Shown here: piece by piece, positions 1 through 58,527 of the stretch
Layout: each line of letters begins with the position of its first letter
Position numbering within the stretch: the first letter of the stretch is position 1
Source of the DNA: Verrucomicrobiia bacterium
GTDB taxonomy: Bacteria > Verrucomicrobiota > Verrucomicrobiia > Verrucomicrobiales > Akkermansiaceae
Assembly: GCA_947462875.1 (NCBI GenBank)
Contig: CANHQJ010000024.1
Coordinates: 1 to 58,527 of the forward strand
Direction of reading: 5' to 3'
DNA: 58,527 nt
The notes under the pieces: generated by a model
The model's input: the letters and a program-made list of their open reading frames with translations, nothing else
The model's database searches: none
What the model was told of the DNA's origin: nothing
Position numbers and translations under genes: made by a program

Positions 1-120
1 CGCACTCACGATGCTCTCAACGGCATCCCTCCCGCTCTCTTCCGAGAGCAACTCGAACAAACCACACGTCAAACACCAACCTCAACCAACTCTCCCATCA
101 ACCCTAAAACTCTATTTTAA
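1..120 (+). CDS. IS3-family transposase (OrfB), C-terminal fragment cut by the window edge
   Basis: The reading frame is open from base 1 to TAA at 118-120. It encodes 39 residues starting RTHDALNGIPPALFREQL, which resembles the C-terminal end of the DDE integrase domain of IS3-family OrfB proteins (usual pattern RPHxALGxxxPxxF). The stop lies four bases before a candidate IS terminal repeat (125-148), as expected for OrfB running to the right end of the element. The catalytic DDE residues would be upstream of the window. The call rests on a short segment, so it is moderate. Confidence 0.6.
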   Translation, partial: RTHDALNGIPPALFREQLEQTTRQTPTSTNSPINPKTLF

Positions 121-124
121 AACT

Positions 125-148
125 GTACCGCTTTTGGGGGAGCTGACA
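125..148 (+). repeat. Candidate right terminal inverted repeat of the IS3-like element
   Basis: Read on the minus strand this begins TGTCAGCTCCCCCAAAAG and ends GGTACA. That is the TG-start, C-run, A-run layout seen in ends of several IS3-group elements. It sits directly after the transposase stop. The matching left end is outside the window, so the repeat cannot be verified here. Confidence 0.5.
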
Positions 149-273
149 ATGTAGTGAAATTGACGCCCTTTCTGGAACGAATTAAGGCCATGGATTCGCC
201 CATGCCAGAGAAGCCACCTGCATCCTTGACGGGTCGGGCGGGTGATTTGGCAAACTCGCTGAAAAATGAAGGG

Positions 274-302
274 TTGCCAGCACGTAAATTAAAGACTAGA
301 CT
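274..302 (+). promoter_or_regulatory. Possible sigma-70 promoter for tatA
   Basis: TTGCCA at 274-279 and TAGACT at 297-302 are separated by 17 bases. Transcription would begin near 308-310, which favours translation of tatA from the ATG at 329 rather than 308. Only pattern matching supports this. Confidence 0.3.
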
Positions 303-307
303 GCTCC

Positions 308-538
308 ATGAACACGACTCTCGCTTTTATGAACTTAGGTGGACAAGAAATGATTATCATCTTCGTGGTGATTCTTCTGCTTTTCGGAGCGAAGAAAATC
401 CCCGAACTCGCACGCGGCCTTGGCAAGAGCATGGGCGAATTCAAAAAAGCGCGCGATGAATTCGAACGCGAGATCAGCAAAGCCGAAGACGAGGTCAAAA
501 TCCGCGAGGCTGCCGGCAAAGAACCACGCGACAGCTGA
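308..538 (+). CDS. tatA: Sec-independent protein translocase subunit TatA/TatE
   Basis: 76 residues. TatA forms the pore-like component of the twin-arginine pathway that exports folded proteins across the inner membrane. The layout is canonical: a short N-terminus (GGQE), a single hydrophobic helix (about residues 15-27), the FG hinge, then the amphipathic [20 protein letters not shown] helix and a charged tail. An internal ATG at 329 gives MNLGGQEM, the more usual TatA start; 308 is the longest option. No tatB or tatC is nearby. Several proteins in this window (DUF1552, DUF1501) carry twin-arginine signals and could be clients, which is inference. Confidence 0.93.
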
Positions 539-544
539 TCCCAC

Positions 545-1606
545 ATGAAGCATCTCCGCTCCCTGACCCTCGCTCCATGGCACTATGGAGCGCTTTTTTT
601 CGCCTGTTTGTTCCTGGGCACCTCGTGCCAGAAAAAACAAACGCCCAGCGCGGCGCAGGTCCTTCCCCTGGCCACGGAAGTCGCACCGGCGGTTGTCAGC
701 AGCATCAGTGAGACGAAGCCCGTCACACCCGTGGCACAGCCCGCCACCACACCACCCGCCGCTACAGGCGCAGCGGCACTTCGATTTGTCGGCTACAATG
801 TGGAAAACTGGCTCATCCTCGAAGAACGCTACGATTACGAAACGCGTGTCAGTTCCAAAAACGCTCCCAAACCGGAAAAGGAAAAAGCGGCCGTGATCTC
901 GATCCTCACCGATGCCAAGCCCGATGTGCTGGGTGTGTGTGAAATCGGCAGCAAGGAGGACCTGATGGAAATCCAGAAACGGCTCAAATCCGCAGGTCTC
1001 GATCTGCCCCACAGCCATTTCTCCAGCGGTGTCGATAGCTCCCGTCACCTGGGACTGCTCTCGCGTTTTCCCATCGCCTCCACCGCCACGCCAGCCGATA
1101 CCCAATACAAACTCGATGGCAAGGAATACGGCATCCAGCGCGGCGTGCTCGATGCCACCGTGCAAACGCCCGATTCCCGTCTGTGGCGTTTCCTCGGCGT
1201 CCACCTCAAGTCCAAGCGCGAAGTGGAGGATAACGATCAGAATCTCATGCGTATCAATGAGGCGCAGCTTGTGCGCAAGCACATCGATGAGATCCTCAAG
1301 GCCGATCCGCAGGCCCGCATCATCGGCTACGGCGACTTCAATGACACCCGCGCCAGCTCGCCCATCCGCATCATCCAGGGCCCGAACAATAGCCCGCGCG
1401 CCATGTCACCCATCGGACTTCGCGATTCCCGCAAGCAGTACTGGACGCACTTCTGGGCCAAGGAAGACGTCTATGCCCGCCTCGATTACATCTTCTTCAG
1501 CCAAGCCCTGAAAAAGGATGTGATGTTTGAGGAATGCAAGATCCTCGATCCGGAAAACTGGAATGACGCCTCGGACCACCGCGCGGTGCTGGGAGTTTTC
1601 CGTTAG
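545..1606 (+). CDS. Endonuclease/exonuclease/phosphatase family lipoprotein
   Basis: 353 residues with an N-terminal signal and a lipoprotein-like cysteine (LGTSC, Cys28), then a Pro/Ala/Thr-rich linker to about residue 78. The EEP fold follows with its diagnostic motifs: YNVENWL (84-90), the metal-binding Glu in VCEIGS (E133), GDFND (263-267) and the terminal SDH (343-345). The family hydrolyses phosphodiester or phosphomonoester bonds with Mg2+. The substrate cannot be predicted; an exported nuclease or a phospholipid/inositol phosphatase are both possible. The gene starts seven bases after the tatA stop, so the two may be co-transcribed. The lipobox is not ideal at -3 (Gly). Confidence 0.85.
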   Translation: MKHLRSLTLAPWHYGALFFACLFLGTSCQKKQTPSAAQVLPLATEVAPAVVSSISETKPVTPVAQPATTPPAATGAAALRFVGYNVENWLILEERYDYETRVSSKNAPKPEKEKAAVISILTDAKPDVLGVCEIGSKEDLMEIQKRLKSAGLDLPHSHFSSGVDSSRHLGLLSRFPIASTATPADTQYKLDGKEYGIQRGVLDATVQTPDSRLWRFLGVHLKSKREVEDNDQNLMRINEAQLVRKHIDEILKADPQARIIGYGDFNDTRASSPIRIIQGPNNSPRAMSPIGLRDSRKQYWTHFWAKEDVYARLDYIFFSQALKKDVMFEECKILDPENWNDASDHRAVLGVFR

Positions 1607-1623
1607 TCAGCCATTGTTCCATC

Positions 1624-2781
1624 GTGAAAACAGTCCAACTCAAGTACCTCTCGTATCACCCGAACATCTGGGGTCGCATGATCGGTGATGTTTCCGCCGA
1701 TTGCAAAGCCGGTGACCTCGTGCAGGTGCTCGATAAAAAAGGAGAACCATTCGGCATCGGCTTCTGGAATCCCCGCGCGAAAATCCCGCTGCGCCTCGCC
1801 GCGCACGGTTCCCTCGCTCCAGAGGAATCCTTTTTCCTGCAAGCGATCGAGCGCGCCGCGCAACTGCGCCGCGAAGTGCTGAAGCTCGATGAAGCGACCG
1901 AAGCCTACCGCGCCGTCCACGGCGATGCCGATCAACTTCCCGGCCTGATCGTCGATAAATTCGCCGATGTGCTTTCGATCGAGGTCTCCTCGCTCGCCGT
2001 CTGGCAACGCCTTGATGTCTGGATTCCCGCCCTGCACGCGGCATTCGGCACCCAACGCTCGCGCGTGCAGGTGGATCCGGAAATCGCCCGCGTCGAGTCG
2101 CTCCCCATCGGCCATCACCCGCTGCACCAAACCATACGCCCGCTCAAAATCCGAGAGCACGGCGTGCCGTTTGAAATCAATTTCGCCGAGTCCCACAAGA
2201 CCGGATTTTTCTGCGACCAGCGCGACAACCGACGCCGCTTCGCCAGCCTTTGCCAGGACCGCGAGGTGCTGGATCTCTGCTGCTACACCGGCGGATTTTC
2301 GGTCAATGCCGCGCTCGCCGGTGCGAAGGAAGTCACCGCGGTGGACCTTGACGAACGCGCGGTCGAGATGGCCAAACGCAACGCGAACATCAACCAGGCG
2401 CGCGTGAAGTTCACCCATGCCGATGCCTTCACCTGGGTGCGCACGATGATCGAAAACGGCCGCCAGTGGGACGTCGTGCTCGCCGATCCACCGAAATTCA
2501 TCCACGGCAAAGACGAGGACAGACTCGGCTGGAACAAGTACTGCGATCTCAATGCCCTCGTGCTCAAGCTGGTGAAACCAGGCGGGATTTTTGTCACTTG
2601 CTCGTGCTCCGGGATGCTGAGCCCGGACGACTTCGAGCGCATCATCATCTCCGCCGCGCATCGCCAGAACCTGCGCTTGCAAATCATCGCCCGCACCGGT
2701 GCCGGTGGCGATCATCCGACTCTGTCGAACTACCCGGAATCACAGTACCTCAAGGTCATCTGGGCCCGCGTCCTCGCCTGA
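1624..2781 (+). CDS. Class I SAM-dependent rRNA (cytosine-5) methyltransferase, RlmI-like
   Basis: 385 residues from a GTG start. An N-terminal PUA-like RNA-binding domain (about 1-75, containing HPNIWGRMIGD and a GIGFWNP segment) is followed by an EEHEE-type linker domain and a Rossmann methyltransferase. Motif I is LDLCCYTGGF (about 216-225), then VDLDERAVEMAKRN, and the catalytic-site motif VLADPPKF (about 285-292). The same order is found in the YccW/RlmI family, which methylates 23S rRNA cytosine. The exact target base is not proven here. The last 42 bases overlap the end of the convergent VanZ-like gene. Confidence 0.88.
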   Translation: MKTVQLKYLSYHPNIWGRMIGDVSADCKAGDLVQVLDKKGEPFGIGFWNPRAKIPLRLAAHGSLAPEESFFLQAIERAAQLRREVLKLDEATEAYRAVHGDADQLPGLIVDKFADVLSIEVSSLAVWQRLDVWIPALHAAFGTQRSRVQVDPEIARVESLPIGHHPLHQTIRPLKIREHGVPFEINFAESHKTGFFCDQRDNRRRFASLCQDREVLDLCCYTGGFSVNAALAGAKEVTAVDLDERAVEMAKRNANINQARVKFTHADAFTWVRTMIENGRQWDVVLADPPKFIHGKDEDRLGWNKYCDLNALVLKLVKPGGIFVTCSCSGMLSPDDFERIIISAAHRQNLRLQIIARTGAGGDHPTLSNYPESQYLKVIWARVLA

Positions 2782-4107
2782 TGACGTGATACTTGCACCG
2801 AGCCGCTTCGTCACCCAGCGCCGGATGCGTTGAAACAGTAAAACGATTCCCAGCGCCAGGAAAAGACCACCCACATTGGAAGCAACATCCCACCAGTCTC
2901 CCTTGTCCCATGTGTTATAAATCAAATTCGGAATGATTTCTCCGAGCAACGCGACACCGAAAGGCAGCGGCCAAATCCGCGCCGAACCCGCGCAACCGAA
3001 GACAAACAAACCGATGCCAAAAAACGCGGTGAAATGCGTGAGGTTGTATTTTTTCCAGTTCCACTTCCGGTCCAATTCCCGCAACCACAGCCCTAACGAA
3101 AATGACTTGCGCTTTTGCGGTGCCGAGGTGACTGGCGCGGGCACTGGTTTGACTTCCTCTATTTCCGGCGCGGTGGGCACCACAGGGATCTCCGCTGTTT
3201 GCGTGGACGGCGGTATGGTGCGCAGACGCGGTCTGGGAGCGTCCGGAGCGGGCGAGGGCACCGGTTTAGGCGCGGGCTTGGCCACTTCCTGTGTTTCTGG
3301 CGGCAAAACAGGAGCCTCTTTCACCACCGCAGGAATCACCGGCCCCATCACAAAACCTCCGATCAAGGACGGAAACATCGTACGCCCCTGCGGAAACACA
3401 AAAAACCACGCCCCGGCCAGGATCCCGCAGGCGATGACAAACGCCCTTGCCCGCACCCCACGGCCGCGAATCTGTGGCAGCAGCAAGCGGCTCAGCGCCC
3501 AGGCCCAACAGCCTAACAGAATGACCGTCGCCGGAACAAACCACACGCGCTGGCGCACGGCCTCCACGCGCAGGCCGCGCAAGCGCAGCACGCCTTCCTC
3601 GCCGAATCCATCGATCGCGACCACCACTTTTTTCAAGTTGACCGGCAATTCCACCACGGTCTGCACCCGATGCCATCCCTTGCTGCCTCTCGCTCCCACC
3701 ACACCATGATCCATGGGCGCGCAAAAGCGGTTTCTCTCATCGTAACCCGCGATCACCACCCGCAGCTGCAGCCAACGAACCACCGGATGAGGCACGGCGT
3801 TTTCCCAACTGGCATCACAAGTGACGGCCACATAGCTCACCTCCTCCAGCCCCTCCAGCGGACGCGATAGCGAAAAATTCGGTTGGTTCCGCCGCTTGGT
3901 GAGAACCAGACCATCTCCATCCGCGCGGACTTGCTCCGGCGTTACCGATTTCCCCTCGGTCCAGTGCTCTAACGATTCACAAGCGTTATCAGGAATCAAA
4001 TTCGGCCCGATGCGCTCGAAACGCCATTGCCACAGCAGGACCGTCAGCAAACAGAGCCCGGCCCATACCTTGCCATGCTCGCGCCACCATGAAAAAAACC
4101 GTTTCAC
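2740..4107 (-). CDS. VanZ-like membrane protein with N-terminal extracytoplasmic domain
   Basis: 455 residues. One N-terminal membrane segment (about 14-28) precedes a roughly 150-residue domain that looks like a beta-sandwich (carbohydrate-binding-like, unassigned). A second membrane segment, a third near the FPQG region, and a Pro-rich linker (PVPSPAPDAPRP) follow. The C-terminus, from KYNLTHFTAFFGIGLFVFG through NTWDKGDWWDVASNVGG, matches VanZ-like proteins. VanZ-type proteins are linked to envelope functions, but the activity is unknown. The start ATG overlaps the TGA of the upstream thioredoxin-like gene (ATGA, 4104-4107), indicating translational coupling. Confidence 0.7.
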   Translation of the reverse strand: MKRFFSWWREHGKVWAGLCLLTVLLWQWRFERIGPNLIPDNACESLEHWTEGKSVTPEQVRADGDGLVLTKRRNQPNFSLSRPLEGLEEVSYVAVTCDASWENAVPHPVVRWLQLRVVIAGYDERNRFCAPMDHGVVGARGSKGWHRVQTVVELPVNLKKVVVAIDGFGEEGVLRLRGLRVEAVRQRVWFVPATVILLGCWAWALSRLLLPQIRGRGVRARAFVIACGILAGAWFFVFPQGRTMFPSLIGGFVMGPVIPAVVKEAPVLPPETQEVAKPAPKPVPSPAPDAPRPRLRTIPPSTQTAEIPVVPTAPEIEEVKPVPAPVTSAPQKRKSFSLGLWLRELDRKWNWKKYNLTHFTAFFGIGLFVFGCAGSARIWPLPFGVALLGEIIPNLIYNTWDKGDWWDVASNVGGLFLALGIVLLFQRIRRWVTKRLGASITSSGEDAGPDDLEVL

Positions 4108-5018
4108 TGGATGCCGCGTTTTTTCTTCTCCGCCTCGATCCAGTCCTGATCCGCGCGGGAGAGGGAGGATTCCTTGGTGCGGAAACGATTGCCATCCGGC
4201 TCCACCATCACCATCTCACCCTTGTGATACGAAACCAAACGCGCCACCAGAGTGCGGTCCTGCTTGTCGTGCCAGCGACGGTAGCCCTGCTTTTCGAGTT
4301 TTTTCATCCAGTTCTGGTACTCGCTCTCACCCACGTTCACCGAGTGTTTCAGCTGCCCCCAGAAAAATTCCGCCTGCCCCTTGGTGTAGCCGCGGTATTT
4401 CGCCAACAACTCGCCCTGCGGCGAGAGCACGACGACGGTGGGCGAACCGAGAGCTTTGTATTTTTTCTTCATCGTCTCCACGTATTCCTGCGCGCTGACC
4501 TCCTTGTCGTATTTCTCCCCGCGCGCCATCAACGCGCTTTGATCGACCATCAGACGGATGGTATGATCCCGCGCCCAGTCGCCGAAATCCGCTTGGCCGA
4601 AAAGCTCCTCGCTCAGTTGCTCGCACAGCGGGCTGCGCACGCTGTCGGTGAACCAAATCATCACACACTTGCCCTCGCGGATCGCCAGGCGCTTCGCCTC
4701 GGTCTCGCTTTTCAGCCATACCTCGCGCTTCGGCCCGGCCAGCAGTTTCTGCAGTTCGGGAATGTTCTGATCCATTTTGTCCGGATCCGTCCACATGATG
4801 TTCTCGGCTTTGGTGTGATTGGCCAGTGCCACACTCACCTGCGCCGCATCCACACCCGCTTCCCCCGCGGGTCCATCGACCTCGGGATTCGCCCGCAGTT
4901 CCTTGGGAATGCCAGTCGGACCAAAGGGATTGACCTCCTTTTTCGCGTTTTTTTTCATCACTCCGCACGAGCAACAAACGCACCCTATCACGAGCCATGG
5001 AAGATGCAGCAACCGCAT
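4104..5018 (-). CDS. Thioredoxin-fold lipoprotein with C-terminal SHD1-like domain
   Basis: 304 residues from the ATG at 5018, chosen because it gives a signal with a good lipobox (VIGC, Cys13); a longer in-frame start exists at 5051. The central part has a thioredoxin-like fold pattern (KCVMIWFTDSVRSPLCEQL, then GSPTVVVLSP with the cis-Pro). The usual CxxC is replaced by SPLC, so a redox role is doubtful. The end (LVARLVSYHKGEMVMVEPDG ... LSRADQDWIE) resembles the SHD1-like domain common in PVC secreted proteins. It is coupled to the VanZ-like gene by a 4-bp overlap. The partner and substrate are unknown. Confidence 0.65.
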   Translation of the reverse strand: MRLLHLPWLVIGCVCCSCGVMKKNAKKEVNPFGPTGIPKELRANPEVDGPAGEAGVDAAQVSVALANHTKAENIMWTDPDKMDQNIPELQKLLAGPKREVWLKSETEAKRLAIREGKCVMIWFTDSVRSPLCEQLSEELFGQADFGDWARDHTIRLMVDQSALMARGEKYDKEVSAQEYVETMKKKYKALGSPTVVVLSPQGELLAKYRGYTKGQAEFFWGQLKHSVNVGESEYQNWMKKLEKQGYRRWHDKQDRTLVARLVSYHKGEMVMVEPDGNRFRTKESSLSRADQDWIEAEKKKRGIQ

Positions 5019-5100
5019 GACGCAGCGTATCACGGCATCACCGCGCTGCAAAACACAAATTGCTTGCTTTCGCGCGGCGGTCGTTTTTACTTCCCTGCCT

Positions 5101-6702
5101 ATGAACCGTCTGCTGCCTTTCCTTGCCGTGTTCGCGCTCCTGTTCTCCGCCGCACCTGTCCACGCGGCCGATGATCACGCCGGTCCACCGAAATTCATCG
5201 AGCGCACACAAAATTTCGCCGCCGAGGAAAAGGCGCAAAACATCACGGGCATTTGGGACAAGGTCAGCTACCGCGCCAAAAAGGAGCCGATTCTCGCCGT
5301 AGCCTCCATCATTTTCCTGTTGGCGATTTTTCACACCTTCGCCGCCATCCCGATCACCAAATACGCGCACAAGGTGCAGCATGATCACGATGAGAAAATC
5401 AAACAGATCGCCCGCGACCATCACACCATGCCCGAAGAGCAGAAAATGGTCTCATTCAAGGGAACCGTGTTGCACTTCTTCGGCGAGGTCGAAGCTGTTT
5501 TCGGTATCTGGGTCATCGTCCTTCTCGCAGCACTGCTCTACTTCGTCGGCTTCACGGAGATGAAATCCTACATCATGAGCGTGAATTTCACCGAGCCGAT
5601 GTTCGTGTTCGTGATTATGGCGATCGCCTCCACACGCCCGATCCTGCGCTTTGCGGAAAACTGCCTGCGTTTTATCGCGAAGATCGGCAAGGAGACTCCC
5701 GCCGCCTGGTGGCTCTCCATTCTCATCATCGCTCCCCTGCTCGGCTCGCTCATCACCGAGCCCGCCGCCATGACCATCGCCGCCTTGCTGCTCGCCAGAA
5801 AATTCTACCCGCTGAAACCGAGCAGCATGTTCGCCTACGCGACGCTCGGACTGCTGTTCGTCAATATTTCCATCGGTGGTGTGTTGACCAATTTCGCCGC
5901 ACCGCCCGTACTGATGGTGGCGAAAAAATGGGATCTCACCACTCCCTACATGTTCGTGCATTTCGGCGGCAAGGCCGTCGCTGCGATTGTGGTGTCTTCC
6001 TTGCTCTACTACCTGTTTTTCCGCAAGGAGTTGCAAAGCATGGCTGCCAAAATGGCCGACGATGACCACGACGGCATCCCCGATTGGTACCAACGCGATA
6101 CGCCCGTTCCTCTGCAAGTGACGCTCACGCACATCATCTTCATGGCGTGGACGGTGCTGTTCTCGCACTACCCGCCGCTGTTCATGGGAGGCTTCCTGTT
6201 TTTCATCGCCTACAGCAAAGCCACCCGCCATCACCAGAATCCCATCGACCTCCGTGGTCCCATCTTCGTCGGCTTCTTCCTCGGCGCCTTGGTCATCCAC
6301 GGCGGTCTGCAAGGCTGGTGGCTGGGCCCCATCATCACTTCGTTGACCGAATGGCCTCTCTACCTCGGCGCCACGATCCTCACCGGTTTCAACGACAACG
6401 CCGCGATCACCTTCCTCGCCAGCCAGGTCGACAACCTCTCCCCCGCCCTGAAATACAGTGTTCTCGCCGGTGCCGTGACGGGTGGCGGTCTGACGGTCAT
6501 CGCCAATGCGCCGAACCCCGCCGGCCAATCGATCCTCAGCAAATTCTTCGGCGATGGTGTTTCACCGCTGAAGCTGTTCATTGGCGCGCTGATTCCGACG
6601 TTGGTCACCATCGTGATGATGAAATTCATCCCCGATCGCGAATCGCACCGCCAGGCCAACGAGGCGAACACCCCGAAAGTAGAAGCGCCTGCGGCGCACT
6701 GA
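5101..6702 (+). CDS. Putative Na+/H+ antiporter (PF07399-type)
   Basis: 533 residues. The start at 5101 gives a clear signal peptide (MNRLLPFLAVFALLFSAAPVHA); an in-frame extension to 4819 would overlap the divergent lipoprotein gene. About eleven hydrophobic segments follow. Motifs LITEPAAMTIAALLLA and LTNFAAPPVLMVA in the middle and FNDNAAITFLASQV plus VIANAPNPAGQ near the end resemble the two inverted halves of ion-transporter-superfamily antiporters. A charged loop (KMADDDHDGIPDWYQRDTP) has a calcium-site-like DDDHDG stretch. Family assignment is from memory; the transported ion is not proven. ribE starts four bases after the stop. Confidence 0.75.
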   Translation: MNRLLPFLAVFALLFSAAPVHAADDHAGPPKFIERTQNFAAEEKAQNITGIWDKVSYRAKKEPILAVASIIFLLAIFHTFAAIPITKYAHKVQHDHDEKIKQIARDHHTMPEEQKMVSFKGTVLHFFGEVEAVFGIWVIVLLAALLYFVGFTEMKSYIMSVNFTEPMFVFVIMAIASTRPILRFAENCLRFIAKIGKETPAAWWLSILIIAPLLGSLITEPAAMTIAALLLARKFYPLKPSSMFAYATLGLLFVNISIGGVLTNFAAPPVLMVAKKWDLTTPYMFVHFGGKAVAAIVVSSLLYYLFFRKELQSMAAKMADDDHDGIPDWYQRDTPVPLQVTLTHIIFMAWTVLFSHYPPLFMGGFLFFIAYSKATRHHQNPIDLRGPIFVGFFLGALVIHGGLQGWWLGPIITSLTEWPLYLGATILTGFNDNAAITFLASQVDNLSPALKYSVLAGAVTGGGLTVIANAPNPAGQSILSKFFGDGVSPLKLFIGALIPTLVTIVMMKFIPDRESHRQANEANTPKVEAPAAH

Positions 6703-6706
6703 GAAC

Positions 6707-7294
6707 ATGTTCACGGGCTTGGTCGAAACCACGGGTCGCGTCATCTCGCTGCAAGAGCGCGGCGAGCAGGCGCGTCTGATGCTGGAAATTCCCTTCGCTC
6801 CGGAACTGGAACTCGGTGAATCGGTAGCGGTCAATGGCTGCTGCCTCACGGTGGCGGCGATCGAGGAAAATGCCATCTCCTTTGATCTGTTGGCCCAGAC
6901 CTTGGCACTCACTTCGTTAGGCGCGCTGCGGGAAAACTCGCTCGTCAATCTCGAACGCGCCTTGCTGCCCACCACCCGACTCGGCGGACATTTCGTGCAA
7001 GGCCACGTCGATGCCACCGGTACCATCCTCGATCTTTCCCCACGCGGGCAGGACCATCGTCTGGAAATCTCCCTGCCGGAAAAAGTGCAACGCTACTGCA
7101 TCCCGCAAGGCTCCATCGCCATCGATGGCATTTCACTCACCATCGCCGAGCTTCACCCGCACAGCGCCGTGTTCTGGATCATCCCGCACACGATTTCACG
7201 CACGAACCTGCAGGACAAAACCATCGGCGCCCCCGTCAATCTCGAAGCCGATCTGTTAGCCAAATACGCCGCCCGTTTTCACGAAGCGCGCTGA
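6707..7294 (+). CDS. ribE: Riboflavin synthase, alpha chain
   Basis: 195 residues, normal length. The enzyme dismutates two 6,7-dimethyl-8-ribityllumazine molecules to riboflavin. The N-terminus [12 protein letters not shown] is nearly invariant in the family. The two tandem lumazine-binding barrels each show their hallmark segments: [12 protein letters not shown] in the first and [14 protein letters not shown] in the second, with [13 protein letters not shown] between. No other rib gene is adjacent and no FMN riboswitch fits in the four-base gap to the antiporter gene, so expression probably depends on the upstream promoter. The last 16 bases overlap the convergent arsC. Confidence 0.96.
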
Positions 7295-7713
7295 TCCAAC
7301 CGCCCCGCCGCGTAGGCCTGAAACACCCGCGCGATCTCATCGCGCACGCGGCGGAACACCTGCATCTGCTCTTCCTCCGTACCCGTCGCATGCGCGGGAT
7401 CATCGAAGCCCCAGTGATGGCGGTTCATCTGCCCGGGAAACAGCGGGCAGGCCTGATCGGCATTGCCGCAGACCGTGATGACCGTCTCGACTTGCTGATC
7501 GAGAAACTCGTTCAGATGCTTCGAGCGATGCGCGGCGATATCGATGCCGATTTCCGCCATCGCTTTAATCGCCAGCGGATGCACATAGCCCGCCGGATTC
7601 GAACCCGCGCTGGCGACAGCAAAATCATCCCCCAGCGCCCGACGCAACAAGCCTTCGGCCAAATGCGAGCGACAGGAATTTCCGGTACAAAGAATCAGGA
7701 TCAATGGTTTCAT
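7279..7713 (-). CDS. arsC: Arsenate reductase, thioredoxin-coupled (low-molecular-weight phosphatase fold)
   Basis: 144 residues. It reduces arsenate to arsenite using a cysteine cascade recycled by thioredoxin. The CX5R loop is CTGNSCR (C9-R15). Cys82 and Cys89 in [10 protein letters not shown] correspond to the second and third redox cysteines of the S. aureus pI258-type enzyme. The DPA motif (FDDPAHATG) supplies the general acid. It is the last gene of the ars operon: its ATG overlaps the acr3 stop by one base (TGATG), and its 3' end overlaps ribE on the other strand by 16 bases. Confidence 0.96.
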
Positions 7714-8768
7714 CAGTTTTGAGTAGAAAAGAATTTGCGACGAAGAAAAAACGACACATGCACCAGACCGATAAGAGCCGGCACCTCAATGAGAGGACCC
7801 ACCACCGCCGCAAAGGCGACGCCTGAGTCCAAACCAAACACGGCAATCGCCACCGCGATCGCGAGTTCAAAATTATTTCCCGCCGAGGTGAATGCCACAC
7901 TCGCGGTGCGCGGGTAGTCCGATCCCAGTTTCGCCGCCATCACGAAGCTCACCAGGAACATCACTGCAAAATAGATCACCAACGGAATCGCGATGCGCAG
8001 CACATCCAGGGGCAGGCGCACAATGGCATCGCCTTTGTAGGTGAACATCAGCACGATCGTGAACAGCAACGCGATCAGGGTCAGCGGCGCGATTTTCGGC
8101 AGGAACCTGCTCTCATACCATGCCTCGCCTTTCGCCTTCACCAGCAGCACCCGGCTCAGGACACCCACGGCAAAGGGAATGCCGAGATAGATCAGCACAC
8201 TGTGAAAAATGTCCGACATCGCAATCGGCACGATCACACCTTTCAGCCCGACGTAGGGCGGCAGCACGGTGATGAAAAACCACGCGTAGGCACTGTAAAA
8301 CAGAATCTGCGCGATGCTGTTGAGCGCCACCAGGCCCGCCGCATACTCGCTGCTGCCTTTGGCGAGATGATTCCATACCAGCACCATCGCGATGCAGCGC
8401 GCGATGCCCACAAGGATCAACCCGATCATGTAATCCGGTTGATCGCGCAAAAACACCACCGCCAGAACCCACATCAATACCGGACCGATGATCCAGTTTT
8501 GCACCAGGGACAGCGAAAGGATTTTTTTGTTGGCGAACACCTTCGGCATCTCGGCGTAACGCACTTTTGCCAAGGGCGGAATCATCATCAAGATCAAGCC
8601 GATCGCCAGCGGGATGTTGGTGGTGCCCACCGTCATCGGCGCGAAAAAGGCCGCCGGATCGGCAATCACAAAGTTTCCTAACAAAATGCCGATGCCCATG
8701 GCGGCGAAAATCCAGACCGTCAGGTAGCGGTCGAGAAACGACATGTTTTTTGCGATCGATTCCGTCAT
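7713..8768 (-). CDS. acr3: Arsenite efflux transporter, Acr3 family
   Basis: 351 residues with about ten hydrophobic segments, matching Acr3 (BART superfamily) rather than the twelve-helix ArsB. Typical pieces are [19 protein letters not shown] at the N-terminus, [16 protein letters not shown] with the conserved substrate-binding Cys, and [18 protein letters not shown]-like residues near the end ([13 protein letters not shown]). It extrudes arsenite made by ArsC. It overlaps arsA by four bases (ATGA, 8765-8768) and arsC by one. With ArsA it could form an ATP-assisted pump, though Acr3 also works alone. Confidence 0.95.
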
Positions 8769-10552
8769 GATGTTTTTGATTCAGACAATGCTAACAATGC
8801 GGCCAAGCCCACCGGTTCCTCCGCCTGCCATGGCAACCAGGCCACGCGTTTGGCATGCTTTTGCGCGACTTCCGTGAGAAAACGATGCTCGGACTCTTCG
8901 CGCCGCATCAGCAAGGGATCACAGGTGCCGCAGCCTAACAAACTCTGGTTCATCACCCACGCAAAGGGCTCGATCCGCGCGCGACGCAGGTCTTCTTGCA
9001 GTGCGGCGGCTTCGTGAATCGGCGTCGCCTCGGGCACGGCGACCAGGAGCATCGAGGTGTAGTGAGGATCGCGCAGTCGCTCTAACAATCGCAACACTTC
9101 TTCCGGCTGCGATGTTCCCGTCTGCCGCTCCAACTCGCGTTGATAGGCCTCGCTGGCATCCAGCAAAAGCAACGTATGCCCCGTCGGCGCGGTATCCAGC
9201 ACAACAAAGCCTTTTTCGCCCTGCGCCACTTCGCGCGCGAAGGCGCGAAACACCGCGATCTCTTCGGTGCAAGGCGAGCGCAGGTCTTCTTCCAACAAAG
9301 CCCGCGCCGATTCATCGAGATGCGCGGACTGCTCGGCCATCACCGTAGCGGTGTAAGCGGCTGTTTCCTCCGCCGGATCGATTTTGCTCAGCGTCAGTCC
9401 GTCCATTTGACCATCGAGCGTCTGCGCCACATGCGCGGCGGGGTCGGTGGTGCTGAGATGCACGGCATGGCCACGCTTCGCCAAAGAAACGGCAATCGCC
9501 GCGGCGACAGTGGTTTTCCCCACGCCGCCCTTGCCCATGGTCATGATCACGCCACGGCCGTGCTTCTCCAGCTCATCGACAATTTCACTGAGGCGAAGCA
9601 TGGGCGGAGCCTGCCACTCTTTCTTCTGCAAGCTCGTCACATCCGACTGCTCGTTTTCTAACAATTTTCGCAATCCCGCCACGCCGAGGATGTTGATCGC
9701 CTTCAAGGGCACGAGGAAACTCGGCAGGCTGGCGATGAAGTCGCGCGCTTGTTCCAGCGCCCTGCGACCGAGCTCTTGCATCGCTTGCGAAAGAGCATCG
9801 TGCGGACAATCGGTGGTGAACGATCCATTGATCACCAGCTGCTGCTGCGTCACGCCGAGTTGCTGCAATTCGAGCGAAGTGCGCTGTGCCTCGCGCAAGG
9901 ATGCGCGTTGCGGCCGACTCACCAGCACCAAGGTCGTCAGTTGCGGATCCGCCAGCGTGACCACCGCCGCTTCATAAATCGCGCGTTGTTTTTCCAAGCC
10001 CGCCAACGGACCGAGACAGGAGGTGCCGCTTTGATTGTCATCGAGAAATTGATCCCACGCCTTCGCCAAACTCATCAAACGCAAGGTGTGCCCCGTCGGC
10101 GCGGTATCGAACACGATGTGATCGTATGACGCCACCGATGCCGCATCGCCGATCAATCCCGCAAACTCATCGAACGCGGCAATTTCCACCGTGCACGATC
10201 CGGAAAGCTGTTCCTCCATGCTGCGCAGCGCCGACTCTGGCAAAATCCCGCGCATCGGCCCAATCAAGCGCTCACGATACGCTGCCGCCGCTTCCACGGG
10301 ATTGATGTTGAGAGCGTCCAGGCCGCTCACGCCGGGAATCGGAGTCGGATGATTCGTGAGTTTCGTCTCCAAGACCTCATCGAGATTCGATGCCGGATCG
10401 GTGCTGACCAGCAACACGCGTTTGCCTGCTTCCGCCAGGCGCAGAGCCGTCGCACAGGACAAGGATGTTTTTCCCACGCCGCCTTTGCCCGTGAAAAACA
10501 GATACCGCATCGCCGTGGCGGGATCAGGTTGATACCGTGGCAGCGCGTTCAT
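8765..10552 (-). CDS. arsA: Arsenical pump-driving ATPase
   Basis: 595 residues from the ATG at 10552, chosen because it overlaps the arsD stop as ATGA; a longer start at 10588 is less likely. Two homologous ATPase halves each carry a deviant Walker A, GKGGVGKT (22-29 and about 338-346). Each has the [11 protein letters not shown] or [11 protein letters not shown] switch segment. Metalloid-binding cysteines are present: [11 protein letters not shown] and [10 protein letters not shown] in the first half and [11 protein letters not shown] in the second. ArsA receives arsenite from ArsD and energises efflux through Acr3. Confidence 0.96.
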
Positions 10553-10878
10553 TTCGCTTCCTCCTTCGCCGCGAAGTCGCGCACCCACTCACGGCGCTCT
10601 TCTTGCGTGGGATAGCGGCCTTTCATCCGCAGCACGCCATCACAAAACACCAGTGGCAGGCATTCCGTGCCCTCCGCGCGCAGCAATTCCTGCACCGCAG
10701 GATGTTGCGCAAAGGCGATGGCTTGTTGGCTGAGATTGTAGCGATCCACTTTTGCGCCGCGCTGGGTGAACTGCGCCAGCATCGCCGCAAAGTTGATGAG
10801 GTCGGGGTCGATGTTGGTGCCGCAAATGCCCGTGGAGCAGCACATGGGCGGGTCGTACACTTGGATGTGACTGATCAT
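10549..10878 (-). CDS. arsD: Arsenite metallochaperone ArsD
   Basis: 109 residues from the ATG at 10878. ArsD passes As(III)/Sb(III) to ArsA. The binding triad is in DPPMCCSTGICG (C13, C14, C19, matching C12/C13/C18 of the E. coli R773 protein). It lacks the C-terminal CxxCxxxCC additions of some ArsD proteins. The gene starts four bases after the arsR stop and its TGA overlaps the arsA ATG, so arsR-arsD-arsA are coupled. A longer start at 10911 would overlap arsR and is not favoured. Confidence 0.95.
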   Translation of the reverse strand: MISHIQVYDPPMCCSTGICGTNIDPDLINFAAMLAQFTQRGAKVDRYNLSQQAIAFAQHPAVQELLRAEGTECLPLVFCDGVLRMKGRYPTQEERREWVRDFAAKEEAK

Positions 10879-10882
10879 ACTT

Positions 10883-11197
10883 TTATTTTTCGTTCGAGTG
10901 AAAGTCGTCAAGACAACAGAAAAGGTTCATCAGGCAGGGCTTGCGCAGCGTGTAAAACACCTGCGTGCCGCGTCGCTCATCGGTGACGATGCCCACACTG
11001 CGCAGAACCGATAAATGATTGGAAACCGTGGAGATATCGAGCTGCACCAGCGCCGTGAGCTCGGCGACGCAATGCTCTCCATCGGCCAGCGCGTTCACGA
11101 TCATCACCCGCGACGGATTGCTCAGCGCTTTGAACACATCCGCCGCACGACGGAACTCCGCTTTGGTTTTGAGTCGTTCCGTGCCGCAAGCTTTCAT
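10883..11197 (-). CDS. arsR: ArsR-family metalloregulatory repressor
   Basis: 104 residues from ATG 11197. The winged-helix body (ALSNPSRVMIVNALADGEH; ISTVSNHLSVLRSVGIV; ERRGTQVFYTL) is standard. The classical ELCVCDL arsenite site is replaced by ELTALVQL, with no CxC. Instead a cysteine cluster sits at the C-terminus, C88 followed by C94-C95 (KPCLMNLFCC), similar to the C-terminal triad described for the A. ferrooxidans ArsR. It is the first gene of the operon and likely represses its own promoter just upstream. Confidence 0.93.
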   Translation of the reverse strand: MKACGTERLKTKAEFRRAADVFKALSNPSRVMIVNALADGEHCVAELTALVQLDISTVSNHLSVLRSVGIVTDERRGTQVFYTLRKPCLMNLFCCLDDFHSNEK

Positions 11198-11201
11198 GGC
11201 T

Positions 11202-11233
11202 ATGATACTTTGCCATTTTGCCAAATATGTCAA
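11202..11233 (-). promoter_or_regulatory. Candidate ars operon promoter/operator
   Basis: On the minus strand a TTGACA occurs at 11233-11228 and a TATCAT at 11207-11202, with a long 20-base spacer (an AAGTAT at 11210-11205 would give 17). Between them is the direct repeat TTTGGCAAAATGGCAAA (11225-11209), a plausible ArsR site. The initiation point would be almost at the arsR ATG, giving a very short leader. Confidence 0.35.
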
Positions 11234-11271
11234 GCAAAATCCCGCAGATCCGCTACGAACGCATTTCCCAC

Positions 11272-14200
11272 TCAGGGCACGGCGCATTTCACCACCAGCC
11301 CGGCGTGGAAGCCGAGCAGGAGGCAATCGATGGACCCGGGTGCGATGCCCAGCGCGCGGGCGAGCAAGATGCGATAGATGTGCAATTGCTCGGTATGGTT
11401 GTCGTGCAGTTCTTTGGCGTCCTGCGTGCGGTCCGTTTTGTAGTCGATGATTTCGGCGCGGGTGATCGCTCCCGTTTCATCGCGGAAAAGATGCAGTCGA
11501 TCGATGACGCCGCGCACCCATGTGCCATCGACATGACCTTCCACCGGGATCTCGCGCTGGAGCTCCACCGGGCGCTGGCGTTTTTCCAGACAATCGCGCC
11601 ACTCCGGCTTTTGCAGGACCGCCGCGAGCCGCTCGGCCATTTCGCCCGCACCGGAAAAGGGCGTTTCATCCAGCCAGCCTATCGATTCCATCAGGGCATG
11701 CATGGCGGTGCCATACTGCATTGCGGCACTCGCCCCCTGCGCGGCCTTGGATGCCGTTTTTGCCCTGCGCCGCAGCACCGCGGTTCCCAACGAAGGACGC
11801 TCGGGCGGCGGGTCCGCTTGCAGGTCATCGACATCCGCAAAACACACGATGCTCCCCGCCTCGAAAATCACCTCGCCCTCCCCCGGACAGGAATCGAGAA
11901 CCCACTGCGCGAGCGAGTTGTTATCCTCCTTGAGCTCCTTTTCTTCCAACAACACATACAGCCCGCGCTTCGCCCGCGTCAGCGCGACATAAAGCACGCA
12001 CATCGCTTCGTACTTCTGCTGCTCGCCCCAGATTTCCTCCGCCTGACGCATCGCCGGCAAGAGTCGACGCGCCCACTGCGGCGGGGTTTTGCAAATCCAG
12101 TCCGCACCGCGGGCGATGTCGAACTTTCCGGCATCGGGTATCGAGTCGCGCGAAATCATCGGCAGCACGACCACATCAAAGCCCAGGCCTTTCGACTTAT
12201 GGATGGTCAATACCTGCACCTCTGCCGCGCCGGGGCTCTGCACGACCAGCAATTTTTCCAACACCTGCGCCGCCGCCTTCGCCGAGCCGGTACCGGATTG
12301 ATCCACACCGCGCAGGGCTTGCAAGAGGTCATCGCTGCGGTGACGGCCGAAGGTCGAAAGTTCCGCCCACTGCGCATCGAGCAGCGATTGGACCAAATGA
12401 GCCACGCCGTTTTCCGCCATCGCCTGCTGGCAGCCGCCCCACACAAACTCGCCGAAACGCGCGGCGAGATGAGCCCAGCAAGGCGACATGCGCACGACCT
12501 CCTCCGCGTACGAGTCCGCCGGATCAGCGAGCCAGCGCAGCAAATGCAGCAGAGTCACGCCGATGGGATTGTCCTTCGCCGGCTCGCGCTGCCCTTCCTC
12601 GATCACCGCAAACCCTTCCTGCCGCAGGTAATCCGCCACGCGCAGGAGCTCCTTGTTCGTCCGCACCAGCACCCCGCAACTGAGCTGTTTGCGGGAAATG
12701 CCCACCTCGCGCAAAATGGCGACCAGCCGCTGCAAGCGCGCGTCCTTTTCCTCGTTTTCCACGATGCATTCCACCCGGGCGTGCCCGCGCAGATCCTGTT
12801 TCGCCGCGATGTGATCCTCCCACTCCCAGCGCGCCGCCGCGGAGCCGTAGAGCGATTCCATCGCGCTGCGATTCCCGCATACGCGATTGACCAGCTCCAG
12901 CACTTCCGATGCCGAGCGATAGGATTCTTTCATCGTCTCGATCGCGAGATGATCGCCGTAGTGCGCGCGCAATTCATCGAAGAGCCGCACATCGCCGCCA
13001 CGCCACGCGTAGATCGCCTGCTTCTTGTCACCCACGAGAAAGACCGAGCCGTCCTCATTGGTCGCGGCCTCATCGATCAAGGGCGAAAGCCCCCGCCAAT
13101 CGACGCGGCTGGTGTCCTGAAATTCATCGAGCAACCAGTGCTGGTATTTCGCGTCCAGGCGGTAGTCCAGCGCCTCGCGCATGAGACGCTTGTCCTCCTG
13201 CAGCGTCCACTCGCCCATCTTCGCCTTCACATCGTCGAAGCCGAATTTCCCCTTGCGCCGCAGCCGCCGTTCACAGACCTGATCAAACATCCCGATCACC
13301 TCCGCCACCGCACGCGTGCTGGCGCAGGCGCTCGCCATTTCAGCTTTTGCGGCGGCTTGCAGGGCTTCGCGGATGAGTTCGAACACCGCAGCGGGCACGA
13401 CAAAATCTTTGTAGAGAGAAATGATTTGCTCGCCGTCACAACCATCTGCCACTCGCTGCATCAGTTGGTCTAACATCTTGCCACTTTTCCCAAAGAGGCC
13501 ACTGCCAGTCGTATGCGCCGCAAACAGTCCCGCCATCTTTTCCCATGCCGCTGATTGCCGCTTATCACTCATGACAAGCGATTCACCCGCCGCCGCGATG
13601 CGCTCCGCATAGTCCAGCCGCGCGCCCATCCAGGCCTCGATGCTGCCACCATCCGCGAGATGCTCCGGCCCCCAGTCCAGCCGATCGCAGCCACCCATCC
13701 AGTGCCGATGCCACGCCTGGGTGTATTCATCGATGCGCGAACGCACCGTGATGCATTCCTGTCCCATCAGCGACTTGCGGAATGCCTGGAAAAACCGCTC
13801 CGCCTCCTCCTCGCTCAGTTCCTCTTGCAGCAAACTCTGCAATAAATTTTCGCGCATGATGTCCGCCTCCGCGCCCTCGACCAATTGGAACGATGCCGCG
13901 GAAATCCCCAGCTCTAACGGAAACGCCTTCACCACCTTGGTGAAAAACCCATCCATCGTGCCCAGCGTCATGCGCGGGAGCGCCCGGATCAGCGACTCCA
14001 GAATGCGCAAAAAATCCACATCCCCCAGGTTCTTGCCACTCTCCGCCAGATCGCCGCGCAGGCGCTCCGCCTTCCGCGGATCGAGACCGGCCTCGGCCAG
14101 TTTGCTCAGGATCGCATCCGTGAATTCCCCCGCCGCCTTGCGCGTGAAGGTCAGCGCCACCATCGTCGCCGGATCCACTCCCATCGCGATGAAGCCGATG

Positions 14201-14277
14201 ATGCGATTGCTCAGTTGGTAGGTTTTCCCCGACCCCGCCGAAGCAAGCACCATCACATTAGGCTCCAAAATCTTCAC
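11272..14277 (-). CDS. UvrD/RecB-type helicase-nuclease, AddA-like
   Basis: 1001 residues. Superfamily 1A helicase motifs occur in order: LASAGSGKT (11-19, Walker A), MVALTFTRKAAGEF (Ia), LLDEFQDTS (II), FLVGDKKQAIYAWRGGDV (III), VQVLTIHKSKGLGFDVVVLPM (V) and CVLYVALTRAKRGLYVLL (VI). The C-terminus carries a PD-(D/E)XK nuclease core (ITRAEIIDYKTDRTQ, then a Gln-Tyr-like HTEQLHIYRILL). This matches AddA/RecB subunits that resect double-strand breaks. An AddB partner, normally adjacent, is not in the window. Gene length and motif set are complete, so it is not a pseudogene. Confidence 0.85.
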   Translation of the reverse strand: MKILEPNVMVLASAGSGKTYQLSNRIIGFIAMGVDPATMVALTFTRKAAGEFTDAILSKLAEAGLDPRKAERLRGDLAESGKNLGDVDFLRILESLIRALPRMTLGTMDGFFTKVVKAFPLELGISAASFQLVEGAEADIMRENLLQSLLQEELSEEEAERFFQAFRKSLMGQECITVRSRIDEYTQAWHRHWMGGCDRLDWGPEHLADGGSIEAWMGARLDYAERIAAAGESLVMSDKRQSAAWEKMAGLFAAHTTGSGLFGKSGKMLDQLMQRVADGCDGEQIISLYKDFVVPAAVFELIREALQAAAKAEMASACASTRAVAEVIGMFDQVCERRLRRKGKFGFDDVKAKMGEWTLQEDKRLMREALDYRLDAKYQHWLLDEFQDTSRVDWRGLSPLIDEAATNEDGSVFLVGDKKQAIYAWRGGDVRLFDELRAHYGDHLAIETMKESYRSASEVLELVNRVCGNRSAMESLYGSAAARWEWEDHIAAKQDLRGHARVECIVENEEKDARLQRLVAILREVGISRKQLSCGVLVRTNKELLRVADYLRQEGFAVIEEGQREPAKDNPIGVTLLHLLRWLADPADSYAEEVVRMSPCWAHLAARFGEFVWGGCQQAMAENGVAHLVQSLLDAQWAELSTFGRHRSDDLLQALRGVDQSGTGSAKAAAQVLEKLLVVQSPGAAEVQVLTIHKSKGLGFDVVVLPMISRDSIPDAGKFDIARGADWICKTPPQWARRLLPAMRQAEEIWGEQQKYEAMCVLYVALTRAKRGLYVLLEEKELKEDNNSLAQWVLDSCPGEGEVIFEAGSIVCFADVDDLQADPPPERPSLGTAVLRRRAKTASKAAQGASAAMQYGTAMHALMESIGWLDETPFSGAGEMAERLAAVLQKPEWRDCLEKRQRPVELQREIPVEGHVDGTWVRGVIDRLHLFRDETGAITRAEIIDYKTDRTQDAKELHDNHTEQLHIYRILLARALGIAPGSIDCLLLGFHAGLVVKCAVP

Positions 14278-14362
14278 TTCCGGATCCTATCAAGAAAACG
14301 TCCCATGTCACCAACCAAATCCTATCGGATCGACATCTCATCGCTTGCGGAACTGCCGGGAA

Positions 14363-14827
14363 TCATCGTGCATGATCGCGCGCCCACTGTCTGGTGCGGT
14401 GGTGACGGTAACGGAACAGCACCATGAGGTAGAGCCTGACGCCGATGGCGGAAATGAGATTGCCCCACCAGGCGCGGCCCCATTGGTAGGTGACGGTGTC
14501 GTGCATCACGCAGGCGTTTTCCCCCTGCGGCTCGAAACGGTGCTCATGCACAAACAGGGAAAACGGGCCTCGCACCATTTCATCCACAAGCACATGAGGA
14601 GGCCGCACGGTCTTCCAGCGGCAGACCCAGTGCATCGGGATGACACCCCAGTCGCGGCAATGTATTTCAATGAGACCGCCCTCCTTCGCCGGCACCTCCG
14701 TTTCCAACCGGGTCACCGTCATCGTCGGCGGCATGACTTGACTCAGATTGTGCGGATCGCTGTGGAAGGCGAACATCGTCGCGGCGCTGGCGGCAAGCGG
14801 CGTGCTGGTATGGTAGGTATGGGGCAT
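14363..14827 (-). CDS. SRPBCC-family protein
   Basis: 154 residues from the ATG at 14827. The pattern of a ligand-binding SRPBCC/cyclase fold is visible: FHSDPHNLSQVMPP near the N-terminus, alternating strands, RGPFSLFVHEHRFEP and a terminal helix with HDTVTYQWGRAW. Proteins of this class bind hydrophobic ligands; no ligand can be named. It follows the zinc-ribbon gene by four bases and is probably the third gene of an amidase operon. Confidence 0.7.
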   Translation of the reverse strand: MPHTYHTSTPLAASAATMFAFHSDPHNLSQVMPPTMTVTRLETEVPAKEGGLIEIHCRDWGVIPMHWVCRWKTVRPPHVLVDEMVRGPFSLFVHEHRFEPQGENACVMHDTVTYQWGRAWWGNLISAIGVRLYLMVLFRYRHHRTRQWARDHAR

Positions 14828-14831
14828 GTTC

Positions 14832-15113
14832 TCAAAGAAGAAAGGTCTGGCTGATCCACCATAGCAGCAGCAACACCGCCACCACATACCAGTACCATTT
14901 GATGCCGATCTTGCGATGCGGAGATTTGCCGAATTCGCGGGCGACAAAATCATCGTAATCGAAATCCTCATCGGGCAGATCCAGACCGTCGGCCGTTTCC
15001 TCCTGCTCCCAGGATTTGCGCTCCGGCTTGCGCGGCGATTTTTTTTTGATGCAGCGGGGACAATCAGAGCCCACCTCCACCTCGCGATCACAAGTAGGGC
15101 AGAGGTACTTCAT
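14832..15113 (-). CDS. Small zinc-ribbon membrane protein
   Basis: 93 residues. The N-terminus MKYLCPTCDREVEVGSDCPRC holds two CxxC pairs forming a probable zinc ribbon, followed by a charged linker and one C-terminal membrane helix (WYWYVVAVLLLLWWISQTFLL). Its ATG overlaps the amidase stop by one base (TGATG), so it is translated after that gene. Function unknown. A longer start at 15227 would overlap the amidase and is rejected. Confidence 0.7.
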   Translation of the reverse strand: MKYLCPTCDREVEVGSDCPRCIKKKSPRKPERKSWEQEETADGLDLPDEDFDYDDFVAREFGKSPHRKIGIKWYWYVVAVLLLLWWISQTFLL

Positions 15114-15718
15114 CAACCGCGGCTGCGGAATTTGAAAATGCCATCCGCGATGCCATCGGCCACCGCCTGGCGATACCATGCCTTGCGCATCTTGTCGCGC
15201 TCGCCCTGATTGCTCACGAAGCCGCATTCGACGAGGATGGCGGGCATTTTCGTATTACGAATCACATAGTAGCGGGCGAACTTCACGCCGCGATTGACGC
15301 AGCGCGTGCGCTTCAGCATGCCGGCTTGGACATAGGACGCGAGCGGCTGGCTCTCCGCCGAGTGATAGAAGGTCTCGATGCCGCTGGCTTCCTGACGCCA
15401 GGTGAAATTGTAGTGCACGCTCACAAAAATCGCGTTGCGGTATTTCGCCGCCATGGACACGCGCTGCGGCAGGGAAATGAAGTAGTCACTGCGGCGCAGG
15501 ACCGCGGTGCGGTAGCCTTTGGCGCGCAGGGTGTTTTCGAGTCGGAGCGAGGTATCGAGGCACAGGTGTTTTTCATACACCCGCCCCCACTGGCAGCCTT
15601 TGTCATGCCCGCCGTGGCCGGGATCGATGACGACAGTGCTGAAATAACGCGCTTGCACGGGGCTCACCACGAGCCACCCGAGAAGACAGGCGAACAAGAA
15701 TCGGGAAAAAGTTTTCAT
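15113..15718 (-). CDS. N-acetylmuramoyl-L-alanine amidase (Amidase_3), secreted
   Basis: 201 residues from ATG 15718, which gives a signal peptide ending near VQARY. It cleaves the amide bond between MurNAc and the stem peptide in the periplasm. Zinc ligands are H35 in DPGHGGHDKG, E49 and H102 in VSVHYN; the catalytic Glu is E164 in ILVECGF. It has only the catalytic domain, with no AMIN or SPOR region. The two genes downstream are tightly linked. An in-frame extension to 15868 is not needed. Confidence 0.9.
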   Translation of the reverse strand: MKTFSRFLFACLLGWLVVSPVQARYFSTVVIDPGHGGHDKGCQWGRVYEKHLCLDTSLRLENTLRAKGYRTAVLRRSDYFISLPQRVSMAAKYRNAIFVSVHYNFTWRQEASGIETFYHSAESQPLASYVQAGMLKRTRCVNRGVKFARYYVIRNTKMPAILVECGFVSNQGERDKMRKAWYRQAVADGIADGIFKFRSRG

Positions 15719-15791
15719 TGTTTTGGGCAAATAAGCAAAAATCAGGCAACTTTGCAATGAAATTTTGTAATAATTGATAATCGTGGAAGAC

Positions 15792-16667
15792 TTAATTGTA
15801 GGTATAGGCGGGACGCTCGGAGATTTTGCGGATTTTGCCACGGGCTTCCGCTTCCGCTCTCTGATCATACAGCACGGATCCCGCCACTTTCACCGAGCCA
15901 TCGGCAAAGGTCATCAGGCGGGGATCGCCGCTGCCGCCGCGCTTGTGAAGCTCACGACCGAGGAAACGGCCGTTCACATCGATGCGGGCGTGCACATAAA
16001 AATCCGGCGTGGCGAGATAGAGGACATTCAGCGTCTGCGAGCGATCCACCGCCGCCTGCGGCTTGCGGAAAAGCAGCGCCTCGCCCAGGCAAAGCGTCTG
16101 CACGGAGACACCCGTTTTGCAGTCCACCACCTGCGCGTAGAGAAGCGACTTTTGCGAGTTGGTGAAATTCATCACGCGAAACTCATGATTTTTTCCCGGC
16201 TGACCGGGCACACCGACTTTCTGGCTCCAGTCGGCGCGCACGTTGGCGCAGCTGAAGAGCAGTCGATTCGAGATGAAACCATTGGAGTCCGAACTGCTGC
16301 GCACCAGCGCGGAGACCGAATAGGAACCAGGCTCGCGCAGATTGTAGAGCGCGGAGATGTCGATTGTCTTGGTCATGGTCTGGCCCGAGGCGATTTTCAC
16401 CGCTCCGAAATTGGCCTTGCCCAGCATGGAGGCCGGCTCGCCATTGCCGCGTTTCACCACCATGTCCAGCCACGGTGTGCGGCCGTTGTTGGCCAGAATG
16501 AGATCGCTGCCGGTGTGATTGGTGAGCGTCACGGCCACCAGCACGGTTTCCCCCGCAAGAAACTGCGATTGATTCATGCGAATGTTCACGCCGAGTTGCG
16601 CGGAGGCACAGGCCGTGGTCACCACGAGAGCGAGCGTGCGCAACAAAAGTTGGGAGAAGCGATTCAT
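15792..16667 (-). CDS. Secreted protein with Ig-like domain, function unknown
   Basis: 291 residues from ATG 16667, giving a signal peptide (MNRFSQLLLRTLALVVTTACASAQ). The first half reads like an immunoglobulin-like or intracellular-proteinase-inhibitor-type beta sandwich (FLAGETVLVAVTLTNHTGSDL; REPGSYSVSALV). The C-terminal part (DVNGRFLGRELHKRGG) is unassigned. I recognise no specific family. An in-frame extension to 16883 would run through the rpsP terminator and into rpsP, so it is rejected. Confidence 0.6.
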   Translation of the reverse strand: MNRFSQLLLRTLALVVTTACASAQLGVNIRMNQSQFLAGETVLVAVTLTNHTGSDLILANNGRTPWLDMVVKRGNGEPASMLGKANFGAVKIASGQTMTKTIDISALYNLREPGSYSVSALVRSSSDSNGFISNRLLFSCANVRADWSQKVGVPGQPGKNHEFRVMNFTNSQKSLLYAQVVDCKTGVSVQTLCLGEALLFRKPQAAVDRSQTLNVLYLATPDFYVHARIDVNGRFLGRELHKRGGSGDPRLMTFADGSVKVAGSVLYDQRAEAEARGKIRKISERPAYTYN

Positions 16668-16740
16668 CCCTGCGAGCGTAGCCGAATCGGCATGATGGTC
16701 AAGCCGGCATTTGGAAAATCCCCCGACGCCCACCAAAAAA

Positions 16741-16775
16741 CAAAAAAAACCGCCCGCCTGCGAACAGACGGACGG
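16741..16775 (-). terminator. Rho-independent terminator of rpsP with UUCG tetraloop
   Basis: On the minus strand, CCGTCCGTCTG pairs with CAGGCGGGCGG (11 bp including G-U pairs) around a TTCG loop, followed by eight T residues. It lies 30 bases after the rpsP stop. Confidence 0.9.
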
Positions 16776-16804
16776 AAAAAAGGATAAACTAATTCCGGAA
16801 ACAA

Positions 16805-17056
16805 TTATTTCGCGGCAGCCGTGCGGGCCTTGCGGATGATCGACTTCACGGTCTCGGAGGGCTTCGCGCCGGTGCCGAGCCATTTGTCCGCCGCAGCGAG
16901 ATCGATCTCGTAGTTGACACCCTCTTTCATCGGATCATAGGTGCCGAGTTGTTCGATGAAACGTCCATCACGACGCACGCGGCTATCCACGGCAATGATT
17001 TTGTAATAGGGACGGTCAGCGGATCCCTGGCGAGTAAGACGTAATGCAACGGCCAT
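16805..17056 (-). CDS. rpsP: 30S ribosomal protein S16
   Basis: 83 residues, typical size. The N-terminus [26 protein letters not shown] and the [12 protein letters not shown] segment identify S16, a small-subunit assembly protein. Unlike many bacteria, rimM, trmD and rplS do not follow; a strong terminator closes the unit immediately downstream and cysS is divergent. Confidence 0.97.
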
Positions 17057-17231
17057 AATAAAGTGATAAGTTGAGTGAAGTTGGTGCCAGCCATGCCTTT
17101 GAGAGCGGGCGGGGGCGGAAAATGCTCAAATCCGACCCACTTGGCAAGAAGAATCTTCGTTTTTTCAAAAAATTTCACCAGGCCTGCCACGCCATGCTTG
17201 CCAGAGCCTGCCGTCCGCGCTAGGGAGGCGC

Positions 17232-18620
17232 ATGCGTTTGTATGATACTCTGGCACGAAAAATCAAGGATTTGACGCCCATCGATGGGCAGACGTTCCGG
17301 TTTTACTGCTGCGGACCCACCGTTTATGGCCCGGCCCATATCGGCAATTTCCGCACTTTCGTGCTCCAGGATGTCTTCCGCCGCACACTGGAAACCGGCG
17401 GCCTGCGCACACTCCACGTCCGTAACCTCACCGACGTCGATGACAAAACCATCCGCGAATCGCAGCGCGTGGGCCAGACACTCACGGAGTTCACCCGCTT
17501 TTGGACGGAGAAATTCCACCACGACTGCGATCTGCTCCAGTGCCTGCCGCCTCACATCGAGCCCGGCGCCGTCGAGCACATCCCGCAGCAAGTCGCGATG
17601 ATCGCGCAGCTTGTCGAAAAAGGCCACGCCTACGCCTCCGAGGACGGATCGGTCTATTTCAACATCGCCTCGTTTCCCGAATACGGCCAGCTGTCCCACC
17701 TCGATGAACGCGAACTGGAGCTGGGCCGCACCCAGACCCAGCGTGCCAATGCCGATGAATACGAAAAACAAAGCGTCAGCGACTTCGTGCTCTGGAAGTC
17801 CCGCCGCCCCGAGGATGGCGAAAATTTCTGGCCCTCACCCTGGGGGGAAGGACGCCCGGGCTGGCACCTCGAGTGCTCGGCGATGATCCGCGAATACCTC
17901 GGCGAAACCTTCGACCTCCATAGCGGCGGCGTCGATCTGGTATTCCCCCACCACGAAAACGAAATCGCCCAGAGCCGCTGCGCCTGCGGTGGGCACTTCG
18001 CCGCCACCTGGTTCCACATCGCCCACCTGATGGTCGATGGCGGAAAAATGTCGAAATCGCTCGGCAATCTCTACACCCTCGAAGATCTCGCGGAACACGG
18101 CTGGACGGCCATGGAAGTGCGCTACGTGCTGCTCAGCGGCCACTACCGCAAGCCGCTGAATTTCACCTTCGATTCCCTCCACGCCGCCCGCGAAGCGATG
18201 AACAAAATGGCCAAGGCAGCGCAACAACTCGCCGCCAAAGCCCCCGCCGATGCCGTGCTCACCAGCATCGAGTTCGGCCCGTTCCAAGCCGCATGGGAGG
18301 CGCTCAATGACGACCTCAACACCGCCGGTGCACTCGGTGCCATCTTCACGGGTCTGCGCGAGGCCGTGAAAACCGAAGGCCTCGCCGCCGCCCAAGCACT
18401 GGCCGCCCTCCATCGCATCCTCCGCGCCCTCGGACTGGTACTTCCCGAGGCGGAAAAATCTGTCACCGTGCCCGATGACATCATCGCCCTCGCCGAGCAA
18501 CGCCTCGCCGTCCGCCAAGCCAAAGACTGGGCGCAGTCCGATGTCCTCCGCGATCAGCTCGCCGCCCTAGGCTGGACCATCAAGGACAGCAAAGACGGCT
18601 ACGAACTCAAACCTTCGTAA
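17232..18620 (+). CDS. cysS: Cysteinyl-tRNA synthetase
   Basis: 462 residues, usual length. It charges tRNA-Cys in the cytoplasm. Class I signatures are HIGN (36-39, the HIGH motif) in YGPAHIGNFRTF and KMSKS (272-276). Zinc ligands of the family are present: the Cys pair before GPTVYG (26-27), the Cys in HLECSAM, and His/Glu in FPHHENEIAQ. The C-terminal anticodon-binding helical domain ends with the usual Asp-Gly-rich tail (IKDSKDGYELKP). The 175-base gap to the divergent rpsP should contain both promoters, but I see no convincing -35/-10 pair. Confidence 0.97.
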   Translation: MRLYDTLARKIKDLTPIDGQTFRFYCCGPTVYGPAHIGNFRTFVLQDVFRRTLETGGLRTLHVRNLTDVDDKTIRESQRVGQTLTEFTRFWTEKFHHDCDLLQCLPPHIEPGAVEHIPQQVAMIAQLVEKGHAYASEDGSVYFNIASFPEYGQLSHLDERELELGRTQTQRANADEYEKQSVSDFVLWKSRRPEDGENFWPSPWGEGRPGWHLECSAMIREYLGETFDLHSGGVDLVFPHHENEIAQSRCACGGHFAATWFHIAHLMVDGGKMSKSLGNLYTLEDLAEHGWTAMEVRYVLLSGHYRKPLNFTFDSLHAAREAMNKMAKAAQQLAAKAPADAVLTSIEFGPFQAAWEALNDDLNTAGALGAIFTGLREAVKTEGLAAAQALAALHRILRALGLVLPEAEKSVTVPDDIIALAEQRLAVRQAKDWAQSDVLRDQLAALGWTIKDSKDGYELKPS

Positions 18621-18660
18621 GGCTGGCGTCCCGCCTGCCTCTCTCACAAAAATTACCACC

Positions 18661-19650
18661 ATGAACCTTCCCATCCGTCCCCGCCGCAATCGCCGCAGTG
18701 CCGCCATCCGCTCCCTCGTGCGCGAGACCATTCTGCACCCCGGTGATTTCGTGCAGCCCTTGTTCGTGCAAGAAGGCATGCAAAACGACGCCATCGCCTC
18801 CATGCCCGGCGTCACCCGCTGGTGCGAAAAAGACGTGATATCCGAAGTGCTCGCGCTCCACGAAGTCGGCGTCCCCGCCGTGGTGCTGTTTCCAAAAATC
18901 GACGACTCCCTCAAAACCTCCGATGCCGCCGAGTGCCACAACACCGCCGGCCTCATCCCCCGCGTCATCCGCGCCATCAAGGCCGCCTGCCCGGACATGT
19001 GCGTCATCACCGACATCGCGCTCGATCCCTACAACGCCGATGGCCACGACGGCCTTGTCGAAACACAGCCCGACGGATCCCTCATCATCCTCAACGATGA
19101 AACCGTGGACGTTCTTTGCCAACAAGCCCTCTGCCACGCCGCCGCCGGAGCGGACATCGTTTCGCCCAGCGACATGATGGACGGCCGCGTCGCCGCCCTG
19201 CGCAGCGCGCTCGATGCCGCTGGCCACACCGACGTTTCCATCCTCAGCTACTCCGCCAAGTACGCCTCCGCCTACTACGGCCCCTTCCGTGGCGCGCTCG
19301 ATTCCGCCCCGAAAGCCGGCGACAAAAAGACCTATCAAATGGACTACGCCAACGCCCGCGAAGCCGTGCGCGAAATTTTGTTAGACGAAGCCGAAGGCGC
19401 GGACATGGTCATGGTCAAACCCGCCGGTGCCTACCTCGACATCATCGCCGCAGTGCGCCAGCACACCACCCTGCCCGTCGCCGCCTATCAAGTCAGCGGC
19501 GAGTACCTCATGATCGAAAGCGCCGCCGCCGCCGGCTGGCTCGACAGAAAAGCCATCATCCTCGAGTCCCTCACTTCCATCAAACGCGCCGGCGCCGACA
19601 TCATCCTCACCTACTACGCCAAAGAAGCCGCGCAGTGGTTGCAAAAGTGA
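18661..19650 (+). CDS. hemB: Delta-aminolevulinic acid dehydratase (porphobilinogen synthase)
   Basis: 329 residues. It joins two 5-aminolevulinate molecules to porphobilinogen for heme synthesis. Schiff-base lysines are K200 (SAKYASAYYGPF) and K253 (MVMVKPAG). The metal site reads TDIALDPYNADGHDG rather than the cysteine-rich DVCLC form, so this is a Mg2+-dependent type rather than a zinc enzyme. It lies 40 bases after cysS on the same strand. Heme demand fits the several CxxCH proteins in this window, though that link is inference. Confidence 0.97.
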   Translation: MNLPIRPRRNRRSAAIRSLVRETILHPGDFVQPLFVQEGMQNDAIASMPGVTRWCEKDVISEVLALHEVGVPAVVLFPKIDDSLKTSDAAECHNTAGLIPRVIRAIKAACPDMCVITDIALDPYNADGHDGLVETQPDGSLIILNDETVDVLCQQALCHAAAGADIVSPSDMMDGRVAALRSALDAAGHTDVSILSYSAKYASAYYGPFRGALDSAPKAGDKKTYQMDYANAREAVREILLDEAEGADMVMVKPAGAYLDIIAAVRQHTTLPVAAYQVSGEYLMIESAAAAGWLDRKAIILESLTSIKRAGADIILTYYAKEAAQWLQK

Positions 19651-19809
19651 TGTAACGGGCAGCAGCGCCACGGCAACTCATTTCACAAGTGCCAGCGACA
19701 TCCGCACCGCATTTTGTGTCGCGCCTTCTGCCCATGTCGCGAAATCGTTGAATTGCCAACCCAACAGATAAATGTTAGCATTTCCATGAGCTGATCAAAT
19801 CAAGACACT

Positions 19810-20073
19810 ATGGGCCTTTTCAACTTGATTCATTCCTCAATCAACAAAAACGTTCCAAGAATTTGTTTTTTGAACCAAGGAACTTTCTTTTACAAAAAAC
19901 ACGGAAAATCATTTGCTTGCGACATGGAGTTTACCACTGATGGCGTGGATTTGATATTTGGAGAAATTACAAAATGGAATGACGGTTCTGAAATGTCTTC
20001 TGCTGATAGATCAATGATCAAATTGGATGCTGAAAAATATTTACCCGATTCCTGGAATATTGGATGGCGGTAA
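19810..20073 (+). CDS. Small hypothetical protein, AT-rich gene
   Basis: 87 residues starting MGLFNLIHSSINKN, with no signal or membrane segment. The gene is clearly richer in A and T than its neighbours, and it stands between hemB and a membrane protein with about 150 bases free on each side. I do not recognise the family; a domain like EFTTDGVDLIFGEITKWNDG suggests a small beta-rich fold. Base composition suggests recent acquisition. Confidence 0.5.
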   Translation: MGLFNLIHSSINKNVPRICFLNQGTFFYKKHGKSFACDMEFTTDGVDLIFGEITKWNDGSEMSSADRSMIKLDAEKYLPDSWNIGWR

Positions 20074-20220
20074 AGATCAAGTGGGCAATTCCAAGGTGAA
20101 TCCGGCAGCAAGCATCTATCGCCCGATACTCCGCTCAGCCTTCTCGGCGCGGCGGGCCTTTGGCGAGATGGTTTGCGGAAAAATGACAAGTTTTCTGATG
20201 CGGGCTCGTAGAAAGTTCTC

Positions 20221-20613
20221 ATGAAACTCCCTTGGTCCCAGCTCCTCAGTTTCACCGCACTTGATGTGGTGAAAATCATCATCACCGCACTCATCATTGT
20301 GCTGGTGAACAAGATCCAACTCGTCAACGACCGCCTGTCCGCGCTGCTCATCGCCCTGCCTTTCACCTCCTTGATCGCGATGATCTGGATGCATCAGGAA
20401 AAACAAACGACCACCCGCATCGCCAACCATGCCGAGGGCACGTTCTGGTTTGTCCTGCCGACCCTGCCGATGTTCCTCGTCTTCCCTTGGTTGCTGCGCC
20501 AGGGCTGGGGCTTCTGGCCCGCCTTGCTCGCGAACTGCGCCATGACCATCGCGCTGTTCTGGCTGACCGTCATCGTGCTGCGGAAATTCGGCATCGACCT
20601 GATGCCGAAATGA
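20221..20613 (+). CDS. DUF3147-like four-helix membrane protein
   Basis: 130 residues with four hydrophobic segments (LDVVKIIITALIIVLVNK; LSALLIALPFTSLIAMIWM; FWFVLPTLPMFLVFPWLL; FWPALLANCAMTIALFWLTVIV). The overall layout resembles DUF3147 proteins, which have no known function. The start ATG follows a stretch without an obvious gene. Confidence 0.65.
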   Translation: MKLPWSQLLSFTALDVVKIIITALIIVLVNKIQLVNDRLSALLIALPFTSLIAMIWMHQEKQTTTRIANHAEGTFWFVLPTLPMFLVFPWLLRQGWGFWPALLANCAMTIALFWLTVIVLRKFGIDLMPK

Positions 20614-20705
20614 CAATGCGGCTGAGAGAATGGCCGCCATTTCGAGCCACTCCCTGGGAAGTCGACCGAGTGAAAAATCCCTGAGCTCCACGACGTAATG
20701 AGAGC

Positions 20706-23021
20706 GTGGCAATCCGCTGGTTCTACGCTTGGGGTCTGTGCGCTGTTCTCGCCGGTGTGGTGCGAGGACAGGAATCCGCGCACCCCGGCAAGGCGATCTA
20801 CAGCAAGCATTGCGCCTCGTGTCACGGCAAAGAGGGCGAAGGCGTCAAGGACAAATGCGATGATCCCTTGCAGGGCGAACGCAGCCTGAGTTCGTTAACG
20901 CGCTACATCGATCGCAACATGCCGGAAGGCGAAGAACATCTCGTGGTGGGTGAGGACGCGCGCAACGTGGCGGAATACATCATGGGGGCGTTTTATTCGG
21001 CCGAGGCGCGGGCGAACAAGCCCTCACCGAAGATGGCTTTTGCGCGGTTGACCAATCGTCAGTTTCGCGAATCGGTGGCGGACTTGTTAGGAAGCTTCAC
21101 TCCGTGGATTCCTCCGGGCGAAGGCACAGGGCTGCAGGCGGAGTACTTTCAATCCGACGGCATGAACAAAAAGGCCCGCAAGGTGCTCTCGCGTGTGGAC
21201 GCGCAATTGTCGTTCGATTTCGCCGCGGCGGCCCCTGTGGAGGGCATCCATCCCGAGCAGTTCAGCATCGCCTGGGACGGCTCCCTCTTGGCTCCCGTCA
21301 CCGGATGGTATGAATTCCGGATTTCAACACCGAACGGTGCCCGTCTGTACCTCAACGGAATCCCCCAGGATGGCGATGGCAATCATCGCGACGACAGCGG
21401 CGGCAAACGCCAACCGGCATTCATCGATTCCTGGGTCAGCTCGGGAGACGAGGTCCGCCAGGTCGGCGCGAGGATCTTTTTGTTAGGAGGACGCGCTTAT
21501 CCCCTGCGCATGGATTATTTCAAGTACAAGGAAAAGCGGGGCATGGTCCGCGTGGACTGGAAGTGGCCGCAGGGAGAATGGCAAGTGCTCGCCGCTCCGT
21601 ATCTTTCGCCGGCACGGGCGGCACATGTGGCCGTGATCAGCACCGCCTTTCCCGCAGACGACGCCAGTGAGGGATACGAGCGCGGCACCGGAGTATCGAA
21701 AGAATGGCATGAGGCCACCACCGCAGCCGCGATCGAAGCGGCCAACCAGGTGGTGGCGAAAATGCACCTTCTCAGCGGCATCAAAAACGACGACCCGGAG
21801 CGCGTGAACAAATTCCGCGAATTCCTGCAATGTTTTGCCGAGCGCGCCTTTCGCCATCCGCTGGATCAGGAGATGCGTCGCATCTACATCGACAGCGCGT
21901 TTGCGGAGGGGGCACCGCTGGAGCAATCGGTCAAGCGGGCGGTGATCCTGATCCTGAAATCGCCGCGCTTTCTCTATCCACAAATCCGCGCGGAGAAAGA
22001 CGACCACACCATTGCCACCCGGCTGGCGCTGGGCCTCTGGGATTCGCTGCCGGATGCCGCACTGTTGGCGGCGGCGAAAGAAGGGCAGCTGCGCCGCCCG
22101 GATGTGCTGCGTTCGCACGCGCAGCGGATGCTGCAGGATCCGCGGGCCAGGCAAAAGCTGCTGGTCTTTTTCCGGCACTGGCTGAAGCTGGATGCGGAAG
22201 CGGACATGCGGAAAAACGGGCAACTGTTTCCCGGCTTTGATGCCGTCATGGTCGCGGATTTGCAGCGCTCGCTCGAATTGTTCGTTGAACAGGTGGTGTG
22301 GAGCGAGACGTCCGACTACCGGCAACTCATGCTGGCCGACACACTTTGGCTCAATCAGCGTTTGGCGACATATTACCGGATTCCCGATGTCGTGGGCGAT
22401 GCCTTCAAAGCCGTGCCGGCGGGACAAAACCAACGCAGCGGCATCATCACGCATCCCTACCTGTTGGCGCGCCTGGCGCATCCCGATACGACATCGCCGA
22501 TCCATCGCGGCGTGTTTCTCACGCGCAACGTATTGGGTGGCATCCTCAAACCACCACCGGAAGCCATCGCGTTTGAAAACCACAAATTCGATCCGAAGAT
22601 GACCATGCGCGAGAAAATTTCGGAAATGACGCGCAGCAGCAATTGCATGACCTGCCACGAGACCATCAACCCCTTGGGATTTACGCTGGAAAACTTCGAT
22701 GCCACGGGGCGCTATCGTGACAATGAAAACAACCGCCCCATTCTAACGGAATCCGACTTCAACACGCTGGAGGGTGAATTGCTCCGCCTCAAGGGACCGC
22801 AGGATGTCGCGCAACTGGCCGTGCGGTCAGCCAGTGCCCGGCGCGGCTTCATCCGGCAATTGCTGCAATCCGCGATCAAACAAAATCCCGCCGTGTATGG
22901 CAGCGACTTTTTGCACAAACTCGATGAGCATTTTGTCGCACAACAGTATCACATCCGGAATCTCTTCCTTGAAATCAACCTTCGCACCGCTCTTCACTCG
23001 ATCAACCTCACACCGCCATGA
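20706..23021 (+). CDS. Cytochrome c / PA14 / DUF1592-DUF1588-DUF1585 protein (planctomycete type)
   Basis: 771 residues from a GTG start with a signal peptide (cleaved near RGQ). A class I cytochrome c domain carries CASCH (36-40). A PA14-like segment follows (GLQAEYFQSDG ... FRISTPNGARLYLNG ... KRGMVRVDWKWP), then the DUF1592 region (FAERAFRHPL), DUF1588 (SGIITHPYLLARLAHPDTTSPIHRG), with a CMTCH motif in the DUF1585-like part (SSNCMTCHETINPLGFTLE). Such proteins are abundant in Planctomycetes and Verrucomicrobia and are thought to act in periplasmic redox or polysaccharide metabolism, without a proven reaction. Its stop overlaps the next gene's ATG by four bases. Confidence 0.9.
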   Translation: MAIRWFYAWGLCAVLAGVVRGQESAHPGKAIYSKHCASCHGKEGEGVKDKCDDPLQGERSLSSLTRYIDRNMPEGEEHLVVGEDARNVAEYIMGAFYSAEARANKPSPKMAFARLTNRQFRESVADLLGSFTPWIPPGEGTGLQAEYFQSDGMNKKARKVLSRVDAQLSFDFAAAAPVEGIHPEQFSIAWDGSLLAPVTGWYEFRISTPNGARLYLNGIPQDGDGNHRDDSGGKRQPAFIDSWVSSGDEVRQVGARIFLLGGRAYPLRMDYFKYKEKRGMVRVDWKWPQGEWQVLAAPYLSPARAAHVAVISTAFPADDASEGYERGTGVSKEWHEATTAAAIEAANQVVAKMHLLSGIKNDDPERVNKFREFLQCFAERAFRHPLDQEMRRIYIDSAFAEGAPLEQSVKRAVILILKSPRFLYPQIRAEKDDHTIATRLALGLWDSLPDAALLAAAKEGQLRRPDVLRSHAQRMLQDPRARQKLLVFFRHWLKLDAEADMRKNGQLFPGFDAVMVADLQRSLELFVEQVVWSETSDYRQLMLADTLWLNQRLATYYRIPDVVGDAFKAVPAGQNQRSGIITHPYLLARLAHPDTTSPIHRGVFLTRNVLGGILKPPPEAIAFENHKFDPKMTMREKISEMTRSSNCMTCHETINPLGFTLENFDATGRYRDNENNRPILTESDFNTLEGELLRLKGPQDVAQLAVRSASARRGFIRQLLQSAIKQNPAVYGSDFLHKLDEHFVAQQYHIRNLFLEINLRTALHSINLTPP

Positions 23022-24334
23022 ATGCTTCCTCCCGCCGCCAGTTCCTTCGCCAACTGGGTCTCTCCGCTGCCGCAATGCCCTTTTTGCCGGCGCTGCCATC
23101 CTGGGCCGCGCAAAAGCGGAATGCCGCTCCCGTGCAACGGCTCATCATTTTGTTCACGCCGAACGGCACGGTGCCACCCGATTTCTGGCCCGATCAAGTC
23201 GGCGCGGACTTTCAACTGAAACGCATTCTCACCCCGTTGGCGGAATTCAAGAACCGCATGATCACGATGAAGGGCATTTGCAACAAAGTGCGTGGGGATG
23301 GCGACAGCCACATGCGCGGCATGAGCTGCTTGCTGACGGCGGATGAATTGTTGCCGGGCAATATTCAGGGAGGCAGTGACAAGCCGGCGGGCTGGGCGCG
23401 CAGCATTTCGATCGACCAGGAAATCGCGCATTTTCTTCAAGCGCGCGAGGAAACCGCCACGCGCTTCGGCTCACTGGAACTGGGCGTCGGCGTCCCCAAT
23501 CGGGCGGATCCCTGGACACGCGTGAACTATGCGGGGTCCAATCAACCCGTCGCTCCCAACAACGATCCGTATGCCCTGTTCGAAAAGCTCTACGGCCAGG
23601 TCAAGGATCGCGAAAACCTGGGCAGTGTGCTCGATGAAGTGCGCGGTGACTTGCGAACCATTGCCAAACACGTCGATCCGGCGGAGCGCGCGCTCCTGGA
23701 CCAGCACGCCAGTTTTGTGCGCGATATGGAAAAGGACCTGCAAAGCGCAGGCACACAGAACCTGCTGTTTCCCCCACCCTCGCTCGAACAGGGAGTGGCG
23801 CTCGACAATGACGGCATCCCCAAAATCAGCCGCATGCAAGCCGATCTCTTAGTCAGCGCCTTTGCCAATGGAATGGCGCGCGTGGCCACGCTGCAGTACA
23901 CCAACAGCGTGGGACAGGCCCGCATGCGATGGCTGGATATTCACGATGACCATCACCACCTTTCCCATGAGCCGGACAACAACCGCGATGCGCAGGAAAA
24001 GCTGGTGAAGATCAATGTCTGGCTGGCCGAGCAGGTGGCGTATCTGGCACGCAAATTGCAGAGCACGCCGGAACCGGGAGGGCAGGGCACCATGCTCGAC
24101 CACACCACGATCGTATGGACCAATGAACTGGGCAAGGGCAACAGCCACACGCTCGATGACATCCCGTTTGTTTTTCTGGGTGGCGGTCTCGGCTTCAGGA
24201 CGGGGCAATCCTTGCAGTTCAACAAGGTGGCTCACAACCGGCTGTGGCTTTCCGTCGCGCATGCCTTCGGCCATCACATTCCCACCTTCGGCAAACGGGA
24301 CTTTTGTCAGGAAGGAGCTCTTTCGTTAGGGTAA
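23018..24334 (+). CDS. DUF1552 protein with twin-arginine signal
   Basis: 438 residues. The N-terminus has a Tat signal (SRRQFLRQLGLSAAAMPFLPALPSWAA). The body matches DUF1552 (LIILFTPNGTVPPDFWP; GDSHMRGMSCLLT; DQEIAH; HHHLSHEPDN; GGGLGFRTGQSL), a relative of the DUF1501/alkaline-phosphatase-like superfamily. It overlaps the DUF1592 gene by ATGA, the standard pairing in PVC genomes, so the two probably form one secreted complex. The enzymatic role is unknown. Confidence 0.9.
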   Translation: MNASSRRQFLRQLGLSAAAMPFLPALPSWAAQKRNAAPVQRLIILFTPNGTVPPDFWPDQVGADFQLKRILTPLAEFKNRMITMKGICNKVRGDGDSHMRGMSCLLTADELLPGNIQGGSDKPAGWARSISIDQEIAHFLQAREETATRFGSLELGVGVPNRADPWTRVNYAGSNQPVAPNNDPYALFEKLYGQVKDRENLGSVLDEVRGDLRTIAKHVDPAERALLDQHASFVRDMEKDLQSAGTQNLLFPPPSLEQGVALDNDGIPKISRMQADLLVSAFANGMARVATLQYTNSVGQARMRWLDIHDDHHHLSHEPDNNRDAQEKLVKINVWLAEQVAYLARKLQSTPEPGGQGTMLDHTTIVWTNELGKGNSHTLDDIPFVFLGGGLGFRTGQSLQFNKVAHNRLWLSVAHAFGHHIPTFGKRDFCQEGALSLG

Positions 24335-24349
24335 GCCCGGAAACGGCGG

Positions 24350-24862
24350 TCACCCGTTCGTCCCGGGAAAAGCGGCTGCCAGATTTTCCAGCCACTCTTG
24401 ATCGATCTCATCAAACGCGGCCGTTTGATCGGAATCCACATCGAGCACCGCCACCACCGCGCCGCTGACATCGCGCCAGGGGACGACGATCTCACTGGCC
24501 GAGCGCGCATCGCAGGCGATGTGACCGGGAAACGCGTGCACGTCCTTGACTAGCATGGTGCGCTCCTCGGCCCAGGCACTGCCGCAGACCCCGCGTCCGT
24601 GGGCGATGCGCAGGCAGGCGGGAGTGCCTTGGTAGGGGCCGACGAGCAGGGCATCGCCGACCACCCGATAGAAGCCGGTCCAGAAGTAATGAGGCATGCT
24701 CTGATGCAGCACCGCCGCGATCGTGCTCATGGTCAATACACCATCCGTCTCGCCCGCGAGCATGCCGGTGAGGGCATCGGACGCTTGCTGGTAGAGACGG
24801 CGTTTTTCTTCTGGTTCGGGAATGCGACCCTTGACCACAGCATATGCTTCTCCGTGCGACAT
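24350..24862 (-). CDS. msrC: Free methionine-(R)-sulfoxide reductase, GAF-domain (fRMsr)
   Basis: 170 residues. It reduces free L-methionine-(R)-sulfoxide. The single GAF domain keeps all three cysteines of the E. coli YebR/fRMsr enzyme in the same places: C83 (ACLRI), C93 (GVCGSA) and C117 (HIACDARSASEIV). The HYFWTGFYRV and VLDVDSD segments are also typical. It is convergent with the DUF1552 gene, with 15 bases between stops. Confidence 0.93.
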   Translation of the reverse strand: MSHGEAYAVVKGRIPEPEEKRRLYQQASDALTGMLAGETDGVLTMSTIAAVLHQSMPHYFWTGFYRVVGDALLVGPYQGTPACLRIAHGRGVCGSAWAEERTMLVKDVHAFPGHIACDARSASEIVVPWRDVSGAVVAVLDVDSDQTAAFDEIDQEWLENLAAAFPGTNG

Positions 24863-24873
24863 GAAAAAATCCG

Positions 24874-25875
24874 TTAGGCTGCGGGTTCTTGTTGCTCACG
24901 GGCCCGGGCGAGGCAACCGGGGCAGTTTTGCACCAAGTGTCCGGGCGCGATTTCGACCAACTCGGGCACGCGGTCGGTGAGGCAGAGATCGCGTTGGCCC
25001 AGGGTGTTGCGCTCGCGGAAGGCGCAGCCGCGCGGCGGATTCGTGAGATTCGGCGGCAGGCCGGGGATGGTGTGGAGCAGTTCGTTTTTCGGCTTGATCG
25101 AGGGAATGCTTGCCAGCAAGGCGCGGGTGTAGGCATGGCGCGGATGCGCGAAAAGCAGATCGCGCGGGGCGGATTCGACGATGCGGCCCGCATACATCAC
25201 GTTGATGTGATCGCACATTTCCGAGACCACGGCGAGATCGTGCGTGATGAAAATGACCGAGGTGCCGAGATCGCGCTGGCGGTCGCGGATGAGATCGAGC
25301 ACTTGTTTCTGCACGGTCACATCCAGCGCGGTGGTGGGCTCATCGCAGACTAACAATTCCGGCCGCGTAATCAGCGCCATGGCGATCATCACCCGCTGCC
25401 GCATGCCACCGGAAAACTCGTGCGGGTAGCCGTGCACGCGTTGTTCGGGATTGTGGATGCCCACTTCCGCGAGCGACTCGATCGCGCGTTTCATAGCGTC
25501 CTTCGCGTTCATGCCGAGGTGCTGCTGCAGCGGCTCGATGAGCTGGGTGGAAATTTTCAGATAGGGATTGAGCGAGGTCATCGGGTCCTGGAAGATCATG
25601 CTGATGCGCTTGCCGCGAATGCCCGCCATTTGCTGTGGCGTGGCTTTCAGCAGATCGATGCCATCAAACACCGCGGTGCCCGAATGAATGCGCCCCGGGG
25701 GCTGCGGGATCAGACCTAACAGCGAATAACAGGTCACCGATTTCCCCGATCCCGATTCGCCGACAATGCCGAGCGTCTTGCCCTTTTCGAGAGAAAACGA
25801 AACATCTTCCACGGCGTGGACGATGCCATTGCGCGTGTGAAAACGGGTGCTCAGATTGCGGACATCGAGAATCAT
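24874..25875 (-). CDS. Oligopeptide/dipeptide ABC transporter ATP-binding protein (OppD/DppD type), apparently orphan
   Basis: 333 residues from ATG 25875. Walker A is GESGSGKS (39-46), the signature is EFSGGMRQR, Walker B is [12 protein letters not shown] and the H-loop lies in [11 protein letters not shown]. The C-terminal oligopeptide/HPY extension ([20 protein letters not shown] ... CPG C-cluster) marks the OppD/DppD/NikD group. The partner ATPase, permeases and binding protein are absent nearby, so it either serves a distant transporter or is a relic. It is intact. Confidence 0.9.
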
Positions 25876-25973
25876 GACGCGCCATTGAATCACCCCACCG
25901 CCCTCACCGCAATGGGAAAGTGGGGACGGTGGGAATGATTGCCATGTGGGCCAACTACAGGAAAAAATTTTCG

Positions 25974-28052
25974 TTAGAACATCACGCGAATCCCCGCGAT
26001 GACGCCGCGGCCTGCGAGTGGGGCCACGTCTTTCAGGAACGAGGTGCTGAGACGTGCTTCCTCATCAGTGAGATTCACGCCGCGAATGTAGCAGGTGGAG
26101 TCCATGCCGGCGATCTCCGTGCGGTAGCTGATGCCGGCATTGATCAGGAAATAGCTGTCCGTCGGCAGCTCGAACTCGGCGGTGCGATCCTGCTCGGCGG
26201 CATACTGACCTTCGAGGCTGGCGGTGAAGGGGCCTTTTTCATACTCAAAGGTGCCACCGATGCGGAAGGGGGGAATGCGCGGCAAGGCATCGCCGGAATC
26301 GCGGTTTTCCGCATGCACGTAGTCGGCACGCAGAATCAGATCGAGGCGCTCCTCGCGTTCGGTCACGGCAACCGTTTGAGTGTCGTCGCCGGCATCCGTC
26401 ACAGGACCGAGCAGGTGGAAGACGGTCTCAAGCTCGAAGCCGTAGAAATCCGCATTGATCGGCTCGAACACAAAGATCGGCAAGTCTTCGTCCGGATCCG
26501 TGGCACCGGTGTCGGAGAGATTGATGTAATCATGGAAGCGATAGAAAAACGCCCCGGCGCTGCCCGTGACCCATCCGTTTTTTTTGCGGATGCTGAGGTC
26601 CGCCGAAAATGACTCTTCGCGGTCCAGATCGGCATTGCCAATTTCAAACGTGCTGGTCGCCTTGTGCGGGCCGTTGGCAAACAGCTCGACGTAGGTCGGC
26701 GGACGCTGGGTGTAGGCCACGGAGACGGACGCGGCGTAGTCCTCGGTGATGTCGTAGATCACTCCGGCGGAGGCGCTGAAGGCTCCCGTATCGACGTCCT
26801 GCCCGGGACCAAAACGATCGCTGTTCAGGCTCTCATTGCTGTGATGATCGTAGCGCGCGCCGAACTGGAAGCGCGCCTTGCCCCATTCTTTTTCCTCGAA
26901 GAAAAACAGCGCGTGGCGCTGCGTGTCCACACCCGGCAGGAAAGCCTCTTCGCCCGATGCGGCGAAATCGGTGAACTGGATTTCATAGCCGAAGGTGCCC
27001 TCGAATCCCGCGACGGCTTTGTGCATGAACTCGACGCGGCCGTTGAAGCCCTCGGTATCAAACACCGTCCCCACCTCGCTGCCCTCGAACTCCGTGTGCG
27101 TGTAGTCCGAGTAGCCGAAGTTGAAACGGATCTCGCGCAGGAAATCCAACGGCTCATACACCGCACCGCGCATGTCCCAGCGGCGTTGCTCCAGATCGAT
27201 GGTGACATCTTCCTCGCCCACCGTGCCGTAGTCCGAGTTCATGCCGGAGAAGGAAAAGCCGAGGTAGCCATTCTCGAAAATGTGAGACGCGCCGAGGCCG
27301 AGCCCCTCCGAGTTGGTGAAACTGTTAGGCAAGACGCCACGCGGTTGCGGATCGCCCGGATCATCCAGTGCCCGCTGTGCAGCGGAACGGGCGAAGCCGG
27401 GAATGTCGATGTTTTCCGTCTCGCGATGGAACAGATCCAGATGGAAGACCCAGGGACCTTGGCCCCAGTTGAACTCCGCGCTTTCCGACAGAGAATTGTC
27501 CGCCGTGCCGCCCATGAAGTCGATGCGACCTTTCGGATACGTGCCGCTGAAACGCTCTTCCGCGATGCGGTTGTCGATCACGTTCACGACGCCGCCGAGA
27601 GTGTTCGGGCCATAGAGAAGCGTGGCGGGGCCGCGCACGACCTCCACGGATTGCACCGAGAGAGGATCCACCGTGACCGCGTGGTCGGGGCTGACATTCG
27701 AAACATCGATGAGCGAGGTGCCGTTCTGCAGCATCCGCACGCGGTCATCGCCCATGCCACGCAGCACCGGTCGGCTCGAACCGGGAGCGAAATACGTGGA
27801 ACTCACACCGGGAAGGCGATTGAGCGTTTCTCCGAGCGTTGGCTCGATGCGCAGGAGCAAGCGGTCTTCCGAGAGCACGGTCGCCGGCTGGATTTGCTCG
27901 TACAGCGTTTGGTCCGAGCGGTTCGCGGTGACCACCACCTGATCGAGAATTTCCGAGGAAATGGGTGCTTCTTTCGGCTCTTCCGCCGCATGGACCCAGG
28001 TGAGTGATAACGTGAACAACGACAAAAAGGAGTGCGCGTAGGTGACTTTCAT
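25974..28052 (-). CDS. TonB-dependent outer-membrane receptor, ZnuD-like
   Basis: 692 residues from ATG 28052, which starts a signal peptide (MKVTYAHSFLSLFTLSLTWVHA). The TonB box region DQVVVTANRSDQT precedes the plug (VLRGMGDDRVRMLQNG; VEVVRGPATLLYGPNTLGGVVNV). The SNVSPDHAVTVDPLSVQSVEV segment closely resembles the ZnuD zinc-receptor group. The beta barrel ends in MF with the expected C-terminal aromatic. It probably imports a metal (zinc is the best guess) or a siderophore-like ligand. It is intact and stands alone; no TonB/ExbBD is near. Confidence 0.9.
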   Translation of the reverse strand: MKVTYAHSFLSLFTLSLTWVHAAEEPKEAPISSEILDQVVVTANRSDQTLYEQIQPATVLSEDRLLLRIEPTLGETLNRLPGVSSTYFAPGSSRPVLRGMGDDRVRMLQNGTSLIDVSNVSPDHAVTVDPLSVQSVEVVRGPATLLYGPNTLGGVVNVIDNRIAEERFSGTYPKGRIDFMGGTADNSLSESAEFNWGQGPWVFHLDLFHRETENIDIPGFARSAAQRALDDPGDPQPRGVLPNSFTNSEGLGLGASHIFENGYLGFSFSGMNSDYGTVGEEDVTIDLEQRRWDMRGAVYEPLDFLREIRFNFGYSDYTHTEFEGSEVGTVFDTEGFNGRVEFMHKAVAGFEGTFGYEIQFTDFAASGEEAFLPGVDTQRHALFFFEEKEWGKARFQFGARYDHHSNESLNSDRFGPGQDVDTGAFSASAGVIYDITEDYAASVSVAYTQRPPTYVELFANGPHKATSTFEIGNADLDREESFSADLSIRKKNGWVTGSAGAFFYRFHDYINLSDTGATDPDEDLPIFVFEPINADFYGFELETVFHLLGPVTDAGDDTQTVAVTEREERLDLILRADYVHAENRDSGDALPRIPPFRIGGTFEYEKGPFTASLEGQYAAEQDRTAEFELPTDSYFLINAGISYRTEIAGMDSTCYIRGVNLTDEEARLSTSFLKDVAPLAGRGVIAGIRVMF

Positions 28053-28076
28053 CGGCGCGGTGTTAACGCAATAGAT

Positions 28077-28088
28077 TTGCATGTGCAA
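28077..28088. promoter_or_regulatory. Inverted repeat upstream of the TonB receptor gene
   Basis: TTGCATGTGCAA is a 5+5 inverted repeat with a 2-base centre, 25 bases upstream of the receptor start. A half copy (ATGCAA) follows at 28095-28100. It could be an operator for a metal regulator, but it does not match a known Zur or Fur box closely. Confidence 0.3.
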
Positions 28089-28134
28089 GAAAAAATGCAA
28101 AAAATATGCGTTATGGAGATTTCACCCCAGTTGC

Positions 28135-28920
28135 CTACTTTTTCGCGGCCCAGGATTTTTCCGCGGCGGCGATGGCATCATCGCTCATGCCGAACGCGCG
28201 CAGCACGCCCTTCGCCATCATGACATTGCCTAACGGATTCATGTGGCAGCCATCGGTGGTGAGTTTGTTTTTGATGTCGCGCTGGTAGTCCGGCTCACAA
28301 AACATCACGGCGCGGCCTTTGACGTCGGGGATTTTTTTCAGCTCCTCCTGCAGCTGCGCGTTCAGATCGGCGAGAAGGCATTTTTTTTCCTTCGCGATCG
28401 TGCGCAGGAAGTCGTTGTAGGGGATGAGGTTCTTGTTCAGCTCGCGCTCGGGATCCTCGCCTATCATCGTCGCGGTGAGCACCATGACCTTGATGTTGGC
28501 GGCCTGTGCCTGATCGATGAGAGAGGTGATGTTTTTCTTGAAATCATCCAGCGGCACGCCCTGGAACTTGCGGCCATTGAGCACCAGTTGGAAATGCCAC
28601 ACGTCATTCACGCCGCAGCTCAGCACCAGCCACTGCGGTTTTTTGCTGAGAACATCGCGCTCGAGCCGTGCGAGCATATCGGGCGAACGATTGCCGGAAA
28701 TGCCCGCAGGCACGCTTTTCACCGCAAGCCCCTGCTGTTGCAGCGCGTCCATCACCAGCGTGACGTAGCCGTTTTTCCGCGCTCCGTCCTGCGTGATGGA
28801 GTCGCCGAGAAAGGCAATCGTTTCGCCATCCTTCACCACGAGCGACGGCTCCACGGCGAACGAGGAAGTCAGCAGCAAGCAAAACGCCGCAAGCCAGCGC
28901 AAAAGGATCAGATGTTTCAT
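28135..28920 (-). CDS. Secreted SGNH/GDSL hydrolase
   Basis: 261 residues from ATG 28920 with a signal peptide ending at SFA. SGNH blocks are visible: GDSITQDG (39-46, nucleophile Ser), GISGNRSPDM (block II Gly), GVNDVWHF (block III Asn) and DGCHMNPLGN (block V Asp-His). These enzymes remove acyl groups from esters, often from acetylated sugars in PVC bacteria; the substrate is unknown. A long in-frame extension to 29145 would overlap fabV and is rejected. Confidence 0.9.
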   Translation of the reverse strand: MKHLILLRWLAAFCLLLTSSFAVEPSLVVKDGETIAFLGDSITQDGARKNGYVTLVMDALQQQGLAVKSVPAGISGNRSPDMLARLERDVLSKKPQWLVLSCGVNDVWHFQLVLNGRKFQGVPLDDFKKNITSLIDQAQAANIKVMVLTATMIGEDPERELNKNLIPYNDFLRTIAKEKKCLLADLNAQLQEELKKIPDVKGRAVMFCEPDYQRDIKNKLTTDGCHMNPLGNVMMAKGVLRAFGMSDDAIAAAEKSWAAKK

Positions 28921-29064
28921 ACGTGTTGGTGCATCAGTCCCTAGCGCATCGTCATTGGCGTGGCAAGAAATCTTCCGAACCAAACAGACCCGTCCGTCGC
29001 GGCTGCGAAAAAACGCCAGTTCAGGATTGCCAGCAAGTCGTGAAATCTTCACAGTGCCTCCGTC

Positions 29065-30258
29065 ATGATCATTGCTCCGAAAATCCGTGGATTCATTTGC
29101 ACCACCGCCCATCCCGAGGGCTGCGCCGCTCACGTTGCCGAACAAATCGCCGTCGTCAAGAGCCGCGGCCCCATCGCCAACGGTCCGAAAAAAGTGCTCG
29201 TGATCGGCTCCTCGACGGGCTACGGCCTATCCTCCCGCATCGCCGCCGCCTTCGGCTCCGGTGCCGCCACCATGGGGGTGTTTTTCGAAAAACCCGCCGA
29301 GGCCGACCGCTGCGGCACCGCCGGTTGGTACAACTCCGCAGCCTTTGAAAAAGCCGCCGCCGCCGAGGGCCTCTACGCCCGCTCGTTCAATGGCGATGCC
29401 TTTTCCGATGCCATGAAAGCGGAAGTCTGCGCCGCGATCAAAGCCGATCTCGGTCAGGTCGATTGCATCATTTACAGCCTCGCCTCTCCCCGCCGTACCG
29501 ATCCGAAAACCGGCGAGGTCTACAAATCCGTTCTCAAGTCCATCGGCGAGCCCTACACCAACAAAAATCTCAACACCACCAGTGGCGTGGTCGATGAAGT
29601 GACCATCACCCCCGCCGAGGGCGACGATATCAAAAACACCGTGGCCGTCATGGGCGGCGAGGACTGGGAACTGTGGATCGAGGCCCTGCTCGCCGAGAAC
29701 CTCATCGCCCCCGGCACGCAGACGGTCGCCTACTCCTACATCGGCCCCGAGCTCACCTGGCCCATCTACAAAAACGGCACCATCGGCGCGGCGAAGGAAG
29801 ACGTGGAACGCGCCCAGCGCGCGCTCGATGAAAAACTCGCCCCGCTCGGCGGCAAGGCATGGGTCTCCGTGAACAAAGCGCTCGTCACGCAGGCCAGCTC
29901 GGCCATTCCCGTGGTGCCGCTCTACATTTCCCTGCTCTACAAGGTCATGAAAGCCGAGGGCACGCACGAGGACACCATCGAACAAATGGACCGCCTCTTC
30001 CGCGATCGCATGTATAGCGGCAACCCGCAGCCCGACGAAGCCGGCCGCATCCGCGTGGACGACTGGGAAATGGCACCCGCCGTGCAGGCCCTCGTCGCCG
30101 AGCGCTGGAAAACCGTCTCCACCGAAAACCTCGCCGAGCTCGCCGACTTCGAGGGCTACCAAACCAGCTTCCTCCGCCTCTTCGGCTTCGGCCTGGCAGG
30201 CGTCAACTACGAAGCCGACACCGACCCGAACGTCGCCGTGCCTTCGTTGCAGGGGTGA
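29065..30258 (+). CDS. fabV: Trans-2-enoyl-ACP/CoA reductase FabV
   Basis: 397 residues, the usual length. NADH-dependent last step of fatty-acid elongation. The N-terminus (MIIAPKIRGFICTTAHPEGC) and nucleotide-binding GSSTGYGLSSRIAAAFG are typical. The catalytic pair in the FabV-specific Y-x8-K arrangement is Y235 and K244 (TWPIYKNGTIGAAK). FabV is relatively resistant to triclosan compared with FabI. A strong hairpin lies just after the stop. Confidence 0.96.
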   Translation: MIIAPKIRGFICTTAHPEGCAAHVAEQIAVVKSRGPIANGPKKVLVIGSSTGYGLSSRIAAAFGSGAATMGVFFEKPAEADRCGTAGWYNSAAFEKAAAAEGLYARSFNGDAFSDAMKAEVCAAIKADLGQVDCIIYSLASPRRTDPKTGEVYKSVLKSIGEPYTNKNLNTTSGVVDEVTITPAEGDDIKNTVAVMGGEDWELWIEALLAENLIAPGTQTVAYSYIGPELTWPIYKNGTIGAAKEDVERAQRALDEKLAPLGGKAWVSVNKALVTQASSAIPVVPLYISLLYKVMKAEGTHEDTIEQMDRLFRDRMYSGNPQPDEAGRIRVDDWEMAPAVQALVAERWKTVSTENLAELADFEGYQTSFLRLFGFGLAGVNYEADTDPNVAVPSLQG

Positions 30259-30282
30259 GTCTTGGCTTGCATTTCTCCCACA

Positions 30283-30317
30283 AAAAAAACGCCCGCAGAT
30301 CCTGCGGGCGTTTTTTT
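30283..30317. terminator. Bidirectional terminator between fabV and the sigma factor gene
   Basis: The arms ACGCCCGCAG and CTGCGGGCGT flank a 3-base loop, with A-run on the left and T-run on the right, so it can stop transcription of both convergent genes. Confidence 0.92.
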
Positions 30318-30335
30318 CGTTAGTAGGAAGCCGGA

Positions 30336-31196
30336 TCAACCCTGCGCCCATTCCCCTTCGAGGGAGCGGGGGGCTGGTTTGTCTTTCTTGCGGAGGGCGT
30401 TGCGCATTTTGGTCAGCGCGCTGTTTTGCAGCTGGCGGATGCGCTCGCGGGTGACGCCGAACTCACGGCCAACCTCTTCCAAGGTCAGCGGACGTTTGCC
30501 GGTGAGGCCGAAACGCTCGTCGATGATCGCACGCTCGCGGCTGTCCAGCACGGTGAGCAGGCCATCGAGGTTGTCGTGGAGATTTTTATCGGAGAGCAAG
30601 TCGAGCGGGTTCGAGGCTTTTTCGTCGCCGATGATTTCGCCGTAGTTCGTCGATTCCCCTTCGTTGATCGGAGCATCGAGAGAGGTGGGGCGCTGCGATG
30701 CCTGTTTCAGCATGGCGAGCTTGCGGCGAGGGATGCCGGTTTCTTCGGCCAGTTCCTCATCGGTCGGTTCGCGGCCATACGCTTCCGTGAGCATCGCGGT
30801 GATGCGGCGCAGCTTGGCGATTTTATCAACCATGTGCACGGGCAGGCGAATCGTTTTGCTCTGATTGGCCAGCGCGCGTTTGATCGATTGTTTGATCCAC
30901 CAGGCCGCGTAGGTGCTGAGCTTGCCGCCCTTGACGGGGTCGAAGCGATCCACGGCCTTCATCAGACCGATGTTGCCCTCGGAAATCAGATCGGAGACCG
31001 GCATGCCGTAGCCCGCATAGTCCTGCGCGATCTTGACCACCAAACGCAGGTTGGCCTTGATCATGGTGTTGCGGGCCGCTTGGTCGCCCTTCTTGATTTT
31101 TTTCGCCAACACAATCTCATCCTCGGGGGTGAGAAGCGGAGTCTTCGCGATCTCCTTCATGTAAGCCTTCATGCTGCTGTCGAATTCTGATGCCAT
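30336..31196 (-). CDS. RNA polymerase sigma-70 family factor (group 2-like)
   Basis: 286 residues. Region 1.2 (SSMKAYMKEIAKTPLLTPEDE), region 2 (NLRLVVKIAQDYAGYGMPVSDLISEGNIGLMKAVDRFDP with YAAWWIKQSIKRAL), region 3 and region 4 (LTLEEVGREFGVTRERIRQLQNSAL) are complete. It lacks the long N-terminal region 1.1 and non-conserved insert of a housekeeping RpoD, so it is a smaller group 2/RpoS/SigB-like factor or a short primary factor. A clear Shine-Dalgarno AAGGAGAA is seen upstream (31200-31207). Its regulon is unknown. Confidence 0.93.
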   Translation of the reverse strand: MASEFDSSMKAYMKEIAKTPLLTPEDEIVLAKKIKKGDQAARNTMIKANLRLVVKIAQDYAGYGMPVSDLISEGNIGLMKAVDRFDPVKGGKLSTYAAWWIKQSIKRALANQSKTIRLPVHMVDKIAKLRRITAMLTEAYGREPTDEELAEETGIPRRKLAMLKQASQRPTSLDAPINEGESTNYGEIIGDEKASNPLDLLSDKNLHDNLDGLLTVLDSRERAIIDERFGLTGKRPLTLEEVGREFGVTRERIRQLQNSALTKMRNALRKKDKPAPRSLEGEWAQG

Positions 31197-31531
31197 AATG
31201 TTCTCCTTACTGTTGACTACTAATGTAACGACACTGTGAGCTAAATTATTCGATGATTCGGAAAAATCAACCGCCCCTCACGGGGTGCTCTCCTGTCTGA
31301 GATACTTCGAGCAAAAAGCATGCCGTTATGCCGCATCGGCGGAAACGCTTGTATTTGCTTGGTTTTGGGGAAATCATCACAAAGTATTGACAAAAATGTC
31401 CGCCTCAAAGTGGCGCAGATGGGACAATTTGTCACAGTAATGAAATTTTTTCATCTGCCGCGAAAAATCGCTCACTCTCGCAAAAGAAGATTGCCAGCAG
31501 CGGGAAAAAGCGGCAATTTTTCACTGTTCAG
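31197..31531. other. 335-base divergent intergenic region, no gene found
   Basis: The region separates the sigma factor gene from comM and is AT-richer than its flanks. A TTGACA occurs at 31387-31392 on the plus strand, but no matching -10 lies 17 bases later. The short minus-strand frame at 31241-31435 has no recognisable features. Both promoters are probably here. Confidence 0.5.
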
Positions 31532-33067
31532 ATGATTACTCGAATCTATTCAGCCGCCTTGCGCGGGGTCGATGCGCAAGAAGTCGAAGTGGAGGTGAAT
31601 GCCTGGGGCTCAGAAAAGCCTCAAATTTTTGTCGTCGGCTTGCCGGATGCCGCCGTGCGGGAGTCCATCCAGCGCGTGACCTCCGCCATCATCGCCTCGG
31701 CCCTGCCGTTCAGCGATGGCAGCAAGACCGTCAACCTCGCCCCTGCCGATGTGAAAAAGGAAGGCCCGTCCTTCGATCTGCCGATCGCTCTGGCGATGGC
31801 CTCCGCCTGCGCGGAGCTGGCCCTCCCCGCGGATGATTGTTACGTCGCGGGCGAGCTCGCTCTGGATGGCACGGTGCGACCGATCAAAGGCGCGCTCCCC
31901 ATCGCGCTCGAAGCCCGGGCACGTGGGAAAAAACGCCTCATTGTACCTGCGGCGAATGCGCCCGAGGCGGCGATCGTGGAAGGCATCGAAGTCTATGGCG
32001 TGGACTCCCTGCACCAGACCTGGGGATTTCTCGCGGGGACCGAACCCTTGGCACCCTGCGTGATCGATCGACAAGCGTTTTTTGAATCGCATCGGCACTA
32101 CGATGTCGATTTCGAGGAAGTCAAAGGCCAGTATCAAGTGAAGCGTGCCCTCGAAATCGCGGCCACCGGGGGACACAATATTTTAATGGTCGGCCCGCCC
32201 GGCACCGGCAAGTCCATGCTCGCGAAACGACTGCCCAGCATCCTGCCGGACATGAGCGAGGAGGAGTCGATCGAAACGACAAAAATCCACTCCATCGCCG
32301 GCTACCTCGATCCGAAACGTTCCTTCATCACCACCCGCCCCTACCGCGCCCCTCACCACACGATTTCCGATGCCGGACTGCTCGGTGGCGGCACCAACCC
32401 CGGCCCGGGCGAGGTCTCGCTCTCGCACCATGGCCTGCTCTTTCTCGATGAACTTCCCGAGTTCCGCCGACAAACGTTGGAGGTGATGCGGCAGCCGCTG
32501 GAGGATGGTCACGTGACAATCTCGCGCGCGGCTGGCTCTCTCACCTTTCCCTCCCGCTTCATGCTGGTAGCGGCGATGAATCCGTGTCCTTGCGGTTACT
32601 ACGGCGATGCGAAACGCGAGTGCCGCTGTGGCTCGCGGGCGATTGAAAAGTATCGGCAGAAAATTTCCGGCCCCTTGTTGGATCGGATCGACATCCATGT
32701 GGAAGTGCCGCTGGTTGATTTCAAAGAACTCTCCTCGACCGAGCTCGGCGAAAAGTCCTCCACCATCCGCGCACGGGTAGCCGCCGCCCGCGCGGTGCAG
32801 ACGAAACGTTTCCAAAAAAACAAAGGCGTCTCCACCAATGCCGCGATGTCCGCGAAACTCGTGCGCGAGCACTGCGCGCTCGATGCCACCAGCACCAGCT
32901 ACCTCGAGCACGCGATGGAATCGATGAACTTCTCCGCTCGCGCCCACGACCGCATCCTCAAAGTGGCGAGAACCATCGCCGACCTAGAGGGCAGCGATGC
33001 GATCCAGCCCCAACACATCCTCGAAGCGATCCAGTATCGTTCGTTGGATCGGAAGTTGTTTTCGTGA
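31532..33067 (+). CDS. comM: ComM/YifB family Mg-chelatase-like AAA+ ATPase
   Basis: 511 residues. ComM is a hexameric helicase that promotes branch migration during natural transformation. An N-terminal Lon-protease-like domain ([34 protein letters not shown]) is followed by the AAA+ core with Walker [10 protein letters not shown] (about 220-228), Walker [11 protein letters not shown] and the zinc-finger-like [10 protein letters not shown]...CRC. The end [14 protein letters not shown] is complete. Uniquely, the last 96 bases have a second, diverged copy at 33918-34013, beyond dinD. Confidence 0.95.
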
Positions 33068-33088
33068 AACTCATCATCACCTCTCGCC

Positions 33089-33904
33089 ATGAGCAATCAA
33101 ATCACAGCCTTCGAATCGATACGCCGGACAAACCCGGCGGGCAACGAATTCTGGTCCAGCCGGGACTTTTCCAAGGTTCTTGGATACGCTGATTACCGGA
33201 ATTTCCAGTCCGTCATCGAATCCGCCCGCACCGCCTGTTTCAACAGCGGCCAGCGGGTGGAGGACCATTTCGTTGAGGTCACCGAAATGGTCGAGATCGG
33301 CAGTGGGGCGCAGCGTCGTCTGAAGACCGTGATGATGTCGCGTTACGCCTGTTACCTCGTCATTCAGAATGCAGATCCATCGAAGGAAATTGTCGCCCAC
33401 GGCCAGACTTACTTTTCCATTCAGACCCGGCGGCAGGAACTCAGCGATGCGGAAATCGAGGAAAAACGCCGCCTGTCCATTCGCTCCGAACTCAAGAAAC
33501 ACAACAGCCAGCTTGCCGATGCCGCGAAGGATGCGGGTGTCATCGAACCGCGCGACTACGCCATCTTCCAGAACCATGGCTACATGGGTCTCTATGGTGG
33601 CCTCGGAGCGCAGGACATCCATCGCCGCAAAGGTCTGAAGAAGGGGGATCAAATCCTCGATCACATGGGCAGCACCGAACTGGCCGCCAATCTCTTCCGC
33701 GCAACCCAGGCGGAGGAAAAACTTCGACGTGAAAAAATCACTGGCAAGGATAAGGCGAATAAAGCCCACCGCGAAGTCGGAGCCAAAGTCCGCCAAACGA
33801 TCAAGGAACTCGGCGGCACTATGCCAGAAGAGCTTCCCACGGCGGAGAGCATCAAGAAACTCGAATCGAAGGCGCGCAAAGCACTGAAGAAGCCGAATAA
33901 TTGA
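33089..33904 (+). CDS. dinD: DNA damage-inducible protein D (DinD), inserted behind comM
   Basis: 271 residues. The BRO-N-like front ([57 protein letters not shown]) and the DinD tail ([39 protein letters not shown]) are recognisable. In E. coli DinD is SOS-induced and inhibits RecA filament activities. No LexA box is visible before this gene. Its start lies 21 bases after comM and its stop 13 bases before a second comM 3' end, so it occupies a 946-base duplication interval. It is complete. Confidence 0.93.
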
Positions 33905-34013
33905 TTCCGAAGCCCACACCATCGCCGACCTCGTCGGCTGTGAAAAGATCCAAAGCGAACACATCCTCGAAGCGATCCAGTACCGTTCGCTGGACAGGAA
34001 ACTGTTTTCCTAA
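33905..34013 (+). pseudogene. comM: Detached comM 3' end (last 32 codons), probable relic of insertion
   Basis: From 33918 to the TAA at 34011-34013 this stretch encodes [15 protein letters not shown] then [16 protein letters not shown], parallel to the comM terminus [15 protein letters not shown] and the same end. The 96 bases align without gaps to 32972-33067 at about 76 of 96 positions by eye, with a 25-base identical core (33012-33036 and 33958-33982). No start codon or upstream comM frame exists here. The junction is 5-13 bases after dinD. Confidence 0.88.
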
Positions 34014-34153
34014 AACTCTGGCGCGCCCCTGTAGGTGGCAGACGCATGGGGAAACCGCCCTTCCCCGTCGCAACGCGCTGATGAATCTTCTTTGCCAGGT
34101 TTTTTTCACCGCAGCTTCATCATGATTTCACAGTGCCCTGTCACCCTCACGGC

Positions 34154-35269
34154 ATGGAACAACACGACATCACGATCATCGGTGCGGGATTTGCGGGGCT
34201 GGCCTGTGCGCGGAGAGCGGCGCAGCAGGGCATGAAAACGCTGGTGCTGGAGCGCAAGGCCTGCCCTGGAGCGAACATGCGCACCACCGGCATCCTCGTC
34301 AAGGAAGCTGCTGATTTGCTGCATCTGCCCGCGCACCTGGGACGCAACATCAGCGGTGTCCGGCTCTATTCTCCTAACGGAAAATGCATCGATCTCACCT
34401 CGCCGGGCTATTCTTTTGTCGCCACCGACACGCCCGGCATGATGCGCTGGCTGACACGACAAGCGGAATCCGTAGGCGCGGAGATCCGGCTCTCACAAAA
34501 TGTTTCCCGATTCCGCGAGGAACGCGGCGCGGTGGTGCTGCCGGAGGCCGGTCTGCGCACGCGTTTCCTCGTCGGCTGCGATGGCGCACGCTCGAATGTG
34601 GCACGCGCGTTCGGCTTGAGCGAGAACCGCGATTTCCTCATCGGCGCGGAAGCCGAGTATGAAGGCATCGAGGACCTGGACCCCGATCGCTTGCACGTGT
34701 TTCTCGATTCACGGTTGGCACCGGGCTACATTGGCTGGATCGTTCCGGGTGTCGGCATCAGTCAGGTGGGGATCGCCGTGCGCCGCCCACACCAACCGGA
34801 TCTCGCGGCCTTCGAACAAAAAATCCGCACTCTCTTTGATTTTAGCCGCGCCAAGCTCGTCGGTCGGCGCGGCGGCTTGATCCCCTGCGGCGGTGTGGTG
34901 AAACACTGGCACAGCGATGGCGTCATGCTGCTGGGCGATGCCGCGGGCATGGTCTCGCCCCTCACGGCGGGAGGCATCTTTCCCTCGCTGCAACTGGGCG
35001 CGCAGGCAGGCCACGCCATCAGTCGGTTTCTCCAAGGCGAGCTCGCCGATCCGGCGGCGGAGTTGCGGGCCATGGTGCCGCGTTATGCCACGAAAAATCT
35101 ACTACGTTGGTCCATGGATCACCTGGCACCGCCGAATTTTCTCTACAATCTCGCGCTGGAAAATCCCCTGTTCCAACGAGCCGCCCAAGTGCTTTTTTTC
35201 CATCACCGCGGGCTCTTCTGCAAACAAGCATGGAAAGAAATCATGCACCTGCAAAAAAGATTCACCTGA
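34154..35269 (+). CDS. FAD-dependent oxidoreductase, geranylgeranyl-reductase family
   Basis: 371 residues from ATG 34154 (an upstream GTG at 34133 is possible). The N-terminus DITIIGAGFAGLACARRAAQQG is a GxGxxG FAD-binding fold; the second FAD motif is GVMLLGDAAGMVSPLTAGGIFPSL. The FLVGCDGARSNVARAFGL motif is the DG motif of flavoprotein hydroxylases and isoprenoid reductases. It may reduce isoprenoid or quinone-linked substrates. The neighbours give no pathway. Confidence 0.85.
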   Translation: MEQHDITIIGAGFAGLACARRAAQQGMKTLVLERKACPGANMRTTGILVKEAADLLHLPAHLGRNISGVRLYSPNGKCIDLTSPGYSFVATDTPGMMRWLTRQAESVGAEIRLSQNVSRFREERGAVVLPEAGLRTRFLVGCDGARSNVARAFGLSENRDFLIGAEAEYEGIEDLDPDRLHVFLDSRLAPGYIGWIVPGVGISQVGIAVRRPHQPDLAAFEQKIRTLFDFSRAKLVGRRGGLIPCGGVVKHWHSDGVMLLGDAAGMVSPLTAGGIFPSLQLGAQAGHAISRFLQGELADPAAELRAMVPRYATKNLLRWSMDHLAPPNFLYNLALENPLFQRAAQVLFFHHRGLFCKQAWKEIMHLQKRFT

Positions 35270-35326
35270 GCACGGGGTTGATGCGCATGCGATGATACAC
35301 GCCAAAATACGAGTCTTGGAAGTGCC

Positions 35327-35716
35327 TCATCCACCTCCATCCGTCATCAGCGCCTGGGTGCCGGGTTGCCAAGTCAGGCCCCAGTCGCGGATCGCGGCGA
35401 GGATGGGGCCTAGGGCTTTTCCTTTGTCGGTGAGCCGATAGCCAAAGCGTTTGCTGCCATCCGCAGCGGGGACTTTTTCCGCTACACCATGAGCCACCAG
35501 ACGCTCTAGCCGCTCGCTCAGGATATTGGTGGGAATCCGCTCGGGTGAGGCGGTGAAGTCCTTGAAACGGGTGCGCCCCAGCCACAAGTCCCGCACCACC
35601 AGCAAGGTCCAGCGATCGCCTAACAAATCTAACGAACAGGCCACCGGACAGACCGAACGCCGTGCGATCTCTGCGACTTTCGGAGACGATGGCGATTTGC
35701 GGGGCTTCGATGACAT
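35327..35716 (-). CDS. HxlR-family transcriptional regulator
   Basis: 129 residues. The motif SVCPVACSLDLLGDRWTLLVVRDL and the winged helix RFKDFTASPERIPTNILSERL...KRFGYRLTDKG are diagnostic of HxlR. The cysteine before PV is the position used as a redox or electrophile sensor in YodB/HypR-type members. It is divergent from the DinB gene, with a large nested palindrome between them that is likely its operator. Confidence 0.93.
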   Translation of the reverse strand: MSSKPRKSPSSPKVAEIARRSVCPVACSLDLLGDRWTLLVVRDLWLGRTRFKDFTASPERIPTNILSERLERLVAHGVAEKVPAADGSKRFGYRLTDKGKALGPILAAIRDWGLTWQPGTQALMTDGGG

Positions 35717-35738
35717 GCTTCTACTCTACCGAAAAAAC

Positions 35739-35778
35739 ACTTTCATTCCACAAGTATTTTTACTTGCAAAGTGAAAGT
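35739..35778. promoter_or_regulatory. Nested palindromic operator between HxlR and DinB genes
   Basis: Two inverted repeats share one centre (between 35758 and 35759): outer ACTTTCA (35739-35745) with TGAAAGT (35772-35778), and inner CAAGTA (35751-35756) with TACTTG (35761-35766). This 40-bp symmetric site fits binding of one or two HxlR dimers and would control both divergent genes. Confidence 0.65.
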
Positions 35779-35797
35779 ATTGTGCCAATCTTTCTGC

Positions 35798-36385
35798 ATG
35801 TCCGCCACCACCTCACCCACGCTCGCGCCTCCCGGTGCCGGCTTGCCTTGGCCCGAACTCATGATCGCATGGGTGCTATTTGCCCTGCGCTGTCGCACAG
35901 GAAATACGGAATCGTTCACCCGTCGATTCAGCGAAGAGCGGGAAAAAATCCGGCAGCTAGTGAGCACTCTCGATGGAGCCGAGCTAAGCAAGCGTGTTCT
36001 GATCAAGCGTCCGCCGGGCTTGGAAGACAGCAGCCGTGATTGGTCGGTGCTGATGACGCTGGACCATCTGTGCATCGTGCACGGGGAATTCGTTCGCGTG
36101 ATCGATGCCCTAACAAACGAGACCATTCCCACAGGAAAAGCTAGCACCGCCGCCGTCAAGCCGGATCCACAAGTCACGGCGGAGGTCATCCCGCGCTATG
36201 AGGCATCGTGCGAGAAATTGCTCGCTTGTCTTTCATCCGTGCGAAATGTCAAAACGCGCACAACATTCCCGCATCCATGGTTCGGACCCATGGATGCCCA
36301 TGCCTGGCACGCGCTGGCCGGTGGTCACATGGCCATCCACCGTGTCCAGATCGAGCGCATCATCCGAGGGCTAACGATCACCTGA
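35798..36385 (+). CDS. DinB-like metal-binding four-helix protein
   Basis: 195 residues from ATG 35798. Histidines positioned as in DinB/YfiT folds appear in MTLDHLCIVHGEF and the C-terminal AWHALAGGHMAIHRVQIERI. Related proteins act as thiol-dependent transferases or have unknown roles. It is transcribed away from the HxlR regulator and probably regulated by it. An alternative GTG start at 35771 overlaps the operator and is disfavoured. Confidence 0.75.
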   Translation: MSATTSPTLAPPGAGLPWPELMIAWVLFALRCRTGNTESFTRRFSEEREKIRQLVSTLDGAELSKRVLIKRPPGLEDSSRDWSVLMTLDHLCIVHGEFVRVIDALTNETIPTGKASTAAVKPDPQVTAEVIPRYEASCEKLLACLSSVRNVKTRTTFPHPWFGPMDAHAWHALAGGHMAIHRVQIERIIRGLTIT

Positions 36386-36452
36386 CAACCTGATCCTGCC
36401 CCGCGAGTGCGTTCGCGCAAGCAACTTTCTCGCCCGCTCGGCATCTTCACCG

Positions 36453-36570
36453 ACTCTTAACAAAACTCAGAGAAACTCTCGCGAAAGGGCGGAGCTTGAT
36501 CTGGTCAAGCGGAGCGATAAATGACCACCGCCCGTCAACTAACAACATACGAACCAAGAAAACGACAACC
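36453..36570 (+). promoter_or_regulatory. Conserved leader of EF-hand locus 1
   Basis: This stretch closely resembles 41006-41117 upstream of the paralog. Shared blocks are ACTCTTAACAAAACTC, GAAACTCT, GGCGGAG, GACCACCGCCC, CATACGAACCAA and GAAAACGACAACC directly before ATG. The conservation suggests a common promoter and untranslated leader. No strong Shine-Dalgarno is present. Confidence 0.6.
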
Positions 36571-36858
36571 ATGAAAACAACACTTAGCATCATTGGCGTA
36601 TTGGCGTATTGGCGTATTGGCGTATTGGCCCTCGTCACCTCGCTCACCTGCGCCGAAGAAGCTCCCAAAGGCCACAAAAAGCCCGGCAAGACTCCTCCCG
36701 ATCTTGAGGCAATCTTCAAGAGCATCGACAAAAACGGCAACGGCGAGCTGAGCCTCGAAGAGTTCAAGAGCCACCGTCCTCCGCACAAACCCGGCGAAGG
36801 AGGCCCCGGTAAACCCCGTAAGCCAGGTAAGCCAACAGGCGAAGCTCCCGCTCAGTAA
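36571..36858 (+). CDS. Secreted single EF-hand protein with Gly/Pro/Lys-rich tail (paralog 1)
   Basis: 95 residues. A signal peptide contains an 8-residue insertion relative to paralog 2, caused by extra copies of an 8-base repeat (36595-36626) that places Trp and Arg in its hydrophobic core. A full EF-hand loop DKNGNGELSLEE follows, then a tail KPGEGGPGKPRKPGKP. It probably binds Ca2+ outside the cytoplasm. Compared with paralog 2 it lacks the first EF-hand. Signal function may be impaired. The start and terminator match the paralog exactly. Confidence 0.75.
   Translation: MKTTLSIIGVLAYWRIGVLALVTSLTCAEEAPKGHKKPGKTPPDLEAIFKSIDKNGNGELSLEEFKSHRPPHKPGEGGPGKPRKPGKPTGEAPAQ
36595..36626 (+). repeat. 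Four tandem copies of an 8-base unit (GGCGTATT) inside the signal peptide
   Basis: Four perfect copies. The paralog at 41118 has a single equivalent (AGCGTATTGGCC). Three extra copies add 24 bases, keeping frame; gain or loss of one unit would shift the frame. Confidence 0.95.
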
Positions 36859-36875
36859 ACGGAATCATTTCAGCA

Positions 36876-36909
36876 CTCCACGGCCACACCGGTCGTGGAG
36901 CGTTTTTTT
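36876..36909 (+). terminator. Terminator of EF-hand gene 1
   Basis: CTCCACGGCC pairs with GGTCGTGGAG (10 bp, one G-U) around ACACC, followed by CG and seven T. The same stem occurs after paralog 2. Confidence 0.9.
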
Positions 36910-37118
36910 GTCCAGCAGCTGAAACTGTCTATTGCAATCGAACATCGAACGCAGAATGCGTGAAGATCACGCACGGATCCCGAACCCGAAACTCCCTACA
37001 GATGCGCACTCTGACCCAGTTTCACAAATCCGCTTGAATCATTTGCGAATATGATGTTAGAGAATGATTCTATTTTTTCTGTCCCTTTCTTTGTGTTTTA
37101 ACCTTCATCGTATTCAGT

Positions 37119-40022
37119 TTAATTTCTGAACATACGGCCTTCATCGGAACTTACTATGACGCCGTCTTTGCCAACCGCTTCGTATCGGAATCTGAAATCA
37201 TCTGTGTCGCGGGGAACTTCCACCGTGAACTCGAACGGATAGGATTCCTTGGTGACAGCGGACCACTTCCCATTGCAGGCATAGTGAAGCGTGACTTTTT
37301 TGTATACGTCTCCGTTGGCTTTCACAAATGCGTAAACGCTTTGCGCGTCGGGGCCGAAGTTAAACAGCAAGGCTTTGCCACCGCCGCCGAACGACAGTTC
37401 TTCGGAGTCTTTTTTCCATGGTTCTGATTGTTCCGTCACTTTGGATTGGAACAAAGGTGCAACAGAGATTTCATCAATCGCCAGCGCGGTGAATCCTTCC
37501 GCCGATACCTCCACGGTAAATTCGCCATCAGTGGAACGAATGTTTCCAGCCGGCTTATTGTCTTTCCATACCTTGGCGGAATACGTCTTATCCGTATGCA
37601 GATTCAGCAATTCGGCGTTCAACTTGAGCGGGGTCGTCACCGCTTCTTTGGATTGGTTCGCAAGCATCAGATAGAGTTTCCCGTTGCCGCGCGCCGCCAG
37701 ATAGTTGATCTGCAGATGGGAAGAGGTCAGCAGTCCCTTGGGCATATAGAGCCAGACGTTCTTTTCCTCATAGAAATGACCGGGGTGAGCTCCGTAGATT
37801 TTGCTGCGGCAGTATGCGTAGCCTTCCGCATACTCCGCCGGAAAATCAATCTTCGCATCGGAGCGGTAGTAGATGTCTGAGACCAGATAGTCCATGATCA
37901 TGGCGGCATGCGGCCACGGGTGATTAAAGTGCATCGAGGTGACGCCGTTCAGTTCCGGCAGCGAACGCAAAGGGAAATCGGCCTTTCCGTGCGCCGTAGT
38001 GCGCCCGGCGTTGATATGATAGCCAGGAAAACTTTCATACCGGCCGATGACCGCCGAGCGGGCGATATCGTGCAGGAAAGGATCCTTCGTATCGCGCGCA
38101 ATCCGCATCATCCATGGCGCAAAATGCGTCAGATAAATACCGCGATGCCCGTAGCAGGTGGGGGAAGACTCGGGTGTCAGCCCGACTTCGGAAACGCGCC
38201 AGGCGTCCACGGTTTCTTCCGGCACGATCATGTCCTTGAACTTAGCGCCAGACCGATACCGCGGCACTTTGTTGCCGACATTGACCAGTATTTTTTCATC
38301 GGGAACAGACGGGCAAACCCAAACGAACTGCGCATACTGGCGGGCGCCTTTTTGCGCGGCATCCAGAAACCGTTTTTCGCCCGTTTCTTCGTAGAGCAGA
38401 TAAAGCTCCATCCACTGCGGCGCATAAGACGTCCAGAAAAACATATGGCGGGAGGCTTCGTCGCTGAAATCGGTCTGAGGTGTATGGACTCGGTCTTTGA
38501 GATAGCGGTCGGCACCGCTGACCGCGAGATCGAGATATTTTTTATCGCCGGTCGCTTGATAGAGGTACAGGGCATTCTGCCACTGGTCGCCGTATAGCAG
38601 TTCCGACATATTCAGGCAGAGGTTGATCGGCGTGCGGTAGATTTTCTCCGCCATCTTCAGGTTTGCCGTTGTCCGATTGCCGGAAAATGCGAAGGCAGCA
38701 AGAAAGTCGGACATCGGCGCAGCCGGTCCACCGAGTTTCGATGACGTGCCATCGCCCTTGATTTCCGGGTTGGTCGAGAACAGAAACCGTTCGCGCGACC
38801 AACTGTATTCCAGCATGGGTCTGGCCCGTTTCTTGTAGATCTCCTCATTGTCCGTCACGACAGCCAGTGAAAGCGGGTGCAGTCCGGTAATGTTTTTCAC
38901 CGCACCGGGAACGTCGGTGGCGTAGTTGCATCCGCGCAGTTCGTCGACAAACTGGCTGAACGGTCCCATGTTGTAATCAACCATGTTCTCGAAGGTCTTA
39001 TTGAGCGTCACCGTGCTGTTCTGGCGATAATCCTTGAAGCCATAATAACTGCGGGCGACATGTTCATACGTGGCAAGAACATCGCCCCTATGACAGATCA
39101 GGTGCGCCGTAAAATCGAACGACTTTCCGGCGGACATGTTCGATCCGGGTCCGCCGAGAACCGGAGCAAACAGCATCGGTCTTGCCTTGCCGGCTCGGTC
39201 GCGAACCATCACGCCGAACTTCGAGTTTTCTTTGTTCGGAAGCGGCTGGAACGGTATTTCCGAAGGGTCTGCGAGAACCCCGACTGTTACACCCTGATGC
39301 GCTACCAGCGTTGTCGGCACCGGACATTGAAATGCTTCGCTAAGATAGGGCAGGTTGGGAAAACGCTTTTCCTGCCAGATCATCGGCTGCCACATTTCAT
39401 CCATTTCGGCGGGAGAAACTCCCGGAGCGCCGGTATAGCCGATCGAGTAGTATCCGCTCTTCGCTGGCACAAACGTAAAGGATAATTCCGGACCACCTTT
39501 GCCTGCCGGAAGTTTTACCGTTGCCGAAAGGCGGCCTCCCGCAGTCTCCGGAAAAATCCATTTGATCGCGTGATCCGCAAGTTCAGCCTTCTGTGCGCTG
39601 ACCGCCTCATTCGTAGCGGCGAGAAAATAATTCGCCGTTCGCCCTGGTTCAATGTCTCGATCGAGTTCGGGATTGAAACCATCCATGACATGCGCCTTGG
39701 GATCGATTTTCTGCGCCGCCTTTCGTCCCCAGGTCGGCACGTTGTAAAGCAGAGCCTCGCCGTGATTGGTGCCGACATTGCCCCGCCGCAACAATTTCTG
39801 CGGATTTCCTTCGCTGTAAAGCACCGTGAATTCGGGCTTGAAAACACGCATTGCGCCGTCATCTAGCGTGATCTGCAAATCGGTGCCGTTGACGATAGCG
39901 ACCTTGCAGTCATTGTTTTGCAGCACTTGAGTCCCGCCGGATTCCGCCGCGAAAACCGACGTCATACACGAAACGCCGATAGTCTGGAGCAGTCGGAGGT
40001 AATGATTTTTCTTATGTTTCAT
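37119..40022 (-). CDS. Large secreted protein, probably carbohydrate-active (alpha/alpha-barrel like), unassigned
   Basis: 967 residues from ATG 40022, preceded by AGGA and starting a signal peptide (MKHKKNHYLRLLQTIGVSC). An N-terminal beta-rich domain (to about 330) precedes a helical region with tetratricopeptide-like repeating hairpins (NALYLYQATGDKKYLDLA; ELYLLYEETGEKRFLDAAQ) typical of six-hairpin glycosidases and polysaccharide lyases. A C-terminal beta domain follows. I cannot name the family or substrate. The gene is lower in GC than its neighbours and lies between two EF-hand paralogs, suggesting acquisition. An extension to 40109 is unlikely. Confidence 0.7.
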   Translation of the reverse strand: MKHKKNHYLRLLQTIGVSCMTSVFAAESGGTQVLQNNDCKVAIVNGTDLQITLDDGAMRVFKPEFTVLYSEGNPQKLLRRGNVGTNHGEALLYNVPTWGRKAAQKIDPKAHVMDGFNPELDRDIEPGRTANYFLAATNEAVSAQKAELADHAIKWIFPETAGGRLSATVKLPAGKGGPELSFTFVPAKSGYYSIGYTGAPGVSPAEMDEMWQPMIWQEKRFPNLPYLSEAFQCPVPTTLVAHQGVTVGVLADPSEIPFQPLPNKENSKFGVMVRDRAGKARPMLFAPVLGGPGSNMSAGKSFDFTAHLICHRGDVLATYEHVARSYYGFKDYRQNSTVTLNKTFENMVDYNMGPFSQFVDELRGCNYATDVPGAVKNITGLHPLSLAVVTDNEEIYKKRARPMLEYSWSRERFLFSTNPEIKGDGTSSKLGGPAAPMSDFLAAFAFSGNRTTANLKMAEKIYRTPINLCLNMSELLYGDQWQNALYLYQATGDKKYLDLAVSGADRYLKDRVHTPQTDFSDEASRHMFFWTSYAPQWMELYLLYEETGEKRFLDAAQKGARQYAQFVWVCPSVPDEKILVNVGNKVPRYRSGAKFKDMIVPEETVDAWRVSEVGLTPESSPTCYGHRGIYLTHFAPWMMRIARDTKDPFLHDIARSAVIGRYESFPGYHINAGRTTAHGKADFPLRSLPELNGVTSMHFNHPWPHAAMIMDYLVSDIYYRSDAKIDFPAEYAEGYAYCRSKIYGAHPGHFYEEKNVWLYMPKGLLTSSHLQINYLAARGNGKLYLMLANQSKEAVTTPLKLNAELLNLHTDKTYSAKVWKDNKPAGNIRSTDGEFTVEVSAEGFTALAIDEISVAPLFQSKVTEQSEPWKKDSEELSFGGGGKALLFNFGPDAQSVYAFVKANGDVYKKVTLHYACNGKWSAVTKESYPFEFTVEVPRDTDDFRFRYEAVGKDGVIVSSDEGRMFRN

Positions 40023-40317
40023 TTGAATTCCTAGAGGTAATAGTAAGATTGCTGTTCGGCGTGAGATCTTCGCCGGGTTTTGTCGGGAACTCGATCGTTC
40101 GTTCGCCAAGCTTCACCTTGCAGATGCCACCGATGGAATCAAAGGTCTCGATGCGGGCATGGCCTTCCCTGTTCGACTGACCGGCGAGGAGGAAAACTTT
40201 ACGCTTTTTGGACTGCGCCGTGGCAGTGAGCGGCAGCAGCAGGAGAGAGACGACGAAAGGAAAGAGTCTTTTCACGATTGGTGTGAGATGCCTGAAGTGC
40301 TGAGCGATGAGATACAT
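40012..40317 (-). pseudogene. Truncated sialate O-acetylesterase-like (SASA) N-terminus
   Basis: The frame encodes a signal (VKRLFPFVVSLLLLPLTATAQS) and then KVFLLAGQSNREGHARIETFD, the hallmark start of SASA-domain esterases (consensus AGQSNMEGH). After about 20 residues the family sequence stops; the rest (KVKLGERTIEFPTKPGED) is not the expected continuation. A family member would be several hundred residues long. It probably lost most of its domain by deletion, or the adjacent large gene replaced it. Its end overlaps that gene's start by 11 bases. Confidence 0.6.
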
Positions 40318-40407
40318 TAGGATGCCAAAGGTTTGCTACGTTGCCTAGGCTTTACTGTTTCATCATAAATTGCAATCACAGGATTACGAAGCTAGTATAG
40401 CGACCTC

Positions 40408-40941
40408 ATGAAAAAACAGATCCTCACACTCATCCTGGCTTCAACGGTCATCCACGCACAGGTCGCCGAGCCAAAGAACCCAGTCGCGGGTGACGACAAG
40501 GCCCCGGCCGCAGGGAAACTCGAAGACATATCGGCGCAACCGATTCCCGACAAACCCGCGGCAGGCAAGGTCCACGGCAGGGCATTCAAGGTCGAGAAGG
40601 CCACGCTGAAGCAGGGGCGCTTGGATTTGTGGCAGGGCGGAGGCACTGCCCCCCACCTAGAAAAGTTCGGGATCCAGATCTCTCAAAAGAAAGACGAGAA
40701 TTTATCCGGACAGACTTTTACTGTGAAACTGACTGAGGACACCGGCATTATCGTCATCCTGTCATACTCGGGGGAAAATGGAGAACCGATGGGCAACCGA
40801 TTCTTCATGGGTGAACAATACACCATGAAACTCGAGTTCGGCACCGCTAAGGAAGGAAAGATCCCCGGCAAGATCCACCTTCGTCTGCTGGACGAGGCGG
40901 GGAGTTTTGTCGTCGGCACCTTTGAAGCGGAAATCAAATAG
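40408..40941 (+). CDS. Secreted hypothetical protein
   Basis: 177 residues with a signal peptide (MKKQILTLILASTVIHAQ), an Ala/Pro/Lys-rich linker and a beta-rich domain (GKVHGRAFKVEKATLKQGRLDLWQG; GKIHLRLLDEAGSFVVGTFEAEIK). I do not recognise it. It lies between the truncated esterase and EF-hand locus 2. Confidence 0.6.
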   Translation: MKKQILTLILASTVIHAQVAEPKNPVAGDDKAPAAGKLEDISAQPIPDKPAAGKVHGRAFKVEKATLKQGRLDLWQGGGTAPHLEKFGIQISQKKDENLSGQTFTVKLTEDTGIIVILSYSGENGEPMGNRFFMGEQYTMKLEFGTAKEGKIPGKIHLRLLDEAGSFVVGTFEAEIK

Positions 40942-41005
40942 ATGACCCTTTCGGAACAAGGAATGGTGAATCATCCGATTGGGAACTCGATCGCCATCTT
41001 TACAA

Positions 41006-41117
41006 ACTCTTAACAAAACTCCGCGAAACTCTGGCGAGACGGCGGAGTTTCATCGGGTGAAGCGGATGATCAAGAGACCACCGCCCAACCACATACGAAC
41101 CAAAGAAAACGACAACC
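41006..41117 (+). promoter_or_regulatory. Conserved leader of EF-hand locus 2
   Basis: Counterpart of 36453-36570, sharing the ACTCTTAACAAAACTC, GAAACTCT, GGCGGAG, ACCACCGCCC and GAAAACGACAACC blocks in the same order up to the ATG. Probable common promoter/leader. Confidence 0.6.
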
Positions 41118-41513
41118 ATGAAAACAACACTTAGCATCATCAGCGTATTGGCCCTCGCCACCTCGCTCACTTACGCCCAAGAAGCCCCCAAAGGCCCGAA
41201 AAAGCCCGGTAAGGATCATCCCGCTCCGGAAGAAATCTTCAAAAAGCTCGATGCCGACAGCAGCGGCTCCGTGAGCCTGGAAGAATTCAAGGCTAGCAAG
41301 CGCGCCCAGGAAAAACCCGAAAAAGCCGAGGAAATCTTCAAGAGCATCGACAAAGACGGCAACGGCGAGCTGAGCCTTGAAGAGTTCAAGAGCCACCGTC
41401 CTCCGCACAAACCCGGTGAAGGCGGCCCCGGCAAACCCGGCAAGCCTGGCAAACCAGGTGGTCCTGGCAAGCCCGGCAAGCCGAAAGGTGAAGGCGCACC
41501 ACCTGCACAATAA
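41118..41513 (+). CDS. Secreted two-EF-hand protein with collagen-like Gly-Pro-Lys tail (paralog 2)
   Basis: 131 residues. Signal peptide MKTTLSIISVLALATSLTYA; two EF-hand loops (DADSSGSVSLEE and DKDGNGELSLEE); then a tail of repeating GKPGKPGKPG units ending PPAQ. Likely a periplasmic or extracellular Ca2+-binding protein. The second EF-hand with SHRPPHKPGEGGPGKP is nearly identical to paralog 1, so a recent duplication is likely. Confidence 0.82.
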   Translation: MKTTLSIISVLALATSLTYAQEAPKGPKKPGKDHPAPEEIFKKLDADSSGSVSLEEFKASKRAQEKPEKAEEIFKSIDKDGNGELSLEEFKSHRPPHKPGEGGPGKPGKPGKPGGPGKPGKPKGEGAPPAQ

Positions 41514-41530
41514 TCAGAATGATCTCACCG

Positions 41531-41564
41531 CTCCACGGCCCTTCCGGTCGTGGAGCGTTTTTTT
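41531..41564 (+). terminator. Terminator of EF-hand gene 2
   Basis: Same 10-bp stem as paralog 1 (CTCCACGGCC / GGTCGTGGAG) with loop CTTCC and a T-run. Confidence 0.9.
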
Positions 41565-41649
41565 GTACAGCAGAAGCGAAGTAGCATGGTAGCGCGATGG
41601 GTCAGCTGCATCGTTGACAAACCCGCTCACGCTCGTCAGGCTCTTTGGC

Positions 41650-42327
41650 ATGCTATCACTCTTGCGCATTCTGTTTGTCACGCTGATCGCCATGGGATCG
41701 GCCTTGGCTCAGCCATCGCCGACCGCAGCGGGCGAACTGCCGAAAATTTTGCTCATCGGCGATTCCATTTCCGGCGGTTACCAACGTCAGGTCAAAAAGT
41801 CTTTCGAAGGCCGGGCCATTGTGGTGAAAAACGAAGGCAATGCCGAGTGGTCGGGCACCGGCGTGAAAAAAATCGACAGCTACCTCGGCGATACCAAGTG
41901 GGACATCATCCACTTCAATTGGGGCCTGTGGGACATCTACGGATGGGAATACCATCAGGAAGACCGCTCGCCGGAGGCCTATGCCAAGCGGCTCGATGCC
42001 CTCGTGACGCGCATGAAACAAACCGGTGCCACATTGATCTGGGCCACCACCACACCCGCCTGCAAGGAGCCGGAACAAACCATGCGCAAACGATTTCAGC
42101 AGACGGTGCAAATCACCCCCGAACAGCAACAGAAGTATGCCGATGCCGCGCTGGCGGTCATGAAAAAACACGGGGTCGCGGTGAATGATCTGTATGCTCA
42201 CATTCTGCCCCACATGCAGGAATTCGGCGTGGGTGCCGACGATGTGCACTACAACGCCGCAGGCTGCGATTTTCTGGCGAAAAAAGTCGTCACCGCACTC
42301 GATGAGGCGATGAAACAGAAAAAATGA
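41650..42327 (+). CDS. Secreted SGNH hydrolase
   Basis: 225 residues from ATG 41650 with a signal peptide (LLRILFVTLIAMGSALAQ); an in-frame TTG start at 41614 is less likely. Block I is LIGDSISGGYQ, the block II-like EGNAEWSGTG follows, and DDVHYNAAGCDFLA supplies the Asp-His pair. FNWGLWDIYGWEY replaces the usual GxND block III, with Asn in HFNWG. It is probably a carbohydrate esterase. It is convergent with the DUF1501 gene (24 bases between stops). Confidence 0.85.
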   Translation: MLSLLRILFVTLIAMGSALAQPSPTAAGELPKILLIGDSISGGYQRQVKKSFEGRAIVVKNEGNAEWSGTGVKKIDSYLGDTKWDIIHFNWGLWDIYGWEYHQEDRSPEAYAKRLDALVTRMKQTGATLIWATTTPACKEPEQTMRKRFQQTVQITPEQQQKYADAALAVMKKHGVAVNDLYAHILPHMQEFGVGADDVHYNAAGCDFLAKKVVTALDEAMKQKK

Positions 42328-42351
42328 GCGCCTTTCTGTGGCCTGCCCGGA

Positions 42352-43776
42352 TCAGACCAACAAACTTTTCACCACCTTGCCGTGGACATCGGTGAGGCGG
42401 TAGTCGCGGCCCTGGTGGCGGAAGGTGAGACGCTCGTGGTCGATGCCGAGCTGGTGCATCAGCGTGGCGTGCAGGTCGTGGACGGGCACCTCGTCTTTTA
42501 CGACTGAGTAGCAAAAATCATCGGTCTCGCCGTGGATCAGTCCGGGCTTGAAACCACCGCCGGCGACCAGCGTGGTGAAGCAATTCGCGTGGTGGTCGCG
42601 GCCGTAAGATTCCTGGACCTTGCTGTCCTGGCTGAAGGTGGTGCGTCCGAACTCGCCGCCCCAGACGACGATGGTATCGTCCAACAAGCCGCGTTGTTTC
42701 AGGTCCGTGATCAGCGCGGCGGATGCCTGGTCGGTCTCCTGGCAGCGCTTGGGCAGGTGGGCGGGGAGATTGAAGTGATGGTCCCAGCCGGTGTGATAGA
42801 GCTGGATGAATCGGACATCGCGCTCGGCGAGCCGGCGGGCCATCAGGCAATTGAAGGCGAAGGTGCCGGGCTTGCGCGCCTCCTCGCCGTAGAGCTTGTA
42901 CGTGGATTCCGGTTCATCGGACAGATCGGCCAGACCCGGCACCGAGCTCTGCATGCGGAAGGCCATTTCGTATTGCTCGATGCGCGTGGCCACGGCGGGA
43001 TCAGCGCTGCGGGCGAGCTCCTCCTGGTTCAGCCGGTTGATGGCATCGAAAATTTTCCACCGCTCGGTGATGGGTTTCTGCGTGGGATCGTTGAGGTAAA
43101 GTACCGGTTCCGCACCGGAGCGCAACCGCACCCCCGCATGACGGCCGGAGAGGAAACCACTGCTCCACAGGCGATTGTTCAGCGGCTGGTTGTTCGGAAG
43201 TTCGCCAATGGAGACCAGCACCACGAATTCCGGCAGGTTGCGGTTCATGCTGCCTAGGCCGTAGCTCAGCCATGAGCCGAAAGACGGCCTGCCCGGCAGG
43301 TTGTGCCCCGTTTGCATGAAGGTCATCGCGGGGTCGTGATTCACCGGACTCGTGCTGGTGCTGAGGATGGTGCAGAACTCATCGGTGATTTTCGCCAGGT
43401 TCGGCAACAGCTCGCTCACCCACGCGCCGTTTTTGCCGTGTTGGGCGAACTTGTACTTGCTCGCGACGACAGGACGGATCGCACCATTGGCGTTGAAATT
43501 CGTCAGACGCCCGGCCTGCTTCACCAGCGAAAACATGTCCTTGCCGTGATGCTTGGCGAGCAGCGGTTTCGGATCGAAAAGATCCACCTGCGACGGACCG
43601 CCCGCTTGGAACAGGTAAATGATCCGCTTCGCCCGCGGAGACGGCGTGACGATGGCAGGGTGTGGATTTTGTGCCGCCTCGATCCCCGAGAAGGCAATGC
43701 CGCCAAGCCCCGCCGCACCGAGCTGCAACAGGCGGCGGCGCGTCATGGTTTGGAGAGTGGTTTCGAGATCGTTCAT
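42352..43776 (-). CDS. DUF1501 protein with twin-arginine signal
   Basis: 474 residues. The Tat signal is TRRRLLQLGAAGLGGIAFSG. The DUF1501 body (IYLFQAGGPSQVDLFDPKP; GRPSFGSWLSYGLGSMN; VVWGGEFGRT; DHHANCFTTLVAGGGFKPG) is a sulfatase/alkaline-phosphatase-like fold of unproven activity. It starts four bases after the PSD1 gene, the normal two-gene arrangement in PVC genomes, so the products probably act together outside the cytoplasm. Confidence 0.93.
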   Translation of the reverse strand: MNDLETTLQTMTRRRLLQLGAAGLGGIAFSGIEAAQNPHPAIVTPSPRAKRIIYLFQAGGPSQVDLFDPKPLLAKHHGKDMFSLVKQAGRLTNFNANGAIRPVVASKYKFAQHGKNGAWVSELLPNLAKITDEFCTILSTSTSPVNHDPAMTFMQTGHNLPGRPSFGSWLSYGLGSMNRNLPEFVVLVSIGELPNNQPLNNRLWSSGFLSGRHAGVRLRSGAEPVLYLNDPTQKPITERWKIFDAINRLNQEELARSADPAVATRIEQYEMAFRMQSSVPGLADLSDEPESTYKLYGEEARKPGTFAFNCLMARRLAERDVRFIQLYHTGWDHHFNLPAHLPKRCQETDQASAALITDLKQRGLLDDTIVVWGGEFGRTTFSQDSKVQESYGRDHHANCFTTLVAGGGFKPGLIHGETDDFCYSVVKDEVPVHDLHATLMHQLGIDHERLTFRHQGRDYRLTDVHGKVVKSLLV

Positions 43777-43780
43777 GGCA

Positions 43781-45994
43781 TCATTTGCGGGTGACGGTTT
43801 CGCTGAGGTTGAGAATCACGTGGCAGACATCGGTCATGGCGGCAAGGCGGATGCGATCGAGTGTGGCATCGATCGCCGACGTGCCGATGGCTAACAGTTT
43901 TTCTGCGGCGGATGGATCGGCCTGGTATTGTGCCAGACGCTCCTGATAGATCTCCTTCAACACAGTGAGCTCCTTCGCTTCGGCGGAGCGGACGAGAACA
44001 AGCCGCACCGCGAGCGCCGTCTGTTTTTCCGGATCAACCGATTCCTGTTTCATGACCCGCTCGGCGAGTTTGCGCGCGGCCTCGAGGTAGGTGGGATCGT
44101 TCAGCGTGACGAGTGCCTGCAAGGGCGTGTTGGTGTTGCTGCGCTCGACCGAACAGATCTCGCGGTTCGGCGCATCGAACACCGCCATGGCCGGATGGAT
44201 CGCCGCGCGACGCCAGTAGGTGTAGAGGCTTTTTCGATAGAGATCCGGTCCGCTGGACGCCTGGTATGTTTCCGCATGACTGGGCGGCGCGCTGAGATCC
44301 TCCCACACGCCCGGCGGTTGATGCGGCATCACGCTGGGGCCACCGACCTTGCGTGTGAGCAAGCCACTGGCTGCGAGAGCTTGGTCGCGTATCGTTTCGG
44401 CAGGCAAACGGAACGAAGGACCACGGGCGAGCAGGCGATTTTCCGCATCATCCAGCTCGGTGCGGAAACGCGAATCCTGCCGATAGGTGGCGGAAAGGAC
44501 GATGTTGCGGATGAGGTGGTGCATGTCCCAACCGCTCTTGCGGAAATCCTCCGCCAGCCAATCGAGCAACTCCGGATGGCTGGGCATCTCGCCCTGAAGG
44601 CCGAAGTTGTCCGCCGTTTTCACCAGCCCCATGCCGAAAAACTGCTGCCAGATCCGATTCACGGTGACGCGGGCGAAAAGCGGATTCTCGGGCGCTATCA
44701 GCCATTTCGCCAGACCTAACCGATTTTGCGGATAACCCTCGAAGGGTGGCAGCATCCGTGGAGTGCGCGGCTCCACTTTTTCGCCGGGCTGATCGAACAG
44801 GCCTTTTTGCAACACGAATGTCTCGCGCGGTTTCTCGGCCATGATCATGGCGCGCGTTGCGGTGGCGGGATCATTTCCCACTTTGACAAAAGGAGCGGAT
44901 GCCATTTCCTTGCGGCCCTTTTCCCCCGGAGCGCCGACTTCCGCACTTGTGTTAAAAAACGCGTAAAACGAATAATACTCCTGGATGGAAACGGGATCGT
45001 ACTTGTGATCGTGGCAGCGACAGCAATCCATCGTGAGTCCGAGGAACAGCGTGCCAGCGGTGGCTGTCTTGTCGTTCGCATACATCACGCGGTATTCCTC
45101 GTCATTGATACCGCCCTCGATGCTGTAGCCGTGGTTGCGGTTGAAACCCGTAGCGATGAGTTGTTGTTGCGTGGGATTCTCCATCAGATCGCCCGCCAAC
45201 TGCTCGGTGACAAAACGATCGTAGGGCATGTTGCTGCGGAAAGCCTCGATCACCCAGTCGCGCCACGGCCACATGGTGCGGCGGTTGTCAAATTGATAGC
45301 CGTTGCTGTCGGCGTAGCGAGCGTTGTCCAGCCAGACCGCGGTCATGCGCTCGGCGTAATCGCTGCTCTTGAGCAAACGATCCACCACTTTCGCAGGGGC
45401 ATCGGCGGCGCTGTCTTCGAGGAAGGCCTTCGTTTCCTCCGGAGTGGGCGGCAGACCTGTGAGATCGAGAGTGACACGTCGCAGAAAAGCCGCGCGATCC
45501 GCCGCAGGAGCGGGCTGGATCTTCTTCGCCTCCAGTGCAGCGAGCACGAAGTTGTCCACCGGCGTGCGCGGCCAATCCTTCGCGGCGACCTGTGGTGGCG
45601 TGTGGTTCTTGACCGGTTCGAAGCTCCAGTGGTTGGTGTAAACCGCACCCTCCTTGACCCAGCGAATGAGAATGTCCTTTTGCTCCGCGGTGATCGGTTT
45701 TTTCGCCTTGGGCGGCGGCATCAGCTCCGTGCGATCCTCCGATAGAATGCGTTTGATGATCTCACTCGCATCGGGATCGCCCGGTATGATGGCAGGACCG
45801 CTATCGCCGCCCTTCAAGGCGGCATCGCGCTGGTCCAACCGCAGCCCGCCCTCGCGCTTGTTCGAGTCCTGCCCGTGACAGGCAAAGCATCGATCCGATA
45901 GAATGGGTCGCACATCCCGACCGAAGTCCAATGACTCCGCCGCCCGGCACGGTAGCCAGAAAGTGAGAGCAAGAAGTGAAGGCAGCCATTTCAT
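43781..45994 (-). CDS. PSD1 and planctomycete cytochrome c protein (DUF1549/DUF1553)
   Basis: 737 residues from ATG 45994, giving a signal peptide ending near CRAAE; the longer frame to 46201 runs through the inverted repeat and is rejected. A cytochrome-c-like CFACHG (36-41) precedes DUF1549 (PVDNFVLAALE; RRVTLDLTGLPPTPEE; CRCHDHKYDPVS, a second CxxCH) and DUF1553 (NRIWQQFFGMGLVKTADNFG; ERSNTNTPLQALVTLNDPTY). Its role is thought to be periplasmic heme-linked chemistry; the substrate is unknown. It is transcribed with the DUF1501 gene. Confidence 0.93.
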   Translation of the reverse strand: MKWLPSLLALTFWLPCRAAESLDFGRDVRPILSDRCFACHGQDSNKREGGLRLDQRDAALKGGDSGPAIIPGDPDASEIIKRILSEDRTELMPPPKAKKPITAEQKDILIRWVKEGAVYTNHWSFEPVKNHTPPQVAAKDWPRTPVDNFVLAALEAKKIQPAPAADRAAFLRRVTLDLTGLPPTPEETKAFLEDSAADAPAKVVDRLLKSSDYAERMTAVWLDNARYADSNGYQFDNRRTMWPWRDWVIEAFRSNMPYDRFVTEQLAGDLMENPTQQQLIATGFNRNHGYSIEGGINDEEYRVMYANDKTATAGTLFLGLTMDCCRCHDHKYDPVSIQEYYSFYAFFNTSAEVGAPGEKGRKEMASAPFVKVGNDPATATRAMIMAEKPRETFVLQKGLFDQPGEKVEPRTPRMLPPFEGYPQNRLGLAKWLIAPENPLFARVTVNRIWQQFFGMGLVKTADNFGLQGEMPSHPELLDWLAEDFRKSGWDMHHLIRNIVLSATYRQDSRFRTELDDAENRLLARGPSFRLPAETIRDQALAASGLLTRKVGGPSVMPHQPPGVWEDLSAPPSHAETYQASSGPDLYRKSLYTYWRRAAIHPAMAVFDAPNREICSVERSNTNTPLQALVTLNDPTYLEAARKLAERVMKQESVDPEKQTALAVRLVLVRSAEAKELTVLKEIYQERLAQYQADPSAAEKLLAIGTSAIDATLDRIRLAAMTDVCHVILNLSETVTRK

Positions 45995-46092
45995 AAGAAT
46001 CGAACAAAGTGAGCGCAGGGCAGCGTAGCAGGGATCTTTCCCTCGCGCAATGAGTATCCATGGAGCAGCGAACTGCCCAGATGGTTTCGGAT

Positions 46093-46295
46093 AGGGGCAA
46101 AGCCCCGTTGCCATACCAGCCTGGGGCATCGCCCCAGGTCCCGGAGAGACAGAGCCCAAGGGCTGAAAGCCCGATCCATCGCGTGATCGTTTTTTGGCCA
46201 TACGACTGAGATCGGGCCTTCAGCCCTCGATGGGTTGTGGGGATGGGGTCCTGGGGCGATGCCCCAGGCTGGCATGGGAACGCGCCGTTGGCGCT
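46093..46295. repeat. Long inverted repeat with arms of about 90 bases (REP/MITE-like)
   Basis: The left arm (about 46093-46183) and the reverse complement of the right arm (about 46204-46295) share CCAGCCTGGGGCATCGCC, then a variable part, then AGGGCTGAA, and GCCCGATC. Each arm also has its own small hairpin (CCTGGGGC...GCCCCAGG). It fills the 321-base gap between the heme-protein gene and PSD1. No coding sequence of its own is seen, although minus-strand frames run through it. It could be a non-autonomous element or a transcription barrier. Confidence 0.8.
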
Positions 46296-46315
46296 TTAGA
46301 TGGCATCCTCCTCCC

Positions 46316-49258
46316 TTATTTTTCCAACGGATGCTCCTTGAGGAGATCTTCCGGTTTCCAGAAAATGGAGCGATCCTTGGTGGCGGCGCGGACTTTTTTC
46401 ACGGTTTCCGGCTTCACGACGGCAGCTTTGTTGCCCCAGGAGTTCCGGACATAGGTCAGAACGGCGGCGATTTCCTCATCCTTCAGAATGGAGCCGAAGG
46501 CGGTCATCGGCGGCACGCCTTTGTCCGGGTCATAGACTTTGCCGTTGACTTCGATTTTCCCATGCATGCCGTGGAGCACGATCTTGGCCATGCGCTCGTC
46601 GCTGCCGGTGACCCACGGCGTACCGATCAAGGTCGGGAAGGCGGGATCGAGACCTTTGCCGTTTTCCTGGTGGCAGGTGGCGCAGTGTGCCTCGCGGTGG
46701 AACACATCGGCACCGAGGATGTAGGCTTTTTCGTCCGCACCTTTCAAGTGACCCGGCACGGTGACCTTGCGTTTTTTCTCCGGACCATCGGCGATGGCAT
46801 TCGGCATCTTGCCTTTGGCGGGATCGGCAGGTCCCCAGAACTGCTTCACCATGGCGGCGGCCTTGCGGGCGTGGGGCTCGGGGGATTCGAGCATCGCGGC
46901 GAGGAGCGCTTCATCGCGCACGTGCTGGCGCTGGTGCCACCACAGGGCCTCTAACAAAGGATGGGCGTGTTCGGCTTTTTTCGGATCGAATTTTTTCATC
47001 CAAGCGCGCAGGGCGGGCTCGACTTCCGCCTTGGCGCGGCTATCGAGCTCCAGGCGCGCGCGCTCGCGCACACCATCGACGGGATGCTGGAGCAGATCGA
47101 GCAAGGCCGCGACGGGTTGGCCGTGAATGGCGATCGGTTTCTGCAGCGGGCGATCCTTGTAGATCATGCGGAAGATGCGGCCGTGTGTCTTGTCGCGTTT
47201 CGGATCGCGGATGTTGTGCTGCATGTGGCCGATGATGACGTTTTGCCAATCGGACACGTAGAGCGCGCCATCGGCACCGAATTCGGCATCGGTGGGGCGG
47301 AAGTTTTTGTCATCGCTGCGGAAAAAGTCAGGCGTCGGCTCGCCCCAGATCTCGCCTTGCTGGAAGGTCTGCTTGCCGGAGGTGTGGCCGTCGCGATGGA
47401 GATCATAACGCTTGATGCCGAGGTAGCCGATGGCATTGCAGATGAGGAAATCCTGCTGCACGTCATCGGGGAAATTCGTGCTGGAAACGACCGCATTGGC
47501 GGGCACGGGACGGACTTCCTTGTTGAGAAGGGGAAACATCTTGAAGCTGGTGCCATCGGGGCGGACCTGATAGGCGCGACCGCCGGTGCCGTCGGTGGCG
47601 AAGAGGTAGCCCCAGCGGTCGAAGCTGATGCCGTGCGGGTTCGGACTGTTTCCGGCGATGAACTGGATGGTGTGACGTTTCGGATCGAGGCGATACATGC
47701 CGGACGCGGTGGCGGCGAGCGATGGTCCCCAGGGATGCTCGTAGTTGTGCTGCAGGAAAATCCCGCTCTGCCAGTAGAGCCCGCCATCGGGACCGATGGT
47801 GAAATTGTTCGCCGCATGGTGGGTGTCTCCCGAGCCGGTGGCCTGGAGCAGGACGATGCGCAGGTCTGCCTTGTCATCGCCATCGGTGTCCTTTAGGAAA
47901 AAGATGTCGGGCTGGGAAACCACGATCACGCCGCCGCCCCAGAAGGCGAAGCCGAGCGGATTGTGGACCTTGGCGAACTCAATGGCTTTGTCGGCCACGC
48001 CGTCGCGGTTCTCATCGGGAAGGATCAGCAGGCTGTCACTCATTTCCTTGAGCGGCTCCCATTTCGGATAGGTGGACCAGCAGGCGGCCCAAAGACGGCC
48101 TTTGGTATCGGTCTGCAACTGCACGGGATTGGCGAGCGCGGGGTAGCGGGATTCATCGGCGAAGAGATTCACCGCGTAGCCCTCCGGCACATTGATTTTT
48201 TTCAGGCTTTCCTCGCCGCTGAGATAGTCCGTGGTGCCTTCCTTCGCGGCGCTGGAACTTTTGCTGCCGCCGCCGACATTGGAGATGACCTCGATGGGTT
48301 TCGGCACGTTCGAGTCGTCCACCTTGGTGTCCTTGCCCTGAGCGAGGGCGTGGATACGCTTGTCGCGGTTGGCGGTCATCACATCGAGCATGACCAACTC
48401 ATGAAGCAACACCTCCGCGTTGCTTTGGTTTTTCACGAACTTCAAACCGGCGCGGGTGCCCCAGATGTCGTTCTCATCGGTGGCGCGGAAACGGTTGTGC
48501 CAGTGCCAGTCCTTGTCGAGAACCGCCTTGCGCAGCGGTTCGATGGAGGGCGAGGCGGAAACGGATTTGCCGGTGAGCGCGGTGGCGATCACTTCGCCGA
48601 TCTGGCGGTTGCCTTCCGCGAGGAGATGGACGCCGTTCAGGGTCAGAGGTGTTTTTGCCTTCGCATAGCGTTGCTGCGAGGTGGTGAAAAGATCCACAAA
48701 CGCCACGCCCTTTTCCGTGGCGACCTGCTTGATGGCCTCGGTGTAAAGAGCGAGGTTCGCGTTATTGGCGGAGCCGTCGGGCAGAAGCGGGTCTTTCAGG
48801 TTCTCATGCGCGATGGGGGAAAACAGCACGATGCGCGGGGCGGACTCGCCATTGAATTTCGCGGCCTGGTATTTCGTCACCATGGCGGCGAGGTCGGCTT
48901 TGAATTTCGGCAGACCCGCCGCACCGGCGAAGGATTCGTTGTAACCGAAAAAGGCGAAGACAACATCCGCCTTGCAATGGGCGAGCATGTCATCGGGCGA
49001 GGGAACGCCCTTGGTGCGCGGGCGCGAGGTGATGGTATCGCCGGAGACGGCGAGATTGCGGAAGACCAGATTCTGCCCCGCGCTGTGGGCCTGGATGATA
49101 GCCTCGACCCAGCCGTCGTGCTGCATGCGGTCGGCAAGGGCGTTGCCCACGATGCCGACCGTGTCGTTTTTCTGCAAGGGAAGCTGGGCATTGAGATGAG
49201 AGGTAAGCGACAGGCCGAGGGCGAGCGCGAGGCGTGGTATGCGGATGGGTTTTTTCAT
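46316..49258 (-). CDS. PVC-type heme-binding CxxCH protein: SGNH + beta-propeller + cytochrome c
   Basis: 980 residues with a signal peptide (LALALGLSLTSHLNAQ). Domain 1 is an SGNH-like hydrolase (GIVGNALADRM, NLAVSGDTI, FAFFGYNESF, NGVHLLAEGN), although block I has Gly-Asn-Ala in place of Gly-Asp-Ser, so the nucleophile is missing. Domain 2 is the membrane-bound-dehydrogenase-type propeller (VPEGYAVNLFADE; GRLWAACWSTYPKWEP; WQSGIFLQHNYEHPWG; DWQNVIIGHMQHN). Domain 3 is a cytochrome c with HCATCHQENGKG (about residue 857) and an axial Met candidate in PPMTAFGSIL. It probably transfers electrons in sugar oxidation outside the cell; this is inference. Confidence 0.92.
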   Translation of the reverse strand: MKKPIRIPRLALALGLSLTSHLNAQLPLQKNDTVGIVGNALADRMQHDGWVEAIIQAHSAGQNLVFRNLAVSGDTITSRPRTKGVPSPDDMLAHCKADVVFAFFGYNESFAGAAGLPKFKADLAAMVTKYQAAKFNGESAPRIVLFSPIAHENLKDPLLPDGSANNANLALYTEAIKQVATEKGVAFVDLFTTSQQRYAKAKTPLTLNGVHLLAEGNRQIGEVIATALTGKSVSASPSIEPLRKAVLDKDWHWHNRFRATDENDIWGTRAGLKFVKNQSNAEVLLHELVMLDVMTANRDKRIHALAQGKDTKVDDSNVPKPIEVISNVGGGSKSSSAAKEGTTDYLSGEESLKKINVPEGYAVNLFADESRYPALANPVQLQTDTKGRLWAACWSTYPKWEPLKEMSDSLLILPDENRDGVADKAIEFAKVHNPLGFAFWGGGVIVVSQPDIFFLKDTDGDDKADLRIVLLQATGSGDTHHAANNFTIGPDGGLYWQSGIFLQHNYEHPWGPSLAATASGMYRLDPKRHTIQFIAGNSPNPHGISFDRWGYLFATDGTGGRAYQVRPDGTSFKMFPLLNKEVRPVPANAVVSSTNFPDDVQQDFLICNAIGYLGIKRYDLHRDGHTSGKQTFQQGEIWGEPTPDFFRSDDKNFRPTDAEFGADGALYVSDWQNVIIGHMQHNIRDPKRDKTHGRIFRMIYKDRPLQKPIAIHGQPVAALLDLLQHPVDGVRERARLELDSRAKAEVEPALRAWMKKFDPKKAEHAHPLLEALWWHQRQHVRDEALLAAMLESPEPHARKAAAMVKQFWGPADPAKGKMPNAIADGPEKKRKVTVPGHLKGADEKAYILGADVFHREAHCATCHQENGKGLDPAFPTLIGTPWVTGSDERMAKIVLHGMHGKIEVNGKVYDPDKGVPPMTAFGSILKDEEIAAVLTYVRNSWGNKAAVVKPETVKKVRAATKDRSIFWKPEDLLKEHPLEK

Positions 49259-49496
49259 GATGGGAATGGCAGGATTGTTACCGTCAAAATAAGGGCTATG
49301 TTTCTCCCTGACTAGCGAATTATGGAATTTTTGGCAGAAATCACGGCATCGTTGGCCGTTTACCGTGACCGGGGAATCATCCCTTTTCGCTACGACGCAT
49401 GCCGATGGATTTCGTTAGGCGTTTTCCCACGTGGAATTATGACTCGCCCCATCGGCCGCTTTTTGCTAACGATTCGGGGAATCAAACACTTTTCTT

Positions 49497-50477
49497 ATGC
49501 TGATACCATACTACTGGGCGGAATCGCGGATCCAATCGAAGTCACCGGGCAAACAAGTGACGGTGAAGCGTTGGGGGTGGTCGGACATCAGCCAGGAGGA
49601 CGCGCAGGCCCATGCGGAGAAGCGCGCGGCGGAGGCGCTGGAGCGGATCCGGAGTGGAGAAACTCTGCGGCGACGGGACAAGCTGGAGGTATATGGCACG
49701 GAGGACGGCGTGCCGATTCGCGAGGAGGTGGTGTCGCGGCACGGCAACATCGCGATCACGCGCAATAGCTATGGCGCGCTCTGTCTCAACACCCCGGATG
49801 TGTTTTTTGCCGATGTGGACGCGGCATGGGAGGGTGAGCTCAACGTGCCCTTGCGTGGTTGCCTGTTCATTCTCTTAGGCTCCATTGTATTGGGGATATG
49901 GCTGAAATCCGTGCCCATCGGCCTCGTGTGTTTTTCCGTGATTTTATGGCTGACCTTTCTCATCACCGGCTGGATCAACCGACGCCGCCGTCCGGCGGGT
50001 GAGGCCAAGGCGAAGGCGGACAACCTCGCGGCGATCCGCCATTTTTCCGCAACCCATCCGCAATGGCATCTGCGCGTGTATGAAACGCCTGCCGGCTACC
50101 GCATCATGGCGATGCATGATGTGTTTGATCCCCAGGGGCCAGTAGCCAAGGATGCCTTGGAAGCGTTGAACTCGGACAAGCGTTTCGCTCGCATGTGCGC
50201 GCTGCAATCGTGCTTCCGCGCACGCGTCAGCCCGAAGTTCTGGCGCATCGGCTACAAGCCCGAAGTGGCGTTGCCCAAATCGAAATGGCCCTACCCGCCG
50301 GAACAAGTGCAACGCCGCAAGACATGGGTCGCAGGCTATGAGAAGCTGGCGCCGCACTTCGCCTCCTGCCGGTTTCTGGAACGCCTCGGTAGCCACGAGA
50401 TACACCCCGAGGCACAGAAGGTGCGCGCGCTGCATGATGAACTCTGTCAGTCCGATTCCTCGCTACCACTGGCATGA
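49497..50477 (+). CDS. Conserved-looking membrane protein, function unknown
   Basis: 326 residues. A charged N-terminal part, two adjacent membrane segments (LFILLGSIVLGIWLKSVPIG and LVCFSVILWLTFLITGW), then a soluble domain with HPQWHLRVYETPAGYRIMAM, KRFARMCALQSCFRARVSPKFWRIG and a C-terminal helix. I recognise no named family. It ends 27 bases before the convergent ATPase gene's stop. The 238-base upstream gap shows no gene. Confidence 0.65.
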   Translation: MLIPYYWAESRIQSKSPGKQVTVKRWGWSDISQEDAQAHAEKRAAEALERIRSGETLRRRDKLEVYGTEDGVPIREEVVSRHGNIAITRNSYGALCLNTPDVFFADVDAAWEGELNVPLRGCLFILLGSIVLGIWLKSVPIGLVCFSVILWLTFLITGWINRRRRPAGEAKAKADNLAAIRHFSATHPQWHLRVYETPAGYRIMAMHDVFDPQGPVAKDALEALNSDKRFARMCALQSCFRARVSPKFWRIGYKPEVALPKSKWPYPPEQVQRRKTWVAGYEKLAPHFASCRFLERLGSHEIHPEAQKVRALHDELCQSDSSLPLA

Positions 50478-50504
50478 AGCGGATGTGGGATAACGGCATC
50501 CGCA

Positions 50505-53234
50505 TCACTCGAGAGGCACAACCCTGCCGCGATGGCGACCAAAACGAATCCACTTTTCCCACTCCACCGCCGCGAAGGACAACAGCGTGACGGCACCGAT
50601 GCGCAGCCATGCCCCGCCATCCAAGGGCGCGGAGTGGAAGAGATGGTGCATGAAAGGCGCGTAGGTAAACAGCAACTGCGCGGCAATCATGCCGGCAGCG
50701 CCTGCCAAGGCCCACGGATTGCTGAAAACGCCCACGTGGAGCAGCGAATGATTGAGAGAACGGCAGCTCATGAGATACGCCACCTCGACCATGACAATCA
50801 CATTCACCACGGCGGTGCGAGCGTTGGCGATGCTTTCGCCAGCGACGCCGGTTTCATAGAAATAAAGCCAGTAACCTCCCAGGATCATGATCAGGGAGAT
50901 GAGTCCGGTGCGCATGAACAGGGGGAAGGTGAGCAAGGGCATCTTCGGGTCGCGTGGCGGGCGTTCCATCAAATCCCCTTCTTTCGGTTCGAAGACCAAC
51001 ATCAATCCTAACAGCACGGCGGTTGCCATATTGACCCACAGCAATTGCACGGGCACCACAGGCAATACCAAGCCAGACAACATGGCCACCAGAATGATGG
51101 AGCCCTGTCCCACGTTGGTCGGCAGCGTCCAAACAATGAATTTTCTCAGGTTATCAAACACACCGCGCCCTTCTTCCACCGCGGCCTGGATTGTGGCGAA
51201 GTTGTCATCGGTCAGCACCATGTCCGCCGCTCCTTTGGCCACATCCGTGCCGGCAATCCCCATGGCGATGCCGATGTCGCTCTGTTTCAATGCGGGCGCG
51301 TCATTGACGCCATCACCCGTCATCGCGACGATATGCCCGTGCGCTTGCAGAGCGCGCACGAGACGCAGTTTCTGCTCCGGAGCCACACGGGCGAAAACAT
51401 CCACGCCATGCGCCAATCCGGGAAGATCCTCATCGCTCACGTTTTCCAATTCGCGCCCGGTCAACACCCGCGCTCCGTCATGATCGGCAATGCCCAGCTT
51501 TTCCGCGATCGCACGCGCGGTGATGGCGTGATCGCCCGTGATCATCTTGACCCGTATGCCCGCCCTGCGGCAATGCATCACGGCATCGATCGCCTCGCGA
51601 CGCGGCGGATCGATCATGGCCTGCAAGCCCAGAAAGGTAAGACCATCCTGCACGTGTTCGTGTTCCAATTCATCACCCTCATGAGAAGCATGCCGCCGCG
51701 CGAAACCAATCACGCGCATGCCCTGCGATGCCATGGATTCCAGCGTCAAGCGTATGGCATGCGGATCGATGGCCACCAGTGAGCCATCGGCGCCGAGCAT
51801 GTCCGTGCAACGATCGAGCAACCGCTCCACCGCGCCCACCTTGTATATCGTGCGCAGTCCCTTGATCGCATGCAAGGTGGCGCGATACATGTGCTCGGAC
51901 TCGAAGGGTATCATGTCGATGCGTGGTATTTCACGATGGACCGTCGTGTGAAACAGGCCCGCCTTCGCGCCCGCCACCAGCATGGCGGCCTCGGTAGGGT
52001 CGCCCTGTATCGTAGGGCGGCCGTGCTCGTCCTGAGCGAGCTGGGAATCATTGCACAAAATGCCGGCGATCAGACATTCGAGCAAGGCCGGATGTTGGGC
52101 CGGGTCAATGACGTCCCCCTGGAACGTCAGTTCGCCGCGGGGATCATAGCCACCGCCGCTGAGCTCATAGTCCCGCCCTCCGGCCAGGATACGCTGCACC
52201 GTCATCTGGTTCTCCGTAAGAGTGCCGGTCTTATCGGTGCAAACCACCGTTGTGCTGCCCAGAGTTTCCACCGCAGGCAGCTTGCGAATGATCGCCCCGC
52301 GCTTCGCCATGCGCGACACGCCAATGGCCAGCACGATCGTCACCGCGGCCGGCAGCCCTTCAGGAATGGCACCCACCGCCAGAGCCACTGCCGCCATGAA
52401 CATGTCCACCGCGGGTTCACCGCGCAGGATTCCGGACACAAAAGCCACACCCGCGAGTCCGAGAATCGCCCAGAGCAACAATTGGCTGAATGCAGCGATT
52501 TTTTTCGTCAACGGCGTCGAGATCTCCACCGCTCCGGCAATCAACGAGGCTATGCGCCCGGTTTCCGTTCGATCCCCCGTAGCCAGGACCACTCCCTCGG
52601 CCGTGCCATAGGTGACCGAGGTGCCCGCAAACGCCTGATTCTTCCGATCCGCCAACACGGCATCCGCTGGCAATTCCTCGACGATTTTGGATACGGCCAC
52701 ACTCTCGCCCGTGAGCGGTGATTCATCCACTTGCAGACTGTTGACCAGGAACAGCCGCAGGTCGGCAGGCACGCGGTCGCCACTTTGCAAGAGCACGACA
52801 TCGCCCGGCACCAACTGCGCCGAGGGCACGCGCTGGCGCACGCCCTCACGCCGCACCGTGGCCTCGGTCACCACCAACTGGCTCAGCGCCTCCACCGCTT
52901 TTTCCGCTTTCGATTCCTGGATGAACCCGATGATCGCATTCACCAGCACCACACCGAATATCACACAGGAATCCACCCATTCCTGCAAAAACGCCGTGAC
53001 GCCCGCCGCCAGCAGCAAGAGATACAAAAGCGGCTGGTGAAACTGTAGCAGAAAACGTTTCCACCCCGGTGTGCCACCCCGTGCCGTGACGACATTGGGC
53101 CCGTATTCCTCCTGACGCCGCAACACTTCCGCGGCGTCAAGACCACGATCACCGTCCGTGCGGAGCCGCTGCCAGATCTGTGACATCGCGAGATGATGCC
53201 ATGGCGGATGAGGTTCTGTTGGAGGTGTGTTCAT
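50505..53234 (-). CDS. Cation-translocating P-type ATPase (Ca2+/PacL-like)
   Basis: 909 residues. N-terminal cation-ATPase domain, actuator motif LTGESVAV, membrane motif AVGAIPEGLPAAVTI, phosphorylation site CTDKTGTLTENQMT (Asp about 333), nucleotide-binding domain and hinge TGDGVNDAPALKQSDIGIAMG are all present, followed by six C-terminal helices. PEGLP and the missing metal-binding CPC exclude heavy-metal pumps, so Ca2+, Na+ or similar is likely. It follows ldhA by 45 bases on the same strand, possibly co-transcribed. Confidence 0.92.
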   Translation of the reverse strand: MNTPPTEPHPPWHHLAMSQIWQRLRTDGDRGLDAAEVLRRQEEYGPNVVTARGGTPGWKRFLLQFHQPLLYLLLLAAGVTAFLQEWVDSCVIFGVVLVNAIIGFIQESKAEKAVEALSQLVVTEATVRREGVRQRVPSAQLVPGDVVLLQSGDRVPADLRLFLVNSLQVDESPLTGESVAVSKIVEELPADAVLADRKNQAFAGTSVTYGTAEGVVLATGDRTETGRIASLIAGAVEISTPLTKKIAAFSQLLLWAILGLAGVAFVSGILRGEPAVDMFMAAVALAVGAIPEGLPAAVTIVLAIGVSRMAKRGAIIRKLPAVETLGSTTVVCTDKTGTLTENQMTVQRILAGGRDYELSGGGYDPRGELTFQGDVIDPAQHPALLECLIAGILCNDSQLAQDEHGRPTIQGDPTEAAMLVAGAKAGLFHTTVHREIPRIDMIPFESEHMYRATLHAIKGLRTIYKVGAVERLLDRCTDMLGADGSLVAIDPHAIRLTLESMASQGMRVIGFARRHASHEGDELEHEHVQDGLTFLGLQAMIDPPRREAIDAVMHCRRAGIRVKMITGDHAITARAIAEKLGIADHDGARVLTGRELENVSDEDLPGLAHGVDVFARVAPEQKLRLVRALQAHGHIVAMTGDGVNDAPALKQSDIGIAMGIAGTDVAKGAADMVLTDDNFATIQAAVEEGRGVFDNLRKFIVWTLPTNVGQGSIILVAMLSGLVLPVVPVQLLWVNMATAVLLGLMLVFEPKEGDLMERPPRDPKMPLLTFPLFMRTGLISLIMILGGYWLYFYETGVAGESIANARTAVVNVIVMVEVAYLMSCRSLNHSLLHVGVFSNPWALAGAAGMIAAQLLFTYAPFMHHLFHSAPLDGGAWLRIGAVTLLSFAAVEWEKWIRFGRHRGRVVPLE

Positions 53235-53279
53235 GGAAAAAAACGTTGGGAAAATCGTTCTGAAAAAACATCACCATCA

Positions 53280-54284
53280 TCAAAGCACCGTTCCTTCCAG
53301 AAAATCCGCGCCCGCCATCGAACGGCTCAGATTTTCCGTCGTCACCCGCGCGATCTCATGCAGGGCCTCATTCGTGAGAAACGCCTGATGCGAGGTCACC
53401 AGCACGTTCGGAAAGGAAAGCAGGCGGCTCAGTTCGTCATCGCCCGGCAAGCCCATGGCGGAGTGGTCTTCAAAAAAGATCCCCTCCTCCTCTTCATACA
53501 CATCCAGCGCCACACCACCCAGATGCAGACTCTTGAGCGCTTGGATCAGCGCGCTGGTATCCACGAGTTTCCCGCGACTCGTATTCACCAGATAGGCCCC
53601 TTGTTTCATCAGGGAAAATGTCCGCTCATCGATCAAGTGATAGGTTTGCGGCGTCAAGGGCAGATGCAGGCTGAGGATGTCCGCCTGCGGCAAAATCGCA
53701 TCCAGTTCGAGATAGCGCACCTGATGGGCCAGCGCCCAATCCTGCTGCGGAAACGGATCATGCGCCAGCACCTCGCAGCCGAAGCCACGGAAAATCTCCG
53801 CCGTGCAGCGCCCGATTTTCCCCGTGCCGATGACACCCACGGTCTTGCCATACAGATCAAAGCCCACCAACCCGGCGAGAGAAAAATTGAATTCCCGCAC
53901 CCGATTGTACGCGCGATGAATTTTCCGGTTCAGCGTCAAGAGCAAGGCCAAAGTGTGCTCCGCCACCGCATGCGGCGAGTAGGCTGGCACGCGCGTCACC
54001 GCCATTCCCAGTTCCCGCGCCGCCACCAGATCCACCTGATTGAAGCCCGCGCAACGCAGGGCCACGTGCTTCACGCCCACCGCCGCCAACTTGTTCAGAC
54101 ATGCGCGATCCAGCTTGTCATTCACAAACACGCACACCGCGTGGCTGCCCGCCGCCGTCGCTGCCGTTTCGGTGCTCAGGCGGAAGTCATGGAAGCGGAA
54201 CTCCCATCCCACCGCCGCCTCCGCGGCCTGCATCACTTCGCGGTCGTACGGTTTCGTATCGTAAAAAGAAACGACTTTCATCAC
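53280..54284 (-). CDS. ldhA: D-lactate dehydrogenase-type 2-hydroxyacid dehydrogenase
   Basis: 334 residues. NAD(H)-dependent reduction of pyruvate to D-lactate is the likely reaction. The nucleotide-binding motif is GVIGTGKIG (150-158). Catalytic residues are R236 (NTSRGKLV), E263-265 region (DVYEEEEG) and H298 (TSHQAF). VALRCAGFNQVDL and YSPHAVAEHTLAL are typical of the LdhA branch. It probably precedes the P-type ATPase in one transcript. A second ATG three bases on is equally possible. Confidence 0.92.
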   Translation of the reverse strand: MMKVVSFYDTKPYDREVMQAAEAAVGWEFRFHDFRLSTETAATAAGSHAVCVFVNDKLDRACLNKLAAVGVKHVALRCAGFNQVDLVAARELGMAVTRVPAYSPHAVAEHTLALLLTLNRKIHRAYNRVREFNFSLAGLVGFDLYGKTVGVIGTGKIGRCTAEIFRGFGCEVLAHDPFPQQDWALAHQVRYLELDAILPQADILSLHLPLTPQTYHLIDERTFSLMKQGAYLVNTSRGKLVDTSALIQALKSLHLGGVALDVYEEEEGIFFEDHSAMGLPGDDELSRLLSFPNVLVTSHQAFLTNEALHEIARVTTENLSRSMAGADFLEGTVL

Positions 54285-54400
54285 ATCCGCATCCTACATG
54301 CTTATCTCCGATCTTGCACCCGTTTAGTAAGATCGGCGGCAAAAAACAAAAAATCCGCTTATTCTTTATTGTGCCTAGGCGATGGCATCAGAGCCGGATA

Positions 54401-55510
54401 TCAAGGGGGCGGCACCGCGGTGAAGGTCGCGCCTTTCCACTCTGCCAGGATTTTCAGGTAGAGATAAGGATCCGGCCATGACGACGACGGCTCGACGACT
54501 GTGGACTCGGGCCACTCGTTCCAACTCGTGACCATGATGCCATCAGCCCCCGCATCCGTGGCGGCGCGGAGGAAGTCGCGCAGGGTCTGCCCATCGCGGC
54601 GCGGCATCACGTAGGGGTCGTCGCGGAAGTACGAGTTGTCATGTCCCGGATGGACCGGCAGCACCATTTTTTTGCCCGCATCGTGAGCAAGCTTGGTCAG
54701 GTAGCGGTACTTGCCCACGAGCGCATCGTAGTCGTGAGCGCGGAAATTCGAGAACGTGCTGTAGAACGCGAAGCTGTCCACGCCCGGAGTCGCCAGCCAC
54801 TCAGCGGGGATGCGTTTTTCGCGATCGGTATCGCCGGAGTTTGCCGCCTTCGCATCATGGGCGATCTTGTCCACGATCCAGTATATCGGCCCCACCTCGT
54901 TCTCCACGTGTTTTTTCAAGAGGGGAAACTGCGCTGCCGTGAGGCCGGGCGCGGAAGCCACCTGATAGAGATAGACCACCGGCTTCCCCTCGATGCGCAG
55001 ATAGGCGGGATGATCCTTGTAGCGCTTCAGGCCGCGTGTCAGCATCGCCTGATAGTCCTCGAACTTCTGATGAAACTGTGCCCGCTCATCGAGCAGGGCG
55101 AACTTGAATCCGTGTTTTCCCGCCGCCGCCACAATCCCGCGGTCCACGTTCTGATCGAGCGCGTTGTGCGTGTCCCACCAATCCACGAGAAAGGCATCGA
55201 TCCCCGCCGCTTTCGCCAGTTGCACATGCCATTCGGCGATCTTCGCATCGGCACTGTCGTAGAGCCCGACAAGCGGACGGAAGGCGCTGTTCGGCGGCGG
55301 TTCACCGGGCTTCTGCGCCTTTTTCGCCAGCGCGTTGGTATCGGACGAGGGATACGTCCAGTGCAGAAACGGACGCGTGGCATGCCGGCCGTCGTGATAC
55401 CAGCAATAGTAATTCGCGAGAAGCAAAGGGCGCTTTTGCGGCGGCTCCGCGGCAAAAACTCCCGCGCAGAGGATCAGCAGCACGGCCTTCACGAGAAATG
55501 CGGACTTCAT
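54401..55510 (-). CDS. GH99-like/GH71-like secreted glycoside hydrolase
   Basis: 369 residues from ATG 55510, giving a signal peptide ending at VFAAE. The ANYYCWYHDGRH, WHVQLAKAAGIDAFLVDWW, GKPVVYLYQ and GIMVTSWNEWPESTVVEP segments match glycosyltransferase WbsX/GH99-like proteins, which have a TIM barrel. Catalytic acids cannot be assigned by eye. It is divergent from the GH16-SGNH gene, so the pair may be a small polysaccharide-use locus. Confidence 0.8.
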   Translation of the reverse strand: MKSAFLVKAVLLILCAGVFAAEPPQKRPLLLANYYCWYHDGRHATRPFLHWTYPSSDTNALAKKAQKPGEPPPNSAFRPLVGLYDSADAKIAEWHVQLAKAAGIDAFLVDWWDTHNALDQNVDRGIVAAAGKHGFKFALLDERAQFHQKFEDYQAMLTRGLKRYKDHPAYLRIEGKPVVYLYQVASAPGLTAAQFPLLKKHVENEVGPIYWIVDKIAHDAKAANSGDTDREKRIPAEWLATPGVDSFAFYSTFSNFRAHDYDALVGKYRYLTKLAHDAGKKMVLPVHPGHDNSYFRDDPYVMPRRDGQTLRDFLRAATDAGADGIMVTSWNEWPESTVVEPSSSWPDPYLYLKILAEWKGATFTAVPPP

Positions 55511-55763
55511 GATGACAGGAATGGAAAGAATGGCGGACGGAAATAAATCCGTTAGATCATGCGAGGCTGGGTGACGAATCACGAAGCGTTGATCCTACCA
55601 GCATCATACCGTAACCGCAATCGCGGCCTTTCACCGGGGATCACTCAGAAGAATCGCGATGAGCGCACGGCCTGCCGGAGCGGCGATCATTTTTCCATCA
55701 TACGCGATCCGGTGTTGATGCGCGCCGGTGGAGTGATAGTGTTCCTTTCGACCACACAACTCC

Positions 55764-57707
55764 ATGAAACCCATCTTCCTCACGACATGCGCCCTCGTCA
55801 TCGCCAGCCACCTCATGGCCATGGCCGATGAAAGCACATCACCCCAGCTCCCCCCCTTGCCCGCCGGACAGGAATGGCGCATGGTGTGGAATGACGAATT
55901 CGATGGCAAGGAGCTCGATCTGACGAAGTGGACGCCTCAGGGCGACAGCGTGCGCAAGGGCGGCATGTGGCTGAAAAAATGCTCGGTGCCCGATGGAAAA
56001 GGAAATTTGCAATTGCTCGCCACCAAAGAAGCCGATGGCACCTACGGCACGGGCTGTGTGAACTCGAAGGGCAAGTTCGAGCACAAACACGGCCTGTGGG
56101 TCGCGCGCATGCAGATGCCGAAACAACCGGGTTTTTGGTCGGCATTCTGGCTGATGGGCAGCGGGGTCGGAAAAGTCGGCAATGAGGGCATGGACGGCAC
56201 GGAGATCGACGTCATCGAGTATCCGAAACGCACGGGCGAGCTCAACATGGCGGTGCATTGGGACGGCTATGGCAAGGAGCACCAGGTGCGCGGCACACGG
56301 CACTTCGACAAGTCCTTCACCGAGGGCTTCCACACCTATGCCGTGCACTGGAACGAAAAGGAATACGTATTCTACTACGATGGCAAAGAAGTCTGGCGCA
56401 CCAGCGAAGGCATGATCTCGCGCGTGCCGCAGTACATCATTTTGTCCAATGAAGTCGGCAGCTGGGCCGGCGATATCAAGGAAGCGAAACTGCCGGACCA
56501 ATGCCTCATCGACTACGTCCGCGTCTATGACCTCGAAGGCGCACCACCGATCGCGGAGAAACCCAAACCCGCCACCAACGACCCGCTCATCGCCGAGGAG
56601 CTACGCATACGCGATGGCTTGCCCAATCTGTTCGCCAAACTCAAAGCGGGCGGCCCCGTGCGCATCGCCTACCTCGGCGGCAGCATCACCGCTGCGGAAG
56701 GCTGGCGCGTGAAGACCACCGCTTGGTTCAAGACACAATACCCGCAAGCCGAGATCATCGAGATCAACGCCGCCATCTCCGGCACGGGTTCGGACTACGG
56801 AGCCTGTCGCATCGCGGCGGATGTGTTGGAGAAAAAGCCCGACCTGGTTTTCATGGAACATCGCGTCAATGGCGGCGGCGGCTTTGAAGCGAAGTCGGTG
56901 GAAGGCATCGTGCGCCAGATCCGCAAGGCCAACCCGCAGACCGACATCTGCCTGATCTACACCATCAATGAAGGCATGCTCAAGGACCTGCAAGCCGGCA
57001 AGTCCCCGCGTTTCAGCAGCATCATGGAAACCATCGCCAACGCCTACGGCATTCCCTCCATCGATCTCGGCATCGAAATCGCCAAACGCGAAAAAGAAAA
57101 AACACTGATCTTCAAAGCCAAGGGCTGGCAAAACGGCAACCTCGTTTTTTCCGAAGACGGCACCCATCCGATCGAAGCCGGCCACGCCATCTACCGCGAT
57201 ACCGTCGTGCGCTCGATGTTTGCGATGATGCCAAACGATCAAGCCAAAGCCCACGCCCTGCCATCACCGCTGGAACCGCAGTGCTGGGAAAACGCCACCA
57301 CCGTCCCCATCCGGAAAGCCACCCTTAGCGCCGGATGGAAACCCATCGATGGGGAAAAGGATGCCATCTACGGCAAGAACTCCGGCCGCACCCACCAGAT
57401 GCTGCGCGGCGGCGTGAAATGCGATCAAGCCGGCGAAACCATCACCGTCACCTGGAACGGCACCACCCTCGGCCTCAGCGACATCCCGCAAGGCGACGGC
57501 ATGGAGCTGGAAATCACCATCGACCAACAGCCTCCCATCACCGTCAAACGGCCACAAACCGACAAAAAACAACCCTACTCCCGCTTCTTCTACCTTCCCG
57601 AACAAAAGCCCGGCAAACACACCGCCGTGATCAGAATCAAAACCCTGCCCAAAGGCACCAGCTACTACGCCGGGCAGATCTTGGTCGTCGGCGAGGTCAC
57701 ACCCTAG
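55764..57707 (+). CDS. GH16 glycoside hydrolase fused to SGNH esterase
   Basis: 647 residues, signal peptide ending near AMA. Residues about 35-270 are GH16: WNDEFDGKELDLTKW, GFWSAFWLMGSG and the catalytic motif EIDVIEY (E147, D149, E152). From about 285 an SGNH hydrolase follows: LGGSITAAEGW (Ser about 307), AAISGTGSDYG, FMEHRVNGGGG and EDGTHPIEAGH (D465, H468). A C-terminal beta domain (to 647) may bind sugars. The likely role is cutting and deacylating an acetylated beta-glucan or galactan, which is inference. All catalytic residues appear intact. Confidence 0.9.
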   Translation: MKPIFLTTCALVIASHLMAMADESTSPQLPPLPAGQEWRMVWNDEFDGKELDLTKWTPQGDSVRKGGMWLKKCSVPDGKGNLQLLATKEADGTYGTGCVNSKGKFEHKHGLWVARMQMPKQPGFWSAFWLMGSGVGKVGNEGMDGTEIDVIEYPKRTGELNMAVHWDGYGKEHQVRGTRHFDKSFTEGFHTYAVHWNEKEYVFYYDGKEVWRTSEGMISRVPQYIILSNEVGSWAGDIKEAKLPDQCLIDYVRVYDLEGAPPIAEKPKPATNDPLIAEELRIRDGLPNLFAKLKAGGPVRIAYLGGSITAAEGWRVKTTAWFKTQYPQAEIIEINAAISGTGSDYGACRIAADVLEKKPDLVFMEHRVNGGGGFEAKSVEGIVRQIRKANPQTDICLIYTINEGMLKDLQAGKSPRFSSIMETIANAYGIPSIDLGIEIAKREKEKTLIFKAKGWQNGNLVFSEDGTHPIEAGHAIYRDTVVRSMFAMMPNDQAKAHALPSPLEPQCWENATTVPIRKATLSAGWKPIDGEKDAIYGKNSGRTHQMLRGGVKCDQAGETITVTWNGTTLGLSDIPQGDGMELEITIDQQPPITVKRPQTDKKQPYSRFFYLPEQKPGKHTAVIRIKTLPKGTSYYAGQILVVGEVTP

Positions 57708-57763
57708 TTCTCCCACCTGCTAGCGCTGAGTAGGTGCATAACGTCCACTCACGGAGACAGGCG

Positions 57764-58389
57764 GCTTTGCCTTGATCCCAATTCCCGGCAGTGTTTAATG
57801 CGGCTGCTTCTTCTTCCCCTTCCCTTGCTTTGCCTTGATTCCAATTCCCGGCAGTGTTTAATGCCTCGGATGAAGCCCTGGACGCGCTGTGTGCTTTGCC
57901 TTGATTCCAATTCCCGGCAGTGTTTAATCGAATATACCGCCAAGACTGAACAATCTTTGCTTTGCCTTGATTCCAATTCCCGGCAGTGTTTAATCACTAC
58001 GTCCGCGCCGTCTGCGTCCACAATGCTTTGCCTTGATTCCAATTCCCGGCAGTGTTTAATCGTTACATCAAGCGAGCCATGCACCTGCGGGCTTTGCCTT
58101 GATTCCAATTCCCGGCAGTGTTTAATGAGGGGTGAGCAAGAGTGAATCACTATCACGCTTTGCCTTGATTCCAATTCCCGGCAGTGTTTAATGCGGTAAA
58201 TCCAATTCGCTGATGGTCTGCGCTTTGCCTTGATTCCAATTCCCGGCAGTGTTTAATGATTCGGATCAATGCAAGCATTTCCGGCTCGCTTTGCCTTGAT
58301 TCCAATTCCCGGCAGTGTTTAATTGCGCCGTCCTTCGTGATCAGGTGTGCGACGCTTTGCCTTGATTCCAATTCCCGGCAGTGTTTAAT
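57764..58389. CRISPR. CRISPR array: 10 repeats of 36 bases, 9 spacers (27, 30 and 29 bases)
   Basis: Repeats start at 57764, 57827, 57893, 57959, 58025, 58091, 58157, 58222, 58288 and 58354. Each begins GCTTTGCCTTGATTCC and ends CGGCAGTGTTTAAT. The first copy carries one change (GATCCC for GATTCC) and its spacer is 27 bases; seven spacers are 30 and one is 29 bases. The degenerate first copy suggests that the leader is on the right and transcription is on the minus strand. The 36/30 spacing is common for type II and also types V and VI; no cas gene lies in the window. The repetitive frames through it are not real genes. Confidence 0.98.
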
Positions 58390-58527
58390 TACTTGCCATC
58401 CTGTTGCCTCATAATTCGAGCACACCCAAAGGTTCCTGAATGATCGGGATCGTTGCCTCATAATTGAGACACCATAGCGGCTTTGTTTTTGGTGGTTGGT
58501 TTGGTTGCCCCTGCGGGCGCTTCGGAG
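58390..58527 (-). promoter_or_regulatory. Probable CRISPR leader region
   Basis: This flank carries a 14-base direct repeat GTTGCCTCATAATT at 58403-58416 and 58452-58465. It is on the side of the undamaged terminal repeat, as expected for a leader read on the minus strand. No gene is seen to the window end. Confidence 0.45.

Follow-up and report, generated by a model that had tools for sequence, protein, structure and literature searches.

The window, the whole 58.5-kb stretch of DNA that was analysed, contains a dinD gene lying between the complete comM gene and a second, partial copy of the comM 3' end. The locus is made up of the following features.

31532..33067, plus strand: comM, complete host gene of 511 aa (family and domain scan)
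32972..33072, plus strand: first repeat copy, the 3' end of the comM in use plus 5 bases (ungapped comparison)
33068..33088, plus strand: 21-bp spacer from the comM stop to the dinD start (sequence)
33089..33904, plus strand: dinD, the inserted gene (Bro-N domain; NF008573; PADLOC candidate PDC-S13)
33905..33917, plus strand: 13-bp joint from the dinD stop to the second comM end (sequence)
33918..34018, plus strand: second repeat copy, the leftover comM end, with its coding part to 34013 (ungapped comparison)

The initial annotation of this DNA had described the comM end as duplicated at a 946-bp offset and about 79% identity, with both copies in frame with a stop codon. This was confirmed. 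Positions 32972-33067 and 33918-34013 are identical at 76 of 96 sites (79%) without gaps, and both copies are open and stop-terminated, the first by TGA and the second by TAA. The repeat continues for 5 bases beyond the stop codons, to 101 nt (81/101; 80%), while upstream of its start the similarity drops to background (4-5/30). In a comparison of the second copy with the whole window, this match (81/101) was followed by a runner-up of 45/101 on the plus strand and a best match of 45/101 on the minus strand, against a scan background with a mean of 25.7 and s.d. of 4.6 (of 101), which excludes a chance similarity of the tails. A 25-base identical core, to which the annotation had also pointed, is real, but carries little weight because the region is conserved in comM throughout the genus.

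The second tail copies the last 32 codons of comM. Its codons differ from those of the first tail by 10 silent changes (counting the stop pair as silent) and 6 that change the residue. It has no start codon and its frame differs from that of dinD; it is a leftover and no gene. ComM itself is complete over its 511 aa, with the Mg_chelatase, ChlI and C-terminal domains all present. Between the repeats, dinD is the only gene-sized reading frame with a family match, and neither the list of open reading frames nor the family scan of this interval contained a recombinase gene. A search of the ends of the dinD unit for inverted repeats and promoter or terminator signals returned nothing convincing.

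E. coli DinD is induced by DNA damage and acts on RecA. The window gene, placed by the annotation between the two tails, is a true dinD, set 21 bp behind the stop of comM and 13 bp ahead of the second tail: its 271-aa product contains a Bro-N domain and matches the NCBIfam model NF008573 over residues 3-268 at 397 bits (cut-off 242). It also matches PDLC04919 of the PADLOC system PDC-S13 (E 1.2e-116), which is a candidate for defence only. Family scans gave Bro-N, DinD and candidate-defence models and nothing else, and PDB sequence searches with the window DinD returned no relative.

An AlphaFold model of the window DinD (pLDDT 83.5, pTM 0.57) matched Deinococcus DdrC both in Foldseek (E 7e-6; TM 0.38/0.46) and in VIA (Z 15.2 over 198 residues, rmsd 10.3; next unrelated entry 6.3). 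In its predicted structure, DinD is thus similar to DdrC (8u0g, 7udi, 7qvb) in overall fold, and the high rmsd probably reflects a different placement of the domains. No nuclease stood out among the top 50 matches of either Foldseek or VIA. DdrC of Deinococcus radiodurans is described in PMC5436757 as binding DNA, annealing strands and circularising linear DNA.

comM ends in related genomes

According to the annotation, an insertion had taken place at the 3' end of comM without damage to ComM, and relatives from the same genus bear this out. Genomes G001, G002, G003 and G004 have a single comM tail and no Bro-N gene downstream (4.5-17 kb examined). The same holds for G007 and G008, where the contig ends after only 0.95 and 0.86 kb. 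G009 also has a single tail, followed by DNA that by eye resembles a decayed Bro-N gene, and a PF02498 search of this genome detected none; in G005, comM is present as a fragment only. Relatives of the genus without a gene of this kind behind comM, which the annotation had asked to be sought, have one tail. G006, whose ComM is 97% identical to that of the window, is built in the same way, but its Bro-N gene is another one, of 282 aa, and starts 18 bp after comM; the leftover tail begins at residue 474 and already contains an internal stop.

Across the order, Bro-N (PF02498) was found in 84 of 386 genomes at 113 places, 86 of which were read as loci (26 with 1.5-kb flanks and 60 with longer flanks). 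In nine of these 86 a Bro-N gene follows the 3' end of comM and has the strand of comM (G000, G006, G246, G270, G305, G329, G337, G357 and G385), with 6-21 bp between the comM stop and the Bro-N start (in G270 the Bro-N gene is broken and the distance to its ATG was counted by eye). Judged by eye from their first residues, the Bro-N proteins at comM ends fall into three subtypes. A further comM tail lies directly behind the Bro-N gene in six of the nine, beginning at residue 481 in G000, 474 in G006, about 473 in G246, 453 in G270 and G357, and 428 in G305. There is accordingly no constant crossover site, and the spread of the starts is evidence against a fixed recombination site. In G329 and G337 no comM tail lies directly behind the Bro-N gene; G385 has a broken Bro-N gene, and its comM end sits at the end of the contig.

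Several of these loci carry details of their joints. Leftover tails are decaying through stops or deletions in G006, G246 and G357. G246 and G385 share a nearly identical 19-bp spacer between comM and the Bro-N gene. In G305 the comM end beside the Bro-N gene is itself a leftover piece, with the whole comM on another contig, which indicates that the sequence, rather than the function of ComM, is what counts. Here the Bro-N stop and the comM sequence share TAAG, which may be a microhomology joint. The annotation had also suggested looking for other cargo between comM tails, and this exists: Bro-N genes in G006, G246, G270, G305 and G357, and a Fic gene (PF02661) in G266 (L224, 1696-2703), which has a complete comM 92 bp upstream and a comM tail from residue 468 behind it. 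The architecture is therefore not exclusive to Bro-N genes.

More widely, 14 of 71 comM loci from 69 genomes had a further comM piece in the available downstream DNA; several of these pieces, kilobases away or starting near residue 350, are other events. In five genomes (G015, G042, G069, G081 and G084; L041-L050) comM is split by 39-208 kb near residues 350-356, the split site being the MNPCPCG motif (residue 349). Both joints in G042 have 17 bp in common (by eye); a gene for a large serine recombinase (PF00239, PF07508) overlaps the 5' joint of G069. Separately, G305:C174 (L126, L268), G329:C69 (L157, L267) and G291:C206 (L210, L269) each contain several comM 3' pieces in a row. Many of these pieces begin near residue 319 or 349, other DNA separates them, and they give the impression of repeated hits on comM.

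The large elements that interrupt comM near residue 350 are a different case from dinD. Tn6022 and Tsy, as presented in PMC10293859, target comM at its Walker B region; they share with the dinD unit the choice of comM and the comM pieces at their flanks, but they use a Tn7-like transposase together with TnsF, or else a tyrosine recombinase, and split comM, whereas the dinD unit has no such recombination gene and leaves comM whole. The Tn6022 family, to which the annotation's comparison with Acinetobacter islands leads, uses another site (Walker B) and another mechanism, a transposase (PMC10293859). One could still picture dinD as the remnant of a larger site-specific element, a prophage or island with its attachment site in comM, that lost all but one gene. 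Such a history would agree with the frequent targeting of comM by these elements, with the recombinase at the G069 joint and with the 14 downstream pieces. We consider it unlikely: the leftover tails next to Bro-N genes have their starts at varying residues (428-481) and not near residue 350, a Bro-N gene and nothing else would have had to survive at each of six loci, and hsdM and fic show the same pattern.

Duplicated ends of other genes

Repeatedly, a Bro-N or DinD gene has a complete gene on one side and a partial duplicate of that gene's end on the other; the genes concerned are comM, hsdM, fic and a family-20 glycosidase gene. The duplicated-end pattern is thus real and more general than first noted, while the history attached to it by the annotation is only partly borne out. 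In L125, L134, L140 and L144 a Bro-N gene lies between hsdM and hsdS (domain matches identified hsdM in L125 and L134, through N6_Mtase and HsdM_N, and hsdS in L125 and L144, through Methylase_S; the others were named by similarity). In L134 the stop of hsdM and the start of dinD overlap in the bases ATGA. At fic (L120, L128, L142 and L153; PF02661, L120 by similarity), a remnant precedes the Bro-N gene and the intact fic follows it. The glycosidase case involves the end of a convergent gene (L124, PF00728), and the same site is used in G317 and G395. The intact gene always adjoins the Bro-N gene in these named hsdM, fic and glycosidase cases. The repeat copies in G372 are identical over 69 bp. 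The fic remnants and intact ends did not separate into two groups. A search for an empty site of the G372/G317/G395 insertion with both of its flanks located the arsR side in other genomes, without the glycosidase side next to it; the glycosidase query was a piece of 35 aa, which made this search a weak one.

To count such repeats, the upstream flank of each gene was compared with its downstream flank by blastn. Flanks of 1.2 kb revealed a direct repeat at 28 of the 81 Bro-N loci that could be tested, as against 3 of 39 control ORFs, one of the three being itself in a comM locus. With 300-bp flanks and full-length genes, the counts were 18/64 and 2/160, respectively (Fisher p 2.7e-9, a value that overstates independence because some loci are related: the four fic cases, L124/L129 and L317/L318). 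Some of the repeats are short (27, 31 and 38 bp) and may be dispersed repeats. The remaining 46 of the 64 full-length Bro-N genes had no repeat within 300 bp, and among Fic genes of one genus (30 best matches taken) only 1 of 29 testable had one.

DinD loci outside the order had a repeat in 6 of 28 cases (the 30 loci of a phylum-wide DinD search minus the window and G008, which had already been counted), the six including two orthologues and one repeat of 31 bp. For DinD of the window type, 29 loci from named records and one viral contig were compared with 1.5-kb flanks, excluding 8 partial loci; eight had a repeat, three of them at loci counted before. The dinD gene of E. coli K-12, between yicC and yicG, has no flanking repeat.

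DinD of the window subtype sits behind many different genes (labelled by eye), and two of its relatives are in viral contigs, one of them partial. The annotation's suggestion of a functional tie to ComM is difficult to uphold, given that the same subtype occurs behind so many genes and that hsdM, fic and other ends are used alike. In most full-length Verrucomicrobiota loci the subtype proteins are 77-91% identical, compared with mostly 53-76% for ComM between genera; by sequence comparison, this is in line with recent transfer.

Relationship of the two tails

A tree of the comM genes of the genus was built with the present tail, the second tail and the comM body as separate rows. The two window tails were rejected as sisters (p-AU 0.0036; 96 bp), and with this a simple copy within the lineage is rejected for the window. 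The tail behind dinD groups with comM of G001, another species (support 91/80). Grouping the body with the present tail was not rejected (p 0.09), whereas grouping it with the tail behind dinD was (p 0.02, in a test that was chosen after the distances were known and rests on 96 bp). A foreign 3' end on the window comM was sought as a drop in identity along the gene, and no drop was seen. The annotation's sequence of events, a new tail on comM and the old one displaced to behind dinD, finds no support in this tree, where the tails are not sisters and the second one goes with G001, although 96 bp are too short for a firm verdict.

The two tails of G006 are sisters (85/82), so that a copy within the lineage is not rejected there, and those of G266 are about 90% identical. 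In G000, G270 and G357 the tail now on comM is, by plain identities, as similar to relatives as the comM body, and does not look foreign. Histories may differ among loci.

The main rival explanation is a long target-site duplication, in which a bare Bro-N gene would land between staggered breaks some 50-220 bp apart, fill-in would copy the gene end, and the copy left unjoined would decay. The geometry it predicts is identical to that observed. The copies in G372 that are identical over 69 bp, the sister tails of G006, the similar tails of G266 and the decay of leftover copies in G006, G246 and G357 all agree with it. The window tails, on the other hand, are not sisters, the unit has no transposase, and neither the ATGA overlap nor the shared comM/Bro-N spacer would be expected of a bare gene landing at random. 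On balance we regard this explanation as possible but somewhat improbable.

Possible routes of insertion

We favour, with a probability slightly better than even (about 0.55), the reading that dinD arrived as a single-gene insertion at the 3' end of comM, through homology at one gene end, with the second tail as its footprint. The incoming DNA would carry a gene end followed by a Bro-N gene, either as a linear molecule or as a circle entering by one crossover. Its gene end would pair with the resident copy, so that homology would be needed to one neighbour only, and the far side of the Bro-N gene would be attached, with no long homology, within or next to that gene end. As a result, the gene end would be present twice and the host gene would never be broken.

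The ATGA overlap in L134 and the 19-bp spacer shared by G246 and G385 suggest that gene end and Bro-N gene travel together. From the varying boundaries, and from the G305 joint at which the Bro-N stop overlaps comM, it would seem that the other side was joined through little homology. The nine comM loci among the 86, the excess of flanking repeats over control ORFs and the non-sister tails of the window also speak for this reading. Because DinD is predicted to fold like DdrC, an annealing and circularising protein, it may itself favour the joining, which is speculative. This mechanism is inferred, and the newcomer copy may differ between loci. The sister tails in G006, the identical copies in G372 and the non-foreign tails in G000, G270 and G357 count against this reading, as do the repeat-free majority of Bro-N genes, E. 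coli K-12 dinD and the Fic gene at comM in G266.

A bolder form of the one-gene insertion would make DinD and Bro-N genes self-spreading single-gene elements of a new type, with neither recombinase nor nuclease. The DdrC-like protein would anneal and bridge DNA ends, so that its own gene enters at the ends of genes homologous to its current neighbour, leaves a partial gene end as footprint, and seeds the hsdM-dinD-hsdS and dinD-fic layouts. We hold this to be improbable.

The closest known architecture appears to be that of the mORFs of fungal mitochondria, reported from Glomus atp6, atp9, cox2 and nad3 and from Allomyces atp6 (PMC3630166). As portrayed there, mORFs and the dinD unit both keep the host gene usable, have a diverged second 3' end behind the ORF and occur at several host genes. 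However, mORFs encode LAGLIDADG or GIY-YIG endonucleases, neither of which the family scans recognised in DinD, and they displace the native end; for the Bro-N units the direction may vary, the window tail tree, with its 96 bp, pointing the other way. Bro-N units are also bacterial and make use of 5' ends (fic) as well, unlike the mitochondrial mORFs described (PMC3630166). By analogy, a homing event could be proposed in which the Bro-N protein or a partner cuts insert-free gene ends and repair copies in the gene end together with the Bro-N gene, matching the mORF hybrid order of inserted gene end, ORF and native end behind (PMC3630166). This seems very unlikely, since the window DinD gave only Bro-N, DinD and candidate-defence models, its clear fold match is a DNA-binding and annealing protein, and DinD proteins that closely resemble one another are encoded beside unrelated gene ends.

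With the duplicated end as a footprint, insertions of one gene can be identified and counted in bacterial genomes. It suggests how single candidate defence genes (DinD, other Bro-N and at times Fic) may arrive behind housekeeping genes without breaking them, and the same route is suggested into restriction-modification operons. In many related bacteria the genes are placed as though they had spread by entering at gene ends, leaving the host gene unbroken. Should the DinD protein indeed drive the joining, it would represent a mobile gene with neither recombinase nor nuclease. A literature search for duplicated gene ends around DinD or Bro-N genes found none, most subscription papers being out of reach.

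Two further settings were seen among the Bro-N loci. In L085 (G008), short dispersed repeats at 985-1011 and 2299-2325 surround a Bro-N gene and a small neighbour gene, by eye of the GxxExxY type, in a setting that resembles a type I restriction operon. In L087 (G061) and L089 (G059), Bro-N genes stand beside helicase genes that look CRISPR Cas3-like by eye, with repeated DNA near the start of the helicase gene.
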